Assembly (NCBI GenBank): GCA_024639905.1
Contig: JAHEGE010000003.1
Coordinates: 1 to 64,000 of the forward strand
Length of the DNA: 64,000 nt
From: Gammaproteobacteria bacterium
GTDB taxonomy: Bacteria > Pseudomonadota > Gammaproteobacteria > Pseudomonadales > Pseudohongiellaceae
Direction: 5' to 3'
Positions within the stretch are counted from its first letter, which is position 1; every line of letters begins with the position of its first letter. This document shows positions 1-64,000 of this stretch, one piece after another. A program made the position numbers and the translations under genes. The notes under the pieces were generated by a model. It was not told the DNA's origin, ran no database searches, and worked only from the letters and a program-made list of their open reading frames with translations.

Positions 1-283
1 TCCTAGGCCTTTCGAAATACTCTGAATTGTAGTCGTCGGGAAGCTCGCCAACGATTACGTCCAGCGAGGTGCGATAAATCACCTTGATCTTGGCCAAAAT
101 CTCGAGATCGAGATGGCAGCCGTAGTTGCGGATCGTCTCGATGTCTTCGAGCTGCTTGCGGGACACGCCTAAGAGCTGAGCGCCTTGATTCATGGAGTGG
201 CCAGCATCGATTCTCAGTTTGCGTATGGTGCGTTTCACGAGCACCGTGATGGGCGAGAATTTGGTAAATTGTGGATGCTTCAT
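1..283 (-). CDS. XRE-family helix-turn-helix regulator (C-terminus cut by window edge)
   Basis: The reverse strand reads open from an ATG at 283 to the window edge, giving 94 residues. Residues about 15-75 look like a Cro/C1-type helix-turn-helix domain: an amphipathic helix (IRKLRIDAG), then NQGAQLLGVSRKQLEDIE as the scaffold and recognition helices, then a helix ending DVIVGELP. It is probably a small DNA-binding regulator, either stand-alone or the antitoxin of a pair whose partner lies outside. No other in-frame start exists before an upstream stop. The best purine-rich stretch (ggaga) sits about 20 bases upstream, so the Shine-Dalgarno is weak. The target is unknown; paired TTGAAC dyads in the upstream gap are candidate operators. 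Confidence 0.75.
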   Translation of the reverse strand, partial: MKHPQFTKFSPITVLVKRTIRKLRIDAGHSMNQGAQLLGVSRKQLEDIETIRNYGCHLDLEILAKIKVIYRTSLDVIVGELPDDYNSEYFERPR

Positions 284-382
284 AGTTGACCGCGCGAGGG
301 CGTCTCCTTTCGATAGTGGTTAATCATTGCGTTAGTCGTGCTGCGAGTCGCTGTGATAGCTTCTTCAGCACCAGAGAAGACC

Positions 383-535
383 TTGAACCCCAGCAATTGT
401 GTTCAAACCCTTCTAAATGAGTCTACCGAATGCCGCGAGTGGCACAAAATTCGCGGGTGCGATGAGGAAATAAGTGAGCGAAAAGTGAAAAATTAGTCGA
501 TTTGCGGGCGTGTCCCACATTTGAACCCGTCAAAT
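383..535. promoter_or_regulatory. Two dyads sharing TTGAACCC (candidate operators)
   Basis: TTGAAC at 383-388 is matched by GTTCAA at 401-406 (12-base spacer). ATTTGA at 519-524 is matched by TCAAAT at 530-535 (5-base spacer). The octamer TTGAACCC occurs in both, at 383-390 and 521-528. Dyads beside an XRE regulator are typical operator geometry, but no binding data are available and the spacers differ. Confidence 0.3.
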
Positions 536-565
536 AGCCGGCAAAGGCGGCAAATGGAGGGGCGT

Positions 566-624
566 CTCGACTGCGGGACTCGAAAAGTCCCCAGTTGAGG
601 CTGGGCGCCGCAGGCCTACGCCCA
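566..624. other. Tandem strong hairpins, possible structured RNA or terminator
   Basis: 566-580 pairs with 586-599 around a CGAAA loop. The stem has 13 paired positions with one mismatch and one bulge, with GGGACT/AGTCCC at the tip. A second hairpin follows at once, TGGGCG (602-607) with CGCCCA (619-624). No U-tract follows on either strand, so a classical intrinsic terminator is unlikely. It could be the 5' leader of the SlyD-like gene, a small RNA or a palindromic repeat element. Confidence 0.4.
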
Positions 625-721
625 AAGACAGCATTCAATCAATCCTCTCGCGAACGAAAATGAGTTAATCTTGGCGCCACGACCGCCCGAAGGCGGTCGA
701 TTCCCCATTGGAGAGAGAGAA

Positions 722-1279
722 GTGACAGACGCGAACACGGATAACGGCCAGCAAGACGCTGCCAGCGCAACGGACAGCATAGCGCTTAACAAGGTGGTGA
801 GTTTTCACTATCGCTTGGCGGAGGTTGCCCCCGATGGCAGCCATGGCGATTGGATGGAACAGTCTTACGACAGCGCACCGCTCTATTATCTGCACGGCTT
901 CCATAATGTGGTGGTTGGGCTCGAACGCGCGCTCGAGGGTAAGGCTGTGGGCGACAAGATCGAGATTACTCTGAAGCCTGAGGAGGCCTACGGCCCGCGG
1001 CAGGCAAACGCGATGCAGCGCGTGCCGCTTAAGCATCTGCAGTTCGGCAAGGGCGTTAGCCGGCCGGTGCCCGGCACGGTGGCTGCGGTAAAGACCGACA
1101 AGGGCGTGCGCAATGTGGTGGTAGCCAAGGTGGGCAAGTTCAACGCCGATGTCGATTTCAACCATCCGCTCGCTGGCCGCACGTTGTATTACGAGATCGA
1201 GGTAGTCGATATGCGCGACGCGAGTGCTGAAGAATTAGCGCACGGGCACGTACATGGCCCCGGTGGGCACCATCACTAA
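722..1279 (+). CDS. SlyD-like FKBP-type peptidyl-prolyl cis-trans isomerase
   Basis: Encodes about 185 residues. After a polar leader comes an FKBP core with the insert-in-flap arrangement of SlyD proteins: FHYRLAE, then GLERALEGKAVGDKIEITLKPEEAYGPR, an inserted flap domain of about 55 residues, and a return strand NHPLAGRTLYYEIEV. The C-terminus is histidine-rich (HGHVHGPGGHHH), as in nickel-binding SlyD. The expected role is cytoplasmic proline isomerisation, chaperone activity and metal handling. I chose the GTG at 722 because GGAGAGAGAG lies just upstream; a TTG at 671 would add 17 unrelated residues. The next gene starts 100 bp later on the same strand. Confidence 0.88.
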   Translation: MTDANTDNGQQDAASATDSIALNKVVSFHYRLAEVAPDGSHGDWMEQSYDSAPLYYLHGFHNVVVGLERALEGKAVGDKIEITLKPEEAYGPRQANAMQRVPLKHLQFGKGVSRPVPGTVAAVKTDKGVRNVVVAKVGKFNADVDFNHPLAGRTLYYEIEVVDMRDASAEELAHGHVHGPGGHHH

Positions 1280-1379
1280 AGCACCGACTTCGGATTTGCC
1301 TGAGTGATTGGCAGGGCCTGATATCTGGTGTTAAATGAAGCACATCGAGTCTGAAAAACAACAAAGTGGAGAGTAAACA

Positions 1380-2588
1380 ATGAGCACTGACGATCGCCAA
1401 GACCAAAGTCCATATCGCGAAGACGTGCAGCCAGAATCGACAACACGCCGGTCATTGCTGAAGGGTGTTGCCGGAGCCGCGGGTGTGGCGGCGATGCCGA
1501 ATTTCCTCTTCCCCGCGCTAGCCCAAGGCGAGCGGCTCGTGCCTTTTACCGATGTGCCAGAGACGTTTTTAGTGAATCCCGTGCGGCCCAATTCCACCCA
1601 TTGGCTAGACACCCGCGAGATCGACAGCTACTTCACCGATAACGAAGATTTCTACCTCGTCCAACACTACGGCCAGCCCGAAGTCGACAACGACTCCTAT
1701 CGCCTGCGTGTAACCGGCATGGTCGATAAGGAGCTCGATCTGTCGCTCGACGACCTCAAGCAGCGTGACGTGTTCGAGCAGCAGGTGGGTTTTGAATGTG
1801 GCGGCAATGGCCGACGTTTGTTTAACGGCTTAGTGGGCAACGCTTACTGGCGCGGCGTGACGCTGCACAGGCTGTTGGAAGAAGCTGGTATTCAAGACGG
1901 TGCGAAAGAAATCGTGTTTTTCGGCGCCGATATTCAACTGCAAGAAGTCCACTCGCGCGGCGTGGAAGTTGAGAAAGCGTTTGCGCGCAGTTTGTCGATA
2001 GAAGACGCGATGCGTCCCGAGAATATGCTCGCCTATGAGATGAATGGCGAGGCATTGCCTCACTATCATGGTAAGCCTGTGCGCTTACTGGTGCCGGGCC
2101 ACTACGGTGTCGCGAATGTGAAATGGTTAACCCAAATTCACGTACAAGATCGTCGTTATATGGGCCGTTTCATGGGGCGCGACTATGTCACGCTGAAGAA
2201 AGAAAACGTCGGTGGCGTCGAGCGCTGGGTCGAGAACTCGGTGGCTGAGATGAATCTGAAGTCGACGATAGTCCGCGTGGTGGAGAATGGTGGAAATTAC
2301 ACGATTCAGGGCTTCGCACTTAACGATGGCACGCCGCTGGAGTCGATCGAGGTGAAGGTCGACGACGGCCCTTGGCGTCGGGCTCAGATCAATCCGCGCT
2401 CAACCAAATACGCGTGGAAACTGTTCAGTTTCGACTGGGCGGATGCAACGCCTGGTGAGCACACGATCGTATCGCGCGTGACAGACATTAACGGCAACGT
2501 GCAGCTAACCGAAGCGGAAATGCCCGAAAAGCCGGCGTCGAGCTATTGGGAAGACTTCGCACAATTCCCGCGCACGATTACCCTGTAA
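1380..2588 (+). CDS. soxC: Tat-exported molybdopterin oxidoreductase, sulfite oxidase/SoxC family
   Basis: The protein has 402 residues. The N-terminus carries a twin-arginine signal (TRRSLLKG, Arg23-Arg24, then a hydrophobic stretch to ALAQ near 49), so it is exported folded. The Mo-cofactor domain contains FECGGNGRR with Cys140 as the expected molybdenum ligand, and VPGHYGVANVKWL. The C-terminal 120 residues match the Mo-oxidoreductase dimerisation domain. Family members oxidise sulfite, or act as SoxCD sulfur dehydrogenase with a cytochrome partner. No SoxD, cytochrome or other sox gene is nearby, so the symbol is tentative and an orphan sulfite dehydrogenase is equally likely. A GGAGAG site precedes the ATG. 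Its 3' end is close to or overlaps the polymerase gene that follows. Confidence 0.85.
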   Translation: MSTDDRQDQSPYREDVQPESTTRRSLLKGVAGAAGVAAMPNFLFPALAQGERLVPFTDVPETFLVNPVRPNSTHWLDTREIDSYFTDNEDFYLVQHYGQPEVDNDSYRLRVTGMVDKELDLSLDDLKQRDVFEQQVGFECGGNGRRLFNGLVGNAYWRGVTLHRLLEEAGIQDGAKEIVFFGADIQLQEVHSRGVEVEKAFARSLSIEDAMRPENMLAYEMNGEALPHYHGKPVRLLVPGHYGVANVKWLTQIHVQDRRYMGRFMGRDYVTLKKENVGGVERWVENSVAEMNLKSTIVRVVENGGNYTIQGFALNDGTPLESIEVKVDDGPWRRAQINPRSTKYAWKLFSFDWADATPGEHTIVSRVTDINGNVQLTEAEMPEKPASSYWEDFAQFPRTITL

Positions 2589-2626
2589 ATGAGTTGCCGC
2601 GTTACCAGTCCGCGGCATCGGCTCGC

Positions 2627-5167
2627 TTGACGGATGATCCGACACGGCAATCTTCTGATTTCGATGTCGGCTTCATCCTGTCGCGACAATTCCTCGATGT
2701 ACCCAGAAAAATCAAGCGACCTGGCACGAGCGAGAAGAAAGGCGCAAGCGGGGAGAAAGGCGCGAGCGGGGAGATCCGAATTATCCTCTGGCTCGCCACG
2801 GCTAATGGCGCCCGCCGGCTCGTTTTCGAGAACCAAGAAGCCGTCTGTTTCTTCCCTGCCGAACAGCTCGCACTCGTCGAATCCGCTATTGGCGAAAGCT
2901 CGCCAGCTGGTTCGAGCCTAAGCAGGCGCGCTGCCGCTTCGTGGCGTGTCGCACCGACCGCGCTGAAGAATTTTCAACACGCGCCAGTGATGGCGCTCTA
3001 CGCCCCAACTGCGAGTGCGCTAGCAGAGCTGCGCCGTCGTCTTTTGGCAAGCGGCGTTGCGCTGTCGGAAGCCGATATTCGACCTAGCGACAGATTCTTA
3101 ATGGAACGATTTATCACCGCCTCCCTCGCTTTTGATGCGGGGGCTGCGTCGACCCAGCCGCCTAACCCACGCATCAAAGCCGCGCCTTACAGGCCGACAC
3201 TTACGGCCCTATCGATTGATATCGAGACCGATATGCAGGCAGAAACCCTGTACTCAATTGCCGCCTTTGGCGCCGAGTCGCGGGTTGTGTTTATGGTGGG
3301 GGATGCGGCATGGCGGGACCGGCTGGAAAAGCAAGGAGAGCGCGAATCTGACTTTCGGCTCGAGATACTGCCTAGCGAGCGCGCTGTCATCTTGGCATTC
3401 ATCGAACACGTGCGGGTAGTTGATCCCGATGTATTGATTGGATGGAACGTGGTGAATTTCGATCTACGTACTTTACAGCGGGTGTGCGATCGTCTGCGCC
3501 TGTCTCTGCGACTGGGTCGTGGAGAAGAAGGCGAGGCCAGCGATGTAGTCTGGCGCGAGGCGCGCGGGCAGGGTGGTAATCGTGCCGCACGCTTCTACGC
3601 GACGCTGCCAGGTCGCTGCGCGTTAGATGGCATCGAACTCATGCGCTCGGCGACCTATTCATTCGAGAGTTTCTCCCTCGAAGCGGTATCGCGGTCGGTA
3701 TTGGGGCGCGGCAAGCTTGTCGACGACGTGGCGAACCGCGGCAGCGAAATAGGAAAGCTATTCACGACGGATAAACGGGGTCTTGCGCGTTATAACCTCG
3801 AGGACTGCAAATTAGTTTGGGACATCTTCGCCAAAGAGCGCCTGCTCGAATTTGCCGTCGAAAAAAGCCTTCTCACCGGGCTCGAGTTGGATCGCTACGG
3901 CGGGTCGGTGGCGGCATTGGATTTCCTCTACCTGCCACAGCTGCATCGCGCTGGCTACGTTGCACCGGCGGAGGGCAGCGGCGATAACAGCAATCTAAGC
4001 CCCGGTGGCTACGTGCTCGACTCCCAACCGGGGATATTCGACGACGTCGTCGTACTCGATTTTAAGAGCCTATACCCAAGCATCATGCGGACATTCCATG
4101 TCGATCCTCTGGCGCTCGCACGATCGAGTAGTGAGCCACGACCAATCAGCGGATTCGACGGCGGCAGTTTTGCTCGGGAGGGTGCGATACTGCCAGAGCT
4201 TATCGCAACGCTTTGGGCGGCGCGCGATAGAGCCAAGGCGGGTGGCGACGCGATCATGTCGCAGGCGATAAAAATCATTATGAATTCGTTCTATGGGGTG
4301 CTCGGTACACCAAGTTGCCGCTTCCTCGATACCCGCTTAGTGAGCTCGATTACCAAGCGTGGTCACCAGATTATTCTCGACAGCAAACATTACATCGAGG
4401 CGCGCGGAATGCGCGTGATCTATGGTGACACCGACTCTTTATTCGTACTCGTACCCAAGCGGCAGGGCGAGCGTGGCGACATCGCGAGTCAAAGCGAGGC
4501 GCTCGCACAGGACATGACGCAGTGGTGGCGTGAGAAAATTCGGCATGACGAGGGGGTCGAGAGCTTTCTTGAGATGGAGTTCGAAACTCATTTCTCAAAG
4601 TTTTTAATGCCAACCATTCGCGGCGCGGAAGCCGGCAGCAAGAAGCGTTATGCCGGCCTAGTTGAGGATGCGCGCGAAGAGAAGGGATACCGCTTAGTGT
4701 TTAAAGGGCTGGAATCTGTGCGGTCGGATTGGTCGCCGCTAGCACGCGAGTTTCAACGGGAGCTCTATGAAAGGATATTCCTCGGGCACGACTATGCGGA
4801 CTATATTCGCGAGACTGTCGATGCGCTGCGCGCGGGGCAGCTGGATCACAAACTTGTCTTCCGCAAACGTCTGCGCCGTAGCTTAAACGACTATGTGAAG
4901 AACGTCCCGCCGCATATCCAAGCCGCACGCAAGGCGCAAAGACAGCGTAGTCTGCGTGGGCTGCAGGTAGCCGAGGGGCAAAGCGAAAGCGGCTGGATAG
5001 AATACGTTATGACGAGGGCGGGCGCGGAGCCTTGTGAGTTCTTGCAGCTGCCGCCTGACTATGATTTCTACCTTGAGCGCCAACTCGAGCCGATCGCCGA
5101 TGCGATACTGGGTTTCGTAGACGATTCGATGGCGAAGTTATTCGGCCGCCAACTGGGCTTGTTCTGA
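2627..5167 (+). CDS. polB: DNA polymerase II (family B)
   Basis: A family B polymerase with 3'-5' exonuclease, used in replication restart and translesion bypass and usually SOS-controlled in enterics. All key motifs are visible: exonuclease SIDIETD, GWNVVNFDL and YNLEDCKLVWD; polymerase motif A DFKSLYPSI, motif B KIIMNSFYGVLG, motif C YGDTDSLF; and the C-terminus GRQLGLF, identical to that of E. coli Pol II. Homology to E. coli begins at VGFILSRQ, so the start must lie near 2627. That codon is TTG, and other in-frame options (TTG at 2593 and 2546) are also non-ATG. At about 846 residues it is longer than the roughly 783 of E. coli; part of the excess is a duplicated KGASGE segment near the N-terminus. 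No LexA box was identified. Confidence 0.93.
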   Translation: MTDDPTRQSSDFDVGFILSRQFLDVPRKIKRPGTSEKKGASGEKGASGEIRIILWLATANGARRLVFENQEAVCFFPAEQLALVESAIGESSPAGSSLSRRAAASWRVAPTALKNFQHAPVMALYAPTASALAELRRRLLASGVALSEADIRPSDRFLMERFITASLAFDAGAASTQPPNPRIKAAPYRPTLTALSIDIETDMQAETLYSIAAFGAESRVVFMVGDAAWRDRLEKQGERESDFRLEILPSERAVILAFIEHVRVVDPDVLIGWNVVNFDLRTLQRVCDRLRLSLRLGRGEEGEASDVVWREARGQGGNRAARFYATLPGRCALDGIELMRSATYSFESFSLEAVSRSVLGRGKLVDDVANRGSEIGKLFTTDKRGLARYNLEDCKLVWDIFAKERLLEFAVEKSLLTGLELDRYGGSVAALDFLYLPQLHRAGYVAPAEGSGDNSNLSPGGYVLDSQPGIFDDVVVLDFKSLYPSIMRTFHVDPLALARSSSEPRPISGFDGGSFAREGAILPELIATLWAARDRAKAGGDAIMSQAIKIIMNSFYGVLGTPSCRFLDTRLVSSITKRGHQIILDSKHYIEARGMRVIYGDTDSLFVLVPKRQGERGDIASQSEALAQDMTQWWREKIRHDEGVESFLEMEFETHFSKFLMPTIRGAEAGSKKRYAGLVEDAREEKGYRLVFKGLESVRSDWSPLAREFQRELYERIFLGHDYADYIRETVDALRAGQLDHKLVFRKRLRRSLNDYVKNVPPHIQAARKAQRQRSLRGLQVAEGQSESGWIEYVMTRAGAEPCEFLQLPPDYDFYLERQLEPIADAILGFVDDSMAKLFGRQLGLF
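2738..2773 (+). repeat. 18-bp tandem duplication inside polB
   Basis: Two head-to-tail 18-bp copies (2738-2755 and 2756-2773) differ at one base and encode KGASGE twice. The segment falls in a charged insertion absent from E. coli Pol II, between the first N-terminal strand and the conserved IRIILWLATANG stretch. It looks like recent slippage in a tolerant loop. Confidence 0.85.
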
Positions 5168-5191
5168 TCACCAATCGATTGAGATCGAGGG

Positions 5192-5220
5192 TTCCAATAG
5201 ACTGCGCTTAGGCATATTAT
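5192..5220 (+). promoter_or_regulatory. Candidate sigma-70 promoter for the ACT-domain gene
   Basis: TTCCAA at 5192-5197 and TATTAT at 5215-5220 are separated by 17 bases, 35 bp ahead of the ATG at 5256. The -10 matches well, the -35 moderately. Confidence 0.45.
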
Positions 5221-5255
5221 CTGCCCCGAATTCGTGTAGAGAAAGGATTCTATCC

Positions 5256-5786
5256 ATGCAGACTTACTTAGTTTTAACGATTATCGCCGACGACAGACCC
5301 GGGCTTGTCGACTCACTCGCCGCGACGATCGGTGCGCATTCTGGCAATTGGCTCGAGAGCAATATGTCGCAGCTCGCGGGCAAGTTCGCGGGAATCCTGC
5401 GCGTGAGCGTTGCAACTGATAGCGCGGCAGCGCTGGTCGCTGCACTCAATGCGCTGGGCACGAGCGGCACGGGGATGAAGTTGGTCATCGAGCAGGTTGA
5501 TGGTGTGAAAAGCGGCAATGGCGCAGACGCCGCTCGTGAGGCGCTAACCCTTGAGCTCGTGGCCAACGACCGTCCCGGCATCGTGAGTGAAATTTCGCGA
5601 ACGCTTGCCGAGCTTGCCGTCAATGTCGAATCGCTCACGAGCTTTTGCGAACCGGCACCGATGTCGGGCGAGCCTCTGTTTCGCGCGCGTGTCGAGTTGA
5701 GTATGCCAGCCGCATTGCGCCGCGGCGAACTCCGCGCACGGCTCGAAGGACTGGCGGACGACTTGATGGTCGAAATAGTCGACTAG
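5256..5786 (+). CDS. ACT-domain protein, GcvR-like
   Basis: The 176 residues form two ACT domains. The first (1-80) begins YLVLTIIADDRPGLVDSLAATI; the second (about 95-175) begins LELVANDRPGIVSEISRTLAEL. This tandem architecture is that of GcvR, which binds GcvA and represses the glycine cleavage operon in E. coli in response to glycine. In other gammaproteobacteria GcvR-like proteins sit apart from gcvTHP, as here, and their ligand is untested. A GAAAGGA site lies about 9 bases before the ATG. Its stop codon overlaps the stop of the convergent HAD gene. Confidence 0.85.
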   Translation: MQTYLVLTIIADDRPGLVDSLAATIGAHSGNWLESNMSQLAGKFAGILRVSVATDSAAALVAALNALGTSGTGMKLVIEQVDGVKSGNGADAAREALTLELVANDRPGIVSEISRTLAELAVNVESLTSFCEPAPMSGEPLFRARVELSMPAALRRGELRARLEGLADDLMVEIVD

Positions 5787-6490
5787 CCGCGCAGGCTGCG
5801 AATCTCCCAGCCGCGTGCACGGGCCTCCTGCTCGAGACGCGGGTCGGGATCTACCGCGACCGCGGTAGTTACCGCGCTAAGCAGCGGCAGGTCGTTGATC
5901 GAATCACTGTAGAGAATGCTGTCAGCGAGCGACGCCGAGCGATGCTGGCTTTCTGCAACAAGCTGACGCTGTCTTAACCATTCCTCAAGCTTCGCTATTT
6001 TGCCGTGCTGATAACACGGTGTACCTGCGATCTTGCCAGTATAGCGCAGCGACTCGCCGTCGCCGATAGTCTCAAGCCCAGTCGCAATAAGATGCTCGAC
6101 GCCGAAGGCGTCAGCTATGGGCCGGGTTATAAACTCGTTGGTCGCGGTAATGATGACACACAGATCGCCCGCATCCCTGTGGCTGTTCACCAAGGCGATA
6201 GCCTGCGGCAGCATGATCTTTGCCACCTCGGTAGTAACAAACTCTGCGCGCAGCGCTTCCAACTCACGCGGCGGGAGCTCGAGAATCGGTTGCAATGTGA
6301 ACGCCACATAACCATGGATGTCCAACTCGCCGCGCGTGTACTGTGCGTAAAACGCGTCGTTTTGCGCTCGGTGTGTCGCTTCGTCGACAAGGCCACGGTC
6401 TATCAAGAATTCGCCCCACGCGTGGTCGCTGTCACCAGCGAGTAAGGTGTTGTCTAAATCGAATAAGGCAAGCTTGGGGGCGGTGGTCAT
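5783..6490 (-). CDS. HAD-superfamily IB phosphatase (SerB-like)
   Basis: The protein has 235 residues starting MTTAPKLALFDLDNTLL. The DLDNTLL motif supplies the nucleophile and acid aspartates of HAD phosphatases. Further motifs are CVIITATN (motif II threonine), a lysine region near HGKIAKLEEW, and YSDSINDLPLL (motif IV acidic pair). The family (HAD-SF-IB) resembles phosphoserine phosphatase, but the substrate is not established. The reading frame extends 108 codons further upstream, but homology and the promoter at 6531-6558 favour the ATG at 6490. It diverges from rppH, the same arrangement as in Pseudomonas. Confidence 0.88.
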   Translation of the reverse strand: MTTAPKLALFDLDNTLLAGDSDHAWGEFLIDRGLVDEATHRAQNDAFYAQYTRGELDIHGYVAFTLQPILELPPRELEALRAEFVTTEVAKIMLPQAIALVNSHRDAGDLCVIITATNEFITRPIADAFGVEHLIATGLETIGDGESLRYTGKIAGTPCYQHGKIAKLEEWLRQRQLVAESQHRSASLADSILYSDSINDLPLLSAVTTAVAVDPDPRLEQEARARGWEIRSLRG

Positions 6491-6530
6491 AGAGATCCTC
6501 GACTCAACAGCGAATGGCGTAAAGCGCCGC

Positions 6531-6558
6531 ATTATACGCGCTGGCCGCACCGCGACAA
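6531..6558 (-). promoter_or_regulatory. Sigma-70 promoter for the HAD phosphatase gene
   Basis: On the reverse strand a perfect TATAAT (6531-6536) lies 16 bases from TTGTCG (6553-6558). A transcript starting near 6524 would give a leader of about 34 bases to the ATG at 6490. Confidence 0.65.
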
Positions 6559-6692
6559 CAGGTGCGCGAAACGGCGTATTCGTATCTGTTTGTATTTGTT
6601 GGGGTAATTTTCTTTCTGGTGGTGAGGCCGATTGAAATCTCGACCGCATCTGTGAAACAATGCCGCATCGATTTCTAGAAGGTAGTGCGCGC

Positions 6693-7184
6693 GTGATTGA
6701 CTCCGAGGGTTTCAGGCTTAATGTCGGGATCGTAATTTGTAATACCCAAGGCCAACTGCTGTGGGCGAAGCGCATTGGCCAGAGTTCTTGGCAGTTTCCG
6801 CAGGGCGGCATCAAATACCAAGAGTCTGCCGAGGATGCTCTTTACCGTGAGCTCGAAGAGGAAGTGGGTTTGCAGCAACATCATGTGCGCTTGCTGCATC
6901 AAACCGATGACTGGCTGCATTATCGCTTGCCGGAAAACTACATCCGCCGCAACAAAGAGCCTTTGTGTATTGGTCAGAAACAGAAATGGTTTCTGCTCGG
7001 GCTCGAAAGCCCCGAAGAAGAAATTGTGTTGAGTAAGTCGGGCACGCCGGAATTCGACGACTGGCGCTGGGTAAACTATTGGTACCCAGTCGAGCAGGTC
7101 ATTGCGTTCAAGCGTGATGTCTATCGTTCTGCGCTCGAACAGCTACAGATTCCGCTCGAACGATATGTGGCAGAAAACGGTTAA
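6693..7184 (+). CDS. rppH: RNA pyrophosphohydrolase RppH
   Basis: The 163-residue Nudix hydrolase removes pyrophosphate from the 5' end of mRNA and so triggers RNase E decay. The N-terminus [16 protein letters not shown] and the Nudix box, [17 protein letters not shown] then EEEVGL, match E. coli RppH almost residue for residue. I start at the GTG at 6693 because it aligns with the E. coli methionine and has AGAAGG ten bases upstream; an ATG at 6660 would add 11 unrelated residues. It precedes ptsP by 99 bp, the conserved gammaproteobacterial order. Confidence 0.95.
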
Positions 7185-7283
7185 GCAATGAACCCCACGC
7201 GTACTCAGTTCTTCGCCGTCATTAATTAGACGCGCCCTTGCAGAGCATTCGGCGCAGCCCTTAAAGCAGGAGCCGAACACAGC

Positions 7284-9557
7284 ATGCTCGATCAACTTCG
7301 TAGCATCGTCCAAGAGGTCAACGCCGCCCGCGATCTGCAGTCGGCGCTGAATCTTATCGTCTCGCGTGTGCGCACTGCATTGAATACACAGGTGTGCTCG
7401 ATCTACCTTTTCGATGCCAATATGAACAGCCACGTGCTGATGGCCTCCGAAGGGTTGAAGGCAGAGTCGGTTGGCCGCGTGAGCCTGCAAACTGGCGAGG
7501 GACTCGTCGGCCTGGTCGCTAAACATGCCGAGCCGATTAACCTGAGCGATGCGTCCAAGCATCCCAGCTATTTTTACCTGCAAGATACCGGCGAGGAAGA
7601 GTTTAATTCCTTCCTTGGCGTGCCGATCATCCATCATCGTGCGGTGCTCGGCGTCCTAGTGGTACAGCAACGCGAGCGCCGCCGGTTCGACGAAGGCGAA
7701 GAGGCTTTCCTCATTACGCTGTCGGCCCAGCTGTCAGCGGTCATTGCTCTGGCCGAGGCGACAGGGGCAATTCAGGGCCTAAGCCCGTCGGGGCAGAAGG
7801 CCGAAGATACGGTATTTCCCGGCGTTTCAGGATCCTCGGGAGTAGCCATCGGTCGCGCCGTAGTGGTCTTTCCGCACGCCGACCTTAGTCAAATTCCCCA
7901 ACGGCCAGCGAAAGATATCGACCACGAGGTCAGCTTTTTCAAAAGCTGTATAGATGCGGTGCGCCGCGATATTAATGACTTGTACGAGAAGCTCGCAGGG
8001 CATGTGGCCGAGGAAGAACGCCAACTGTTTAATGTGTACGCTCGCATGCTCGACGATAACGCGCTCGGTAACGAGGTGGTGGCACGTATCCGCGAGGGTA
8101 TTTGGGCGCAGGGTGCGCTCGCCCACGTCGCGAATGAGCATGTGCGTACCTTCGAGGCAATGAGCGATGCGTACTTGCGAGAACGTGCGGTTGATATTAA
8201 GGATCTGTGCAGCCGCGTCTTATTCTATCTGCAAGAGCGCGAGCCGGTGCAGATCGAATACCAAGACAACACGATATTGGTCAGCGAAGAACTCACGCCA
8301 TCTATGCTCGCGGAGGCACCTAAAGACAAACTCAAGGGTTTGATTTCGATTAAGGGGTCGGGCAACTCGCACGTCGCTATTCTTGCGCGCACTATGGGCA
8401 TACCGACCGTCATGGGCGCTGTCGATCTACCCTTCGCGCAGTTGGAAGGCCGCAGCCTCGTCGTCGATGGTTATCGCGGCGAGGTGATTACGAGTCCGTC
8501 GAAGGCGCTTCGCGCACGCTACCGTGAAGTCATTAAGGAACAAGATCGTCTCGTCGCCGGACTTGAGGTCATTAAGGACGAGCCCTGCGAGACTACCGAC
8601 GGTCATCGCGTGCAGCTATGGGTGAACACGGGACTCATGTCTGATGTCATGCAGTCGCTTGATCAGGGCGCCGAGGGGATTGGGCTATTCAGGACGGAGG
8701 TGCCGTTTCTTCTTAGCGAGCGCTTCCCGAGCGAACAGGAACAGGCACAGATCTACCGCGAGCAGCTCGCGGCGTTCGCGCCGAAAATCGTCACTATGCG
8801 GACGCTAGACGTCGGCGGAGATAAGTCGCTGTCTTATTTTCCTATCGAGGAAGCGAACCCCTTCTTAGGCTGGCGCGGCATCCGGGTGACGCTAGATCAT
8901 CCTGAAATTTTTATGGCCCAGGTGCGCGCCATGCTGCGTGCGAGTGTCGGGCTGAATAATCTACAGATCATGTTGCCGATGATTAGCAATGTGGGTGAGG
9001 TTGAGAAGGCACAGCAGCTCATCAAGAAGGCTTATCGCGAGCTCGTGCAAGAGGGCGTGGAGGTGCAGTACCCACCGGTCGGGGTGATGATTGAGTTGCC
9101 AGCCGCGGTGTATCAGACCGCGACACTTGCACGCATGGTCGACTTCGTCTCGGTGGGCAGTAACGATCTGACCCAGTATCTGCTGGCGGTCGATCGCAAT
9201 AATCCGCGCGTGGCGAATCTCTATTCGGCATTCCACCCAGCTGTCATCGCCGCGCTTAAGCAGGTGGTGAAGCTGGCGAAAGGCGAGGGCAAGCCGGTGA
9301 GTATCTGCGGCGAGATGGCGGGGGATCCAGGCGCTGCTTTGCTGCTCATGGCGATGGGCTTCGATGTGCTGTCGATGAATGCCTCAACTTTGCTCAAGGT
9401 GAAGTCGGTGGTGCGCAGCGTGTCGATGGAAGCCGCGAAAGACTTGCTCGAGCAGGTTAGCGAACTCGACGATGCCCAGACGATCCGCAGCGCTATCGAC
9501 ATGGCGCTCTATAACGCCGGCGTCGATCGGCTGCTGCGTACGTCGCGAACTCACTAA
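7284..9557 (+). CDS. ptsP: PtsP, enzyme I of the nitrogen phosphotransferase system
   Basis: At 757 residues it is full length. A GAF domain (about 1-165) comes first, which senses glutamine/2-oxoglutarate in studied homologues. Then come the enzyme I N-terminal domain (180-320), the swivelling domain with the phosphorylated His363 in GSGNSHVAILARTMG, and the PEP-binding barrel with GIGLFRTEVPFL, MLPMISN, VGSNDLTQYLLAVDR and ISICGEM-type motifs. It moves phosphate from phosphoenolpyruvate to NPr and on to EIIA-Ntr, controlling potassium, nitrogen and envelope physiology. Neither ptsN nor ptsO lies in the window. AGGAG precedes the ATG. Confidence 0.96.
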   Translation: MLDQLRSIVQEVNAARDLQSALNLIVSRVRTALNTQVCSIYLFDANMNSHVLMASEGLKAESVGRVSLQTGEGLVGLVAKHAEPINLSDASKHPSYFYLQDTGEEEFNSFLGVPIIHHRAVLGVLVVQQRERRRFDEGEEAFLITLSAQLSAVIALAEATGAIQGLSPSGQKAEDTVFPGVSGSSGVAIGRAVVVFPHADLSQIPQRPAKDIDHEVSFFKSCIDAVRRDINDLYEKLAGHVAEEERQLFNVYARMLDDNALGNEVVARIREGIWAQGALAHVANEHVRTFEAMSDAYLRERAVDIKDLCSRVLFYLQEREPVQIEYQDNTILVSEELTPSMLAEAPKDKLKGLISIKGSGNSHVAILARTMGIPTVMGAVDLPFAQLEGRSLVVDGYRGEVITSPSKALRARYREVIKEQDRLVAGLEVIKDEPCETTDGHRVQLWVNTGLMSDVMQSLDQGAEGIGLFRTEVPFLLSERFPSEQEQAQIYREQLAAFAPKIVTMRTLDVGGDKSLSYFPIEEANPFLGWRGIRVTLDHPEIFMAQVRAMLRASVGLNNLQIMLPMISNVGEVEKAQQLIKKAYRELVQEGVEVQYPPVGVMIELPAAVYQTATLARMVDFVSVGSNDLTQYLLAVDRNNPRVANLYSAFHPAVIAALKQVVKLAKGEGKPVSICGEMAGDPGAALLLMAMGFDVLSMNASTLLKVKSVVRSVSMEAAKDLLEQVSELDDAQTIRSAIDMALYNAGVDRLLRTSRTH

Positions 9558-9571
9558 TTTACAGGTCGCGG

Positions 9572-10168
9572 TTAGCTAGCTCGATGCGCCAGCTGCGCTC
9601 GCATCGCGGCCGCCAAAGCGTGGTCGCCGCGCGACTCGAGCTCGCTACAAACAGATTCTACGTCACTCACAGACCTATTCTGGCTGAGTTTATACTTCGC
9701 TTGAATCTCGATGACTGTGATTTCGATACCGGCAATCGCATTCAGCATCGCGTCCGGATAAGTCGGCAGCCAAGAGTTCGCTTGCTGCGCTTCATAGTAG
9801 TCGCTCAGCGTTGATACCAATGCAGCGAGTCTTGGTGCATCGTCAAAACGCTTGGCGACGCCGTAGAGATGTACCGCTTGATAATTCCAGGTAGGCACGC
9901 CGGGTTTGTGATACCAGTTCGGGCTTATATAGCCATGAGGGCCTTCTAAGGTAACCAAGACCTCCTGGCCGTCACAAGCCTCGAGCTGCGGGTTAATCCG
10001 CGCTAGGTGGCAGAGCAGCTTCCCCGCGTCTGCGTCATAATGGAAGGGCGTGTAGCTGCTACAGATTCTCCCCGCCGTGGTAGGTAATAGTTGACCGAAG
10101 CCATGCCCTCGAATGAACGCTGAGATCTCTTCTTTGTCGTCGATGGCAAAATGGGCAGGTGTATACAT
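9572..10168 (-). CDS. PaiB-like FMN-binding negative transcriptional regulator family protein
   Basis: The 198 residues begin MYTPAHFAIDDKEEISAFI and contain PHGYISPNWYHKPGVPTWNYQAVHLYG, the hallmark of the PaiB/FMN-binding split-barrel family. Bacillus PaiB is described as a negative regulator of sporulation and protease genes. In gammaproteobacteria the family is mostly uncharacterised, and FMN or heme binding has been proposed. No helix-turn-helix is visible, so direct DNA binding is doubtful. It lies 26 bp downstream of the NRDE gene on the same strand, probably cotranscribed. Confidence 0.85.
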   Translation of the reverse strand: MYTPAHFAIDDKEEISAFIRGHGFGQLLPTTAGRICSSYTPFHYDADAGKLLCHLARINPQLEACDGQEVLVTLEGPHGYISPNWYHKPGVPTWNYQAVHLYGVAKRFDDAPRLAALVSTLSDYYEAQQANSWLPTYPDAMLNAIAGIEITVIEIQAKYKLSQNRSVSDVESVCSELESRGDHALAAAMRAQLAHRAS

Positions 10169-10194
10169 CGTGCGCTATCCTAATTGTTCGGCGG

Positions 10195-10989
10195 CTAGGG
10201 CTGACCAGGAAAATGAAAGAAGTGGCTGCGGCTCGCAAGTCCCAGGGAATCGAAGTTGCGCTCTTGGAAGCGCAGCTCGCCTGTTGCATGCAACATCACC
10301 GCGGTTGAACAAAGCGTGCCGTAGTCAGCGAGTCCGTCTTGGTCTTCTGAGTTTTCTATGAACGCCGCCGACAGCCGTCTCTCGAGCTCTAGGGGTAATC
10401 CAGTTGCGGGCAGTTCTTCGTCGCGAGCAAGACTGCGGTCGTCCATGAGCGCGATGAGCTGGTCTGTCGTGAGATTTTTTTCATTGGCGAGTAAATCGGC
10501 CATACGCTGTTTGCCGGCTCGCAGCTTGGGCCATGGCTCTTCTAACACGCCGTTAGAGAGGCCGTAGAGGCCAGGTTCTAATTCGCGCATCGAGTCAGCC
10601 TCGCTGCTGGCGTAACACAGGGCGGCGCTATCACCGACTAGCAGGTTGAAGCCAGCATAGTCGCCGGCGCGCGCTTGGACTTGCGCAGCGTAGTCAATTG
10701 CCGTCAGCTCGCCGCCGAGAAAACCCGCGGTCAGTTCGCCGCGGCTGCGCGCCGATTCACGTGCCGCACCTCCGCGTCGATTGGTGATGGCGGCGAAGCG
10801 GATGCCCGATTCAGTGTCTTGCCTTACGCCCAGCCAAGTGCCGCCCGCCACGCCGTCACGACCTGCGACGATACCACTGTCCCAGCGGTGCGCTTGCTGG
10901 GTGGCGCGGCCGAAGAACTCGTCGCGGTTGGCTGCAACCAACAAGGGGTAATCGGCATGGCTGCGATGGCTGATAAACAATAGGCACAT
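10195..10989 (-). CDS. NRDE (TANGO2-like) family protein
   Basis: The 264 residues begin MCLLFISHRSHADYPLLVAANRDEFFGR. They contain the family-defining NRDE tetrad near residue 21 and the Cys2 expected for an N-terminal nucleophile hydrolase-like fold. GGTWLGV and FAAITNRRG are further conserved blocks. Eukaryotic TANGO2 and bacterial HtpA-like members are linked to heme handling and secretory stress, but no biochemical role is settled for this gammaproteobacterial branch. It diverges from lgt, a neighbour it also has in Pseudomonas. Confidence 0.88.
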   Translation of the reverse strand: MCLLFISHRSHADYPLLVAANRDEFFGRATQQAHRWDSGIVAGRDGVAGGTWLGVRQDTESGIRFAAITNRRGGAARESARSRGELTAGFLGGELTAIDYAAQVQARAGDYAGFNLLVGDSAALCYASSEADSMRELEPGLYGLSNGVLEEPWPKLRAGKQRMADLLANEKNLTTDQLIALMDDRSLARDEELPATGLPLELERRLSAAFIENSEDQDGLADYGTLCSTAVMLHATGELRFQERNFDSLGLASRSHFFHFPGQP

Positions 10990-11068
10990 GGGGTGGCTCG
11001 AATAAGCTGACGCAGGTATTCTACTCGCTTAGCCAAGCAACACCACACGCCTAATCCGTGAGACGACA

Positions 11069-11860
11069 ATGTTCACCCATCCCCAATTCGACCCCGTAGC
11101 GATCTCGCTGGGACCGCTCAGCATCCATTGGTATGGCCTGATGTATATCGTCGCGTTCGCAGGAATCTGGCGCCTTGCGCTTTACCGTGCGCATCGCGGC
11201 TTCGGCGGCTTTAGTGACGAGCAAATCTCAGACCTGGTCTTCTACGGTGCGATGGGGGCAGTGCTTGGCGGGAGGCTAGGCTCGGTGTTCTTCTACAATT
11301 TCGATCGCTTTCTGGCCGACCCGATCTGGCTGCTGAGAGTGTGGGAGGGCGGCATGGCGTTCCACGGCGGGCTGCTTGGCGTGTTGGCGGCGTTCGCGTG
11401 GTACTCTCGCAAGCTGAACAAGCCGTTCTTCGTGACGATGGATTTCGTTGCGCCGTTAATCCCCTTTGGTCTCGGCATGGGTAGGCTTGGTAATTTTATT
11501 GGCGGCGAGCTGTGGGGCAGGCCCACCGATCTGCCATGGGGAATGGTGTTCCCCTATGTCGACGCGTTACCGCGGCATCCGTCGCAGCTCTACCAGTTTG
11601 CGCTCGAGGGCGTTGTCCTGCTGACGATTCTCTGGTGGTTCTCGTCCAAGCCGCGTCCACGTTGCAGTGTGACCGGCTTGTTTGGCGTCTGCTATGGCGC
11701 GTTTCGCTTCCTCGTCGAGTTCGCCCGCCAGCCCGATGCGGATATCGGCTTCATCGCCTTCGAGTGGTTAACCATGGGGCAACTGCTGTCGCTGCCGATG
11801 ATTATTATTGGCGCGGGCATGATTGCCTATGGCTATCGCCGCCACCCCGTTACGAATTAA
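11069..11860 (+). CDS. lgt: Prolipoprotein diacylglyceryl transferase
   Basis: A 263-residue inner-membrane enzyme that moves diacylglycerol from phosphatidylglycerol to the lipobox cysteine of prolipoproteins, the first step of lipoprotein maturation. About seven hydrophobic segments are visible. Signature elements include the HWYGLMYI start of the first membrane helix, [11 protein letters not shown] with the essential histidine, and [24 protein letters not shown], the Lgt signature with its catalytic arginine. It is followed by thyA after 16 bp. The window's own lipoprotein LptM would be a substrate. Confidence 0.96.
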
Positions 11861-11876
11861 CGCCACAGGATTCTCC

Positions 11877-12728
11877 ATGCACCAATACTTAGACCTCTGC
11901 CGCCGCATTGTTGAAAAAGGCGAATGGATCGCTAACGAGCGCACCGGTAAACGCTGCCTAACCGTCATTAACGCGGACTTGGAGTACGCGGTTGGCGCCA
12001 ACGAATTTCCGATTATCACCACCCGCAAGAGCTACTGGAAAGCGGCGATAGCGGAGCTTTTGGGCTATCTGCGCGGCTATGATAATGCGGCGGACTTTCG
12101 CGCACTCGGCACCAAGAGCTGGGATGCCAACGCCAACGATAACCCCGCATGGCTCGCCAATCCCGTGCGCAAGGGCGCTGACGATATGGGCAGGGTGTAT
12201 GGCGTGCAAGGCAGGGCGTGGGCGCGCCCCAGTGGTGAACCACTGGATCAGCTGCGCAGAATAGTCGATGACTTGAGTCGCGGCATCGACGACCGAGGCG
12301 AGATACTCACCTTTTACAATCCAGGCGAATTCGAGCTTGGCTGTTTGCGCCCCTGCATGCATACGCACACCTTCTCGTTGATGGCGGGCAAGCTCTACCT
12401 CACCAGTTATCAGCGCTCCTGCGATGTGCCGCTGGGTCTTAATTTCAATCAGATTCAAGTGTTCGCGCTGCTCGCACTGATGGCGCAAATCACCGGTCAC
12501 GAGGCCGGCACGGCGTATCACAAGATCGTTAACGCCCACATCTACGAAGATCAGCTCGAGCTAATGCGCGACGTGCAGCTCAAGCGTGAGCCTTATCCCG
12601 CGCCGACACTGCACATCAATCCCGAGATCAAGAGCCTCGAAGATATAGAGACGTGGGTCACGATGGACGACTTTTCCGTCGAGGGTTATCAGCACCACGA
12701 TCCGATCGCCTATCCCTTTTCGGTCTAA
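11877..12728 (+). CDS. thyA: Thymidylate synthase (Vibrio-type subclass)
   Basis: This 283-residue enzyme makes dTMP from dUMP using methylene-tetrahydrofolate. The catalytic cysteine is Cys160 in GCLRPCMH, and the nucleotide-binding [14 protein letters not shown] and [21 protein letters not shown] motifs are intact. The loop that in E. coli carries the paired arginines (DSRRIIVSAW) reads [15 protein letters not shown] here, as in the longer ThyA of Vibrio and related marine bacteria as I recall it. The start is the ATG at 11877, giving MHQYLDLC, preceded by AGGA. FolA follows after 17 bp, so the pair recycling dihydrofolate is together. Confidence 0.95.
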
Positions 12729-12745
12729 TAAGCGGAACTGACAAT

Positions 12746-13252
12746 ATGAAACTGTCTCTCATCGTTGCGATGGCGGAAAATCGCGTCATTGGCCGCGACA
12801 ACACGCTGCCTTGGCATTTGTCCGAAGACCTCAAGTATTTTCGCCGCACGACCACCGGTCACTGCATCATCATGGGGCGTAACACGTGGGAGAGTATCGG
12901 GCGACCGCTGCCCAACCGACGCTCGATTGTCGTCTCCTCTAATCCGAATTATCAAGCCGAAGGCGCGCAGGTGGTGAATAGCCTTGAGGCGGCCACTGAC
13001 CTGGCGCGGGAATTGTCGGCAGAGCTTGGCGTAGACGAGGCGTTCGTGATTGGCGGGGCGAGGCTCTATGCCGATGCGCTGCAACAGGCACAATGTTTTC
13101 ACCTCACACGGGTGCACGCGCAGGTGGAGGGGGACACGCGGCTGCCTGAATTTGACGAGAGCCAGTGGCACGAAGTCGCCCGCGAGGAATTCGCCGCAGC
13201 CGATGAGAATCCCTACGCCTACAGTATTTGTCGCCTAGAACGGAAAAAATAG
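12746..13252 (+). CDS. folA: Dihydrofolate reductase
   Basis: The 168-residue enzyme regenerates tetrahydrofolate with NADPH. It shows MKLSLIVAMAENRVIGRDNTLPWHLSEDLKYF with the substrate-binding aspartate (Asp28 in E. coli numbering terms), GRNTWESIGRPLPNR for NADPH, and VIGGARLY. The ATG at 12746 is chosen from homology; the open frame extends upstream into thyA. The last codons and stop fall inside a small tandem repeat (13236-13271). Confidence 0.96.
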   Translation: MKLSLIVAMAENRVIGRDNTLPWHLSEDLKYFRRTTTGHCIIMGRNTWESIGRPLPNRRSIVVSSNPNYQAEGAQVVNSLEAATDLARELSAELGVDEAFVIGGARLYADALQQAQCFHLTRVHAQVEGDTRLPEFDESQWHEVAREEFAAADENPYAYSICRLERKK

Positions 13253-13271
13253 AACGAAAAAATAGAACGGA
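13236..13271 (+). repeat. Tandem TAGAACG-A-run repeat across the folA stop codon
   Basis: Three copies of TAGAACG(G) followed by an A-run occupy 13236-13249, 13250-13262 and 13263-13271. The folA stop TAG lies at the start of the second copy, so the repeat extends the 3' end without altering the protein. Slippage at the A-runs is the likely origin. Confidence 0.75.
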
Positions 13272-13323
13272 GTAAGTTGGCAGTCCGATCCCAAAGCAGC
13301 GGCGAGCGTGACAGCCGACGGAG

Positions 13324-14703
13324 CTAGATTACGCGCAAGAAAATCTTCGACTTGCGCTGCAAATTGTAGAGGGCTTGGCGCTGCTCCGGCAGGTCGCTCA
13401 GTGCGCCTTCTACAAAACCCTGGTCGATAAACCAATGGGCCGCAGACGTGGTGAGCACGAAGGTTTGGGTCATGCCAAGCGTCTTCGCTTCTTCATTCAA
13501 GGCCTGTAATAATCGTGCACCGAGGCCTAGTTTGCGGTAGCTCGGGTGGATCGCGATGCAGGCGATCTCGCCGAACGATGGCGTCGTGCGATACAAAGCC
13601 GCGCAGGCGATGATCGCCCCTTCTAGCTCTATCACCTTGAAATTGTCTATCTCGGTTTCCAGACGTTCGCGCGAGCGGACGACAAGCGTGCCGTCTGCTT
13701 CTAATGGCGCAATGAGCGCGAGGATTGCGGCGACGTCGTCGATGCTCGCGGCGCGCAAACTATCGAGGCTGTCATCGCTGATAAGACTGCCCGCGCCTGC
13801 TCGTGTAAACAGTTCGCGAATGAGCGCGCCGTTGCTCTGGTAACCGATGAGGTGTGCGCGCTTGACGCCAGCCGTGCAGGCGTTTACACAGGCGTCGAGT
13901 GTGCTGCCGAGTTGTCGCTGCGCATCGATGTTGCTCTGTGAATAACGCGCGGAGAGAACGGCGGCGTCAGTCGGGTTCAGGGCGGCGATTAATTCGCCGG
14001 CGTCCGAGGTGATGCCGTCCTGCGGAATCAGCGTAATGAGCTTGTCGGCCTGCAGTGCGATGGCAATCTGCCCTGCCACTTCGTCCGCGGTCAGGTTGAA
14101 TACCTCTCCGGTCAGCGAATAAGCGAGGGTAGACTGCAATACCAGCGCATTGTCATTTAGGCGCGCGTCGATCGCTTTTGCATTCACGCGGCGTACACGG
14201 CCGGTGTGATGGAAATCGATTCCGTCGCGAATACCGATCGGCATCGCGGTCAGAAAGTTCCCTCGACTCACCATTAAGGCTTCACCGCGCGTGCTTGCGA
14301 GCGGCGCCGAAGAAGCCGATTGAGTGCCGGCAGAAAACAGCGCCTCGAGTCGAATAGACTGCGCGCCGACGACGGCTGCTATCGTGTCGATGGATTCCGG
14401 TGTCGTGATTCGAACGCCTGCAAAGTAGTCATTCGGCAACTGCGCTGCGGCGAGCGCGGCGTCTATCTGCGGGCGCGCACCGTGCACGATCACAAGCTTA
14501 ACGCCCAGCGTGTGCAGCAACGTGAGGTCTGCGATGAGCTTTTTGAGGTGCTCGCTGGTGAGCGCATCGCCAGGCAGTGAGATGACGAAAGTCTTGCCGC
14601 GGTGGGCATTGATGTACTGGGTTGACGCGCGAAACCAATCGACCAGTGCGTTCTGAGCCGAGTCGTTGCCTGCGCTGTGATTGTCGTCTGCCGAGTTCAT
14701 CAT
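13324..14703 (-). CDS. argA: Amino-acid N-acetyltransferase (N-acetylglutamate synthase) ArgA
   Basis: A 459-residue bifunctional-fold enzyme that acetylates glutamate, the first step of arginine synthesis and the point of arginine feedback. The N-terminal amino-acid-kinase-like domain (about 20-300) includes VIVHGARPQIDAAL; the C-terminal GNAT domain (about 310-459) includes IHPSYRKLGLGARLLQALNEEA for acetyl-CoA. Length matches classical gammaproteobacterial ArgA. Two adjacent ATGs (14703 and 14700) could start it. Downstream it converges on folA with a 71-bp gap. ArgH, the last enzyme of the pathway, lies at 54.5 kb. Confidence 0.95.
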   Translation of the reverse strand: MMNSADDNHSAGNDSAQNALVDWFRASTQYINAHRGKTFVISLPGDALTSEHLKKLIADLTLLHTLGVKLVIVHGARPQIDAALAAAQLPNDYFAGVRITTPESIDTIAAVVGAQSIRLEALFSAGTQSASSAPLASTRGEALMVSRGNFLTAMPIGIRDGIDFHHTGRVRRVNAKAIDARLNDNALVLQSTLAYSLTGEVFNLTADEVAGQIAIALQADKLITLIPQDGITSDAGELIAALNPTDAAVLSARYSQSNIDAQRQLGSTLDACVNACTAGVKRAHLIGYQSNGALIRELFTRAGAGSLISDDSLDSLRAASIDDVAAILALIAPLEADGTLVVRSRERLETEIDNFKVIELEGAIIACAALYRTTPSFGEIACIAIHPSYRKLGLGARLLQALNEEAKTLGMTQTFVLTTSAAHWFIDQGFVEGALSDLPEQRQALYNLQRKSKIFLRVI

Positions 14704-14794
14704 GGTTACTTATCGAGCACTATTTTAGGGGCGGATCGCCCTTGGGGTGGGAATTAGACCCGAGAAAGACCCGTGAACGCAAGTTAAGGGGCGT

Positions 14795-14816
14795 CGCGGC
14801 AAGGGTGTTTGCCGCG
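14795..14816 (-). terminator. Hairpin directly after hemW (terminator-like)
   Basis: CGCGGCAA (14795-14802) and TTGCCGCG (14809-14816) form a perfect 8-bp stem with a 6-base loop, abutting the hemW stop codon. No U-tract follows in the leftward direction, so it may be a Rho-linked or mRNA-stabilising structure rather than a full intrinsic terminator. It closes the long yggS-to-hemW gene string. Confidence 0.5.
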
Positions 14817-16010
14817 CTAGACGAACTCCTCGAGTACCGTGTTTAAGAAGCGGAAGCCGCGTTCGGTCGTCGTCACAGTGGTGCCTGCGGCACCTGCGGC
14901 ACGAGAGTCGCTTAGGAGTCCGCGGTCGATCAGGGAGGCGACGCGGCCTTCTATCGTCGAATAGGGCTGGCCGGTGCGCGCTTCGAATTGATCGCGGGTG
15001 AAGCCCTTGCGAGTGCGCAGGGTATTGAGCAGATACTCGAGCGCAATATCCTCCTCGGGAATTGGGCTGGACTGCGCGGTGAATGCCGGCGCGGCGCGCA
15101 GGTAATTCTCCGGCTGGCGTTGTTTGCGCGTGCGCCGGGGTAGTCCGCCATCAGCTAACGTAAGCTTACCGTGAGCGCCTGCGCCGATGCCGAGGTAGTC
15201 GCCGAACTGCCAATAGTTAAGGTTATGGCGCGATTGCCGCTGTGAATCGCGTGCGTAAGCCGAGACCTCATATTGTTCAAAACCGTTAGCAGCTAATAGC
15301 GCGTGGCCTGCGTCCTGCACGCTGGTGAGCAGCGATTCTTTCGGCAGGGGCGGCGGTTTAGAAAAAAACACGGTATTCGGTTCGATGGTGAGCTGATACC
15401 AAGACAGATGCGGAGGTTCGAAAGAAAGAGCGGCCTCGATATCAGCCATCGCGGCGGCCAGCGTTTGCTCCGGCAATCCATGCATGAGATCGAGGTTAAA
15501 GTTGTCGAAGCCGGCACTGCGCGCACTCTCGATCGCGCGGCGCGCCTGGGTGGAATCATGAATCCTGCCGAGTTTTTTAAGCTGTGCATCAGCGAAACTC
15601 TGCACACCAATAGATAGCCGATTAATTCCGGCGGCTCGGAATTCCGCGAAGCGGCCCGCCTCTAGCGTGCCCGGATTCGCCTCGAGGGTGATCTCAAGCT
15701 CTTGGGAATGCAACCAGCCGGGTGTTTGGGTCTTGGCGATATACTGCAGCAGATCATCGAAGGCGCGAGCCTCGAATAGACTCGGCGTGCCCCCGCCGAT
15801 AAAGACCGAATGGATAGCGCGGCCTCCACTCGAGCCCTCGCAAGCCAGCGCGTAGTCACTGTCGAAATCGCGACACAGTGCGGCGACGTAATCTGTCTGT
15901 GGCAGCTCGCTGCGCGCGCCGAACTCATGCGAGTTAAAATCGCAGTAGGGGCATTTCTTCACACACCAAGGGATGTGGACGTAGAGGCTTAGAGGGGGCT
16001 GTGCCAGCAT
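14817..16010 (-). CDS. hemW: Radical SAM heme chaperone HemW
   Basis: The 397 residues begin [28 protein letters not shown]. The CxxxCxxC cluster motif is followed by a third-position Phe, which marks HemW rather than true Hem[11 protein letters not shown] and LGIGAGAHG are further family blocks. HemW binds heme and delivers it to respiratory enzymes; older annotations call it oxygen-independent coproporphyrinogen oxidase-like. The gene overlaps the end of rdgB by 22 bp and is the last gene of the operon. Confidence 0.93.
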
Positions 16011-16612
16011 CGCCGCAGCTGCTCCAGTGCTTGTCCACGGTGACTAATGGCATTTTTGATTTCGGGTGCGAGCTCGGCTGAAGCACAGCCATGGGTCGGT
16101 ACGAGGAATAGTGGGTCGTAGCCGAAGCCATTCACTCCTGCGGAGGTGTCGAGTATGCGTCCCTCCCATGTGCCCTGGCAGATGAGCGGAGTGGGATCTG
16201 CCGCATGGCGCAGGCTAACGATCACACACTGAAAACGAGCGCTGCGCTGGGGTTCCGCGACGCCCTGCAGGCGTTCGAGCAGCCGCGCGTTGTTAGCCGC
16301 GTCCGCTACCTCGCGGCTGGTGCCGCTAACGCCAGCGTAGCGCGCTGAGTAAATGCCTGGCTCGCCGTCTAGCGCGTCCACCTCGAGACCCGAATCGTCC
16401 GCAATCGCGGGCAGCCCCGTGACCTCGCAGGCGTGGCGCGCCTTGATAATCGCGTTCTCGACGAAGCTGAGTCCGGTCTCGTCGGCATCGGTGACGCCGA
16501 GGTCTCGCTGTGAGACGAGTTCTACGCCAAGGCTGCCTAGCAGGCCGTGCAGCTCGCGTAGTTTGCCGGCGTTGCCGCTCGCTAGAACGACGCGCTGTGA
16601 TTGAGAAGTCAT
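15989..16612 (-). CDS. rdgB: XTP/dITP pyrophosphatase (RdgB/HAM1)
   Basis: The 207-residue house-cleaning enzyme hydrolyses dITP, XTP and similar deaminated purine nucleotides. [14 protein letters not shown] at the N-terminus, [42 protein letters not shown] and GFGYDPLF are the family's conserved segments; ISHRGQAL closes it. It lies 6 bp downstream of metW and overlaps hemW, so it is clearly cotranscribed. Confidence 0.96.
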
Positions 16613-16618
16613 GGCAAG

Positions 16619-17212
16619 TTACCCGCGCGCGATGTGATAGATGGCGATCTCGCCGAGCAAATTAGGCAATAGCCGCATAGACCAGCTGCCCTCGTGTTTA
16701 AGATCAACAACTGTCCGTTCTAGCACGCGGATATTTTTCTCTGCGCACAAGGCGTCGAAGTCTCGTACCGTACAGAAGTGAATGTTCGGCGTGTTATACC
16801 AAGAATGCGGCATAAACTTCGAAACCGGCATGCGTCCCTTCGACGACAAATACAGGCGACTCTTCCAGTTGCCAAAATTGGGGAAGGTGACGATGCCACG
16901 TTTACCAATGCTAAGCATCTCGTCGATCAATCGATCCGGATGGCTCAGCGCCTGTAGCGTCTGTGCCAGAAGCACCGTGTCGAAACTGTCGGGCTGGAAA
17001 TTACCGAGGCCGTCATCGAGATCTTGGTCGATCACATTAATGCCGCGCTCTACGCAGCTCTGGATCTTGTCGTCGTCGATTTCTAGGCCGATGCCTTTGA
17101 CATTTTTGGTCGCGGTTAAGTGCGCGAGCAAGCTGCCGTCGCCGCAACCTAAGTCCAGTACGCGGCTGTTCGGCTCTATCCAGTGCTGAATAATTTCTTG
17201 ATCAGGACGCAT
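16619..17212 (-). CDS. metW: Methionine biosynthesis protein MetW
   Basis: The 197-residue protein is methyltransferase-like: [29 protein letters not shown] gives the SAM-binding glycine motif. It always pairs with MetX in this clade and is needed for homoserine acyltransferase activity or methionine synthesis; its exact chemistry is debated. I start at the ATG at 17212, which overlaps the metX stop region by 11 bp, in preference to the upstream frame extension. Confidence 0.93.
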
Positions 17213-18464
17213 CGCGGGTGATCTCCTCGAAGGCATGGTTGAGGAAACCTCGCAGCGCGTTGATATAACGCGGGATCGGCATTAAGAAGGCGTCATGGCC
17301 TTGGTCTGCTTCAACTTCGAGATAGGTGACCTCGCGGCCTGCTTTCAAAAGCGTCTCCACTAGTTCGCGCGAGCGCTCTGGTGGGAAACGCCAATCGGTA
17401 CTAAAAGAAACCAGGAAGAATTTACAGTCGCCGCCTTCGAACGCCTTTGCGAGGTCGCCACCGTAGTCCACCGAAGGGTCGAAATAATCCAGAGCCTTCG
17501 TCATCAATAGGTAAGAGTTAGCGTCAAAATTGGCGCTGAAACGCTCACCTTGATAGTGCAGGTAGCTCTCGACTTCGAAATCGACGTTAAGCCCAAAGCT
17601 AAGATTGCCGCTGCGTAAGTCGCGACCGAGATTGCCGCGCGTGGTGTTTTCCAGTTGCGAGCCGGCGTTACCGAACTTGGCGCGCATCGCACTGTCGGAA
17701 AGATAGGTTATGTGACCCACCATGCGCGCCAGCATAAGCCCTTGTTTCGGATAGGTGCCGTGTTCGAGATAGCGCCCGGCATGGAAATTCGGGTCGCTAG
17801 TAATTGAGTAGCGCGCGACTTCGTTGAAGGCAATGTTCTGCGCCGAGAGCTTGGGCGCCGAGGCGATGCACACCGCGTTGGCTAAGCAGTCGGGATAGCT
17901 GATCGCCCAGCGCTGCACCTGCATGCCGCCGAGGCTGCCGCCCACGACTGCGGCCCACTTGTCGATGCCCAGCTTGAGCATAAGTCGATGCTGACTCTTA
18001 ACCCAGTCGCGCACGGTCACTACGGGGAAATCAGGCCCATAGGGCTTGCCGCTATCGGGGTCGATAGAGGTTGGGCCAGTGCTGCCCGCGCAGCCGCCGA
18101 GGTTATTGAGTGCTACGACGAAGAACTTGTTGGTGTCTATCGCCTTGCCTGGGCCGATGGCGCTGTCCCACCAGCCTGGCTTGCGGTCTTCGTTGCTGTG
18201 GAAGCCGGCGGCATGGTGATCGCCACTGAGGGCGTGACAGATCAGCACGGCATTGCTGCGATTGTCATTGAGCTCGCCGTAGGTCTCTACCATGAGGTCG
18301 TAGGCGCTAAGGGTCTTGCCGCTGCGCAGAGTCAGGGGTTCGTCGAAATGATAACGCTGGGGCGTGACGATGCCGACGGAGTCGGCCGCGTCGAATGCGA
18401 TGCTGTCTTGCATAGTTTCTTGCACAGTCTCTTGCATAGTGTTTTGCCGAGTCTCGGTCGTCAA
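17202..18464 (-). CDS. metX: Homoserine O-acyltransferase MetX
   Basis: An alpha/beta hydrolase of up to 420 residues that activates homoserine for methionine synthesis. The nucleophile elbow GGSLGGMQ, the aspartate in STDWRFPP and the histidine in GHDAFLMP form the triad. [12 protein letters not shown] is the oxyanion block. Whether the donor is acetyl- or succinyl-CoA cannot be settled by eye; the Pseudomonas homologue it resembles is a succinyltransferase. The N-terminus is a four-unit tandem repeat offering several in-frame starts, so the true start could be 18464, 18437, 18425 or 18413. The 18464 start overlaps yggU by 4 bp. Confidence 0.94.
18402..18449 (-). repeat. Four 12-bp tandem repeats at the metX N-terminus
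   Basis: Reading on the coding strand, units at 18449-18438, 18437-18426, 18425-18414 and 18413-18402 encode [12 protein letters not shown] and MQDS. Three of the four begin with ATG or GTG, so the repeat multiplies possible initiation codons. The region precedes the conserved DSVGIVTPQ block and is not part of the enzyme core. Confidence 0.85.
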
Positions 18465-18760
18465 AATAAAGTCTGGTTAAGCGCCACGCCTGTCGGCATC
18501 TTCGCCGGTGCTTTGATGCGCAGGCGCTTGCTCTTCGACGTGTGTCCGCTTTCTAGCACAACCGCGCTTCGTGATACCCCAAATTCCTTCGCTAAGAACT
18601 CGATGAGGCGTTTGTTCGCCTTGCCTTCTATCGGTGCCGCATTAACCTTGATTTTCAGTGAGTCGCCAACTGGGCCTACGATCGCGTCTTCGCGTGCGTT
18701 GGGCAGTAGGCTCACCTGCAGTATTAGATCATCGTTATGCCATCGATAGAAAGCGTTCAC
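18461..18760 (-). CDS. yggU: DUF167 / YggU family protein
   Basis: A 99-residue protein with [41 protein letters not shown], the defining YggU segment. The family is small, alpha/beta and of unknown function. It lies between yggT and metX in a long leftward operon; the ATG of metX overlaps its stop. Confidence 0.92.
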
Positions 18761-18799
18761 CTGATCACCTTGCCGTGAGAGCGCGAGTGGTGTGTCGTC

Positions 18800-19399
18800 C
18801 TAGATCCCTAAGACGACAGCGGCCATCGTAGTCGTAACGCCGAAGGTCTGGATAATAAAGTTCTGGAGAAACTGGATGCCCAGGAAGATCACAATCGGCG
18901 AGAAGTCGAGGCCACCCATCGCGGGGATTACCGAACGTATCGGAGCCATGACCGGCTCGGTGAGCTGCCAGACAAGTTGCAGGAGAGGGTGAGGATTAGG
19001 ATTGCCGCTGAACATCATGACGAAGGACATGATGATCGAACCGATTATCGCGTAGTAGTAGATCTTGATGATAAAGAGCAGGTTGCCGATGACCGCCCAA
19101 GCAACCACCGTGCCGACGGGCGGGATATTGCCGCCGTAGAGGAGTACCAAGCCGCAGATCGCGGCAGCCTGGACCAGCAGTGCGGCAACCAGCGCCGCGA
19201 AATCGACGCCGCGGTAGCCGGGGATGATATGGCGCAGCGGCTTAACCACGGGGTCTGTCAGTCGCACGATCGACTGCGAGGCTGGATTATAAAAATCAGC
19301 GCGCGCAATTTGCAGCAAGAACCGCAGCAACATCATCAGCAGGTAGAGACCACCAACGGTGCTCACTAGGGTAATGCCCGAGCTGCCTAAAAAATTCAT
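18800..19399 (-). CDS. yggT: YggT family integral membrane protein
   Basis: The 199 residues contain two YGGT repeats. Each has a hydrophobic helix followed by a motif of the form NPASQSIVRLTDPVVKPLRHIIPGYRGVDF (repeat 1, ending near 66) or LTEPVMAPIRSVIPAMGGLDF (repeat 2, near 170). About four to five membrane segments are visible. It is implicated in osmotic or cell-envelope functions in other bacteria but not defined. It sits 43 bp downstream of proC and 39 bp upstream of yggU. Confidence 0.92.
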   Translation of the reverse strand: MNFLGSSGITLVSTVGGLYLLMMLLRFLLQIARADFYNPASQSIVRLTDPVVKPLRHIIPGYRGVDFAALVAALLVQAAAICGLVLLYGGNIPPVGTVVAWAVIGNLLFIIKIYYYAIIGSIIMSFVMMFSGNPNPHPLLQLVWQLTEPVMAPIRSVIPAMGGLDFSPIVIFLGIQFLQNFIIQTFGVTTTMAAVVLGI

Positions 19400-19442
19400 C
19401 GTCCTCTCCCTTACTGTTTGATCGTTGTTCGTGCCGAGCGAG

Positions 19443-20258
19443 TTAGATTTCGCCTGCCAATTCTATCGAGCGCGCGTGCGCCGCCTTGAGTGCGCCGTCT
19501 ACTAACTCGCGCAGGCCTCCGGCTTCGAAATGGTGTATCGCGCGCTCGGTGGTGCCGTTAGGCGAGGTGACATTGCGCCTGAGCTGCGAAGTCGACTCGT
19601 CGCTTGCAGCGGCGAGTTGTGCCGCGCCTAGCGCAGTTTGATAAGTGAGTGCCTTCGCCACGTCGGCGGGCAAGCCGAGTTTGACTGCGCTGTCTTGCAT
19701 TGCCTCCATCATCAAGAAGAAATAGGCAGGGCCGCTGCCCGACAGGGCGGTTACCGCATCGATATCGCCTTCTGACTCTACCCACAGTGCGATGCCAACG
19801 GCGCCGAGTAATTGGTCGGCGATAGCGCGCTGATCGGCGCTTACCTGCGGGTTCGCGAACAAGCCGCTCGCCCCGCTGCCGACGAGTGCCGGCGTATTGG
19901 GCATGCAGCGCACGAGCGCCGCCTCGGTGCCAAACCAGCGTTCGAGCGCGGCGATGGTAATGCCGGCAGCTATGGAGACGATGAGTGGCCTGCGTGAGCC
20001 CAAAGACTCTGCAAGCGCTGCACAGACGGGCGCCATCACCTGAGGCTTGACCGCGAGGACGATGACGTCGGCTTGCTGCGCGATCTGCTCGTTGCTGGCT
20101 GCAACGATGCCAGTCTGTGCCGCAAGGGCTTCGAGTTTGCCGGTGTCGAGGTCGGAGGCGAGGAGCGAGGCGGGGGCTTGTCCGCGACCAATGAGGCCGC
20201 CGAGGATGCTGCTGGCCATGTTGCCGGCGCCGATAAAGCCGATGCGAATGTCGTGCAA
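19443..20258 (-). CDS. proC: Pyrroline-5-carboxylate reductase
   Basis: A 271-residue enzyme catalysing the last step of proline synthesis with NAD(P)H. The Rossmann motif IGFIGAGNMASSILGGL is at the N-terminus, VLAVKPQVM follows, and the C-terminal signature reads VTALSGSGPAYFFLMMEAM with NVTSPNGTTERAI. It lies directly downstream of yggS, the near-universal neighbour. Confidence 0.96.
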   Translation of the reverse strand: MHDIRIGFIGAGNMASSILGGLIGRGQAPASLLASDLDTGKLEALAAQTGIVAASNEQIAQQADVIVLAVKPQVMAPVCAALAESLGSRRPLIVSIAAGITIAALERWFGTEAALVRCMPNTPALVGSGASGLFANPQVSADQRAIADQLLGAVGIALWVESEGDIDAVTALSGSGPAYFFLMMEAMQDSAVKLGLPADVAKALTYQTALGAAQLAAASDESTSQLRRNVTSPNGTTERAIHHFEAGGLRELVDGALKAAHARSIELAGEI

Positions 20259-20327
20259 GGTGACTCTCCAAGAATGTCTAGCTGCGCAGTTTACCGACTT
20301 GGCGGCTCCAGCGCTAACGCCGGGATG

Positions 20328-20996
20328 CTACTGCCTAGCACCGAAAAGGGCGGTGCCGATGCGAACTAAAGTCGAGCCCTCGGCGATCGCCGCCTCGAAA
20401 TCTGCGCTCATGCCGATAGAGAGTGTGTCGAGGCTGGGGAAGAGCGCTTTAAGTCGCTCGAACTCGCGTTGCAGTGGGGCAAAACATGCGCGCTGCTGCT
20501 CATAGGTTTCGAGCGCCGCGGGTATCGCCATGAGTCCGCGCAGCGAGAGATTGGGTAGGGTGTTGATCGCCTGACATAGCGCCTCTACCTCCTGCAGAGC
20601 GACGCCCGACTTCGTCTCTTCGGCAGACAGGTTAACCTGCACGCATACGTTTAAGGCTGGCAGTTGGGGGTCGCGCTGAGAGGAAAGGCGTTCGGCCACC
20701 TTGCTGCGGTCGACGCTGTGCACCCACGCAAAGGCATTGGCGATGTCGCGGGTCTTATTGGATTGGATGGGGCCGATGAAATGCCAAACTATCTCGAGGT
20801 CTGCCAACTGCGCTTGTTTTTCTAGCGCTTCCTGCACGTAGTTCTCGCCGAAGTCATGTTGACCCGCGGCGAAGAGTTCTCTGATAGCGCTAGCAGGATG
20901 GCGCTTGCTAACCGCGAGCAGCGTGATGGGTGCCATGCCAGCTACTCGCGCGATAGCGACCTGCACGTCGTGGAGGTTGTTGGTCAAATCTGGCAT
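20328..20996 (-). CDS. yggS: YggS/PLPBP pyridoxal phosphate homeostasis protein
   Basis: A 222-residue single-domain PLP barrel. The PLP lysine is in LLAVSKRHPASAIREL, and HFIGPIQSNKTRDI and SIGMSADFEAAIAEGSTLVRIGTALFG are conserved phosphate-binding segments. It buffers PLP and affects amino acid and coenzyme A metabolism. It is the first gene of the leftward yggS-proC-yggT-yggU-metX-metW-rdgB-hemW string and diverges from pilT; a CACCG-AATGA-CGGTG dyad (21017-21031) lies in the shared promoter gap. Confidence 0.95.
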   Translation of the reverse strand: MPDLTNNLHDVQVAIARVAGMAPITLLAVSKRHPASAIRELFAAGQHDFGENYVQEALEKQAQLADLEIVWHFIGPIQSNKTRDIANAFAWVHSVDRSKVAERLSSQRDPQLPALNVCVQVNLSAEETKSGVALQEVEALCQAINTLPNLSLRGLMAIPAALETYEQQRACFAPLQREFERLKALFPSLDTLSIGMSADFEAAIAEGSTLVRIGTALFGARQ

Positions 20997-21096
20997 AGAT
21001 TCACGGTCCTGAAATTCACCGAATGACGGTGCTTTGTTATTGGCTAGCGCAAGGTTACCATGCGTAATAGCCCATTGAGTGAGCGATTTCTGTACG

Positions 21097-22161
21097 ATGA
21101 AAATAGCAGACTTGTTAGCCTTGAGCGTCGAACGCGGCGCCTCCGATCTTCACCTCACTGCAGGCTTACCCCCACTTGTGCGCGTCGATGGCAATATAGG
21201 CCGTTTATTCGATGCGCCGTCGCCAACACTTGCAGGCAGCGGCGAGACGTTGGAGGAGGAGCAGGTATTCGCAATGCTGCACGAAGTGATGCGCAAAGAG
21301 CATCGGCTTGAGTTCGAAGAGCGCCTGGAGGTCGACTTTTCCTGCGAAATCGAAAACCTGGCGCGCTTCCGCGTTAACGCATTCCACCAGAATCGCGGCC
21401 CTGGCGCGGTCTTCCGCACGATTCCGGCTGAGGTCGTCACGATGCAGAAGTTGGGTCTCGACCCGATCTTCAAGACCATCGCCGATGCGCCCAGAGGGCT
21501 CGTCATTGCCACCGGTCCGACTAGCTCGGGTAAGAGCACGACGCTTGCGGCGCTTATCGATTACCTCAACGAGACTCGAGCGCAACACATACTCACGATC
21601 GAAGATCCGATCGAATTCGTGCACGAGAGTAAGCGCTGCCTCATCAACCAGCGCGAGGTGCATCGCGACACGCATAGCTTCGCGGATGCACTGCGCTCGG
21701 CACTGCGTGAAGACCCGGACATTATTTTAGTCGGGGAACTGCGTGATCTCGAGACCATCCGTCTCGCGCTCACTGCGGCCGAGACAGGACACTTAGTGTT
21801 CGCCACGCTGCACACGACGTCTGCTGCGAAAACCATCGACCGCATCATCGACGTGTTCCCTGCTGCTGAGAAAGACATGGTGCGCTCGATGCTGTCGGAG
21901 TCGCTGCAGGCGGTGATCTCGCAGACACTCTTGCAGAAGGTAGGGGGTGGCCGCGTGGCCGCGTTCGAGATCATGCGAGGCACGTCGGCAATTCGCAATC
22001 TGATTCGCGAAGATAAGGTGGCACAAATGTACTCGGCTATTCAGACCGGATCGTCTCAGGGCATGATAACCCTCGACCAGGCCATGAAGAAATTGGTCGA
22101 TAAGGGTAGCGTGAAAGCCGAGGTCGCACGAATGCAGGCGAAGTCGCCGGAAAATTTCTAA
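21097..22161 (+). CDS. pilT: Type IV pilus retraction ATPase PilT
   Basis: A hexameric secretion ATPase of 354 residues that depolymerises type IV pili for twitching motility. The start MKIADLLALSVERGASDLHL aligns with Pseudomonas PilT; a GTG at 21079 would add six residues. Walker A is GPTSSGKST and the Walker B region is EDPDIILVGELRD. The histidine box lies in HLVFATLHTTSAAKTIDRI, and the PilT-specific AIRNLIRE motif is present. No pilU follows; the gene converges on ruvX with overlapping stop codons. Confidence 0.95.
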   Translation: MKIADLLALSVERGASDLHLTAGLPPLVRVDGNIGRLFDAPSPTLAGSGETLEEEQVFAMLHEVMRKEHRLEFEERLEVDFSCEIENLARFRVNAFHQNRGPGAVFRTIPAEVVTMQKLGLDPIFKTIADAPRGLVIATGPTSSGKSTTLAALIDYLNETRAQHILTIEDPIEFVHESKRCLINQREVHRDTHSFADALRSALREDPDIILVGELRDLETIRLALTAAETGHLVFATLHTTSAAKTIDRIIDVFPAAEKDMVRSMLSESLQAVISQTLLQKVGGGRVAAFEIMRGTSAIRNLIREDKVAQMYSAIQTGSSQGMITLDQAMKKLVDKGSVKAEVARMQAKSPENF

Positions 22162-22652
22162 GCTAATTTTCGCTGGAGTAATTCACCTAGCCAGTTCTCG
22201 AGGATTATTTGGGCAGCGACATCATCGATGGCGCTGCTGCCATCGTGTTTGCCGCGGCTGCGCTTGCTGCTCAGTCGTGCCCCCAAGCCGCTCTCTAACA
22301 CCCTCTCCGCCGCCTCTATCGAGGATAAGCGCTCGTCAAATCCGTAACTGGGTTTGTGGAATTTGCCATTGAGGCGATGGCCGAATTTGACTGCCCGCAG
22401 CAGGAGTGGGCTTTCGCTGCCGTCTAAGTTAAACGGCAGTCCGACGACGAAGGCATCGGGCTGCCAGCGCTCGATAAGCGTCGCTATTTCTTCCCAATCC
22501 GGCACGCCGTCGCGCGCGCGTAACACGCCCACGGCCTGCGCGGTGCCGGTGAGGCTTTGACCGAAGGCGACACCGATGCGCTGGGTGCCGTAATCGAAGG
22601 CGAGGGCGCGGACCGGTTTGGGTTTTTGGGGGAAGCTGTCTAGAGGTGTCAT
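22158..22652 (-). CDS. ruvX: RuvX/YqgF, Holliday junction resolvase-like nuclease
   Basis: The 164 residues begin with the RNase H-like strand ALAFDYGTQRIGVAFGQS, carrying the first catalytic aspartate. FVVGLPFNLDG and YGFDERLSSIEA follow, and the C-terminal DDVAAQIILENWL block carries the last acidic residues. E. coli YqgF acts in 16S rRNA 5' processing; a resolvase role is structural inference. It follows the TonB-like gene with a 4-bp gap. Confidence 0.94.
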   Translation of the reverse strand: MTPLDSFPQKPKPVRALAFDYGTQRIGVAFGQSLTGTAQAVGVLRARDGVPDWEEIATLIERWQPDAFVVGLPFNLDGSESPLLLRAVKFGHRLNGKFHKPSYGFDERLSSIEAAERVLESGLGARLSSKRSRGKHDGSSAIDDVAAQIILENWLGELLQRKLA

Positions 22653-22656
22653 CGGC

Positions 22657-23544
22657 CTAATAGCTCGTCAGTGCGTTGCCTTCGTGGAAACGCCAGGTGC
22701 GGATGATTTCTACGATATCCGCCTGCGCGCGCAAAGACTCAGGGAACGGTTCATAGGGAGAGGCGAGGCCGACGATATCTAGCGCCGCCTGATCGAGAAT
22801 CACTTGCCCCGAGGATTCGAGCACTTCGGTTTTGAGTATAGAGCCGTTCGGCAGAATCGACACCAACAGGCGCAGGCTGCCATACAGCTTTTGTCGGCGC
22901 GCGGCATCGGGATAATTCAGGTTGCCGATAGTCTCGATGCGTCGCCGCCAGCCATCGAGGTAGAGCGCATCATCGCTGCGTTGGGTAGAGGCCGCGGTGA
23001 GCACTAGGCGCCGCGGCCTCTTGGCGTAAGACTGTACCTGCGAATCGAGCTGAGCCATGAGGCTGGCTATCTCAAGCCGCGGCGACTCCGGTGTAACAAG
23101 CTCGGCGCTCCCGTCCTCGAGTAAGGTCAGCGCGCCAGTGGTCTGTGTCTCGGCAGCATTCTGCGTCGTGATAAGTCGACTATCGCTGGGGCGCTGCCGT
23201 TGCTGTTGTTCAGGCATTAAAGGCTGCGCTGCCTGTACGCTAGGGGCGTCGAGCTCGGGCTGGAACGGCGAGGTAGGGGCGAGCGCCCTCGCGTCTTGAT
23301 CTAGCGTCCCACTGCCGAGCTGATCGACCTGCGCGCGGAAGTCAGCGCGCTCCGGTGCGAGCGCGCTCTGGTGCGCTGCCAGTGTAATCTCGAGGACAGG
23401 CTCTTCGCTTGTGGACTGCGAGGCCCCGAAGCCGATGCCGAACAGAAGGATGCCGTGAAAAGCCGCGGATAAGAAAACGGTGAAGTTCATGCGCTCGCGC
23501 GCTTCGCTGCTCGGCTCTTCGTCAGGCGCCGCTCGGGAGTTCAT
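22657..23544 (-). CDS. TonB-family energy transducer
   Basis: The 295-residue protein has an N-terminal membrane anchor (about 22-42), a polar, Pro- and Gln-containing periplasmic linker (about 45-200) and a C-terminal TonB domain with NYPDAARRQKLYGSLRLLVSILPNG. This matches the TonB3-type protein found between gshB and yqgE in Pseudomonas, where it affects twitching. No exbB or exbD is nearby, so its energy partner is unclear. It is squeezed between gshB (1-bp gap) and ruvX. Confidence 0.88.
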   Translation of the reverse strand: MNSRAAPDEEPSSEARERMNFTVFLSAAFHGILLFGIGFGASQSTSEEPVLEITLAAHQSALAPERADFRAQVDQLGSGTLDQDARALAPTSPFQPELDAPSVQAAQPLMPEQQQRQRPSDSRLITTQNAAETQTTGALTLLEDGSAELVTPESPRLEIASLMAQLDSQVQSYAKRPRRLVLTAASTQRSDDALYLDGWRRRIETIGNLNYPDAARRQKLYGSLRLLVSILPNGSILKTEVLESSGQVILDQAALDIVGLASPYEPFPESLRAQADIVEIIRTWRFHEGNALTSY

Positions 23545-23545
23545 T

Positions 23546-24502
23546 TTAGCCTCTCGTCGCGAGCTTAGCGGCGATGCTGTCCATCAGGTCGCCGGCGATG
23601 TCGAGATCGTGCGCACGGTCGAGTTCGCGCACACAGGTTGGGCTGGTGACGTTGATCTCGGTGAGATAATCGCCGATGACGTCGAGGCCGACGAATAACA
23701 AGCCTTTCTCCTTGAGCACGGGTCCGACTTGATCGCAGATCCAGCGCTCGCGGTCGGTGAGAGGCTTGGCGACGCCGCTACCCCCCGCCGCAAGATTGCC
23801 ACGCGTCTCGCCCGCTAGTGGTATGCGCGCGAGGCCATAGGGTGCGGGCACGCCGTCGACAAGTAAGATGCGCTTGTCGCCGTCGACGATCTCGGGCAGG
23901 TATTTCTGCGCCATGATCTGCTGCCGGCCGTGGTCGGTTAACGTCTCGATGATGACGCTAAGGTTAGGGTCGCCCTGTTGAATGCGGAAGATCGACGCAC
24001 CGCCCATGCCGTCTAGCGGCTTGAAGATGACGTCGCCGTGTTGGGCATGGAAAGCCTTCAGGCGCTCGGCGCTGGCAGCGACGATAAGCGGCGGGCAGCA
24101 CTGCGGGAACTGTGTGGCGAACAACTTCTCATTGCAGTCCCTCAGACTCCTCGGGTCGTTGACGATGAGGACGCCCTCGCGCTGAGCCGCTTCGAGGATG
24201 TAGGTCGAGTAGATAAAATCCATGTCGAAGGGAGGATCTTTGCGCATCAACACCACGTCTAGCTCGGCGAGCGCGATGTCATGTGGGGCGCCAAGTTCAA
24301 ACCAGTTTTTGGGGTCGTCGGCGACATTCAGGCGACGGGTCTTCGCGCGCGCACTGCCTTGATCGAGGGACAGGTCGCTCTGCTCCATATAGTGCAGTTC
24401 CCACCCGTGGCGTTGAGCCGCCAGCAGCATAGCCAGCGTGGTGTCTTTCTTCACGTTAATATTCGCGATGGGGTCCATCACTACGCCGAGCTTTACGGTC
24501 AT
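23546..24502 (-). CDS. gshB: Glutathione synthase
   Basis: An ATP-grasp ligase of 318 residues joining gamma-glutamylcysteine and glycine. VKLGVVMDPIANINVKKDTTLAML at the start, VVLMRKDPPFDMDFIY, FKPLDGMGGASIF, GGETRGNLAAGGSG and GLDVIGDYLTEINVTSPTC match E. coli GshB closely. I start at the ATG at 24502, giving MTVKLG, because AGGATT sits 8 bases before it; an ATG at 24508 is also possible, and the longer frame to 24592 has no homology. Confidence 0.95.
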   Translation of the reverse strand: MTVKLGVVMDPIANINVKKDTTLAMLLAAQRHGWELHYMEQSDLSLDQGSARAKTRRLNVADDPKNWFELGAPHDIALAELDVVLMRKDPPFDMDFIYSTYILEAAQREGVLIVNDPRSLRDCNEKLFATQFPQCCPPLIVAASAERLKAFHAQHGDVIFKPLDGMGGASIFRIQQGDPNLSVIIETLTDHGRQQIMAQKYLPEIVDGDKRILLVDGVPAPYGLARIPLAGETRGNLAAGGSGVAKPLTDRERWICDQVGPVLKEKGLLFVGLDVIGDYLTEINVTSPTCVRELDRAHDLDIAGDLMDSIAAKLATRG

Positions 24503-24724
24503 TGTCATAATCCTAGAGAGTCTCTGTTTCCCAGTTGCTGGCGCGCTAACGACACGGATGACAGCTGGGATCGTCGTCGAGAGTGGAATCATAGCTCAGA
24601 ATGCCCAAGGACGAGAACCGATCTCCCGACAAGCCGTCGCCGACGCTGTTGAATGAGGCTATACTAGCCGCTTGGCGTGGGCGTCAGTCGGCCATCCACA
24701 CACGGTCGTAGCAGGGGAAGGGTA

Positions 24725-25276
24725 GTGAGGACATTAGGTTTCGTATGGGGCATCGGCGGCGTCCTTCTCCTGCTGAGTTTTGCCATCTTCCGTCTCGCTC
24801 CTATCGCTTTCGAGCTGGGCACCATGACGCTCACTCAGCTCCAGTGGTTAGTCTTGGTGTTTAGTGTGATCTATATGGGCTACGCCGAGGGCTATAAGGG
24901 CTTTCATCGTGGGTTCTCGCCCCGCGTGGTGCAGCGCGCAAATTACCTGCGCGACTCTCATCTTAAAGACTACCCTCAGTGGTGGCATGTCGCGTTGGCG
25001 CCAGCTTTCTGCATGGGTTATATCTATGCGACCCGCCGGCGCCAAATTCTCTCTATCGGACTCACTCTCGTCGTCATGGGCTTCGTTGTTATCGCCAGAC
25101 AGCTGCCACAGCCTTGGCGCGGCATCCTTGATGCGGGTGTCGTCACCGGTCTCAGTCTTGGTATTTTGTCGATACTCTATTTTCTCGTTAACAGCTTGCG
25201 CGAGCCGGCTTTCATTACCGTCTCGCCTGAGGTGCCCGAACGGGTCCGCGACCAGGCACGGGCCATAGATGCCTAG
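24725..25276 (+). CDS. Uncharacterised membrane protein with five predicted helices
   Basis: I do not recognise a characterised family. The 183 residues contain about five hydrophobic stretches (near 6-30, 36-58, 88-105, 112-132 and 137-160). A conserved-looking charged loop, YAEGYKGFHRGFSPRVVQRA, lies between helices 2 and 3, and paired tryptophans (PQWWHVALAP) follow. It is an inner-membrane protein by inference. The GTG at 24725 has GGGGAAGGG upstream. Its stop overlaps the ATG of the next glycosyltransferase by 8 bp, so it is the first gene of a three-gene operon and may assist glycan synthesis, but that is guesswork. Confidence 0.75.
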   Translation: MRTLGFVWGIGGVLLLLSFAIFRLAPIAFELGTMTLTQLQWLVLVFSVIYMGYAEGYKGFHRGFSPRVVQRANYLRDSHLKDYPQWWHVALAPAFCMGYIYATRRRQILSIGLTLVVMGFVVIARQLPQPWRGILDAGVVTGLSLGILSILYFLVNSLREPAFITVSPEVPERVRDQARAIDA

Positions 25277-26195
25277 CGCCAACTCAGTCGTTGATACGCC
25301 GTGGCGCCACTGCGCCATAGTAGTCACCTTCGAGCCAGACCCGACCGCGCTACTCAAACTCATTTCGCAGCTCGATAAGGAAGGCGACTTCCTGATCATC
25401 GATAACGGCAGCGGCAACATCGATGAGTTAGCTCCCTCGCTAAGGGCCTATAGCCAGTGCCGAGCGATAGAAAAGCTGGGTGAAAACATCGGCCTTGCAC
25501 TCGCGTTAAATCGCGGCATCGATTGGGCTCGTTCAGCTGGCTATTCGCATGTCATTCTTTTCGATCAGGACAGCCGCCCGGGTGACCTCTTCGCAGCTGG
25601 ACTCTTCGCCGCACTCAAGCGCGCCAAGTCGACCAGCGGCCGACCTATCGCGGCAGTAGGTCCGCGGATTATGAATCCCCAGTCGATGAGACAAACACCG
25701 TTTAAGCTATTTAACCGCCTTCTGGGCCGCTCGAATCGGCGCTATCACGGCTTGTCTCATGATTTTCAAGCAGACTTTCTTATCACCTCGGGCACTTTGG
25801 TTCCCTTAGAAGTCCTCGATGAGGTCGGCGCGATGAAAGCTGATTATTTCATCGACAATATCGATCTCGAATGGTGTTTCCGTGTAAAGGCGCGCGGCTA
25901 CGATTTAATCGGTACCGACTCGGCGATTCTCTACCATGCCATCGGTGAGCGCAGCGCGCACCCCTGGGTGCGAGCGGGACTGATCGCCCAACATAATCCG
26001 ACACGCACCTATTATTCGAGCCGCAACCGCGTTCACCTTTACGGTTCGAGTTACGCACCATTAGGATGGAAGCTGAGGGACATACCACGTTTCGCCTTGA
26101 AGGCAGTCTGGTTGCTACTCAGCTCGAGTGAAAGGCGCGCTTACGCAGATAATATACGGCGTGGTATTAACGACGCGTCGGAGCTGTCGCGATGA
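25269..26195 (+). CDS. Family 2 glycosyltransferase (rhamnosyltransferase-like)
   Basis: A 308-residue GT-A fold enzyme. The N-terminal strand AIVVTFEPD, the acceptor-side IIDNGSGN, the metal-binding HVILFDQDSRP and the downstream DNIDLEWCFRVKARGY match the rhamnosyltransferase branch of GT2. It is predicted cytoplasmic, using a nucleotide sugar to extend an LPS O-antigen or exopolysaccharide. The stop overlaps the start of the next GT2 gene (ATGA). Confidence 0.85.
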   Translation: MPSANSVVDTPWRHCAIVVTFEPDPTALLKLISQLDKEGDFLIIDNGSGNIDELAPSLRAYSQCRAIEKLGENIGLALALNRGIDWARSAGYSHVILFDQDSRPGDLFAAGLFAALKRAKSTSGRPIAAVGPRIMNPQSMRQTPFKLFNRLLGRSNRRYHGLSHDFQADFLITSGTLVPLEVLDEVGAMKADYFIDNIDLEWCFRVKARGYDLIGTDSAILYHAIGERSAHPWVRAGLIAQHNPTRTYYSSRNRVHLYGSSYAPLGWKLRDIPRFALKAVWLLLSSSERRAYADNIRRGINDASELSR

Positions 26196-27154
26196 GTGAG
26201 TCAGTCGTTTCGGCGCGCGAACCCAATGCCGGCCCGAGGGTCGCGATCTTGTTGTCTACTTATAACGGGGCGAAATTTCTCGCGGAGCAAATTGACTCGC
26301 TTCTGCGCCAGACTTATAGCAATTGGATTTTGCTGGTGCGCGACGACGGATCCACAGACGCGACAGTTGCGATCCTGGCAGACTACGCAAGCCGTTACCC
26401 GCAGAAAGTGCATCGCGTCGAGGACGATAGCGCCAATCGCGGTGCGAGCGGCAGCTTCTCTCTGCTGTGTGAATATGTACAAGGCAATAAAGAGGCTCTC
26501 GGTCTAGAACGCGTGGTCGCGTGCTTCTGCGACCAAGACGATGTCTGGTCAGAGACCAAGATCGAAGCCGGGGTTAGCGCACTGTTGCGAGCAGAGGCGG
26601 GCGACAAGTCGAAGCCGGTAATTGTGCACAGTGACCTGCGGGTTGTCGATGAAGAATTAGTGATGATCGCGCCGTCGTTCGCGCGTTATCAGGGGTTAGA
26701 AACCGAGCGTCGCCGCTTCGCTAATCTTGCGATAAGTAATCTCGTCACCGGCTGCACCGCGCTGTTCAACGAGGCGCTTCTAGACTTGGCTCTGCCGATA
26801 CCCAAACGCGCGATCATGCACGACTGGTGGTTTGCAATGAGCGCTGCGGCGTTCGGTGAATTGGTGTATCTGCCAGAGCCGTCAATCGACTATCGGCAAC
26901 ATGGGGCGAATACTATTGGTGCGAAGCCGCATCGACTAGGCGAAGACACGCAGACAGGTTTCGTGGCGAGGGTACTCCGGCTCGAGCGCAACGCCCACTT
27001 GGTCGAGGTTGCCATCCAGGCGCGCGAGTTTGCGAGGCATTTTTCCGGCCGCTTAACGCCGCAGCAGCGATTAGCGCTCTGGCTTTGCAGCAAGATGCGA
27101 ACCCAAAACCCGCTTCTGCAGAGGACCTACTACCGACTCGCACGGCGCTGTTAG
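26192..27154 (+). CDS. Family 2 glycosyltransferase
   Basis: The 320 residues show the classical GT2 start VAILLSTYNGAKFLAEQIDSLLRQTY, the LLVRDDGSTDAT nucleotide-binding segment and the catalytic-site ACFCDQDDVW. MHDWWFAMSAAAFGE and IDYRQHGANTIG place it with the WcaA/RfbG-type rhamnosyl or galactosyl transferases of surface polysaccharides. It is cotranscribed with the preceding GT2 and ends 22 bp from the convergent giant glycosyltransferase. Confidence 0.87.
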   Translation: MSESVVSAREPNAGPRVAILLSTYNGAKFLAEQIDSLLRQTYSNWILLVRDDGSTDATVAILADYASRYPQKVHRVEDDSANRGASGSFSLLCEYVQGNKEALGLERVVACFCDQDDVWSETKIEAGVSALLRAEAGDKSKPVIVHSDLRVVDEELVMIAPSFARYQGLETERRRFANLAISNLVTGCTALFNEALLDLALPIPKRAIMHDWWFAMSAAAFGELVYLPEPSIDYRQHGANTIGAKPHRLGEDTQTGFVARVLRLERNAHLVEVAIQAREFARHFSGRLTPQQRLALWLCSKMRTQNPLLQRTYYRLARRC

Positions 27155-27175
27155 CGACCTCGCACTAGGCTGCGT

Positions 27176-30100
27176 CTAACTGTTTCGCTGTGCCCTTATC
27201 GTGTCTAAGCGCGCACGCATCTGAGCACCCACTGCTGCCGGTGAGAAATGCGCAGCGATAAAGTCGCGCGCCTTGATGCCGAGTTCGCGGGCGAACGCGG
27301 GTTCAGCAACGAGCTTGCTCATCGCCATGCTCGCCTGCTCGATCGACGGTTCTGCCCAGCGTTGACCCTTCTTATACGGACCATAATCCTGATCGAGTGT
27401 AATGAGTGTGTAGTCTATCGGTAGGCAATGGTCGCTGTGTGTGTAGTCTGTTGATCCAGACCAGTTAGTGACGATGGCAGCCTTGCCCAGGCTCATCGCC
27501 TCGGCTGGCGCGAGGCCGAAGCCCTCGGAGCGGTGCAGAGACACATAGCAATCAACCGCATTGATAAGCGAATCGATCTCGACCTTGCTGTGATCGCCAT
27601 GAAGAAGGATGACGTCACGTCGATCACCGATCTCCCGCAGTAACTTCTCCATCGACTCCGCTGTGGCGTTATTGATCTTGAGCACGAGCGCCGCTCGTCC
27701 GTCCTGCCTGTCGAACGCGCCTAAGAACGCAGCCAAGGCAGCCTTGGGATTCTTTCTCTCTGCGACGCTGCGCGTGTCGTACATGGAGAGGAATAAATAG
27801 GGCTCTTTGGGCAGGCCGAAATAGGCACGATTCATCGATGATAGCGGCGCTGGCTCGACGCAGTGTGGAAGGCAAACCACAGGCTTCTCGGTGACCTTTG
27901 CTACCGCGTCGCATACGAATTGCGACGGCGTCCAAACCTCATCGACTGAGTCGAGAACCGGTATCCATGCTTCTGGCAAGGTTTCGAGTTCCCATGCCCA
28001 ATAGGCGATGGAGTAACTCCCGGCCACGAGGTAGCGCGGCACGCAAAGCTGTGCGAAAGCTAGGTGGTCGGCGTTGATATGCCAGAGTGTCATGTCGTAT
28101 GGGGCGTCGTTCCGTTCTTTATTAGCCCAAGAGCGGTCACCCATGCGCGCCGAATTGCCGCGCTCGAAATTGAGAATGCCGAAGTCAACGCCGGCAGCCT
28201 CGAATGCCCTCGCGTCGGATCGCGCCGCTTCGCCTAGGCCCATCTCGGCGCGGATATACCCGACGAGATTAACCCCTGCACGCCTCTCTTTCTGGGCGTT
28301 CTGTTCCGTTGTCTGAATATCGCCGAAGGAGGTCGCCACAGAGGTGAGTGATGCCGGCGCGAGAGTTAAGCTCGCTGCGCAGTCGACGTCCTGGAGGGTC
28401 AGGTTGGGGTTGTAATAGCGATCCCCGGATTCGAAAACGCGACCCCACCGCTCCCACATTTTCTGTTCGTCTGCTTTCGGCGCGGAGGCTTTGCGCGAGA
28501 TGCTCTCGTGATGGATGAGCGCGCTGCGTGGCGTCCAAATGTTAACGAGGCCTTGCTCTAAAAATTTGAGGCAGAGATCGATGTCATTGCCTACGACGAC
28601 CAGCTCCTCATCGAAGCCTTGCGCGGCGAGAAATTTTTCCCTCGACACCATGAGGCAGGCACCAGTGTTCGCCGTAACCTCACGCGGAATCTTATGGAGT
28701 TGCCCGAATAGAGAGTCGCTGGGTGCGAGCTTATGGAATAGATGCATCGCGCCGCCACCGTGGTTAACGAGCAGCACACCGGCGTGTTGAATTTTTCGCT
28801 CGGCGTAATAGAGCATCGCGCCTACTGCACCGACCTCAGGCCTCTGCGCCTGCTTGACGAGTTCCGCAAGCCAATCGCCGTTAATAATCTCGACGTCGTC
28901 GTTGAGGAAGAGGAGATAGTCGCCCTTGGAATGTTCGACACCCAGGTTGTTGAGTTTCGGCCAATTGAAATCGAAATCGCATTCGATGACCGTGACGGAC
29001 TGTGTGGCTAGGTACGCGATGCCTTCTGGGAATTTTCCTCGGCTATTATCGAGGATGATGACTTCGAAGTGCGCATACTCTGTCTTCGCAAAAAGGGATT
29101 CTAGGCAAGGTTGGATCAGCGCGAGTTTTGCCATCGTAGGGATGATGATGCTCACTAAAGGCGTGCCGGCGATAACTCGATCTATGGCCCTGAGTGGCGG
29201 GTTCCCGTCTGTCGGGACCTGTTCCTCTCGCACCGTTGCCGAGAAAGGAGCCGACTCCAGGAAATTTTGTGCCCACAGGCTTTCGCCGATCGTATCCGTG
29301 CGCGGCTCCGCCTGTGTTGTCCACAAGACCTCCGGCACTCTGCTGACGCGCTCAGCCATCGCGCCCAATGCGAGCAGTAGGCGATAGCGGACGCTTGCAT
29401 AAGCGCGCGGTTCAGCTTTGAGGACGTCGACTATCGATGCAAGAAGCGCCGGCTCGTCGATACGCTTGAAAAGCTCGCTCGAGAAAAGGAACACCCCGCC
29501 TATATAGTTGCGAGCCAGCAGGTGTTCGGGCGACCAGCCGAAAGTGAACTCGGGATTGGCATGAGTCAGTTCCGCATCGACGGTATCGTGATCAGAGTAG
29601 ACGAGGTCGGCATTGCACGCTGCTCTTTCCTGTCGTAGGCGCGACAGGGCATCTGACCTCAGCGTTTCCTCTGCCGACAGTAACAGAAGGTCTTTTCCGT
29701 CGTGAGCAGCGCAGCGCAGCGCGTCGAACAAGTCCTCTACGCTCGCGCCTGATTCGAAGGGGATGACGGCGACACCCGTTGAGGTAGGAGCGTCAGACAC
29801 CTGTTCGGGCCATCTTTCGTTTGCCCAATGGCGATAAAGTAAGGCGGGCGAAAGCGCGATAAGAGACCGTTCGAGGGTGAGCGATTCTTCACCGCAGGAC
29901 ACAGTGAGCGTTAGCGCGAGGAGACCGTTAGGCAGGTATTTCGAATCGATGACTTCTCTGAAGCCTGCTTTCTTAGCGCCTTCTATGCGTGGGAATGTGG
30001 CAGCCACATCGGTGCGGGGTAGCGCTGGCGAGGTCTCGCGATAGAGGTTGCCGTTAATGCTAATTGAGACTGTAACATCGCCCGTGCTCGAAAATGCCCA

Positions 30101-31333
30101 GCCTTCGATGGTGAGGTCCCCACTGCACAGCACTGGATCGTCGCTTGAGCTTAACCGAGGCAGATCAATGCTCGCCTTGATTGATTGCTCCGTCGGCTGC
30201 TGGGTCGACGTGATCACTTTTTCTGGGATAACAGCCTGATGCCGACTTTCGGGTTTTAGGATTCGTTTTACTGCGCCGGATAGGAATCTATAGGGTTTGG
30301 TGACGCGCCACGAGAATGAGGTCTGCATCGCATCGAGGTGATCGCGGAGCGCATCGCGGCTTTCTTCGAAATCCTGCAGCTGCGACTTGAGGATTCCGCG
30401 TTCGCGGCCGTAGGCTGCTCTCTCTAATTCGAAGCCAGCTCTCGCCGACTCGAAATGAGCTCTTTCAGAATTGAAAGCGTGTTCAAGCTCGATTCGCGCC
30501 TCGGTGTGCAGAGTCAGTTGCTCAGTATACTCAGCCTGCGCAGCGGTCAGCGCACGCTGTAGTTCCTGAATTTCATCGCTTTTATCGAGGCTGCCAAATA
30601 CGGCATTGAGCTCGCTTGCAGTCCATGTCGGTGCCCACTTAGCGAGGACTTTTTCTCGTGCCTTGGCGTTCGCGCTAGTCGCAGCGTATTTTTCCTCTGC
30701 CGCGTCGACAGGCGTTTCCGAATCTCCGCCGCCACGGTAAAACGCGGAGATGCTCGGTATGTGTTCGAACTCTCCTTCGGAGGCGAGCTGCAGCCAAAAA
30801 TCCCAGTCTTCGTAGATCGCGAGCGTAGGATCGAATCGGCAACCGTGGTCTATCGCGCTGCGTCGAAACAGAACGGAGTGTATGGGCATGAAATTGTCGC
30901 GGCGAAGCACGGGGAGTCTAAACTCTTCTGCAAAAAACTCGTCAAGCAGCGAGCCGTCTTTCGTCGTCTTTTGAGTGCTGCTGTAGACTGCGATGCAGTT
31001 GGGCCGCGCGAGAAGATCGGTGAGGAGTCTGGTGAGATGGTCTTCGCCAATCCAGTCATCGTCGTCGAGGAAGAGCGCAAAGTCTCCGGTTGCGGCGTCC
31101 AGCCCTATATTGCCGGCAGAAGACCTGTCGTGCTGTTTGCCATCGCTAAGCACTTTTTGTCCGGGTGCTGCGGCAATTGAATCTAGTAACGGTATGCCAT
31201 CGCCCAGCGCATCGACAACGAGGGTTTCGATAGAGGTATAGCTCTGTTTCGCCAGCGAGGCGAGCGCCTCTTCGAGCTCTTTACGGCCGACTGTGCGAAC
31301 GATAATGGAGATCAGTGGCGAGGCGGTGGGCAT
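27176..31333 (-). CDS. Giant multidomain glycosyltransferase (GT2, degenerate GT2, GT2, GT4)
   Basis: The 1385 residues fall into recognisable blocks. (1) GT2 domain, 1-230, with LISIIVRTVGR and the metal site LFLDDDDW (Asp90-93). (2) Coiled coil, about 250-345. (3) Beta-rich stretch with GDLTIEGWAFSSTG, about 400-490. (4) GT2-like region without an intact DxD, about 505-690 (DLVYSDHDTVD, FGWSPEHLLARNYIGG). (5) Second complete GT2, 724-955, with FLNDDVEI (Asp812-813) and NDIDLCLKF. (6) GT4/GT-B domain, 1020-1385, with SEGFGLAPAEAM (Glu1270, Glu1278). No signal or membrane segment is visible. It probably adds two or three sugars in sequence to an O-antigen or exopolysaccharide. The ATG at 31333 is preferred; the frame extends 15 codons further into DUF484. 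Confidence 0.88.
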   Translation of the reverse strand: MPTASPLISIIVRTVGRKELEEALASLAKQSYTSIETLVVDALGDGIPLLDSIAAAPGQKVLSDGKQHDRSSAGNIGLDAATGDFALFLDDDDWIGEDHLTRLLTDLLARPNCIAVYSSTQKTTKDGSLLDEFFAEEFRLPVLRRDNFMPIHSVLFRRSAIDHGCRFDPTLAIYEDWDFWLQLASEGEFEHIPSISAFYRGGGDSETPVDAAEEKYAATSANAKAREKVLAKWAPTWTASELNAVFGSLDKSDEIQELQRALTAAQAEYTEQLTLHTEARIELEHAFNSERAHFESARAGFELERAAYGRERGILKSQLQDFEESRDALRDHLDAMQTSFSWRVTKPYRFLSGAVKRILKPESRHQAVIPEKVITSTQQPTEQSIKASIDLPRLSSSDDPVLCSGDLTIEGWAFSSTGDVTVSISINGNLYRETSPALPRTDVAATFPRIEGAKKAGFREVIDSKYLPNGLLALTLTVSCGEESLTLERSLIALSPALLYRHWANERWPEQVSDAPTSTGVAVIPFESGASVEDLFDALRCAAHDGKDLLLLSAEETLRSDALSRLRQERAACNADLVYSDHDTVDAELTHANPEFTFGWSPEHLLARNYIGGVFLFSSELFKRIDEPALLASIVDVLKAEPRAYASVRYRLLLALGAMAERVSRVPEVLWTTQAEPRTDTIGESLWAQNFLESAPFSATVREEQVPTDGNPPLRAIDRVIAGTPLVSIIIPTMAKLALIQPCLESLFAKTEYAHFEVIILDNSRGKFPEGIAYLATQSVTVIECDFDFNWPKLNNLGVEHSKGDYLLFLNDDVEIINGDWLAELVKQAQRPEVGAVGAMLYYAERKIQHAGVLLVNHGGGAMHLFHKLAPSDSLFGQLHKIPREVTANTGACLMVSREKFLAAQGFDEELVVVGNDIDLCLKFLEQGLVNIWTPRSALIHHESISRKASAPKADEQKMWERWGRVFESGDRYYNPNLTLQDVDCAASLTLAPASLTSVATSFGDIQTTEQNAQKERRAGVNLVGYIRAEMGLGEAARSDARAFEAAGVDFGILNFERGNSARMGDRSWANKERNDAPYDMTLWHINADHLAFAQLCVPRYLVAGSYSIAYWAWELETLPEAWIPVLDSVDEVWTPSQFVCDAVAKVTEKPVVCLPHCVEPAPLSSMNRAYFGLPKEPYLFLSMYDTRSVAERKNPKAALAAFLGAFDRQDGRAALVLKINNATAESMEKLLREIGDRRDVILLHGDHSKVEIDSLINAVDCYVSLHRSEGFGLAPAEAMSLGKAAIVTNWSGSTDYTHSDHCLPIDYTLITLDQDYGPYKKGQRWAEPSIEQASMAMSKLVAEPAFARELGIKARDFIAAHFSPAAVGAQMRARLDTIRAQRNS

Positions 31334-31343
31334 CGTGTGTTGC

Positions 31344-32066
31344 CTACTCAGATTTCGCGAGAATCGCGCCGACGACATGGCCGATAAAGTCGAGGAATAG
31401 GGTGTCCAAGCTAGTATTAAAATAGTCTTCGGCCTGATTGCCCAGTGCTAGCAGCGCGATGACCTCTGACTCATGCATAATAGGACACAGGGCAGTGGAG
31501 CCGACTTTATCGCTGTTGGCGCCGAATAATTTTTCGATGCTTGCGCGGGGTACGGCGCCGCAGTGTGTGCGTCGCAGTCTAAACACGTCAGCGAATTCTG
31601 CGGCGAGCTTTTCCGCGTTCTCGGTGCGCACGCCGCTGGCGACATTGAGGCCGGGTTTAGCAACAACGATGATTTCGCAGGCGTCCACATTGCCGAGTGC
31701 CGAGAGCTGGTCCTGCGTGATTTCTGCAACCTCGGTGGCGTCGCGTGCGCGCAGCAGCGACAACACCAGATTGCGAGTGACGTCGAAGAGCTGATCGTTA
31801 TCGCGTGCGTTTTCGAGGAGTGATCCGAGTTTCTGCCGCGCCTCGTGGCCGCGTTCGCGCAGAATCATGACCTGACGTTCGAGAAGCGAGATCGCCTTGC
31901 CGCTGTCGTGCGGCAAGCGTAAATCGGCGAGAAGATCGTTCTGACTGAGGAAGAACTCGGGGTTCGCGCGCAAGTAATCCGCCACCTGACCTGGAGTCAG
32001 CACACTCGCCTCGCCTTCGCTGTCCTGTTGCAGTGTTTGCTGTGCTTGCGTGGCCTTGTCTGTCAT
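31344..32066 (-). CDS. DUF484 family protein
   Basis: A 240-residue GAF-like protein. VLTPGQVADYLRANPEFFLSQNDLLADLRLPHDSGKAISLLERQVMILR is the DUF484 signature; a coiled stretch follows, then a GAF-fold C-terminal domain. It normally sits between dapF and the recombinase gene xerC. Here dapF is upstream as expected, but the next gene downstream is the giant glycosyltransferase. Molecular function is unknown. GGAGTAGAG precedes the ATG. Confidence 0.92.
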   Translation of the reverse strand: MTDKATQAQQTLQQDSEGEASVLTPGQVADYLRANPEFFLSQNDLLADLRLPHDSGKAISLLERQVMILRERGHEARQKLGSLLENARDNDQLFDVTRNLVLSLLRARDATEVAEITQDQLSALGNVDACEIIVVAKPGLNVASGVRTENAEKLAAEFADVFRLRRTHCGAVPRASIEKLFGANSDKVGSTALCPIMHESEVIALLALGNQAEDYFNTSLDTLFLDFIGHVVGAILAKSE

Positions 32067-32114
32067 GATTTTTCTCTACTCCGTGGTCGTTTAGCACTTT
32101 CAATAGAAGCGCGG

Positions 32115-32957
32115 TTAGATCTCTACTACGCCTTCGTAAACTGTGGTCGCCGAACCTGTCATCAACACCGACGACTCGTCGCCGTGCCAGGTAATACTCA
32201 ACTTTCCTCCACGCAGGCTCGTCTCTACGGTGTCATCCACGAGGCCGAGCTGCCGAGCCGCGGCTACCGCCGCACAGGCACCGGTGCCGCAGGCGAGCGT
32301 CTCACCTGCGCCGCGCTCGAATACCCTGAGGGTCAGCTCGCTGCGCGAGTTAACTTGAGCGAAGCCCACATTCACGCCGCGCGGGAAGTCTGAGTGAGCG
32401 CCGAGCGCCGCGCCGATGCCGCCGACGTCCGTCGCCTCCACGTCGTCAACGAAGAGCACCGCATGCGGGTTACCCATCGATAAAGCGCTAAATTCTAGGG
32501 TCTGCGTCTGCCCATCAATCTCTATCTCGGCGCAGTATATCTTCACCCGAGTCGTCGCCGTAAAAGGCAGGCTTTGCGGCGCAAAGTCGGGGGCGCCCAT
32601 ATCCACCGTGACCTCGCCCGTGGGCGTTAGCGCGAGGCTTAGTAGACGATTCACCGTCTCGACGCGGACAGGGTTGTTGGTCGTTAGTTCTTTGTCGTGC
32701 ACGTATTTCGCGAAACAGCGCGCGCCATTACCGCAGTGCTCAACCTCGCTACCATCGCCATTGAAGATGCGGTAACGAAAGTCTGCGCTGTTGCCTTGTG
32801 CGGGTTCTATCTGGAGGAGCTGGTCGAAGCCGATGCCGAGATGGCGGTCGGCGAGCTGAGCGATCTGCTGCGCACTCAGTGCGCGGGGCTGCGACACGCA
32901 GTCGATGACTGCAAAATCGTTGCCGAGGCCGTGCATCTTGGTAAAGGGGAGTCGCAT
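32115..32957 (-). CDS. dapF: Diaminopimelate epimerase
   Basis: A 280-residue cofactor-free epimerase making meso-diaminopimelate for peptidoglycan and lysine. The two catalytic cysteines are in EHCGNGARCF and LACGTGACA; MHGLGNDFAVID opens the protein. It lies 7 bp downstream of lysA in the conserved lptM-lysA-dapF-DUF484 cluster. Confidence 0.97.
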   Translation of the reverse strand: MRLPFTKMHGLGNDFAVIDCVSQPRALSAQQIAQLADRHLGIGFDQLLQIEPAQGNSADFRYRIFNGDGSEVEHCGNGARCFAKYVHDKELTTNNPVRVETVNRLLSLALTPTGEVTVDMGAPDFAPQSLPFTATTRVKIYCAEIEIDGQTQTLEFSALSMGNPHAVLFVDDVEATDVGGIGAALGAHSDFPRGVNVGFAQVNSRSELTLRVFERGAGETLACGTGACAAVAAARQLGLVDDTVETSLRGGKLSITWHGDESSVLMTGSATTVYEGVVEI

Positions 32958-32964
32958 GATAGGG

Positions 32965-34245
32965 CTATCGGCCGTTCGCCGCCTCGCTATCGCCGCTAAG
33001 TGTCGACTCGAGCGCGAGCTGCAGCTCGACAGTCTCGCGTTCGCGCACCACTTGATAGTTCGCGCCGTCGACCATGATCTCGGGCGCGCGGCTGCGGGTG
33101 TTGTAATTCGAGCTCATGACAAAGCCATAAGCACCGGCGGAACGCACGGCGAGCAGGTCGCCGGCCTTAATACGTAGCGGGCGATCTTTACCTAAGAAGT
33201 CTCCGGATTCACACACGGGTCCGACTACGTCGTAGGTCAGTTCGGGAAGCGAGTCGTCTTGGCTTGCCTCGACTGGCACGATTTTCTGCCACGCGCCATA
33301 GAGGGCGGGGCGGAGCAGATCGTTCATGGCGCCATCGACGATCGCGAAATTCTTATGTTCATTACACTTGATGTACTCGACGCGGGTGACGAACACCCCT
33401 GCGTTGGCCGCAATTGAACGCCCAGGCTCAACCATGAGCATTAAGTCACGTGCGGCGAAACGGCCGCGCACGGCATCCATGAGCTCGGCAGGCAACGGGG
33501 GCGCCTCGCCGTCGTAAGGCACGCCGAGGCCGCCACCCATGTCGAAGTGCTGCAGCATTATGCCTTCGCTCGCGAGGGTGTCGACCATCGCGAGCAGTCG
33601 ATCGATGGCATCAAGGAAGGGCGCGATGCTGGTGAGTTGTGAACCAATATGGCAGTCGATGCCGACAAGGTTTAAGCCGGGGAGGCTGGCCGCATGGCGG
33701 TAGACATCGAGTGCGGCGTCGCTGGCGATGCCGAATTTGTTCTCCTTAAGCCCCGTGGAAATATAGGGATGAGTGCCGGCATCGACATCGGGATTGACCC
33801 GCAGTGAGATCGGCGCAGCGACTCCCATCGCTGTCGCAATCGCGCTAATGCGTTCTAGCTCCGCCTCGGACTCGACGTTGAAGCACTTAATGCCAACCTC
33901 TAGTGCCTGGCGGATTTCGGCCTCGGTTTTGCCCAAGCCTGAGAAGATGGTCTTGGCGGGATCGCCACCGGCGCGCAGCACGCGTTCGAGTTCGCCTCCC
34001 GAGACGATATCGAAACCAGCGCCGAGGCGCGCGAGCACGTCGAGGACGGCGAGGTTCGAATTGGCCTTCACTGCAAAGCAGATGAGGTGAGGCTGCCCCG
34101 CCAAAGCCTGTTCATACGCGCGATAGTGGCGCTCCAGCGTGGCGCGAGAGTAGACATAGCACGGCGTACCCACAGCATCGGCAATGGTGGTTAAGGGCAG
34201 GTCTTCGGCGTAGAGGCTCTCGCCGCGGGAGTTGAAGTGGTCCAT
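32965..34245 (-). CDS. lysA: Diaminopimelate decarboxylase
   Basis: The 426-residue PLP enzyme converts meso-diaminopimelate to lysine. The PLP lysine is in LICFAVKANSNLAVL, the glycine loop is DMGGGLGV, the phosphate-binding EPGRSI follows, and GPVCESGDFLGKDR supplies the active-site cysteine. I start at the ATG at 34245 (MDHFNSRGESLYAEDLPL), which aligns with other LysA proteins. The upstream frame extension runs through lptM and is rejected. Confidence 0.97.
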   Translation of the reverse strand: MDHFNSRGESLYAEDLPLTTIADAVGTPCYVYSRATLERHYRAYEQALAGQPHLICFAVKANSNLAVLDVLARLGAGFDIVSGGELERVLRAGGDPAKTIFSGLGKTEAEIRQALEVGIKCFNVESEAELERISAIATAMGVAAPISLRVNPDVDAGTHPYISTGLKENKFGIASDAALDVYRHAASLPGLNLVGIDCHIGSQLTSIAPFLDAIDRLLAMVDTLASEGIMLQHFDMGGGLGVPYDGEAPPLPAELMDAVRGRFAARDLMLMVEPGRSIAANAGVFVTRVEYIKCNEHKNFAIVDGAMNDLLRPALYGAWQKIVPVEASQDDSLPELTYDVVGPVCESGDFLGKDRPLRIKAGDLLAVRSAGAYGFVMSSNYNTRSRAPEIMVDGANYQVVRERETVELQLALESTLSGDSEAANGR

Positions 34246-34276
34246 TGCGTGTCCTGTGGCGCGCGTCGCGGCGTCG

Positions 34277-34423
34277 CTAGTTAAGCTGGGAAATGGCCGG
34301 TGCGTTGTCTTCCGGACGCGTGAGCCCACCCTTCTGCCCGCAGCCCGCTAAGGCTGACAGCAGGATAAGTGCAAGCGCTATGGTCACGCGCCGAGACTTT
34401 AGAAGGGCTGTGGGTCGTGGCAT
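34277..34423 (-). CDS. lptM: LptM (YifL-type) LPS-assembly lipoprotein
   Basis: A 48-residue lipoprotein precursor. It has a basic N-terminus (KSRR, residues 9-12), a hydrophobic core, and the lipobox LAGC with Cys28, followed directly by GQKGGL. That segment corresponds to the CGLKGPL start of mature E. coli LptM, which helps LptD oxidation and LPS translocon assembly. It lies 31 bp upstream of lysA, the same place as in Pseudomonas and E. coli relatives. The ATG at 34423 gives a credible signal peptide; a GTG at 34387 would lose the basic residues. Only the position-specific lipobox and context support it, but both agree. Confidence 0.85.
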   Translation of the reverse strand: MPRPTALLKSRRVTIALALILLSALAGCGQKGGLTRPEDNAPAISQLN

Positions 34424-34532
34424 ACAGGGTTCACTCGTCCGTGGCTTAGTCACTTATTTCTGTTGTCGGAAGTATAACTGCGGGATTAAGAGAAACCCAG
34501 ATCAAACTCGGCGCCGGTGTGCGTCTGTCGCC

Positions 34533-34561
34533 TTGAAAATACGCCGCCTCGCGCCTATATT
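34533..34561 (+). promoter_or_regulatory. Sigma-70 promoter for the GldAFG-like ABC operon
   Basis: TTGAAA (34533-34538) and TATATT (34556-34561) are separated by exactly 17 bases. They lie 87 bp upstream of the first ABC gene and are oriented towards it. Confidence 0.65.
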
Positions 34562-34648
34562 CGTCCCTCGGTGGGGCACGCGAGCCCCAGTTTAGACAGT
34601 CGAAATTAGTCTAATTCCAGTGTTAAACGAGCAGCAGGAATCCACACG

Positions 34649-35584
34649 ATGATTGAAATCAACCACCTGACGAAGCGCTTCGAGCAGTTTACCGCCGTCA
34701 ATGACCTGAGTTTCACTGTCGGCGAGGGCGAAGTGCTCGGCTTCCTCGGCCCCAATGGCGCCGGCAAGTCGACGACGATGAAGATAATTACCGGGTTTTT
34801 GGCGCCTACATCGGGGTCGGTCACCGTAGACGGCCACGATTTGGCAAGCGACGCGCTCGCGGCCAAGGCGCTGATGGGCTATCTGCCCGAGGGCGCGCCC
34901 TCCTACGGCGACATGACGACGCTCGCTTTTCTGCGGTTTGTCGCTGAGGTGCGCGGCTACCGAGGCGCTGAGCTAGACCGGCGCGTGGAGCGCGTGCTTG
35001 CGCAGGTCGAATTGGAAGCGGTTGCGCTGCAAAAAATTGAAACGCTCTCGAAAGGCTTTAAGCGCCGCGTCGGCCTCGCGCAAGCGATTATGCACGATCC
35101 CAAGTTGCTTATACTCGACGAACCGACGGATGGACTCGATCCTAATCAGAAGCAGCACGTGCGCGAGTTAATTAAGAATCTTGCGCGCGACAAGATCGTG
35201 ATTATCTCGACGCATATCCTCGAAGAGGTCTCTGCCGTTTGCACTCGAGCGATTATCATCGCCGCGGGTCGTGTCGTCGCCGACGGCACGCCTAGCGAGC
35301 TCGAGGCCCGCTCTCATTATCATCAGGCGGTAAGCCTGCGCCTGAGCGAGTCGTACGATGTCGCAGCGGATCTTGCGAGCCTCGACTGCATCGCCGGCAT
35401 CGAGGTGGATGCTGAGGACGCGCTCGGTCTGCGCATCCTCGCGCGCGACGGCAAGTCGATCTATTCCCAGGTCTCGCATCTCGCACAGGAAAAAGACTGG
35501 CCGATAGAAGAGCTCCATGTGACGCGTGGACAGCTCGAAGACTTATTTAAACAAGTGACGGCAGGAGGGGCGCAGCATGGGTAG
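34649..35584 (+). CDS. ABC transporter ATP-binding protein, GldA-like
   Basis: The 311-residue ATPase has Walker A GPNGAGKST, the signature LSKGFKRRVGLAQA (a variant of LSGGQ), Walker B LLILDEPTDGLDP and the switch histidine in ISTHILEEV. A C-terminal extension of about 90 residues follows. It belongs to the ABC-2 drug/polysaccharide export type that pairs with GldF and GldG. It overlaps the permease gene by 8 bp. The exported substrate is unknown. Confidence 0.88.
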   Translation: MIEINHLTKRFEQFTAVNDLSFTVGEGEVLGFLGPNGAGKSTTMKIITGFLAPTSGSVTVDGHDLASDALAAKALMGYLPEGAPSYGDMTTLAFLRFVAEVRGYRGAELDRRVERVLAQVELEAVALQKIETLSKGFKRRVGLAQAIMHDPKLLILDEPTDGLDPNQKQHVRELIKNLARDKIVIISTHILEEVSAVCTRAIIIAAGRVVADGTPSELEARSHYHQAVSLRLSESYDVAADLASLDCIAGIEVDAEDALGLRILARDGKSIYSQVSHLAQEKDWPIEELHVTRGQLEDLFKQVTAGGAQHG

Positions 35585-36311
35585 CCTTGGCATTATTTTT
35601 CGGCGTGAGCTTGCGAGTTATTTCGCAACGCCCCTCGCCTACATTTTCATCGTGATCTTCCTAATCACTAACGGCATCTTCACCTTCGAGCTGGGCGGCT
35701 TCTTCCTACGCGGACAGGCCGATCTGTTGCCGTTCTTCAGTTTCCATCCGTGGCTCTATTTGTTCATGGTGCCGGCGATAGCGATGACGCTTTGGGCGGA
35801 TGAGCGCAAAACCGGCACTATCGAGCTTCTACTTACGCTACCCATTCGTCTCGCCGACGCCGTGCTCGGTAAATTTCTCGCGGCATGGGCACTTACCGGC
35901 ATCGCATTGGGGTTAACTTTTCCTATTTGGCTGACGGTTAATTACCTCGGCGACCCCGATAACGGTGTAATCGCGGCGGGTTATTTGGGCAGCTGGTTTA
36001 TGGCAGGCGGATTCCTCGCTATAGGCTCCTGCATGTCAGCGGCGACGAAGAATTCTGTCATCGCCTTCATTCTCACCGTGACGCTGTGCTTCCTCTTCGT
36101 GATTATGGGCTCGCCGATTCTACTCGATGCCTTTCCCGATTGGGTGCCCCAAGCAGCGGTGGATGCCTTCGCGGCGATGGGATTTCTCACCCATTTCGAT
36201 TCGATTTCTAAAGGCGTGCTCGAATGGCGTGACTTTCTGTTCTTCACCGTATTCATAGGCGCATGGCTTTTTGCTAGCGCCATCGTTATCGAAATCAAGA
36301 AAGCGAATTAG
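35577..36311 (+). CDS. ABC-2 type permease, GldF-like
   Basis: The 244-residue protein has about six hydrophobic segments. The opening IIFRRELASYFATPLAYIFIVIFLI and the extracytoplasmic ADERKTGTIELLLTLPIRLADAVLGKFLA are typical of NosY/GldF permeases. It is encoded between the ATPase and the GldG-like subunit with tight spacing, so the three form one complex. In Bacteroidetes such complexes support gliding; gliding is not known for most gammaproteobacteria that carry them. Confidence 0.87.
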   Translation: MGSLGIIFRRELASYFATPLAYIFIVIFLITNGIFTFELGGFFLRGQADLLPFFSFHPWLYLFMVPAIAMTLWADERKTGTIELLLTLPIRLADAVLGKFLAAWALTGIALGLTFPIWLTVNYLGDPDNGVIAAGYLGSWFMAGGFLAIGSCMSAATKNSVIAFILTVTLCFLFVIMGSPILLDAFPDWVPQAAVDAFAAMGFLTHFDSISKGVLEWRDFLFFTVFIGAWLFASAIVIEIKKAN

Positions 36312-36323
36312 AGGAGAATGAAG

Positions 36324-38291
36324 ATGACACAATCAAAGACACAATTTCTCTTCTCAGGAACTGGCCTGGCCGCACTCGCCGTCGCCTTGCTCGTCAGTGT
36401 TGGTGTGATTAGCTCACTGCCTAGTCTGCGAATAGACCTCACCGAAGACGGTTTATACTCGCTTGCCGATGGGACCCGTAATATCGTCTCGGGCTTAGAA
36501 GAACCCATAGAGCTGTTGTTCTTTTACAGCGAAACTGCTGCCGCAGACCAGCCGCAGATTCGAAGCTACGGCACGCGAGTGCAGGAGCTTTTAAAGGAAA
36601 TCGTCATCGCCAGCGGCGGTAAATTAGAACTCACCGTCGTCGACCCGGAGCCGTTTTCGGAGGAAGAGGATCTCGCGACACAATACGGCGTGCAGGCGGT
36701 ACCTGCCGTGCAAGGCGGTCCTGGAATTTACTTTGGTCTCGTCGCGGTAGAACTCGATGCTGATAAAGAGCCGGCATTGCGGGTGTCTGAAACCCTGCCG
36801 ATGATTCGTCCCGATCAGGAAGAGTTCCTCGAATACGAGTTCATGAAATTAGTGACGCGCGTGGCGAATCCCGAATTACAAGTCGTCGGCCTGCTCACCA
36901 CACTCGATATCGATGGCGGCTTCGATCCGATGAGTGGTCAAGCTACCCAGCAGTGGATGATCACCGATTTCATCCGCCAGCTCTATGAGCTGCGCAGGAT
37001 AGAGACCGACACTGCTGAGATTGCAGAAGACATCGACATACTGATGTTGGTGCATCCTGAGGGCCTAAGCCCACAAACGCTGTATGCGATCGACCAGCAC
37101 GTCATGCGCGGTGGCAAGACGCTGGTCTTCCTCGATCCAACCGCAGACTCCATGGTGTCACGTTCGGCGCAGGGCTCCATGATTCCTGCAGGCATGCGCT
37201 CGGATTTGCCAGGGCTGCTTAAAGCCTGGGGAGTCGACTACGACAGCGGTAAAGTGCTAACCGATAACACGCTCGCGCTGCGCGTACAAATGGGCCAAGG
37301 CTCGCGCCCCGTTGCCCACATCGGCATGATCGGTGCTAATCGCAGCGCGCTAGCTCAGGATGACATTATTACGCGCAGGCTAGAAAATCTGAATCTTTCG
37401 TCCGTCGGCGCGCTGGCGCCGATCGATGGGGCGTCGACGCGCTTCGAACCGCTGGTTCAATCGTCAAGCGATGCGATGCTAATGAACGCTGCACTGCTCG
37501 AAGACGTTCTAGACCCTTCGGTTCTATTTGATGAGTTTGTGTCGGCTAACGAGCGCTATACGATTGCGGCGCGGCTGAGCGGAATTATCGACAGCGCCTT
37601 CCCCGATGGCCGTCCGGTGCCTGCTGTTGATTCAGCTACCGAGAGCGACGAAGCCGGTTTAGATATAGAAGGTTCAGAAGAAGCTAGCGCGGAAGCCGTC
37701 GATCCGCTGGAGAATCATTTGACGCGCACCGAGGGCGAAACCAATATCCTACTTTTCGCCGACACCGACCTGCTTACCGATCGCCTTTGGGTGCAGGTCG
37801 GTCAGTTTTTCGGACAGCGTATCCCGCAGCCCTTCGCCAATAACGGTGATTTCGTTATCAATGCTCTGGATAACCTGAACGGCGGTGCGGATCTTGTCAG
37901 CATCCGTAGTCGCGGGCGCTATTCTCGGCCCTTCACTAGAGTGGTAACGATGCAGCGCGCGGCTGACGACAGACTGCGTATGGAGGAGGCGGCTTTAATG
38001 GAGAGAATGGAGGCCACGGAGGCACAGATTGCCGAGCTGAACACCGATGAGAATGGTCAGCCGCTCGCACAGCTTTCAGCCGAGGCGCAAGCAGAAGTTG
38101 ATCGCTTTAACGTGGATCTTCTCGAGACCCGACGCAGCCTGCGCGATGTGCAGTTTCAACTCACCGCCGACATAGAGGCACTGGGTGCGAATCTGAAATG
38201 GCTTAATACCCTAGCGATCCCCCTGCTGCTCACTCTGGCGGGCCTGTTGATGAGCACTCTTCGCTCACAGCGGCGCCGCGCCTCGGCTTAA
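36324..38291 (+). CDS. GldG-like ABC auxiliary protein
   Basis: A 655-residue membrane protein with an N-terminal helix (about 10-32) and a C-terminal helix (about 628-648). A large extracytoplasmic region lies between them and includes LRIDLTEDGLYSLADGTRNIVSGLEEPIELLFFYSE, the opening of the ABC_transp_aux/GldG domain. A predicted coiled-coil segment lies near 555-620. GAGGAG seven bases before the ATG at 36324 favours that start over 36318. Its role is presumed to be accessory to the upstream ATPase and permease. It ends 4 bp from the convergent histidine kinase. Confidence 0.86.
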   Translation: MTQSKTQFLFSGTGLAALAVALLVSVGVISSLPSLRIDLTEDGLYSLADGTRNIVSGLEEPIELLFFYSETAAADQPQIRSYGTRVQELLKEIVIASGGKLELTVVDPEPFSEEEDLATQYGVQAVPAVQGGPGIYFGLVAVELDADKEPALRVSETLPMIRPDQEEFLEYEFMKLVTRVANPELQVVGLLTTLDIDGGFDPMSGQATQQWMITDFIRQLYELRRIETDTAEIAEDIDILMLVHPEGLSPQTLYAIDQHVMRGGKTLVFLDPTADSMVSRSAQGSMIPAGMRSDLPGLLKAWGVDYDSGKVLTDNTLALRVQMGQGSRPVAHIGMIGANRSALAQDDIITRRLENLNLSSVGALAPIDGASTRFEPLVQSSSDAMLMNAALLEDVLDPSVLFDEFVSANERYTIAARLSGIIDSAFPDGRPVPAVDSATESDEAGLDIEGSEEASAEAVDPLENHLTRTEGETNILLFADTDLLTDRLWVQVGQFFGQRIPQPFANNGDFVINALDNLNGGADLVSIRSRGRYSRPFTRVVTMQRAADDRLRMEEAALMERMEATEAQIAELNTDENGQPLAQLSAEAQAEVDRFNVDLLETRRSLRDVQFQLTADIEALGANLKWLNTLAIPLLLTLAGLLMSTLRSQRRRASA

Positions 38292-38295
38292 GAGA

Positions 38296-39621
38296 CTAGC
38301 CTTTGGTCGCCTGCGGCGGGTGCTGCATCAGCTGAACGCTGATGCGCGTGCCTTCGCCGAGTTCGCTTTGAATGGCGAGAGAGCCGCCGTGGGCTTGGGC
38401 AATAAGTCTGCACAGGTAGAGGCCGAGACCGAAGCCGCCGGTGTTGCGCTGTCGCGAACTGTCGGCGCGGTAGAACGGTTCGCAGACTTGGTCTATGTGT
38501 TCGGGGCCGATGCCCTCGCCTTGGTCTTCGACTGTAAGACAGGCGCTGTCTTGCTCGAGTACTACCGCAACGCGCAGCGGCTTGTCGCGACCGTGGCGAA
38601 TAGCGTTATTGAGCAGGTTAGTTAGCAACAGACGAATGCGCAGTTTGTCGAGAATAAACTCACGATCGACTTCCGGGAGGTCGAGTGTGACGCCGCCTTC
38701 GTAGCTAAAGTATTGGTCCACCACCGACTCGACAAACTCGGCGAGCATCACAGGCTCAGCAGTCAGTACCGTGTGTTCGTCGTTTAGGCGCTCCGCTTCG
38801 ATAAGATCACCGATCAGTTGGTCGATCTCGTCGATGTCTTCCCCCAAGTGCTGTTTTTCGCTGCTGTCTGGCATGAATTCCAAACGCAGCTTCGCTTTCG
38901 TGAGCGGGGTGCGAAGTTCGTGACTAATGGCTAATAGCAACTGGCGTTTGGCTTCCAGCATCGACTGCAACGAATCAGCCATGTGGTTGATACTGTCGGT
39001 GAGCGCGCCGAGTTCATCATGGCGCTCGTTATGCACGCGGTAGCTCAGGTCGCCGTGGCGTATGCGCTCGGCGCCGCGGCGCAGCATGCGAACTGGGTCC
39101 AACAGTCGATTAACCATGAAATAGTTAATGAATAAGACGATGCCGGCGAGCGCTAACCCAATGTAGAGCACCGCGAAGTTCGCTGCGTTTTCTTCAATGG
39201 AACGCTGATACAAATAAAAATCGTAGCCGTCGCGGCGCACGACGATCATGTTTTCGCTACCACTGCTACGGATCTCCGCATCGTCTGAAAGCGTGCGGAC
39301 GAAAGTCGAGTCGTCGAGGTCGAGCCGATTGTCGCCGTCCGAACTCCAACGCATGATCGGGTTGCGGATATTAATACTCCAATCGAGCTCTGCGGCGAGG
39401 CGCATGGCATTGCTGAGATTGGGCGGCGTGCCGATGTCTTCGATGATGGATTCGACGTTGCGGGTAAAAAAGTCGGGGATTGCGTCGATCGCGGCGGTAT
39501 TCCGTGTCACCGTGCGCAGAGAAACCGAGATGATAATAAAAAACAGTAACACCGTGACGCTAAAAATCGCCAGCAGTCGCAGGAACAGGGAGTAGCGGAT
39601 CGTTTGCAGGATCCCAGCCAC
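38296..39621 (-). CDS. Sensor histidine kinase
   Basis: The 441 residues contain a first membrane helix (about 12-35), a periplasmic sensor (about 36-150), a second helix (about 150-170), a HAMP domain (LLDPVRMLRRGAERIRHGDLSYRV), the phosphoacceptor His234 in AISHELRTPL, and an ATPase domain with NLLNNAIRHG, DQGEGI and GGFGLGLYLC. It resembles the EnvZ/RstB group, but the signal is unknown. It lies 6 bp downstream of its response regulator. Confidence 0.9.
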   Translation of the reverse strand: MAGILQTIRYSLFLRLLAIFSVTVLLFFIIISVSLRTVTRNTAAIDAIPDFFTRNVESIIEDIGTPPNLSNAMRLAAELDWSINIRNPIMRWSSDGDNRLDLDDSTFVRTLSDDAEIRSSGSENMIVVRRDGYDFYLYQRSIEENAANFAVLYIGLALAGIVLFINYFMVNRLLDPVRMLRRGAERIRHGDLSYRVHNERHDELGALTDSINHMADSLQSMLEAKRQLLLAISHELRTPLTKAKLRLEFMPDSSEKQHLGEDIDEIDQLIGDLIEAERLNDEHTVLTAEPVMLAEFVESVVDQYFSYEGGVTLDLPEVDREFILDKLRIRLLLTNLLNNAIRHGRDKPLRVAVVLEQDSACLTVEDQGEGIGPEHIDQVCEPFYRADSSRQRNTGGFGLGLYLCRLIAQAHGGSLAIQSELGEGTRISVQLMQHPPQATKG

Positions 39622-39627
39622 GATGGA

Positions 39628-40326
39628 CTAGCGCTGCTCGCCGATGAATGTATAGCCGCGGCCCCAGACGGTTTTAATGAAGCGCGGTGTCTTGGAGGTG
39701 TCGCCGAGTTTATGTCGCAGGCGGCTCACTAACGTATCGACTGCGCGCGAGAACAGCTCTGCGTCGATGCCGCGCAAACGATTCATTAACTCGTCACGGG
39801 TAAAAGTCTTGTTAGGGTATTGCATGAACAGGATGAGCAGTTCGTATTCCATAGTCGTCAGGTCTAGCACGACCTCGTCCAGCTTAACTTCGCGTCGAGA
39901 GGTGTCGACGTCGATGCCGTTGATCGGCTTAATCTCACGTAGTGTCGCGTCATCGCCCGACCGGCGTAAGATATTGTGGATGCGCGCAACTAATTCGCGC
40001 GGCTCGAAAGGTTTTGGTAGGTAGTCGTCCGCGCCAAGCTCGAGCCCGACGATACGGTCGGTGACCTCGGCGTGGGCGGTGAGCATAAGGATAGGCAGCT
40101 GGCCGTAGATTGAGGATTTCGCGCGGATCTCGCGACAGACCTCGAAGCCGTCTTTCTCCGGCAGCATCACGTCGAGGATCAGCAGATCGGGCTTGAGCTT
40201 CTTAATCATCTCGAAGCCCTTGCTTGGCGTCATGGCGACGTGTGCCTGCATCTCATAGCGGGCAAGATACTGTGTTAGCAGCTCGCCGAGCTTTTCGTCG
40301 TCATCGATGATAAGTATTTGCTTCAT
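39628..40326 (-). CDS. OmpR-family response regulator
   Basis: A 232-residue two-domain regulator. The receiver has the acidic DDD triplet at 8-10, phosphoacceptor Asp52 in LLILDVMLPEKDGF, and Lys near 104 in YLPKPFEP. The winged-helix domain has LTTMEYELLILFMQYPNKTFTRDELMNRLRG and ends RFIKTVWGRGYTFIGEQR. It resembles RstA/OmpR. A sigma-70 promoter (40358-40386) lies just upstream. Confidence 0.92.
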   Translation of the reverse strand: MKQILIIDDDEKLGELLTQYLARYEMQAHVAMTPSKGFEMIKKLKPDLLILDVMLPEKDGFEVCREIRAKSSIYGQLPILMLTAHAEVTDRIVGLELGADDYLPKPFEPRELVARIHNILRRSGDDATLREIKPINGIDVDTSRREVKLDEVVLDLTTMEYELLILFMQYPNKTFTRDELMNRLRGIDAELFSRAVDTLVSRLRHKLGDTSKTPRFIKTVWGRGYTFIGEQR

Positions 40327-40357
40327 CAGCTAATCCAGCTGGTTTGATAAGCCTGAT

Positions 40358-40386
40358 AGTGTACGAATTCGGCCTGCCTAAATCAA
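40358..40386 (-). promoter_or_regulatory. Sigma-70 promoter for the response regulator-kinase pair
   Basis: On the reverse strand TTGATT (40381-40386) and TACACT (40358-40363) are spaced by 17 bases. Transcription would begin about 25 bases before the regulator's ATG at 40326. Confidence 0.6.
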
Positions 40387-40441
40387 TTATGGTGTATTAT
40401 GCTCAGCCCGCAATCCGTGGCCTAGGCGACTCCCCTGCACG

Positions 40442-42370
40442 ATGATCTCTCTTAATAACATTACCCTCATGCGTGGCACGCAGACGCTGATCCGTGATGC
40501 CAGCGTGCTCCTCTCGAGCGGCCAACGGACCGGCATCATCGGGCGTAACGGCTCGGGTAAGACTAGCCTGTTCAAGGCGTTAGCCGGAGAGATTCAGCTC
40601 GAGCAGGGCGAAATTGATATGCCCAACGGCCTGCGTACCGTGTCGATGGCACAGGAAACACCCGCCAGCGATCGCAGCGCGCTGGCCTTCGTGATCGATG
40701 CGCACAAGGCCTACAGAGAGCTGGAGGAGAAGATTGCCCTAGCGGAGGCAGGCCATGACGATGCGGCCCTGGTGCGGTTGCACGCAGCGATGGAGGAGCT
40801 AGGCGCTTACGATATTAAGAACCAAGCCGAACAGCTATTGTCAGGCCTCGGTTTTAGCACCGAGCAGTTCGACAAGACGGTCGGCGAGTTCTCCGGCGGC
40901 TGGCGTGTGCGGCTCAATCTTGCTGCCGCGCTGATGTGCCCATCTGACCTACTCATGCTCGACGAGCCAACTAACCACCTCGACCTCGAGGCGACGGTGT
41001 GGTTGGAGCAATGGCTGCGCGGCTATCGCGGCACCATCTTGGTTATTTCTCACGACCGCACCTTCCTCGACGCGGTGATCGATCACGTGATCAGCCTTGA
41101 GGGTGGCACACTCGCACTCTACCGCGGAAACTACAGCGCCTACGAGCGCCAGCGCGCCGACCGCATGGCCCTGCAGGCAGCGTTATATGCCAAGCAGCAA
41201 CGTCGTCGCGGCGAGATCGAAGATTTCGTGCGTCGTTTCAAGGCCAAGGCGAGCAAGGCACGGCAGGCGCAGAGCCGGCTGAAAGAACTAGATAGGATGC
41301 AAGACATCGCGCCGGCGCATGCCGACTCGCCGTTCCGCTTCTCCTTTCCCGCCGTCGATGCCGACAGCGGCTACCTCATGCAGATCAACAAGCTCGCTAT
41401 CGGATTTGATCGCCCCTTGGTCGATAAGGTGACTTTCCCTATCCGTGGCGATTCGCGTTACGGCCTATTAGGATTTAACGGCAGCGGTAAATCGACTCTG
41501 CTTAAAGTGCTCTCTGGCTCACTCGCGCCCTTAGACGGCGAGATGATCGCGGCGAAGAAGCTACGCATTGGCTACTTCGCGCAGCATCAAGTAGATGAGC
41601 TGGACCAGCATGCGACGCCGGTCGAGACCATTCAGGCATTGGCTAAAAAAGACCCGACACTCCAAGCTACCGAGCAGGTCATCCGAGATTATTTAGGCGG
41701 CTTCGACTTCCGCGGTACCCGCGTCGATGAACGCATTACGCATTTTTCCGGTGGCGAGAAGGCGCGGCTTGCTCTCGCCAAGGTCGCGTGGGAAAAACCG
41801 AACCTGTTGTTATTGGATGAGCCTACTAATCACCTCGATCTTGAGATGGTGCACGCGCTCACCGTCGCGCTGCAAGAGTTCGAAGGCGCCGTGGTGATCG
41901 TCTCTCACGACCGCCACTTGCTCGCTAACACGGTCGACGAGTTCTTCTCGATTCACAAGGGGCACTTCGCTGAGTTCGATGGCGATTTAAGCGACTACGA
42001 GCGGTGGCTTGGGCGCTACGCCGAAACAGAAGCCTTGGGCGCTGTGAATACAACTGCTCAAAGCACGTCGTGCCTTACCGACAAGAGTGATAGAACAGAT
42101 AAGAAAGCGCAGCGCCAACAGGCCGCGGTATTACGCGAGTTACAGGCGCCGCTGCGTAAGCGCGCCAAAGTTTGCGAGAATCACATGGAGAAGATGCAGA
42201 CGCGTCTTGAGGCAATTGAGGCGCAGCTTGGCGACGAAGCGATCTATTCAGAGGCTAACAAAGCGAAGCTTGCCGAGTTGGTGAAGGAGCAGGGCGGTCT
42301 TAAGGGCGAGCTGGATGCCGTTGAGGAAGAATGGCTGACGCTGCAAGAGCAGCTTGAGGCCAGTAGTTAA
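40442..42370 (+). CDS. yheS: ABC-F ATPase, YheS type
   Basis: A 642-residue soluble protein with two ABC domains and no membrane helix. The first has Walker A GRNGSGKTS, signature FSGGWRVRLNLA and DEPTNHLDLEA; the second has GFNGSGKST, FSGGEKARLALA and DEPTNHLDLE. The linker includes DFVRRFKAKASKARQAQSRLKELDRM. These features and the C-terminal coiled coil match E. coli YheS, a ribosome-binding translation factor of the EttA/Uup group. It is followed by msbA after 68 bp. Confidence 0.9.
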   Translation: MISLNNITLMRGTQTLIRDASVLLSSGQRTGIIGRNGSGKTSLFKALAGEIQLEQGEIDMPNGLRTVSMAQETPASDRSALAFVIDAHKAYRELEEKIALAEAGHDDAALVRLHAAMEELGAYDIKNQAEQLLSGLGFSTEQFDKTVGEFSGGWRVRLNLAAALMCPSDLLMLDEPTNHLDLEATVWLEQWLRGYRGTILVISHDRTFLDAVIDHVISLEGGTLALYRGNYSAYERQRADRMALQAALYAKQQRRRGEIEDFVRRFKAKASKARQAQSRLKELDRMQDIAPAHADSPFRFSFPAVDADSGYLMQINKLAIGFDRPLVDKVTFPIRGDSRYGLLGFNGSGKSTLLKVLSGSLAPLDGEMIAAKKLRIGYFAQHQVDELDQHATPVETIQALAKKDPTLQATEQVIRDYLGGFDFRGTRVDERITHFSGGEKARLALAKVAWEKPNLLLLDEPTNHLDLEMVHALTVALQEFEGAVVIVSHDRHLLANTVDEFFSIHKGHFAEFDGDLSDYERWLGRYAETEALGAVNTTAQSTSCLTDKSDRTDKKAQRQQAAVLRELQAPLRKRAKVCENHMEKMQTRLEAIEAQLGDEAIYSEANKAKLAELVKEQGGLKGELDAVEEEWLTLQEQLEASS

Positions 42371-42438
42371 GGTCAGTGTAGCGACGCTGGCACGAATACG
42401 GTATGTTTTTGAACCGATAGCGATGAGGCAAGAGAGAG

Positions 42439-44223
42439 TTGACCGAGCAAGCCCCAGAGACAGATACGCCCATCAGCGCCGATGGCTTCGCTGCGAGCTG
42501 GTCGCTGTATAAGCGTCTGCTAGCCTATTTGAAGCCGCAGCTGCCCGCGGTATTCACCAGCATCCTAGGTTTCCTGATTTTCGCGCTTACCACGCCCCTC
42601 GCCGCTGCGTGGCTTGGCTGGACTATCGACGCCATCGAGAGCAAAGACCTCGACTGGCGCGTCTACAGCCCGCTGCTGTGCATCGCCATCGCTTTCATAC
42701 GCGGCATCGGGGGGTTCATTGGTGGCTATTCGATTGCCCACGTCGCCAACTACCTTATCCACAAGATGCGCCGACAGATCATGCAGCACACACTGGAATT
42801 GCCGGTAAGCTTCTTCGATCGCTCGGAGCCTGGCAGGCTCATCTCGAAAGTGACTTACGATGTGAATCAAATCACTGGCGCCGTGACTAACGCGGTGACC
42901 GTGGTGCTACGCGAAGGGCTAACCGTCATTGGTTTGCTCGCAGCATTGTTCTATGTTGACTGGCAGCTCAGCCTCGCGTTTCTGCTAATCGCCCCCGTCG
43001 TTGCAAAAACGGTTTCTATCGCCTCGCGGTATTTCCGCCGCTACTCCACACAGATGCAAGACTCGATGGGCGAGGTCACGCAGATTATTAACGAATCTAT
43101 TCGCGGCCACCATGTGGTGCGAACATTCAATGCTCAAGACACAGTGAACGAAAAATTCCTGGCGGCAAGTGAGCGTAATCGTTCGCAGAATATGAAGATG
43201 GCCGGAACCGAGCTGATCAGCACGCCGCTCATTCAGCTACTCGTAAGCTGCGCCATCGCCGGGTTGATTTGGTTTTTAATGGCTCCCGACTTTATGCGCG
43301 ATCGTTCGTCGGGCGACTTTGTCACCTTCCTAACGATGGCTGCGTCGCTCGCTAAACCCATTCGCCAACTGTCGCAGATTAATTCGGTAATCCAGCGCGG
43401 CCTCTCTGCTGCCGCGAGTATCTTTGGCCTGCTCGACGAGGCTGGCGAGTGCGACACGGGCAAGGAAATTCTGACACGCGACATCACCGGCATTGAATTC
43501 GACGCCGTCCATTTTTCTTACGCGACGGATCAGGCCGAGGCTGCGGTAGACGGTGTGAGTGTCGAGGTCGCGGCGGGCCAGACGATAGCGCTCGTCGGCA
43601 AGTCGGGCAGTGGAAAGACGACACTCGTCAGCCTATTGCCACGCTTCTATGAGGTGACGACAGGCGAGATACGCATTAACGGGACGGCGCTGAGTGACTA
43701 TTCGCTACATAGCCTGCGTGAGCAGATCGCGGTGGTGAGTCAGAAGGTGGTGCTGTTTAGCGGCTCTATTCTCGATAATATTGCCTACGGAGCGCAGGCG
43801 CCGATTGACCGCGAGGCGGTCATCGCCGCGGCGCGCAACGCGCATGCCATGGAATTTATCGAGCAGCTGCCCCACGGCATCGATACGCAGATAGGCGATG
43901 ACGCTGGGACTTTGTCTGGCGGGCAACGACAACGTATCGCCATCGCACGCGCGCTGTTTAACGATGCACCAATCTTGATTTTAGACGAGGCGACATCGGC
44001 CTTAGACTCCGAGTCCGAGCAGCACATCCAAGAGGCATTGAGCACACTTATGCAAGGGCGTACGACATTCGTGATCGCTCATCGCCTATCGACGGTCGAA
44101 AGCGCAGATAGAATTCTGGTGATGCAAGAGGGCAGGGTGCTCGAATCGGGAAATCATGCAGAGCTACTTGCGCAGGACGGCCACTACGCTTATCTCTACA
44201 ATATCCAATTCGCAGAAACTTAG
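42439..44223 (+). CDS. msbA: Lipid A export permease/ATP-binding protein MsbA
   Basis: The 594-residue half-transporter flips lipid A-core across the inner membrane. Six membrane helices occupy about 25-320, with the coupling-helix motif LPVSFFDRSEPGRLISKVTYDVNQITGAV. The nucleotide domain has Walker A GKSGSGKTT, signature LSGGQRQRIAIARAL and DEATSALDSESE. The start is a TTG at 42439 with AGAGAGAG upstream; no ATG fits. Neighbouring LPS glycosyltransferases support MsbA over a drug exporter. Confidence 0.94.
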   Translation: MTEQAPETDTPISADGFAASWSLYKRLLAYLKPQLPAVFTSILGFLIFALTTPLAAAWLGWTIDAIESKDLDWRVYSPLLCIAIAFIRGIGGFIGGYSIAHVANYLIHKMRRQIMQHTLELPVSFFDRSEPGRLISKVTYDVNQITGAVTNAVTVVLREGLTVIGLLAALFYVDWQLSLAFLLIAPVVAKTVSIASRYFRRYSTQMQDSMGEVTQIINESIRGHHVVRTFNAQDTVNEKFLAASERNRSQNMKMAGTELISTPLIQLLVSCAIAGLIWFLMAPDFMRDRSSGDFVTFLTMAASLAKPIRQLSQINSVIQRGLSAAASIFGLLDEAGECDTGKEILTRDITGIEFDAVHFSYATDQAEAAVDGVSVEVAAGQTIALVGKSGSGKTTLVSLLPRFYEVTTGEIRINGTALSDYSLHSLREQIAVVSQKVVLFSGSILDNIAYGAQAPIDREAVIAAARNAHAMEFIEQLPHGIDTQIGDDAGTLSGGQRQRIAIARALFNDAPILILDEATSALDSESEQHIQEALSTLMQGRTTFVIAHRLSTVESADRILVMQEGRVLESGNHAELLAQDGHYAYLYNIQFAET

Positions 44224-44257
44224 CGGCGCTTCTGTCTGGCTGCGGGGTAACCCTCGG

Positions 44258-45046
44258 TTACAGCCCGTCCTGCGAGCGTTGATGCATCTCGCGTAGTTTT
44301 GCGTATTTCATGTAGGTATAGAACGCGGCGTTCATGCTCGTGTTAAACCCTTCTACGCCATCGAGGAAGTGTCCCTTAAAGACATAAACCTGCAAGAACG
44401 TAATGGGGAACATCAATACGATACTCGCCAGCGAGGCGTTCTGCTGTTTGTCGAACTTGTCCTGTGCCTTCAGTTCGCTATAGCGATTGGCCTTAGTAAA
44501 GCGCTGAGTCAGGCTTAGGTTCTCGTTATGTAAAATCGTCGCGTCGGTCTTCTTTATCGAGCCTGTGATACTAATGCTCTCGTGCACGCGTCGCACTTCA
44601 TAGTGGCCGCAGGCCTTGCGAAAGAAGCGGACCAGCCTGTCGTTCTTGCTAAAATTGCGTGGCTGTTGCCCCCAGCGGATGAGCGTGCGATTCGACTCAA
44701 GTGCGTCATGTGAATCGGCGGCGATGAGTGCGCGTGCCTCGGCGATAAATTCGGGTGTGGGGATCTCGTCGGCATCTAAATTGAAAACCCATTCGTGCGA
44801 ACACAACGCGAGGGCATGTGCTTTCTGCTCGCTAAACCCCGGCCAGTCGTTGTGGGAGATTTTTACATTAGTAAAGCCTGCGGCGAGCGTCAGTGTGGCA
44901 TCGGTGCTGCCGCTGTCGACGATAATGACCTCATCGAACTCGGCGACGCTCGCGAGCGACTGGGCGATGTTCTTCTCTTCGTTGAGGGTGATCATGAACA
45001 CGCTCGCCGGGATCTTAGCGTGGGGTGCACTGCTGTCGAGATTCAC
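44258..45046 (-). CDS. LPS core glycosyltransferase, WaaE/KdtX family (GT2)
   Basis: A 262-residue GT2 enzyme with ASVFMITLNEEKNIAQSLASV, IIVDSGSTDATLTLA and the metal-binding WVFNLDADEIPTPEF. FVHESISI-type and ARFYTYMKYAKLRE-like C-terminal features match the WaaE group, which adds glucose or a hexose to inner-core heptose. It overlaps the GT9 gene upstream by 4 bp. The short inverted repeat GTAACC-CTC-GGTTAC (44247-44261) covers its stop codon and could help end transcription against msbA. Confidence 0.87.
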   Translation of the reverse strand: MNLDSSAPHAKIPASVFMITLNEEKNIAQSLASVAEFDEVIIVDSGSTDATLTLAAGFTNVKISHNDWPGFSEQKAHALALCSHEWVFNLDADEIPTPEFIAEARALIAADSHDALESNRTLIRWGQQPRNFSKNDRLVRFFRKACGHYEVRRVHESISITGSIKKTDATILHNENLSLTQRFTKANRYSELKAQDKFDKQQNASLASIVLMFPITFLQVYVFKGHFLDGVEGFNTSMNAAFYTYMKYAKLREMHQRSQDGL

Positions 45047-46185
45047 CGTAATAATTCCTTCTCTGTTTCGTCGTCAGTCTGCGTTTGATCGCCGTATCCT
45101 CGATCGAGCGCGGGTTCGCGCATATCGATGGCGACTCGGGATGCAGTTGCCGCGCCGAACACGACCTCGGGGATAAGCGAGCTAAGACAATGGTAACCGA
45201 ACTCGCACTGCCATGCGTCGCAGTCTTTGCCGCAGCTTTTTGTCCCGCGAAGCACGCGGCTATGCTTGCCCAGCGGCGCCCAGATCGCTTCCTTGCTCGG
45301 CCCAAATAGCGCGACGAGATCCAGACCCGCGGAGGCAGCGAGATGCATAGGACCACTGTCGCCGCCAATATAGAATCGAGCACGCTTGAACAGTGCGACC
45401 AGCTCTAAGTAGCCGAGCAGGTCGAAGTGGATCACTTGCTGGTCGGCGACGGCTGCGATGGCATCGATCATCTCGGTGTCGTTGCCAGCGCCAATCCACA
45501 CCACATTAAGCCCGTTGCCGTCGAGCATGGAAAATAACTTAACGAAATGCTCCACCGGCCATAATTTATAGGCAGCGCTCGCACCGGGATGGATGACGAC
45601 GAAAGGGCCTTCGATATCGTGGCGCGCGAGAAACTTCTCGACCGCCACATCGGCCATGACCGGGAGCTGGTAGGGCAGCACATTGGACGGCGCGGTGTCG
45701 GTGACGAGGACATCCAGAATTTCGCCGAACGCAGTGTAACGGTGCTTGTAATAGTCGAGCTCGCGCGGCGTGTTGTAGAAGTGCTGTGCGTTCTTGCCAG
45801 TCGGCCCGTAGCGGTTCTTGGCGCCGCTTAGCCTGCACAGCACACCACTGAAGCGCTCGCCTTCCATGTCGATGATGACTCCGCCGGTGGCCTTGCGCAA
45901 TCGGCGAAGAAATCTTATATACAGACCCAAGCGAGTGAGAGTCGAGCCTGGCTGTTTGAGTTTCTGCCGCGGGTATTCGATGACGCGGATCGAGGTTGGC
46001 ACTACCGCCTCGGTGAGCTCACGAAAGCGCTCATCGATCACCAGGGTAAGCGTTGGGTAATCTTCGGCGACGCGCAGTACCCAGGGCAGTCCCAGCACGA
46101 AATTGCCAAGGTAGTGGGTGGGGAACATGAGCACAGGGTTCTCATCACTACCTAACTCGGCGTATTGGTTCTTGGCTGTGGTCAT
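45043..46185 (-). CDS. GT9 glycosyltransferase, heptosyltransferase family
   Basis: The 380 residues have the GT-B architecture of ADP-heptose:LPS heptosyltransferases: an N-terminal acceptor half (MFPTHYLGNFVLGLPWVLRV), then FVVIHPGASAAYKLWPVEHFVKLF and ARFYIGGDSGPMHLAASAGLDLVALFGPS for ADP-heptose. It is presumed to act on the inner core at the cytoplasmic face of the inner membrane. A cluster of cysteines (SCGKDCDAWQCEFGYHC, near 320-337) follows, which is common in this family near the C-terminus. Confidence 0.88.
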   Translation of the reverse strand: MTTAKNQYAELGSDENPVLMFPTHYLGNFVLGLPWVLRVAEDYPTLTLVIDERFRELTEAVVPTSIRVIEYPRQKLKQPGSTLTRLGLYIRFLRRLRKATGGVIIDMEGERFSGVLCRLSGAKNRYGPTGKNAQHFYNTPRELDYYKHRYTAFGEILDVLVTDTAPSNVLPYQLPVMADVAVEKFLARHDIEGPFVVIHPGASAAYKLWPVEHFVKLFSMLDGNGLNVVWIGAGNDTEMIDAIAAVADQQVIHFDLLGYLELVALFKRARFYIGGDSGPMHLAASAGLDLVALFGPSKEAIWAPLGKHSRVLRGTKSCGKDCDAWQCEFGYHCLSSLIPEVVFGAATASRVAIDMREPALDRGYGDQTQTDDETEKELLR

Positions 46186-46294
46186 CGTGTTGTCATCGCT
46201 TGAGGGCTAAAGGGCGCCGCTGCCCACAGTCTATATCTGCCCAACAAGCGGCAACCTGAGGTGCGCGTGAGCAAATCCTGCGTTCCTACGGATT

Positions 46295-46327
46295 ATTCAG
46301 GTATTCTTAAGGTTCACAGCCTATCAT
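46295..46327 (+). promoter_or_regulatory. PmrA-box-like operator and -10 of the PmrAB-like operon
   Basis: Half-site ATTCAG (46295-46300), five bases, then CTTAAG (46306-46311) resembles the direct-repeat PmrA box (CTTAAG/YTTAAK with 5-base spacing). TATCAT at 46322-46327 is a good -10; the box would overlap the -35 position, as expected for an activator of this family. The same arrangement recurs ahead of eptA. Confidence 0.6.
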
Positions 46328-46402
46328 ACCCATCCATCTGCTATCGTCCTTCGTCGCCATTCTTTACGCCTTAACCCACGAGTTCTGAACAGGTTGAACG
46401 GT

Positions 46403-47068
46403 ATGAAACTCCTCATTATAGAAGACTCCGAGCGCCTGCGTCGGAGCCTCGTTAAAGGATTTTCCAATCTAGGCTTCGCGATAGATAGTAGTGGAGACGG
46501 CAAAGAAGGACTCGGCTTCGGGATGAGCTTCGCCTACGACGCGATTATCCTCGATCTTATGTTGCCGTCGATGGATGGTCTCGAGGTCCTGCGCCGGCTG
46601 CGTGACGCTCGCAGTGCAACCAATATACTCATCCTCACGGCTAAAGATGCTTACGAAGATCGCATCAAGGGACTTAACCTCGGCGCGGATGATTACCTGT
46701 GCAAGCCCTTCTCGTTCGAAGAATTACATGCTCGCGTGCTGACGCTGATCCGGCGATCGCATCGGCTTCAGTCTAACGTAGTGACTTTCGGCAGTGTAAA
46801 GCTCCAGCTAGACCTGAAGCAGGTTTCCATCGATGATGAGCGCATCGGCCTAACGCCGCTAGAATACTCAATCGTGGAACAGCTTGCGCTGCAGCGCGGC
46901 AAGGTGGTTTCAGCAGAGACGCTGCTCGATCGCTTATACGATAGCAGTGCCCAGTCGAGCCGTAATGCGCTCGAAGCACATATCTCCGCACTACGGAAAA
47001 AATTACGCGAGGCGGGGGTCGAAGGGCTGGTCGAGACACGGCGCGGCTTCGGCTATGTGATCGCGTAG
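46403..47068 (+). CDS. OmpR-family response regulator, PmrA/QseB-like
   Basis: The 221-residue protein starts MKLLIIEDSERLRRSLVKGF. It has phosphoacceptor Asp51 in IILDLMLPSMDGLEVLRRLR and the conserved lysine in YLCKPFSFEELHARV. The winged-helix domain has LTPLEYSIVEQLALQRGKVVSAETLLDRLYD and ends VETRRGFGYVIA. ATG 46403 has AGG nine bases upstream; a TTG at 46394 would add three residues. Linkage to a kinase, dgkA and eptA, plus its own PmrA-box-like promoter, suggests control of lipid A modification and autoregulation. Confidence 0.88.
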   Translation: MKLLIIEDSERLRRSLVKGFSNLGFAIDSSGDGKEGLGFGMSFAYDAIILDLMLPSMDGLEVLRRLRDARSATNILILTAKDAYEDRIKGLNLGADDYLCKPFSFEELHARVLTLIRRSHRLQSNVVTFGSVKLQLDLKQVSIDDERIGLTPLEYSIVEQLALQRGKVVSAETLLDRLYDSSAQSSRNALEAHISALRKKLREAGVEGLVETRRGFGYVIA

Positions 47069-47100
47069 CTACTGGCGCACTGACGAGAAAAGGATGCACT

Positions 47101-48516
47101 ATGGCAGCAGTAAGCATTCGTCGGCAGCTTCTTAGCCACGCGCTGACGAGTACCATCGCGATCCTTTTGCTCGTGGGATTGGTGGTGCAGCATCTCGTAG
47201 GAAATTGGTTGCGCGCCGAATTCGATGAGATGATGCTTACCAAAGCGCAGGTAATGGTGACGCTCTTCGAAGAGGACACCTTCGGCATGGAGTTCGAGTT
47301 TGCCGATGAAGTGATGCCTGAATTCGCGCGCGACCAGACCCCCGAGTACTACCAGTTCCGAACAACCGAGGGTGAGAATTTCGAACGCTCGGAACGCTTA
47401 AAGGGCAGCGACCTGCCATTCCTGCCGGATACTACGCCCGTTAGCCAGTTCCTCGATATCGAGTTACCAGACGGCAGGGCTGGCCGTCTTCTGCAGCTCA
47501 CGTTTGTGCCCCAGCTTGAGCTGGAGCTACGCACTCCGGCTAAGCGCATAAGTCAGTATGTCATGGTGATGGGGCTCGCGCGGGAGAGAGCAAGCCTCGA
47601 TCGACGACTACTCGTGTTGAACCTCGGTATCCTCGCAGTCGGCGCGGCAGTCCTCGTGAGTGTCTTCTTCGCTCTCAATTGGGTGATTGGGCGTGGCCTG
47701 CGGCCACTCGAGGAAGTGAAGCTGGGATTGCTTGAACTGGACAGCAACGACCAGAGCCAACGACTGAATGTTGATGTCCCGCTGCTAGACCTCGAGGAAA
47801 TCGTTGCCGCGCTAAATGATTTACTCGCGCGCATTGAGGAGAGCTTCGCGCGCGAGAAGCGGTTCAGCGTGGGAGCGGCGCACGAGCTACGCACGCCAAT
47901 CGCCGAGCTTATGAGCACGAGCGAAGTCTTTCAGCGGTGGCCTAATGCGGATGAGGCGCCGCAGTTCGCTGCCGATGTGCTGGCATCCGCGCGGCGTATG
48001 CAGTTTATCGTCGACAGCTTGGCGCAGCTCGCCCGCGGGCGCTTGCAGCCTTATGAACCGGCGCTTGAGGGATCGCAGCTAGTTTTAGCGAGCCTCGTCG
48101 ATGCGGCTTTCGCTCAGCACGCGGAGACTGCAAGGCAGCGAGAACTGACGAGGGCTGTGCGTGGTCAGCTCGATATTCAGGTTTGGTCTTCGGCGCTCGA
48201 TGTGAGCTTAATATTGAGCAACGTGATCGGCAACGCGATAGCACACGCCGACGCTGGCAGCGAAATTGTGGTGGAATTTGGTGCCGGGTTAATCGCCGTG
48301 AGCAACAAAGCGAGCGGTTTGCAGCCGGAAGATTTGCCTAGGCTATTCGAGAGCCTGTGGCGCAAGGATGAGGCCCGCTCGTCTGAGTTTCATGTGGGAC
48401 TTGGGCTCGCAATAGTTAACGCCTATGCCGACAGGTTAGGCATACAGCTTAGCGTAGAGCTCAGCCAAGGATGGTTTACTTTACGCATCCATTTCCCTGC
48501 AGACGACGAATCGTAA
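47101..48516 (+). CDS. Sensor histidine kinase, PmrB/QseC-like
   Basis: A 471-residue kinase with a first membrane helix (about 12-32), a periplasmic loop of about 135 residues, and a second helix (about 170-195). A HAMP-like linker, His261 in GAAHELRTPIAEL, and an ATPase domain with NVIGNAIAHA and VGLGLAIVNAYA follow. The loop is strikingly acidic near 56-76 (EEDT, EFEFADEV, PEF), reminiscent of the glutamate-rich iron-sensing loop of PmrB, although an exact ExxE motif is not clear. AAGGA precedes the ATG; it follows the regulator by 32 bp. Confidence 0.88.
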   Translation: MAAVSIRRQLLSHALTSTIAILLLVGLVVQHLVGNWLRAEFDEMMLTKAQVMVTLFEEDTFGMEFEFADEVMPEFARDQTPEYYQFRTTEGENFERSERLKGSDLPFLPDTTPVSQFLDIELPDGRAGRLLQLTFVPQLELELRTPAKRISQYVMVMGLARERASLDRRLLVLNLGILAVGAAVLVSVFFALNWVIGRGLRPLEEVKLGLLELDSNDQSQRLNVDVPLLDLEEIVAALNDLLARIEESFAREKRFSVGAAHELRTPIAELMSTSEVFQRWPNADEAPQFAADVLASARRMQFIVDSLAQLARGRLQPYEPALEGSQLVLASLVDAAFAQHAETARQRELTRAVRGQLDIQVWSSALDVSLILSNVIGNAIAHADAGSEIVVEFGAGLIAVSNKASGLQPEDLPRLFESLWRKDEARSSEFHVGLGLAIVNAYADRLGIQLSVELSQGWFTLRIHFPADDES

Positions 48517-48553
48517 GATCGGAGTAGGTCGCTAGAACAAAAAGGAAGTTTCC

Positions 48554-49012
48554 ATGACAAACTCGCAAGATGGCGCGCCAGACGGTGCCGCAGGCAGTGT
48601 AATAGGCAGCGCAATAGACAGCTCAATAGATAAGCCAGTGGAATCTGCGCGACAGGTGCCGCCCAAAAAAGTGGGACTCGCCCGGCTATGGGCGGCGACC
48701 CTCTATAGCGCGGATGGTTTGCGCGCCTGTTTCCGCAGCGAAGAGGCGTTCCGAATCGAGTCAATCCTCGCGTTGGTGTTAGCGCCTGTCGCTTTTTTGT
48801 TAGGCAAGTCTCCGCTAGAGGTAGCGGTGCTGTTGTTTGCCCTCGTGCTGGTGCTATTAGTCGAGTTATTGAACAGCGCCATCGAGGCCGTTGTCGATCG
48901 AGTTGGCCTCGAATATCACGCGTTATCGAAAGTAGCAAAGGACATCGGCTCGGCCGCGGTGCTAATTAGTCTACTTTTCTTTGTTGTGGTATGGGCGTTG
49001 CTGCTCCTCTAG
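48554..49012 (+). CDS. dgkA: Diacylglycerol kinase
   Basis: A 152-residue small integral membrane kinase that phosphorylates diacylglycerol to phosphatidic acid. The core (about 35-152) has three membrane helices and the signature EAFRIESILALVLAPVAFLL, and LVELLNSAIEAVVDRVG with the catalytic glutamate and metal-binding Glu-Asn. An N-terminal polar extension of about 35 residues, partly built from 12-bp repeats, is absent from E. coli DgkA. It follows the kinase gene by 37 bp and probably belongs to its operon, a sensible partner for EptA, which releases diacylglycerol. Its stop overlaps that of the PAP2 gene. Confidence 0.93.
   Translation: MTNSQDGAPDGAAGSVIGSAIDSSIDKPVESARQVPPKKVGLARLWAATLYSADGLRACFRSEEAFRIESILALVLAPVAFLLGKSPLEVAVLLFALVLVLLVELLNSAIEAVVDRVGLEYHALSKVAKDIGSAAVLISLLFFVVVWALLLL
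48601..48634 (+). repeat. 12-bp tandem repeat in the dgkA N-terminal extension
   Basis: AATAGGCAGCGC (48601-48612), AATAGACAGCTC (48613-48624) and a partial third copy AATAGATAAG follow head to tail and encode IGSAIDSSID. The extension lies ahead of the first membrane helix and is not part of the conserved enzyme. Confidence 0.75.
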
Positions 49013-49728
49013 GGGGAGCGCGAGGGGATCACCCTGTCGAGCACTAAGATGACAAGCATGGCGAGGAGCATGCTCACGACAGTGTGTCCAAGGAAGTGAT
49101 CGCCAATCCCCATTTTGTAAAAACCTACTACCCACCCTAATCCACAGGCGGCACTAGCAATCGTCAGCTGTCTACGGCCGCTGCCTGCTAGCAGAGCCAA
49201 CGCCATGAGTGCAAAACCGCCGCTGGCATGCCCCGCGGGATAGCAGCGAATGCGTTCAACTTGAATGAAGTCGCTAGGGTAAGCGGTGAAGAGCGTCACA
49301 TGCGGGTAGTTGCCGCCGTAAAGTGCAAGGTCTTTTGGGCAGGGTATGTTGGTGACTGCCTTAAGGCCATTCGCGACGAGAGGGATAAGCACGAGGGCGG
49401 CGGCGACTACTAATATTTCGTGACGCCGTGACCCGATTGGCGGCCAGCTGGGATTGCCTGCAGCGACGCCAAGTACAATGAGCGTGAGCGCGATATAAAT
49501 CTGCTTAATGCCGTCGTAGAGCAGTCGTTTTAGCCAGGCGGAGTCGCGGTCTATAAGCCACTTGTGGCCCTGGGACTCATACAAAAAATCCTGCACGACC
49601 AGATCGAGCGTGGTGAGCTCGAAAATCGCGACGCTCGTGATAAGGGCGATACACACACCAAGGATGAGTCGTGTGCTATGGCTTACCAAACAGGTCGGCC
49701 TCTGGGTCATACAGTGTCGTTGAGACAT
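49009..49728 (-). CDS. PAP2-family membrane phosphatase
   Basis: A membrane protein of up to 239 residues with about five hydrophobic segments. Motif 2 reads CYPAGHASGGFAL (PSGH variant) and motif 3 KMGIGDHFLGHT, with lysine in place of the usual arginine; motif 1 is weak (CPKDLALYGG). Related enzymes dephosphorylate lipid phosphates or transfer phosphate to lipid A (LpxE, LpxT types). Position directly downstream of eptA suggests lipid A or undecaprenyl/diacylglycerol phosphate chemistry. The start is uncertain: 49728 overlaps eptA by 53 bp, while ATG 49710 and TTG 49689 overlap less. Confidence 0.8.
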   Translation of the reverse strand: MSQRHCMTQRPTCLVSHSTRLILGVCIALITSVAIFELTTLDLVVQDFLYESQGHKWLIDRDSAWLKRLLYDGIKQIYIALTLIVLGVAAGNPSWPPIGSRRHEILVVAAALVLIPLVANGLKAVTNIPCPKDLALYGGNYPHVTLFTAYPSDFIQVERIRCYPAGHASGGFALMALALLAGSGRRQLTIASAACGLGWVVGFYKMGIGDHFLGHTVVSMLLAMLVILVLDRVIPSRSP

Positions 49729-51355
49729 CGAACAAACCCAGCAGCGTATGGCTAACGCTGTCGTGGGTTGCTTGAGTGTGGCGCCGCGAGTTGATGCGCT
49801 CGACTAATTCGTCATGCTGCGGCCAATTCGCGCCAAACCAAGTGATGAGCGGTACCCGTTTCTGGATATCGGGGGCGAAAGCGTAGGGCAGCCCGTGAAG
49901 GTACAAATTTCCTTCGCCGAGGGATTCGCCGTGGTCACCGATATAGACCATCGCTGTGTCGAACTCGTCTTCGACGGTCGCTAGCCAGTCTATCGTCGAG
50001 GCAAGGAAATAATCCGTATAAAGGACGGCATTATCGTACGCGTTTACGATTTCCTCGCGAGAGCAAGACTCCAGCTGGTTGGTTCTGCACGTCGGAGTGA
50101 AACGCTCGAACTCTGAGGGATAGCGTTTGTAGTAGGCAGGTCCGTGATTTCCCATTGCGTGCATCACGATCAATAAATCGCCGTCGGGTCGTTGCTGTAC
50201 ATAGTTGGCGAGACCCGCTGTCATGCCGATGTCGCGGCACTCGATATCGCAGCGTGGGTTCACCTCGGGGTCTTTGAAATCGAAGTTCGGTAAGCGTGGT
50301 GCGACACCTTTCGAGTCTGAGTTGTTGTCGAACCAGGCGACTCTAACGCCGGTACGCTGTACTACGTCTAGCGCGTTGTCTGTGGCGAGCGCCTCCGCCT
50401 GCGAATAGTCGTCGTGGCCTAAAAACGAGAACATGCAGGGCACCGAAACCGCAGTCGAGGTGCCACAGGACCAGAGGTCGGTGAGACTTGAGACCCCCCG
50501 TGCGGCTAAGAGCGGGGTTGTGTCACGAGTATAGCCATTCAGCGCAAGATGATCCGAGCGAAGCGTCTCGCCAACAATCATCACGACGAGCCGGCGCCGT
50601 TCGCTGCGCGTTGTGCGCACAGCATCGAGGCCTATATGTTCGAAGGGGCGAGTCGCGCGCTCAAACAAGCCGCTCACGAGAGTAGCGGCCGAGTAAAAGG
50701 TATAGCTTGGATTGGCGTAGAAGCGGACGTCTTTGTGTTCGCGAAAAAATGAGGCGTAACTGCTGCCTTGGGATAGCAACAAAGCGGCAATCGCCGCAAG
50801 AAAGCTCGCGATAAAGCCGACTCGCCGCAGCGCCGCTTGCACTAACGGATAGCGTCGGGCGGGCCTGCGGGCAATGGGCACTCGAGCGATGAAGAGGCTC
50901 GGTAAGAGGCCCAAAATGACGCAGTACAACGCTTGCCAGAAGGACAGCAGGTCGAGAGCCTCTGCGCTGTCGGTTTGCAATAGATTATCCAGCATCACGT
51001 CATCGATGATGACATGGTAGGTGTCCATGAAGTACGCGGTGTTGGCAGACACCATCAGCGCTGCGATGAGCAGCGGCTTGAGTAGTGGGCCGATGCAGAC
51101 GAGCCCTAAGAGCAGCGCGGTCAGTGCTATGAGCACGAGCGTCGTAGAGACGATAAACACAAGGTTCATCGCCGTCAGTGGATAGATCGCGAGAAATTCG
51201 CTGAAGAAACGGTAGTTAGTAAACAGGGTCACGAATGCAGCAACCCAGAGTATCAGCGTAATCGGCGCTCGCGCCGTGGACACGCCGAGTGTGAGCGGCG
51301 CCTTAATGCTTGCGGATAGGCGGGCAAATCGCTGAGTGAGAAATGCGTCGGGCAT
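49676..51355 (-). CDS. eptA: Lipid A phosphoethanolamine transferase EptA
   Basis: The 559-residue protein has five membrane helices (about 1-205) and a periplasmic alkaline-phosphatase-like domain. MIVGETLRSDHLALNGY carries the metal-binding glutamate, and CGTSTAVSVPCMF the catalytic threonine (Thr301 by my count) and a conserved cysteine. YIGDHGESLGE and YLHGLPYA give the zinc-binding His-Asp residues. It adds phosphoethanolamine from phosphatidylethanolamine to lipid A, lowering polymyxin binding, and leaves diacylglycerol. Its promoter contains the same CTTAAG operator as the PmrA-like gene. Confidence 0.94.
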   Translation of the reverse strand: MPDAFLTQRFARLSASIKAPLTLGVSTARAPITLILWVAAFVTLFTNYRFFSEFLAIYPLTAMNLVFIVSTTLVLIALTALLLGLVCIGPLLKPLLIAALMVSANTAYFMDTYHVIIDDVMLDNLLQTDSAEALDLLSFWQALYCVILGLLPSLFIARVPIARRPARRYPLVQAALRRVGFIASFLAAIAALLLSQGSSYASFFREHKDVRFYANPSYTFYSAATLVSGLFERATRPFEHIGLDAVRTTRSERRRLVVMIVGETLRSDHLALNGYTRDTTPLLAARGVSSLTDLWSCGTSTAVSVPCMFSFLGHDDYSQAEALATDNALDVVQRTGVRVAWFDNNSDSKGVAPRLPNFDFKDPEVNPRCDIECRDIGMTAGLANYVQQRPDGDLLIVMHAMGNHGPAYYKRYPSEFERFTPTCRTNQLESCSREEIVNAYDNAVLYTDYFLASTIDWLATVEDEFDTAMVYIGDHGESLGEGNLYLHGLPYAFAPDIQKRVPLITWFGANWPQHDELVERINSRRHTQATHDSVSHTLLGLFDVSTTLYDPEADLFGKP

Positions 51356-51383
51356 GCACTGCGCTCTCTTTGAATGAGGGTGC

Positions 51384-51416
51384 AGTGTAGGAGGTGAATC
51401 TTAAGGATGACTGACA
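51384..51416 (-). promoter_or_regulatory. PmrA-box-like operator and -10 of eptA
   Basis: On the reverse strand TGTCAG (51416-51411), five bases, then CTTAAG (51405-51400), followed by ATTCAC and a TACACT -10 (51389-51384). Spacing from CTTAAG to the -10 is 10 bases, identical to the operator at 46295-46327, and the flanking bases TCAG, TTCAC and CCTA are shared. The predicted leader to the ATG at 51355 is about 22 bases and contains AGAGAG. Confidence 0.62.
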
Positions 51417-51424
51417 GTGGGTAT

Positions 51425-52372
51425 TTAATTGCGATTGTAAACAGCAGCCGAAGGCCTACCTCGCTGCGTCTTAAAACGTCGATGCAGCCACAGGTATTGC
51501 TCCGGGTGCTGCCGGATCAGCGACTCAAGCTCAGCGTTGATGCGCCGCGCATCGGTCTCGTCGTCACCGCTGGGGAAGCCTTCTAACACCGGGCCTAGGG
51601 TCAGCGTATAGCCCGAGCCGTCGGCGTTGCGCACATGGGAGAACATCAGGGCGGGGGAGTCGTTCAACCTCGCGAAGCGGCTGGTTGCCGTAATTGTCGC
51701 GGCCTCGACGCCGAAGAACGGAACGAACACCGAATGTCGCGCGCCATAGTCTTGGTCGGGGGCGAACCATAATGCGTCGCCGTCTTTGAGGCTGCGCATC
51801 GCTTGGCGCACGTCCTCGCGCTCGATAACGCGGGCGAAGTGTTTGGCGCGCGAATTAGTCATCACCGCCTCGATGAGCGGGTTCTTGTGCGCGCGATAGG
51901 TGACGTTCATCGGGTGAAACAGGCTGAGGAGGGTGCCGCCGAGCTCGAGGGTGGAGTAGTGGCCGCCGATCAACAGCACGCCCTTGCCCAGGGCCATCGC
52001 GTTCTTCAAATGGTCGCTGCCTTCGATATGCACTCGACCACGCAGGCTTTCGGGGTCGCGCGACCATGCGATCGCCGCCTCGATGACGCCGATGCCGTTA
52101 GCCCGGAAGGTGTCTCGGATGAGAGTCTCCTGCTCTGCCGCGCTGAGCTCTGGAAAACACAACGCGATGTTCTCCTTACATATTTCGCGCCGGCGCTTGC
52201 CGACGCGGTAGGCGAGTGCGCCGATGGCCGCGCCGAGGCGCAGCTGCAGGCCGTAAGGCAGATGAGCGATAAGCCACAGCACCCCGAGGCCGAGCCAGGA
52301 AGGCCAATAGCGCGGTCCCGCGAACTGGCGGAGCGGCGTAAGGGGTGTTTTCTGTTGTTGCGGATTGAGCAT
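51425..52372 (-). CDS. LpxL/HtrB-type lipid A late acyltransferase
   Basis: The 315-residue inner-membrane protein begins with a hydrophobic anchor (about 22-40). The acyltransferase signature is GGHYSTLELGG (H-x4-E) near 135, with VTYRAHKNP and FAPDQDYG following. It transfers a secondary acyl chain, usually laurate, to lipid A. Whether it is LpxL, LpxP or LpxM cannot be decided. It is transcribed in the same direction as eptA but with an independent promoter likely in the 134-bp gap before the Deg protease gene. Confidence 0.9.
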   Translation of the reverse strand: MLNPQQQKTPLTPLRQFAGPRYWPSWLGLGVLWLIAHLPYGLQLRLGAAIGALAYRVGKRRREICKENIALCFPELSAAEQETLIRDTFRANGIGVIEAAIAWSRDPESLRGRVHIEGSDHLKNAMALGKGVLLIGGHYSTLELGGTLLSLFHPMNVTYRAHKNPLIEAVMTNSRAKHFARVIEREDVRQAMRSLKDGDALWFAPDQDYGARHSVFVPFFGVEAATITATSRFARLNDSPALMFSHVRNADGSGYTLTLGPVLEGFPSGDDETDARRINAELESLIRQHPEQYLWLHRRFKTQRGRPSAAVYNRN

Positions 52373-52506
52373 GACGGCCTGGTCTAGGGGCGAAGCCTTG
52401 GATTGTAGCAGAAGTGCCCGCGCCGGGGCTGCGCCGCGTAAATTAGCAAGAAAGGCTTGATTCTGGGAATTATGCGCGCATCTTAGGGTCTACAAAGTGA
52501 CGCTTT

Positions 52507-53658
52507 ATGAGGTTCGCCATGTCTTCACTACTCTCCAAATTCGCCAGCTACACGACACCTTCGCCGCTTGCTAAGCGGTGTCGGCAAGCTCTGGTCGCTG
52601 TGGTCGTCGCAAGCTCAACTTTTTCCTTCTTCTCCGTCGCCGCGGTCCAGGCCGCCGCGCTCGATTACTCCCAGTTTCATACCGACGACGAGACGAACAA
52701 TATCGATGTCTTTAAACAGGCCAGCGCCTCGGTGGTGAATATTACGAACTCGCGCCTCGTGCGCTCGCCCTATTCGCTCAATCCGCAGAGTGTGCCCCAG
52801 GGCAGCGGCACCGGCTTCGTGTGGAGTAAAGAGGGCTATATCGTCACCAATTTCCACGTCGTGCAGCAGGCCAATCGTGTCACGGTGACGCTGCAAGATG
52901 GTTCTACTTTTGATGCGCGCGCAGTCGGACTCGACCCCGATAAAGATATCGCCGTGCTGAAAATCGATGCCGATGACGTGGACCTCGTGCCGGTGGACCT
53001 CGGCGACTCGGGGCTCTTGGAAGTTGGCCGCAAGGTCATCGCCATCGGTAATCCCTTTGGGCTCGACACGACGATGACCGTCGGCATCGTCAGCGCGTTA
53101 GGGCGCGAGATCGATTCGGTGTCGCGGCGCAAGATTCGCGATGTGATTCAGACCGACGCGGCAATTAATCCAGGCAATTCGGGTGGCCCGTTGCTCAATT
53201 CCCTAGGTCAGCTGGTAGGTGTGAACACGGCTATCTATAGCCCCAGCGGGGCAAGCTCGGGCATCGGCTTTGCTATTCCGGTGAACACGGTGAAACGCGT
53301 GGTGCCCGAGCTTATCGCCTATGGCCGTGTGCAGACGCCTATCCTCGGCATTACGCCGATTCCGCAGCCGGACTATTACCGCAGGCTTTGGGGCATTGAG
53401 GGAGTTATCGTGATGGGCACTGTGCCCAATACAGACCCCGACCGGCAGGGCATGCGCGGTTTATCGCGCAGCCAGCGCGGACGCATCCAGCTCGGCGACG
53501 TCATCGTCGAGATCGATGGCGAAGCGGTGACCAATGAGAGCGACTACGCCGATGTGATGGAGCAGCACCGTCCTGGCGATACCGTTGAGGTGGTGACGCT
53601 GCGTGATAATCAGCGGCTAAGCTACCAGATTGAACTGCAGGCGCCGCAGAATAATTAG
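52507..53658 (+). CDS. Deg/HtrA-family serine protease with one PDZ domain (Deg1-like)
   Basis: A protein of 379-383 residues with an N-terminal hydrophobic signal ending near AVQAAALDY. The trypsin-like domain shows TNFHVV (His), DKDIAVLKI (Asp) and INPGNSGGPLLN (Ser). A single C-terminal PDZ domain begins near ILGITPIPQP. The segment IYSPSGASSGIGFAIPVNTV and the insertion-rich PDZ look closer to chloroplast/cyanobacterial Deg1 than to DegS or MucD. It is presumably a periplasmic or membrane-anchored quality-control protease. ATG 52519 has GAGG close upstream and may be the true start. Its stop overlaps that of higA. Confidence 0.88.
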   Translation: MRFAMSSLLSKFASYTTPSPLAKRCRQALVAVVVASSTFSFFSVAAVQAAALDYSQFHTDDETNNIDVFKQASASVVNITNSRLVRSPYSLNPQSVPQGSGTGFVWSKEGYIVTNFHVVQQANRVTVTLQDGSTFDARAVGLDPDKDIAVLKIDADDVDLVPVDLGDSGLLEVGRKVIAIGNPFGLDTTMTVGIVSALGREIDSVSRRKIRDVIQTDAAINPGNSGGPLLNSLGQLVGVNTAIYSPSGASSGIGFAIPVNTVKRVVPELIAYGRVQTPILGITPIPQPDYYRRLWGIEGVIVMGTVPNTDPDRQGMRGLSRSQRGRIQLGDVIVEIDGEAVTNESDYADVMEQHRPGDTVEVVTLRDNQRLSYQIELQAPQNN

Positions 53659-54023
53659 GCCTCGAGTGCGTACTCGCGCACTAAGGGTTCGACGGGGACG
53701 CCCCACTCGCGATGGATGATGCGTATGTGTGAGAGGCTGAGCTTCCTCTGGCGTTTGAGGATTTCAGTAGCTCGCGACCGCGAGTGGAGGATTGCGGCGA
53801 AGTCTCGCTGCTTGTGACCCTTAAACTCCATGCAGTTCTTCAAAAACTCGATCGGATCGGGCTCGTCGATCGGGAAGTGCTTTCCTTCGTAGAGATGTAC
53901 AAGCGCCGCGAGCACTTCGAGCTCATCGAACTCCTGAGTGTCAGGTTCAGCGTCTAAGAGCGATTCGATTCGAGCCAGTGCGCGCTCGTAATCGGCATTA
54001 GATTTTATAAGTCGCACATCCAT
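53655..54023 (-). CDS. higA: HigA-type antitoxin
   Basis: A 122-residue antitoxin with an N-terminal segment that usually binds the toxin (DYERALARIESLLDAEPDTQEFDELEVLAALVHLYEGKHFP) and a C-terminal helix-turn-helix (HKQRDFAAILHSRSRATEILKRQRKLSLSHIRIIHREW). It neutralises HigB and represses the operon. It lies 26 bp downstream of higB, the inverted order (toxin first) typical of higBA. Confidence 0.88.
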   Translation of the reverse strand: MDVRLIKSNADYERALARIESLLDAEPDTQEFDELEVLAALVHLYEGKHFPIDEPDPIEFLKNCMEFKGHKQRDFAAILHSRSRATEILKRQRKLSLSHIRIIHREWGVPVEPLVREYALEA

Positions 54024-54049
54024 GATTCTTACTCACTTGCCAACAAGGC

Positions 54050-54343
54050 TTACAATTTGCGTATGTCGAGACTGTCGTAGTCTTTATGGGAGCCGAGAAA
54101 TTTCACAAAACCGACTCTCGCGGCAAAGTTGAACTTCACGACAAGGCGGTAGCGGTTTTCGCAAATATTAAACACGACGACGTTGCCGTTAATGACATCC
54201 GCTTGGTTGAAAACTGCGCGTATGTCCGACGGCTTATCCCAATCGGCTCTGCGCGCAATGAAATACCATGTCTTTAATGGCTGCTCAGCTCTTGGATGCT
54301 TCTTCCAAAAGCTCGATAAGGTGCGCTTTGCGACAATATTCAT
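54050..54343 (-). CDS. higB: HigB-type mRNA interferase toxin
   Basis: The 97-residue toxin belongs to the RelE/HigB fold, which cleaves mRNA on the ribosome. MNIVAKRTLSSFWKKHP, LKTWYFIARRADWDKPSDIRAVF, NICENRYRLVVKFNF and FVKFLGSHKDYDSLDI are the family's conserved blocks, with the Arg and His/Asp residues near the C-terminus typical of the active site. I start at the ATG at 54343; the upstream frame extension runs through the promoter. The locus is intact, with no frameshift. Confidence 0.9.
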   Translation of the reverse strand: MNIVAKRTLSSFWKKHPRAEQPLKTWYFIARRADWDKPSDIRAVFNQADVINGNVVVFNICENRYRLVVKFNFAARVGFVKFLGSHKDYDSLDIRKL

Positions 54344-54365
54344 AAATATTTCGACTTCTGGAGAG

Positions 54366-54393
54366 AGTATATCTGTTCCCGTTGTGGGAGCAA
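54366..54393 (-). promoter_or_regulatory. higBA promoter with a spacer dyad (candidate HigA operator)
   Basis: On the reverse strand TTGCTC (54393-54388) and TATACT (54371-54366) are spaced by 16 bases. A TCCC-ACAAC-GGGA dyad (54377-54389) sits between them. A repressor bound there would block polymerase, the usual autoregulation of higBA. Confidence 0.5.
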
Positions 54394-54495
54394 GCAAATT
54401 ATGGATCAAGAAGCATTACTAGTGCTAAGCAAAGCGATAGTAGGTTCAATGGGAAAGGGCAAATAGTAGGCGGTTTTTATGCCGTGGGCTGGTTG

Positions 54496-54528
54496 GCGGG
54501 CAGTCTCGCGCTAGAAAAGGCTGCCCGC
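54496..54528 (-). terminator. Inverted repeat after argH (weak terminator candidate)
   Basis: GCGGGCAG (54496-54503) pairs perfectly with CTGCCCGC (54521-54528) across a 17-base loop, just beyond the argH stop at 54538. No U-tract follows in the argH direction, so the terminator role is uncertain. Confidence 0.35.
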
Positions 54529-54537
54529 GGTCAACGC

Positions 54538-55992
54538 TTAACGCTTAGGCCGCGCCTCGATTAGGCTGCGGGCGGTGCCGGCGGCGATGAGCACCTGGCG
54601 CGGGGCGGTGCCGCCGAGGTGGTCGCGGGCATTGAGCGAGCCCTCTAGCGTGAGCACCTCGAACACGTCGCTCTCGATTAGGTCAGAGAAGCCGCGCAGC
54701 TCGTCGAGGCTAAGTTCCGACAAATCCTTGGACTGCGCGATACCGAAGGCCACTGATTTGCCCACGACCTCGTGGGCGTCGCGGAACGGCAGGCCGCGCT
54801 TGACCAAGTAGTCGGCGAGGTCCGTCGCCGTGGCATAGCCTTTCTGTGCAGCGGCGCGCATCTTGTCCTTTTTGCAAGTCACCGCCGGCATCATCTCTGA
54901 GTAGGCGAACAGGCAGTCTTTGACCGTGTCGATAAGGTCGAACAGGGGCTCTTTGTCTTCTTGGTTGTCTTTGTTATAGGCCAAGGGCTGCGATTTCATC
55001 AGCGTTAGCAGCGACATCAAGTGGCCGAATACGCGGCCGCTCTTGCCGCGTACGAGCTCGGGTACGTCGGGGTTTTTCTTTTGCGGCATGATCGATGAGC
55101 CGGTGCAGAAGCGGTCGGGCAGGTCGATGAAGTCGAACTGCGCGGAAGTCCAGAGCACCAGCTCCTCGGAAAAGCGCGAGAGGTGCATCATGATTGTGCT
55201 GCACACGCCGGCAATCTCAATCGCGAAGTCGCGGTCGCTGACAGAATCGAGAGAGTTGCGCGTCGGGCCGTCGAAGCTCAGCAGCGAGGCACTGTACGCG
55301 CGATCGATAGGGTAGGTCGTGCCTGCGAGCGCGGCGGCGCCGAGTGGCGACACGTTGAGGCGCTTGCGGGCGTCGATCAGGCGGCCGTAATCGCGCTCGA
55401 GCATCTCGTTCCATGCCAGCATGTGGTGGCCGAAACTGATTGGCTGCGCGGTCTGTAGATGGGTAAAGCCGGGCATGATGGTGTCTGCGTCGCGCTCGGC
55501 GAGGTCGACCAGCGCGAGCTGCAGCTTGCCGATGAGTTCGGCGATCATGTCCACCTGCTCGCGGACGTAGAGGCGGATGTCGGTCGCAACTTGGTCGTTG
55601 CGCGAGCGGCCCGTGTGCAGTTTCTTGCCGACGTTACCGATGCGCGCTGTAAGCGCTGCCTCGATGTTCATGTGCACGTCTTCGAGTTCGACCGACCACT
55701 TAAAGTTGCCGCCTTCGATCTCATGCCAGATAGCCTCGAGGCCATCGAGGATCTGGTCTTTCTCTTCTAGCGTGAGCACGCCGACCTCTTGCAGCATCAT
55801 CGCGTGGGCGACGGAGCCGTTAATGTCGTGCTGCCAGAGGCGGTTGTCGAACTGCACCGACGCGGTGAAGCGCTGCACGAAGGCATCGGTGGCCTCGCTG
55901 AATCGGCCGCCCCAGAGGCTGCTCGTGTCTTTCGTCTCGTCGCTGGCTCCGCCTTCTGCGTCCTGCTTGCCGTGCTCTGTAGTGTCGCTCAT
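54538..55992 (-). CDS. argH: Argininosuccinate lyase
   Basis: The 484-residue homotetrameric enzyme splits argininosuccinate into arginine and fumarate. The family signature [20 protein letters not shown] is present, as are [25 protein letters not shown] at the core start, [16 protein letters not shown] and [14 protein letters not shown]. An N-terminal polar extension of about 26 residues ([15 protein letters not shown]) is unusual. I start at the ATG at 55992; the frame extends 185 codons further, but nothing upstream is conserved. It diverges from hemC, a Pseudomonas-type arrangement. Confidence 0.96.
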
Positions 55993-56075
55993 CGTCGTCT
56001 TCCGCTGCTCGTGTGGCGCTGTCTGTTGGGTTTGCCCGTCCTCGGGGGACGAAGCCGGTAGGCTTAAGGCCGGGC

Positions 56076-56081
56076 AGTATA
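56076..56081 (-). promoter_or_regulatory. Extended -10 promoter candidate for argH
   Basis: On the reverse strand TATACT (56081-56076) is preceded by TGC, giving the extended -10 pattern TGnTATACT. The -35 is poor (TTTTAG at 17 bases). It lies about 84 bases before the argH ATG. Confidence 0.42.
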
Positions 56082-56197
56082 GCAGCTTCGCGCCGAGGCT
56101 AAAAAATGACCTAGCACAAATGTCCGGCCGCAGACTCGGACACGAGGCGCGAATTGCCGTAAAATGAGGCTTCATTCTCAGCGCCTCGGGGGCAGCT

Positions 56198-57199
56198 TTG
56201 TCTACAGACCAGTCCGCCAATTCCTCTCTATTAAGCAGCCTAGCCGCTGATCCCGCGCGCACAGAAGTGCTGCGCATCGCGACGCGCAAGAGTCCACTGG
56301 CGCTGTGGCAGGCGTTTTTCGTGCGCGATGCACTCGAGGCGGCGCACTCGGACCTGCGTGTCGAGCTGCTCGCCATGAGCACCCGTGGTGACATCATCCT
56401 CGACACGCCGCTGGCAAAGATCGGCGGCAAGGGGCTTTTCGTCAAAGAGCTCGAACGCGCGCTGCTCGATGGCGAGGCAGATATTGCCGTGCATTCAATG
56501 AAGGACGTCCCCATGGCGTTCCCCGAAGGGTTAGGCCTCGCAGTCATCTGCGAGCGAGAAGACCCAACCGACGCCTTCGTCTCAAACCACTACTCAAGCC
56601 TCGCACAGCTTCCGGAGGGTGCGCGCGTGGGCACCTCTAGCCTTCGCCGCCAGTGCCAGCTGCGTGCTCGCCGCCCCGACCTAAAGATTCTCGACCTGCG
56701 CGGCAATGTCGGCACGCGGCTGAGTAAGCTCGATGCGGGCGACTACGATGCCATTATCCTCGCGAGCGCTGGCTTGATTAGGTTAGAGCTTGAGGAGCGC
56801 ATCGCGGAGCGACTAAGCCCCGAGGATTCTTTGCCCGCCGGAGGGCAGGGCGCGGTTGGCATCGAATGCCGTAACGACGACGACACGACCCTCTCGCGAC
56901 TTAGCTGCTTACACCATGACGATACTGCGATGCGGGTCGTTGCGGAGCGCGCGATGAATGCGCGGCTCAACGGCGGCTGTCAGGTGCCCATCGCCTGTTT
57001 CGCCGAACTCGATATCGCCGGCGCCAATGGCGGCGAGCTGCGCCTGCGGGGCTTGGTCGGCAGTGCCGATGGCACCCGTATGCTGCGCGCTGAGTCGCGG
57101 GCTAGCGGCGATACAGCCGAGGCCTTGGGCATCGCGGTGGCAGAAGACCTGCTCGCGCAGGGCGCCGCCGAGCTGCTCGCCGAGCTCGATGAGCGTTAG
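56198..57199 (+). CDS. hemC: Porphobilinogen deaminase (hydroxymethylbilane synthase)
   Basis: The 333-residue enzyme joins four porphobilinogens into hydroxymethylbilane. It has [52 protein letters not shown] and the dipyrromethane-binding Cys261 in NGGCQVPI. The open frame begins at a TTG (56198) with GGGGGC upstream and carries about 23 residues before the conserved core; a later GTG near VLRIATR is possible. hemD overlaps its end by 11 bp. It is the first gene of the hemCDXY operon, divergent from argH. Confidence 0.95.
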
Positions 57200-57995
57200 C
57201 CTCTTAGGCCACCGCGTGCTCGTTACGCGGCCGCGCCATCAGCAGGCGGAATGGGTCGCGGGACTCGAGGCGGTGGGTGCGCAAGCAATCTGCCTACCGC
57301 TATTAGATATTCTAACGCCGAGCAACGGCGACCGCGCCGCGACCCTGCGGCGCGCGCTCCTTGATCTAGATCGTTTCGACCTGCTCATTTTCATCAGCAT
57401 CAATGCCGTGCGCATGGGTCTTGCGGCAATCGAAGACTATTGGCCCCAGTTTCCCCTCGGCATCGAACTCGTGGCGATCGGACCAACGACGGCGCGGGAG
57501 CTGCAACAACACGTCGGCGGCACGGTTCTGTGTGCGCCCGGCGGGATGACCAGTGAAGACTTGCTGACCCTCCCTTGTTTTGATGAGATTAGTGACAAGC
57601 GAGTCGGCATCGTCTGCGGCGAGGGTGGGCGCGAGGTGATCGCACGGCAGCTGCGCGAGCGAGAGGCTAGGGTCGAGAGACTGGAGGTGTATCGCCGGGT
57701 CGAAATTCACTACGACGACACGGCGCTGCGAGAGGCCTTGCGCGAGAGCGAACCCACGGTGTTGACCGCCGCTAGCGGTGAATCTCTGCAGGCGCTCCGA
57801 AGCGTGATCGATCAGAGTAGTCAGCTCGGTGACACCGATGCCGATAGACAACTTAAGACGCCGTTAATAGTCCCCTCAGCGAGAGTTAAGGCGTTGGCAT
57901 TGGCGTTGGGGTTTAGTCGAGTCGTCGACGCCGCGGGCGCCGATACTGAATCTCTACTGCGGGCCTTGGCGACATTGCCGCCCCCGCGCACCTAA
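57189..57995 (+). CDS. hemD: Uroporphyrinogen-III synthase
   Basis: A 268-residue enzyme that inverts ring D and closes hydroxymethylbilane to uroporphyrinogen III. Sequence is poorly conserved across the family; visible landmarks are [28 protein letters not shown], the hinge region [25 protein letters not shown] and [22 protein letters not shown]-like VYRRVEI. The ATG at 57189 overlaps the hemC tail, which fixes the start. Confidence 0.92.
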
Positions 57996-58061
57996 ACACG
58001 TAGCCCTTGATTAAATAGTCACTGCCGCGACACGGCGAAATGAAGACGAGAGTAAGCGAGC

Positions 58062-59378
58062 ATGGTGGATACCCCAACAGACGAGACGAGCCACATGGAC
58101 AGCAGTGAGGCGGCAGACTCGCCTAAGCCTGCTGAGCGGGCCAGTTCTGCGAAAATACTCGATGATATCGCCAAGGTAAAACCGCGACAGAAGACCCGCG
58201 CACAGATTAAGGGTCGACGCCGGGTGATCGCGTTAATCCTGCTCCTCTTGCCGGTGCTAGCTGGTATCGCCTGGTTGTCGTGGCAACAATGGCAATTACG
58301 ATCGCGCCTGCCGGCGCTGGAATCACGAGTGGCGTCGGTGCAGGAATCGCCATCGGCGCTTAGCGCTCAAGACGAATTGTCTGCGCGCCAAGAGGTGCGT
58401 GTCACCGAGCTGCTTGCTGCGGCAATTGCCGAGCTGCCGCAGGTCGAGCCTGCGCGCGCGGATCCCGAGCGTGATCGACGACTAGCTCAGGCTGCGGCCC
58501 AGGCCTCTCAGGCCGCGCTAGCCGAACTGGAGACGCGTGTCGTCGCCCAACAGCAGGCGGCCGCCGCAGAAATCACTCAGCTGCGTAATCAAGTCGCCGA
58601 ATTGGGCGCGCGACTGCGCGCAAGCGATGCCGATACTAGTCGCGGCTGGCGCCTGCTCGAAGCGGAGTATCTGCTTGCTATGGCAGGGCGCAGGCTGCGC
58701 TTCGAGCGCGATATCGCGGCGGCGACAACGCTCTTTGAGATGGCGGACGCGGCGCTGGCGGATTCCGCGAGCGGCGAAGTCTATCCCCTGCGGCAAGCGC
58801 TAGCGCGAGAACTGGCTAGCCTGCGCAGCGCAGAGCTGCCGGATATCGATAGCCTGTTCCTACGGCTCGATATACTCATCGCACAAGCAGATGCCTTCGC
58901 GCTCGCAGGCAGCAACATTGACTCGATTCGCGCGCAATTCGGTGCGCAGAAAGACCAGCGCGACAATGCAGAATCCGCGACGCCAAGCGATACCCTCGCC
59001 GACTCGAGCTGGCGTGGCGCGGCCGTTCAAGCCTATGACGACACCCTGGCATTCCTCAGTTCCGTTTTTGTCTGGCGTCAGCTCGACGAACCGGCCCCCT
59101 CTCTAGTTGCCACGCGAGCGAATGGCGTCAGAGAATTTGTGCTGCTTCTCGAACAGGCGAAGCTCGCGCTGCTCGCGTCCGATGCGATCCTGTTCACACG
59201 ACAGCTCACTGCGGCGAACACGTGGCTTACGCAAAATGCCGAGTCCGGTAGTGCCGCTGCGGTTCGGGCGAGCGAAGAGTTGGCCGCACTCGCGGCCATA
59301 GACATTGCGCCCCCGCTACCCGTATTGGGTGAGGCACTACGCGGCGTTCGCGAACTCAATGCGAGTATGCCGCAATGA
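58062..59378 (+). CDS. hemX: HemX-like membrane protein of the heme operon
   Basis: A 438-residue protein with an acidic cytoplasmic N-terminus, a single membrane helix (about 52-72: VIALILLLLPVLAGIAWLS), and a long coiled-coil periplasmic region (about 75-190) followed by a HemX domain (about 195-430) including WRLLEAEYLLAMAGRRLRFERDI. Annotations as uroporphyrinogen C-methyltransferase are historical; no methyltransferase motif is visible. It lies 66 bp after hemD and its stop overlaps hemY (ATGA). Confidence 0.92.
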   Translation: MVDTPTDETSHMDSSEAADSPKPAERASSAKILDDIAKVKPRQKTRAQIKGRRRVIALILLLLPVLAGIAWLSWQQWQLRSRLPALESRVASVQESPSALSAQDELSARQEVRVTELLAAAIAELPQVEPARADPERDRRLAQAAAQASQAALAELETRVVAQQQAAAAEITQLRNQVAELGARLRASDADTSRGWRLLEAEYLLAMAGRRLRFERDIAAATTLFEMADAALADSASGEVYPLRQALARELASLRSAELPDIDSLFLRLDILIAQADAFALAGSNIDSIRAQFGAQKDQRDNAESATPSDTLADSSWRGAAVQAYDDTLAFLSSVFVWRQLDEPAPSLVATRANGVREFVLLLEQAKLALLASDAILFTRQLTAANTWLTQNAESGSAAAVRASEELAALAAIDIAPPLPVLGEALRGVRELNASMPQ

Positions 59379-60628
59379 TTAAGCTGTTCGCGTGGAGTCT
59401 CGTCGTTATCGCCGTGGCGCTTACGCTAAGCCTTGTATTGGGGTTTCCTCAAGACCCCGGTTATCTGCTCATTGCGTTTGGCAGTAATGCCTTCGAGACG
59501 AGTCTGTTTGCGTTACTCGTTGCGGCCTGCGTCATCTATGCTGTGGTGAAACTATTGTTCCTCTTGCTCGGCGCGCTGAACCCCTGGCGTCTGGTCAACG
59601 CGGGTCGCAGGTTAAAGGCGCGGCGGCGCGCGAATGCCAAAAGCTCAACCGTGCAGGGTATTCTCGATCTCGTGCGTGGCGACTGGCAAAGTAGTCTCAA
59701 GCTGCTCGGCAAGGGTTTAAATGAGGATGACGCGAGTGTGCTCACCGCATTGGCCGGCGCGCATGCCGCGGAACGTGCCGGCGATGTGCAGGCAGCGTTG
59801 TCTTGGCTGGACAAGGGCCTCGAGGCATTTCCCGAGGCGGCGGCGACGATTAACACCCTGCGCGCAGAGATTCTCTTGCGAGCCGAAAGGCTCGATGACT
59901 GCGTGAGCGTGCTGCAAACGCTAAATAGCAATTCCCCTTCCGATACGAACTTGCTGCGATTACTGCATCGAGTGTATTTCAAGTTGGAGGATTGGGCCGC
60001 GCTCGAGCGCTTGCTGCCGCCGCTCAAAAAATTCAAGGCGCTACCCGCAGGCCAGCTCCAAGGGCTGGAAGACTCACTCGTTCTTGCGTCAATTTCCCAG
60101 TCGTCTTCTCAGTCGTCGAATACGCCGGGAGCAGTCGAAAAATTGACCGCACTGTGGAAGAAAGCGCAGGCGAGTCAGCGGGAGAATCCAGAGTTGGTCG
60201 CGGCATATGCGCAGGCACTGCTTCAGAGCGGCGATGCCGAAGGGGCGCGCCGTGCACTCGAGAAGGCGTTAATGAAGCGCTGGGACGCGCAGACGGTCTT
60301 ATGCTACGGCGCGCTCGAATTTGGCGCCCAGTTGGCTAATAAGCAGTTACTCAAGGCAGAGAGTTGGCAGCGATCGCGGCCTAATGATGCGGCCCTTTTG
60401 CTCACGCTGGCAAGGTTGTCGCTGCGCTGCGAGCTGTGGGGCAAGGCGCGTGAATACTATGCGACGACACTTGGGCTTGAGAGTAACGCGGCAGCCTACG
60501 TCGAATACGCAGGGCTGCTGAAAGCATTGGGGTTGGATGAAGAGGCCGAAGCAGCAACGCGCGAGGCGCTCGCAGGAACTGGCCTCGCGCTCCCAGTCCC
60601 ACAGCGCGCCGTGGTGGGAAAAGACTAG
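59375..60628 (+). CDS. hemY: HemY protein, TPR-containing inner-membrane protein
   Basis: A 417-residue protein with two N-terminal membrane helices (about 1-25 and 38-65), the HemY segment [26 protein letters not shown], and TPR-like repeats in the rest (for example [25 protein letters not shown]-like and ARRALEKAL). E. coli HemY (protoheme IX biogenesis) has the same layout; its function remains unclear and is distinct from protoporphyrinogen oxidase. It contains a 12-bp duplication (60098-60121). The stop overlaps the convergent ubiD stop. Confidence 0.92.
60098..60121 (+). repeat. 12-bp tandem repeat inside hemY
   Basis: CAGTCGTCTTCT (60098-60109) and CAGTCGTCGAAT (60110-60121) sit head to tail and encode QSSSQSSN in a polar linker between TPR-like helices. 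It is an in-frame duplication sharing an 8-base core. Confidence 0.7.
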
Positions 60629-62091
60629 TCTATTCCGAGCTCTTGCCATAGCGCATCGACCCGCGCTTTGATCTCATCGCTCATCGTAATTGGCGTGCCC
60701 CATTCGCGCTGGGTTTCGCCTTCCATCTTATTCGTTGCATCCATGCCCATCTTCGAGCCCAGCCCCGAGACTGGCGAGGCGAAATCCAAATAATCGATAG
60801 GCGTGTTCTCGATCAGAACGGTGTCACGCGCCGGATCCATACGTGTGGTGATGGCCCAGATGACGTCATCCCATTCGCGAATATTCACATCGTCGTCGAC
60901 GACAATGACGAACTTCGTGTACATGAACTGCCGAAGGAAAGACCAGACGCCCATCATTACGCGCTTGGCATGTCCCGGGTATTGCTTCTTCATACTCACG
61001 ATCGCGAGTCGGTAGGAGCAGCCTTCGGGCGGCAGGTAGAAATCCACTATCTCAGGAAATTGTTTCTGCAAAAGCGGCACGAAAACTTCGTTGAGCGCGA
61101 CGCCCAGCATAGCTGGCTCATCTGGTGGCCTGCCTGTGTAAGTGGAGTGATAAATCGGATCGCGGCGATGCGTCATGCAGGTTACGGTGAATACAGGGAA
61201 GTCGTCGACTTCGTTATAGTAACCGGTGTGATCCCCGAACGGGCCTTCCGGTGCCATCTCGCCGGGTTCGATATAGCCCTCAAGCACAAACTCGGCGCTG
61301 GCAGGGACTTGTAAATCGTTCGTTCTAGATTTGACGACCTCGGTCTTGCTGCCACGTAGCAAGCCGGCAAAGGCATATTCGGACAGGGTGTCTGGCACCG
61401 GCGTGACCGTCGCCAGAATAGTCGCGGGATCGGCGCCTAGCGCGATAGACACCGGGAAACGCTCGCCCGGGTGTTGTTGCTGCCATTCGCGGAAGTCGAG
61501 TGCGCCGCCACGGTGGGACAACCAGCGCATAATCAGCTTGTTCTTACCGATGAGCTGCATGCGGTAGATACCGAGGTTTTGCCGGCTCTTATCGGGTCCG
61601 CGGGTAATCACTAGCGGCCACGTCACTAGCGGCGCGGCGTCGCCGGGCCAGCAGGTTTGCACTGGCAGCATGCCGAGGTCGACTTCGTCACCCTCGAGCA
61701 CGATTTCCTGACAGGGCGCCTTGCGCAGCACGTTGGCGGGGATGTTGAGCACGCTTTTATAGCTCGGCAGGCTCTGCCACAGGTCTTTCCAGCCTGTAGG
61801 CGGCGTCGGTTCTTTCAGAAAGGCGAGCAGCTTACCGACGTCGCGTAGGCCTGAAATATCTTCTTGGCCCATGGCCAGCGCGATGCGCCGAGTATTGCCA
61901 AACAAGTTGGCGAGCAAAGGAATCTTCGAGCCTTTGGGGTTTTCGAATAAGAGAGCAGGGCCGCCCGCACGCAGCGTGCGGTCGCTGATCTCGGTGATCT
62001 CGAGCACCGGGTCGACTTCTACGCTAATGCGTTTGAGTTCGCCCTTCGCTTCGAGCAGGTCGATAAAGTCTCTAAGGTCTTTGAACGCCAT
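60625..62091 (-). CDS. ubiD: 4-hydroxy-3-polyprenylbenzoate decarboxylase UbiD
   Basis: The 488-residue prenylated-FMN enzyme decarboxylates 4-hydroxy-3-polyprenylbenzoate in ubiquinone synthesis. [22 protein letters not shown] opens it; [26 protein letters not shown] and [13 protein letters not shown] carry the cofactor-binding and active-site residues. I chose the ATG at 62091 from homology; the upstream nine codons lack support. No ubiX, the prenyl-FMN maker, is in the window. Confidence 0.96.
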
Positions 62092-62160
62092 GATTGTTTC
62101 CGTTGTCTTGGGAGTCAATCACTACGCGGTGAGGCGCAACTTAGACGACTCCCTGAGATG

Positions 62161-62186
62161 AAAAAGGGACCAACTGAGTGGTCCCT
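62161..62186 (-). terminator. Intrinsic terminator of rho
   Basis: Reading leftwards, AGGGACCA and TGGTCCCT form a perfect 8-bp stem (62186-62179 with 62172-62165) around a 6-base loop, followed by a run of five T. It lies 10 bp beyond the rho stop and separates rho from ubiD. Confidence 0.88.
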
Positions 62187-62195
62187 GAGCAATGC

Positions 62196-63455
62196 TTACT
62201 TACGCTTCATCGAATTGAAGAATTCTTCGTTGGTCTTCGTGTCTTTGAGCTTATCGAGAATGAACTCGGTTGCCTGCACGTCTTCCATCGAGGTGAGCAG
62301 CTTGCGCAGAATCCACATGCGTTGCAGTTCTTCCTCTGTCGTAATGAGTTCTTCGCGGCGCGTGCCGGAGCGGCGCACGTTGATCGCAGGATAGACGCGC
62401 TTCTCGGCGATCTTGCGGTCGAGCTGAAGCTCCATATTGCCGGTGCCTTTGAATTCTTCGTAGATCACCTCGTCCATCTTTGAGCCGGTTTCGACCAGCG
62501 CGGTCGCGATAATCGTCAGGCTGCCGCCTTCTTCGAGATTACGCGCGGCGCCAAAGAAGCGCTTAGGGCGCTCTAACGCGTGGGCATCTACACCACCGGT
62601 GAGTACTTTGCCCGAGCTTGGGATGATGGTGTTATAGGCGCGGGCGAGGCGGGTAATCGAGTCGAGCAGGATCACCACGTCTTCTTTGTGTTCGACCAGG
62701 CGCTTGGCCTTTTCGATCACCATTTCGGCGACCTGTACGTGGCGCGCGGGCGGCTCGTCGAAGGTGCTCGCGACTACCTCGCCGCGCACCGAGCGCTGCA
62801 TCTCTGTCACTTCTTCCGGACGTTCATCAATCAGCAACACGATGAGGCGGCACTCGGGATTATTGCGCGTAATCGACTGCGCGATGTTCTGCAGGATAAG
62901 CGTCTTACCCGCCTTAGGAGGAGACACGATGAGCCCGCGTTGACCCTTGCCGATGGGCGCAACGAGATCGATGACGCGAGCGCTGAGGTCTTCGGTGCTG
63001 CCGTTTCCAACCTGAAGGATGAGGCGGTCCTGTGGGAACAGGGGCGTGAGATTTTCGAATAGGATCTTGTTCTTGGAATTTTCGGAACTCGAGAAATTAA
63101 TCTCGTGCACTTTCAATAGTGCGAAATAACGCTCGCCGTCTTTCGGCGGACGAATCTTGCCAGCAACCGTGTCGCCTGTGCGCAGGTTGAATCGGCGAAT
63201 CTGGCTCGGCGACACGTAAATGTCATCGGGGCCCGCGAGGTAAGAAGAGTCGGCGGAACGCAGGAAGCCGAAGCCGTCTTGGAGTATCTCAAGGACACCA
63301 TCGCCGGAGATGTCTTCTCCGTTTTTTGCGTGCTTCTTCAGTATCGCAAAGATGATGTCTTGCTTGCGCGTGCGCGAGACGTTCTCCAGGCCCATGTCAT
63401 GAGCGGTTTGAACGAGGTCGGCGACGGGCTGCTGCTTGAGTTCGGTTAAATTCAT
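62196..63455 (-). CDS. rho: Transcription termination factor Rho
   Basis: The 419-residue RNA-dependent helicase hexamer starts [15 protein letters not shown]. It has the RNA-binding cold-shock-like domain ([25 protein letters not shown]), Walker A in VSPPKAGKT, Walker B with [16 protein letters not shown], the Q-loop and the R-loop (GSGTGKMD-type [12 protein letters not shown]). Length equals E. coli Rho. It is in the usual trxA-rho order. A 399-bp leader separates it from trxA, consistent with the autoregulatory attenuation known for rho. Confidence 0.97.
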
Positions 63456-63854
63456 TAGGGAGGGCTTCTTTGGTTAGTTCGATTCGTCGCTTGGGATTCG
63501 GATAGGAACCGCTGGAAGCGCGAAGGGAGTGTGCTTAAAGGAAGTGTGTTTATTAAGTTGGTTTAGGTGTCTCGAGCAGCCTTCGTCGGTGTCGCGGCTG
63601 CACTAAGCTGTGCGTTGCGAGTAGGGCGAGTTGCTCAAATCAAAATAACAGAGGGTTTTCGACTTCTTGCATCCAGGGCGGACTAGCTTGGTAATTCTGG
63701 TTTCGGCTCTAGAGGCGACTAACAGCTTACATCGGTCTGCCTGATCGGAACTTTAATACGCGCACTGGCGCTTAGAGTTGGGAGTAGGCTGAGGGGGGTA
63801 AAGCTGCGACTGTTTGAGGGCGTTTTAGCCTCAAACAGCCGCATTAAACGCAAT
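63456..63854 (-). other. 399-bp trxA-rho intergenic region (rho leader)
   Basis: No gene is visible. It contains the trxA terminator hairpin (63806-63842) and, nearer rho, an inverted repeat GCAGCC-N14-GGCTGC (63576-63601). I could not place a confident promoter. Rho in E. coli is autoregulated by termination in a leader of similar size, and the C-rich unstructured stretches on the reverse strand are compatible with rut sites, which I infer rather than see. Confidence 0.5.
63806..63842 (-). terminator. Hairpin downstream of trxA
   Basis: CTGTTTGAGG (63810-63819) pairs perfectly with CCTCAAACAG (63829-63838) around a 9-base loop; after an A/C mismatch three more G-C pairs extend the stem. It lies 12 bp past the trxA stop. 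The following bases in the trxA direction (AGCTTTACC) make only a weak U-tract. Confidence 0.6.
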
Positions 63855-64000
63855 TTAGATTACGCTGTCAATAAAGGCGGCGAGCTGTGATTTCGATAGG
63901 GCGCCGACTTTTGTGCCTGCCACTTCGCCGTTATTGAAGATAAGCAGCGACGGGATGCCGCGCACGCCGTATTTGGGCGCGGTGGCAGTGTTGGCATCGA
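63855..64000 (-). CDS. trxA: Thioredoxin (C-terminal part; cut by window edge)
   Basis: The reverse strand encodes the last 48 residues of thioredoxin 1: [21 protein letters not shown] with the cis-proline loop (GIPSLL) that faces the active site, [18 protein letters not shown] and the C-terminal helix LAAFIDSVI. The CGPC active site lies beyond the window. It is the general disulfide reductant of the cytoplasm. Position upstream of rho is the standard gammaproteobacterial order. Confidence 0.93.

Follow-up and report, generated by a model that had tools for sequence, protein, structure and literature searches.

Matching probable PmrA-box-type operators before a two-component regulator gene and eptA in a Pseudohongiellaceae bacterium

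Two promoters about 5 kb apart on opposite strands of a Pseudohongiellaceae genome, one preceding a PmrA-like response regulator gene and the other preceding eptA, carry sites that by their sequence are probable class-II operators of the PmrA type, with a perfect downstream half-site and a decayed upstream half-site. We consider it probable that these are PmrA-box operators, bound most likely by the linked regulator, through which both operons are activated together. eptA is a well-established PmrA (BasR) target, and a switch of this design for outer-membrane lipid modification is already known in other bacteria; the locus described here is a new example. The analyzed stretch of DNA, referred to as the window, comprises 64,000 nucleotides, and the relevant features are as follows.

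46295 to 46300, plus strand: upstream half-site ATTCAG of the regulator-promoter operator, a degenerate NTTAAG, 11 bp before CTTAAG
46306 to 46311, plus strand: downstream half-site CTTAAG of the regulator-promoter operator (whole box 12/13)
46322 to 46327, plus strand: -10 element TATCAT of the regulator promoter, 10 bp after the operator
46403 to 47068, plus strand: OmpR-family response regulator, PmrA-like, 221 amino acids (the linked regulator)
47101 to 48516, plus strand: sensor histidine kinase with HisKA and HATPase_c domains, presumed partner of the linked regulator
48554 to 49012, plus strand: dgkA, diacylglycerol kinase (Pfam DAGK_prokar)
49009 to 49728, minus strand: PAP2-family lipid phosphatase
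49676 to 51355, minus strand: eptA, phosphoethanolamine-lipid A transferase (NCBIfam NF028537)
51384 to 51389, minus strand: -10 element TACACT of the eptA promoter, read directly
51400 to 51405, minus strand: downstream half-site CTTAAG of the eptA operator (whole box 11/13)
51411 to 51416, minus strand: upstream half-site TGTCAG of the eptA operator, a degenerate NTTAAG

Direct reading of the two promoters agrees with what the sequence-only reading had described: both carry the sites, and in both, exactly 10 bases separate the end of CTTAAG from the -10 element. The regulator promoter reads ATTCAG, GTATT, CTTAAG, GTTCACAGCC, TATCAT (plus strand, 46295-46327), and the eptA promoter reads TGTCAG, TCATC, CTTAAG, ATTCACCTCC, TACACT (minus strand, 51416-51384). 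The downstream hexamer is perfect at both sites and lies in the class-II position, 10 bp before the -10 element. The second half-site, 11 bp upstream of CTTAAG, is TTCAG at the regulator promoter and GTCAG at the eptA promoter, matching TTAAG at four and three of five positions, respectively. At spacers of 15 to 19, the best -35 has at most 2/6 matches in the regulator promoter and at most 3/6 in the eptA promoter. Only 37 bp separate the kinase gene from dgkA, which probably belongs to the same operon as the regulator and kinase genes; the kinase has a counterpart in genome G326 that is 31% identical. EptA scores 597 bits against NF028537 (cut-off, 500), and the start of the PAP2 gene overlaps the end of eptA when the longest open reading frame (ORF) is taken.

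We searched for the long pattern shared by the promoters (TCAG-N5-CTTAAGRTTCAC-N2-CCTA, at most three mismatches) and found two matches in the window, compared with none in 100 shuffles. In the genome (2,668,146 bases, listed as 100% complete), the same two matches were the only ones and the reversed control gave none, so the pattern, which the sequence-only reading had proposed for such a search, is not spread over many unrelated promoters here. It is the long pattern that carries the signal, since CTTAAG alone occurs at chance frequency (10 versus 9.9 expected). Comparison of the two 150-bp upstream regions gave 22/31 identities, a value reached by 1/2000 shuffled pairs and 8/2982 random window pairs; taken alone, this likeness is only moderately rare. 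A stronger test is the scan with an outside consensus taken from other bacteria, TTAAG-N6-TTAAG-N10-TANNNT (13 scored positions), by which only two positions in the window score at least 11: the regulator site (12) and the eptA site (11). A relaxed half-site scan of this genome (TTNAG-N6-TTAAG, at most one mismatch) was uninformative, with 279 matches versus 380 for the reversed control.

An exact-match search for TCAG-N5-CTTAAG-N10-TANNNT in 194 genomes of the order yielded 13 sites, against 10 with the reversed motif, and only in this genome do two of them lie near each other. A second pattern scan of this genome, in which the window pair was likewise unique, showed five further places with one mismatch: L066 is the promoter of an operon encoding another PmrA-class regulator (RR2, discussed below), and at L063, L064, L065, and L067 the site does not precede a same-strand ORF of at least 130 amino acids. 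Four one-mismatch places of the long pattern in other genomes of the order, judged from their ORFs without a family search, do not precede lipid A genes. One of the four, in G163, precedes a thermostable-hemolysin operon.

In the enterobacterial PmrA (BasR) box, two NTTAAK hexamers stand head to tail, 5 bp apart, an arrangement that the window sites approach with a perfect downstream and a degenerate upstream hexamer; the accessible part of one account gives the PmrA box as (C/T)TTAA(G/T)-N5-(C/T)TTAA(G/T) (PMC10729948). The Escherichia coli pmrR promoter has the same spacing, its downstream hexamer ending 10 bp before CATACT. The register differs, however: the E. coli box has CTTAAG as its upstream hexamer, followed by GTTCA as the spacer, whereas at the window sites CTTAAG occupies the downstream position and GTTCAC falls outside the operator, ahead of the -10 element. 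The resemblance to the enteric CTTAAGGTTCAC core, suggested in the sequence-only reading, is therefore out of register; that sequence is absent from the approximately 140 bp read before E. coli eptA and is found before pmrR, and 5 kb of E. coli sequence hold a single copy of CTTAAGGTTCACTTAAT, also before pmrR. The wider claim of a PmrA-box-type operator common to both promoters stands, as the pair is unique in its genome and the full box recurs before eptA elsewhere.

Other systems were compared through excerpts of the published accounts. In Acinetobacter baumannii, the PmrA box is described as TTTAAG-N5-TTTAAG, at pmrC and naxD (PMC10927774); the repeat, spacing, and eptA-type target are those of the window sites, which have TTCAG or GTCAG in contrast to the upstream TTTAAG repeat. 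The Pseudomonas aeruginosa BqsR operator, reported as TTAAG-N6-TTAAG, has the same repeat and spacer; its downstream repeat is described as covering the -35 and its 6-bp spacer as essential (PMC4682146), and the comparison concerns the operators. Vibrio vulnificus CarRS, reported to bind and activate the dgkA-eptA-mdoB operon and its own (PMC10433830), is a two-component system acting on an eptA/dgkA operon and on its own promoter, as is proposed for the present locus, but the CarR consensus GACA-N6-TACA is a different operator. Pseudomonas ColRS is described as controlling eptA (PMC9952513) and dgkA (PMC2689224), and the ColR consensus, (T/C)(T/C)NA(C/G)NN(T/C)TTTTT(C/G)AC, is T-tract based, unlike the window sites. 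As far as these excerpts go, the published consensuses speak against both a CarR-type and a ColR-type operator for the window sites, and both readings were rejected.

The full box (at least 12/13) was found before eptA at 18 of the 53 loci scored, equal to 16 of 51 distinct loci; 6/2120 control stretches reached this score, as did 0/53 eptA upstream regions with the reversed motif. The remaining 35/53 scored below 12. The main count excludes 10 of 63 eptA loci, in which no start codon was found ahead of the match or the sequence was too short; for nine of them, rescoring from the start of the match gave values of 5 to 10, all below 12. Within 300 bp of the linked regulator's relatives, the box is present in G326 (13/13) and G554 (12/13), and no box precedes those in G745 and G311 (best, 7-8/13). 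Two of four clade relatives therefore have the box at their own promoter, which favors autoregulation.

In G337, a member of the same genus, the corresponding promoters match the two-hexamer box in full: TTTAAG-N5-CTTAAG-N10-TATCCT precedes dgkA, its TTTAAG aligning to ATTCAG of the regulator promoter, and CTTAAG-N5-CTTAAT-N10-TATCCT precedes eptA. Both operators are kept and the regulator-kinase pair is absent from the corresponding place; at E≤1e-53, an orthologue of the linked regulator was not found in the G337 genome. In G009, the other same-genus match, the contig ends inside eptA, and the eptA promoter lies beyond that end. A further site in G326, TCAG-N5-CTTAAG-N10-TAATCT, lies ahead of a transposase ORF that is itself followed by an eptA, and we infer that this site once belonged to eptA.

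The linked regulator scores 195.5 bits against the PmrA model NCBIfam PRK10643, its best of 92 families. It falls below the cut-off of 330 bits, as do RR2 (239.5) and a regulator on contig C26 (203.6), and RR2 rather than the linked regulator is the closest to PmrA among five regulators of this genome that were scored. The best tree, from which E. coli PhoB, the window's other regulator, and L042 were omitted as long or distant, places the linked regulator outside the BasR/QseB clade (19 rows, 99/99 without the linked regulator). The test does not reject a tree with both groups together, whether the linked regulator's group is sister to the clade or inside it (p-AU 0.333), or a clade of the linked regulator with BasR (p-AU 0.098). 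Earlier clade tests (p-AU 0.001 and 0.002) were set aside because their constraints broke up tree groups; the replacement is less decisive.

We propose the following mechanism. The operator would consist of two head-to-tail NTTAAG hexamers in an 11-bp repeat, the downstream one at the -35 position, 10 bp before the -10 element. A phosphorylated dimer of an OmpR-family regulator, most likely the linked regulator, would bind there and recruit RNA polymerase to promoters that lack a good -35. Since one operator would drive regulator-kinase-dgkA and the other eptA-PAP2, phosphoethanolamine transfer to lipid A, reuse of the diacylglycerol formed in that reaction, and the sensor itself would be raised together, with positive feedback. 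Coordinated control of the regulator operon and eptA is well supported: because the promoters carry the same kind of site, joint activation of the two is very probable. That the linked regulator acts directly on these promoters, its own included, as the sequence-only reading suggested, appears likely from the sequence evidence. Several observations weigh against the proposal: both window sites have a decayed upstream half-site (one and two mismatches of five to TTAAG), boxes are missing before the regulators of G745 and G311 and from the 35 low-scoring eptA loci, the upstream similarity alone is only moderately rare, and the genome encodes other PmrA/QseB-clade candidate regulators.

RR2, which belongs to the BasR/QseB clade, is encoded on contig C22 as part of an FTR1 iron-permease operon that carries a box of its own. 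NTTAA-N7-TTAAD-N10-TANNNT matches once in this genome and once in the reversed control, so what supports the RR2 box is its reappearance in three other genomes and not the count. The downstream half-site NTTAAG is common to all three boxes of the genome, consistent with binding of the same sites by both the linked regulator and RR2, in one regulon answering two signals; an excerpted account of the E. coli arn promoter likewise describes PmrA and QseB sites, with QseB binding by gel shift (PMC10729948). The upstream half-site of the RR2 operon box is TTAAG, and the change to TTCAG/GTCAG is not seen there; with the half-sites differing in this way, we regard joint binding as possible but unlikely.

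The sites could instead be real PmrA-type operators with RR2 as their main binder, the linked regulator acting weakly there or elsewhere. G337 would fit this, keeping both operators without the regulator-kinase pair or a detected orthologue yet having RR2 at 86% identity, as would the higher PmrA-model score of RR2 and the placement of dgkA in G009 as the last gene of the RR2 operon. Against it, the box precedes the genes of the linked regulator's relatives in both G326 and G554, and the two window sites share a half-site change foreign to the RR2 operon box. RR2-class regulators (E≤1e-55) occur in 13/16 box-bearing versus 13/18 box-lacking genomes, G326 being counted as box-lacking by its two scored eptA loci; the presence of an RR2-class regulator thus does not track the eptA box. 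We judge this reading rather improbable. Chance resemblance of two unrelated promoters would accord with the 8/2982 random pairs, but the outside consensus with its 10-bp spacing picks only these two sites in the window and the G337 promoters carry the full box, making coincidence very improbable.

The locus brings this genus into the range of bacteria in which lipid A remodeling follows the PmrA-box logic. Should only the linked regulator read the sites, one half-site would keep two related two-component systems apart in one cell. A more speculative and doubtful proposal is regulator exchange, in which old PmrA/QseB-type operators of dgkA and eptA came under a regulator of another lineage and their half-sites changed alike from TTAAG to TCAG, separating them from the resident PmrA-class regulator. 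Comparing the promoter pair that has a linked regulator with its counterpart that lacks one offers a test of operator change upon regulator change. Two observations touch on this proposal: the operator pair is whole in the same-genus relative that lacks a linked regulator, and the linked regulator has Ser for His at a key recognition-helix position. Of the base-contact residues His193 and His195 given for Klebsiella pneumoniae PmrA in the accessible part of that study (PMC3973317), the linked regulator keeps His193 and has Ser at 195. This Ser is not confined to its clade, as the PmrA-class row L231 (G046) also has Ser.

Direct reading of the sequence bore out the earlier description of two promoters in the window, those of the following genes:

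46403-47068, + strand: PmrA-like OmpR-family response-regulator gene (the linked regulator); promoter read directly
49676-51355, - strand: eptA; promoter read directly

At both sites, CTTAAG stands 10 bp before the -10 element, with an upstream hexamer (ATTCAG or TGTCAG) 11 bp before CTTAAG. A search with the long pattern (TCAG, N5, CTTAAG and further shared bases, N2, CCTA; up to three mismatches) found these two promoters alone in the window, none in 100 shuffles, and no further place in the whole genome (2.67 Mb, 26 contigs), in agreement with the sequence-only reading that the two promoters share an operator. Without mismatches, TNAG-N5-CTTAAG-N10-TANNNT is likewise confined in this genome to the regulator and eptA promoters. 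TCAG-N5-CTTAAG-N10-TANNNT occurs without mismatches at 13 places (reversed control, 10), spread over 11 of the 194 genomes searched in the order, and only this genome carries two such sites on one contig. Taken alone, the two upstream regions show a similarity that was equalled once in 2000 shuffles and eight times in 2982 random pairs, and the case therefore rests on outside evidence.

Three papers describe the PmrA box as two head-to-tail hexamers, (C/T)TTAA(G/T)-N5-(C/T)TTAA(G/T) (PMC10729948; PMC3973317; PMC10927774), and a fourth gives the BqsR operator as TTAAG-N6-TTAAG, in which the 6-bp spacer is essential and the downstream repeat covers the -35 position (PMC4682146). In E. coli K-12, CTTAAGGTTCACTTAAT, which also appears in the primer table of PMC8004244, stands before pmrR, followed by 10 bp and then CATACT. 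CTTAAG is the upstream hexamer of this promoter, whereas in the window its position 10 bp before the -10 element puts it where the downstream hexamer would be. The likeness of CTTAAGGTTCAC to the enteric core is thus out of register, although both operators are of one kind. Scored against the outside consensus TTAAG-N6-TTAAG-N10-TANNNT, the regulator site reaches 12 and the eptA site 11 of 13, while the rest of the window stays below 11. No good -35 element was found at spacers of 15 to 19 (best matches, 2/6 for the regulator and 3/6 for eptA), as expected of activator-dependent promoters. These results confirm that both promoters share a site in class II position, very probably a PmrA-type operator; coordinated control of eptA-PAP2 and regulator-kinase-dgkA is very likely. 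The promoters also share GTTCAC/ATTCAC between operator and -10 element; ATTCAC recurs one base further on in the eptA promoter of a same-genus relative, G337, and GTTCAC recurs in the hemolysin-operon promoter of another genome, G163, at the same place as in the window's regulator promoter.

Genes for EptA were found in 67 of 390 genomes of the order (E ≤ 1e-90). The loci collected around eptA relatives number 63: 40 genome stretches, 19 from named records and four others, among them two second copies of a locus. The main count took in 53 loci, of which 18 (16 of 51 distinct) carry a box in the 250 bp before eptA that scores at least 12 of 13. Control stretches reached this score in 6 of 2120 cases, and the reversed motif in none. 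Scores were below 12 in the other 35, and none of the nine loci later rescored, among the 10 left out, reaches 12. In G337, whose EptA is 60 to 63% identical to that of the window, the neighbouring genes keep their order, this locus lacks the regulator-kinase pair, and full boxes with 10-bp spacing precede dgkA and eptA, one each. The G337 dgkA operator and the window's regulator operator agree at 14 of 16 bases, spacer included (counted by eye on the alignment), so that they most likely represent the same promoter element.

If functional, the G337 operators must be read by another factor, and RR2, a second regulator of our genome, is a candidate reader of the operators at eptA and dgkA. Of 11 regulator matches in this genome (E ≤ 1e-10), five were scored with NCBIfam; PmrA-model bits were 239.5 for RR2, 203.6 for the regulator on contig C26, 195.5 for the linked regulator, 191.2 for that on C9 and 120.4 for the window's other regulator. 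This possibility is raised by the box at the RR2 operon, its recurrence, and a dgkA gene at the operon's end in a relative:

L175 (own genome, contig C22:18000-34000), box at 9625, - strand: RR2 operon, with a full TTAAG-N6-TTAAG box at its promoter

The operon encodes a thermostable-hemolysin-family protein, an AMP-binding enzyme, a haem-oxygenase-like enzyme, a short-chain dehydrogenase, a kinase, a cupredoxin and an FTR1-type permease. The box recurs, together with T_hemolysin and FTR1 members, in G337, G163 and a second same-genus genome, G009, where dgkA is the last gene (L177:14156-14599). Among the genomes compared, 13/16 with the eptA box and 13/18 without it have an RR2-class regulator, so that the two do not go together and the comparison does not discriminate. 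The RR2 operon ties a PmrA-class two-component system to an iron-type permease, and the G009 dgkA connects RR2 with the enzyme that partners EptA.

Close relatives of the linked regulator are rare (5 of 390 genomes of the order at E ≤ 1e-53, own genome included). Among the other four, G326 (52%) and G311 (44%) fall inside its clade in the tree and G405 and G198 outside; a class-wide search added two more of 340 (E ≤ 1e-62), G745 and G554, both inside. The G326 relative is surrounded by a kinase counterpart (31%), dgkA, PAP2 and eptA; in G311 a kinase adjoins the regulator on a 5.4-kb contig without these lipid genes. A box no more than 300 bp from the regulator gene is present in G326 (13 of 13) and G554 (12 of 13) and was not found in G745 (7) or G311 (8); in G745 the kinase gene comes first, and the score before it is 8. 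Autoregulation of the linked regulator's operon through the putative operator is likely. In G326, which has three eptA-like genes, a transposase ORF (DDE_3) precedes eptA and has a TCAG-N5-CTTAAG-N10 site on its upstream side:

G326, L190:11316-12341: DDE transposase ORF between eptA and the TCAG-N5-CTTAAG site

In the tree, the linked regulator groups with four relatives (97/95), apart from a clade (99/99) that contains E. coli BasR and QseB. Tree tests rejected neither holding the two groups together (p-AU 0.333) nor placing the linked regulator's clade with BasR (p-AU 0.098), and a close relation to the BasR/QseB group is thus possible. In alignments, its recognition helix keeps His193 and has Ser195 in place of PmrA His195; PMC3973317 names both histidines of K. 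pneumoniae PmrA as likely specificity determinants. Ser195 also occurs outside the clade, in a PmrA-class regulator of G046, a genome with a full box at eptA. The boldest reading, in which an existing operator passed to another regulator and its half-site altered to match, seems to us improbable. The literature searched, which mostly excludes subscription journals, yielded the related systems CarRS, ColRS and BqsRS and no description of this one.

A Pfam search gave no sensor domain in the N-terminal part of the window's kinase (47101-48516). The motifs FADE-x2-PEF-x-RD-x2-PEY-x-Q and FERS are common to this part and to the G326 counterpart; the acidic residues might bind a cation. In G337 (L180), a full box near 2909 (+ strand) precedes genes resembling a TolC/HlyD/RND efflux operon (the HlyD part by family search). 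Two G009 stretches (L182 near 8227-8252 and L183 near 2241-2299) carry CTTAAT/CTTAAG-like units every 11 bp, extending over more than two half-sites.
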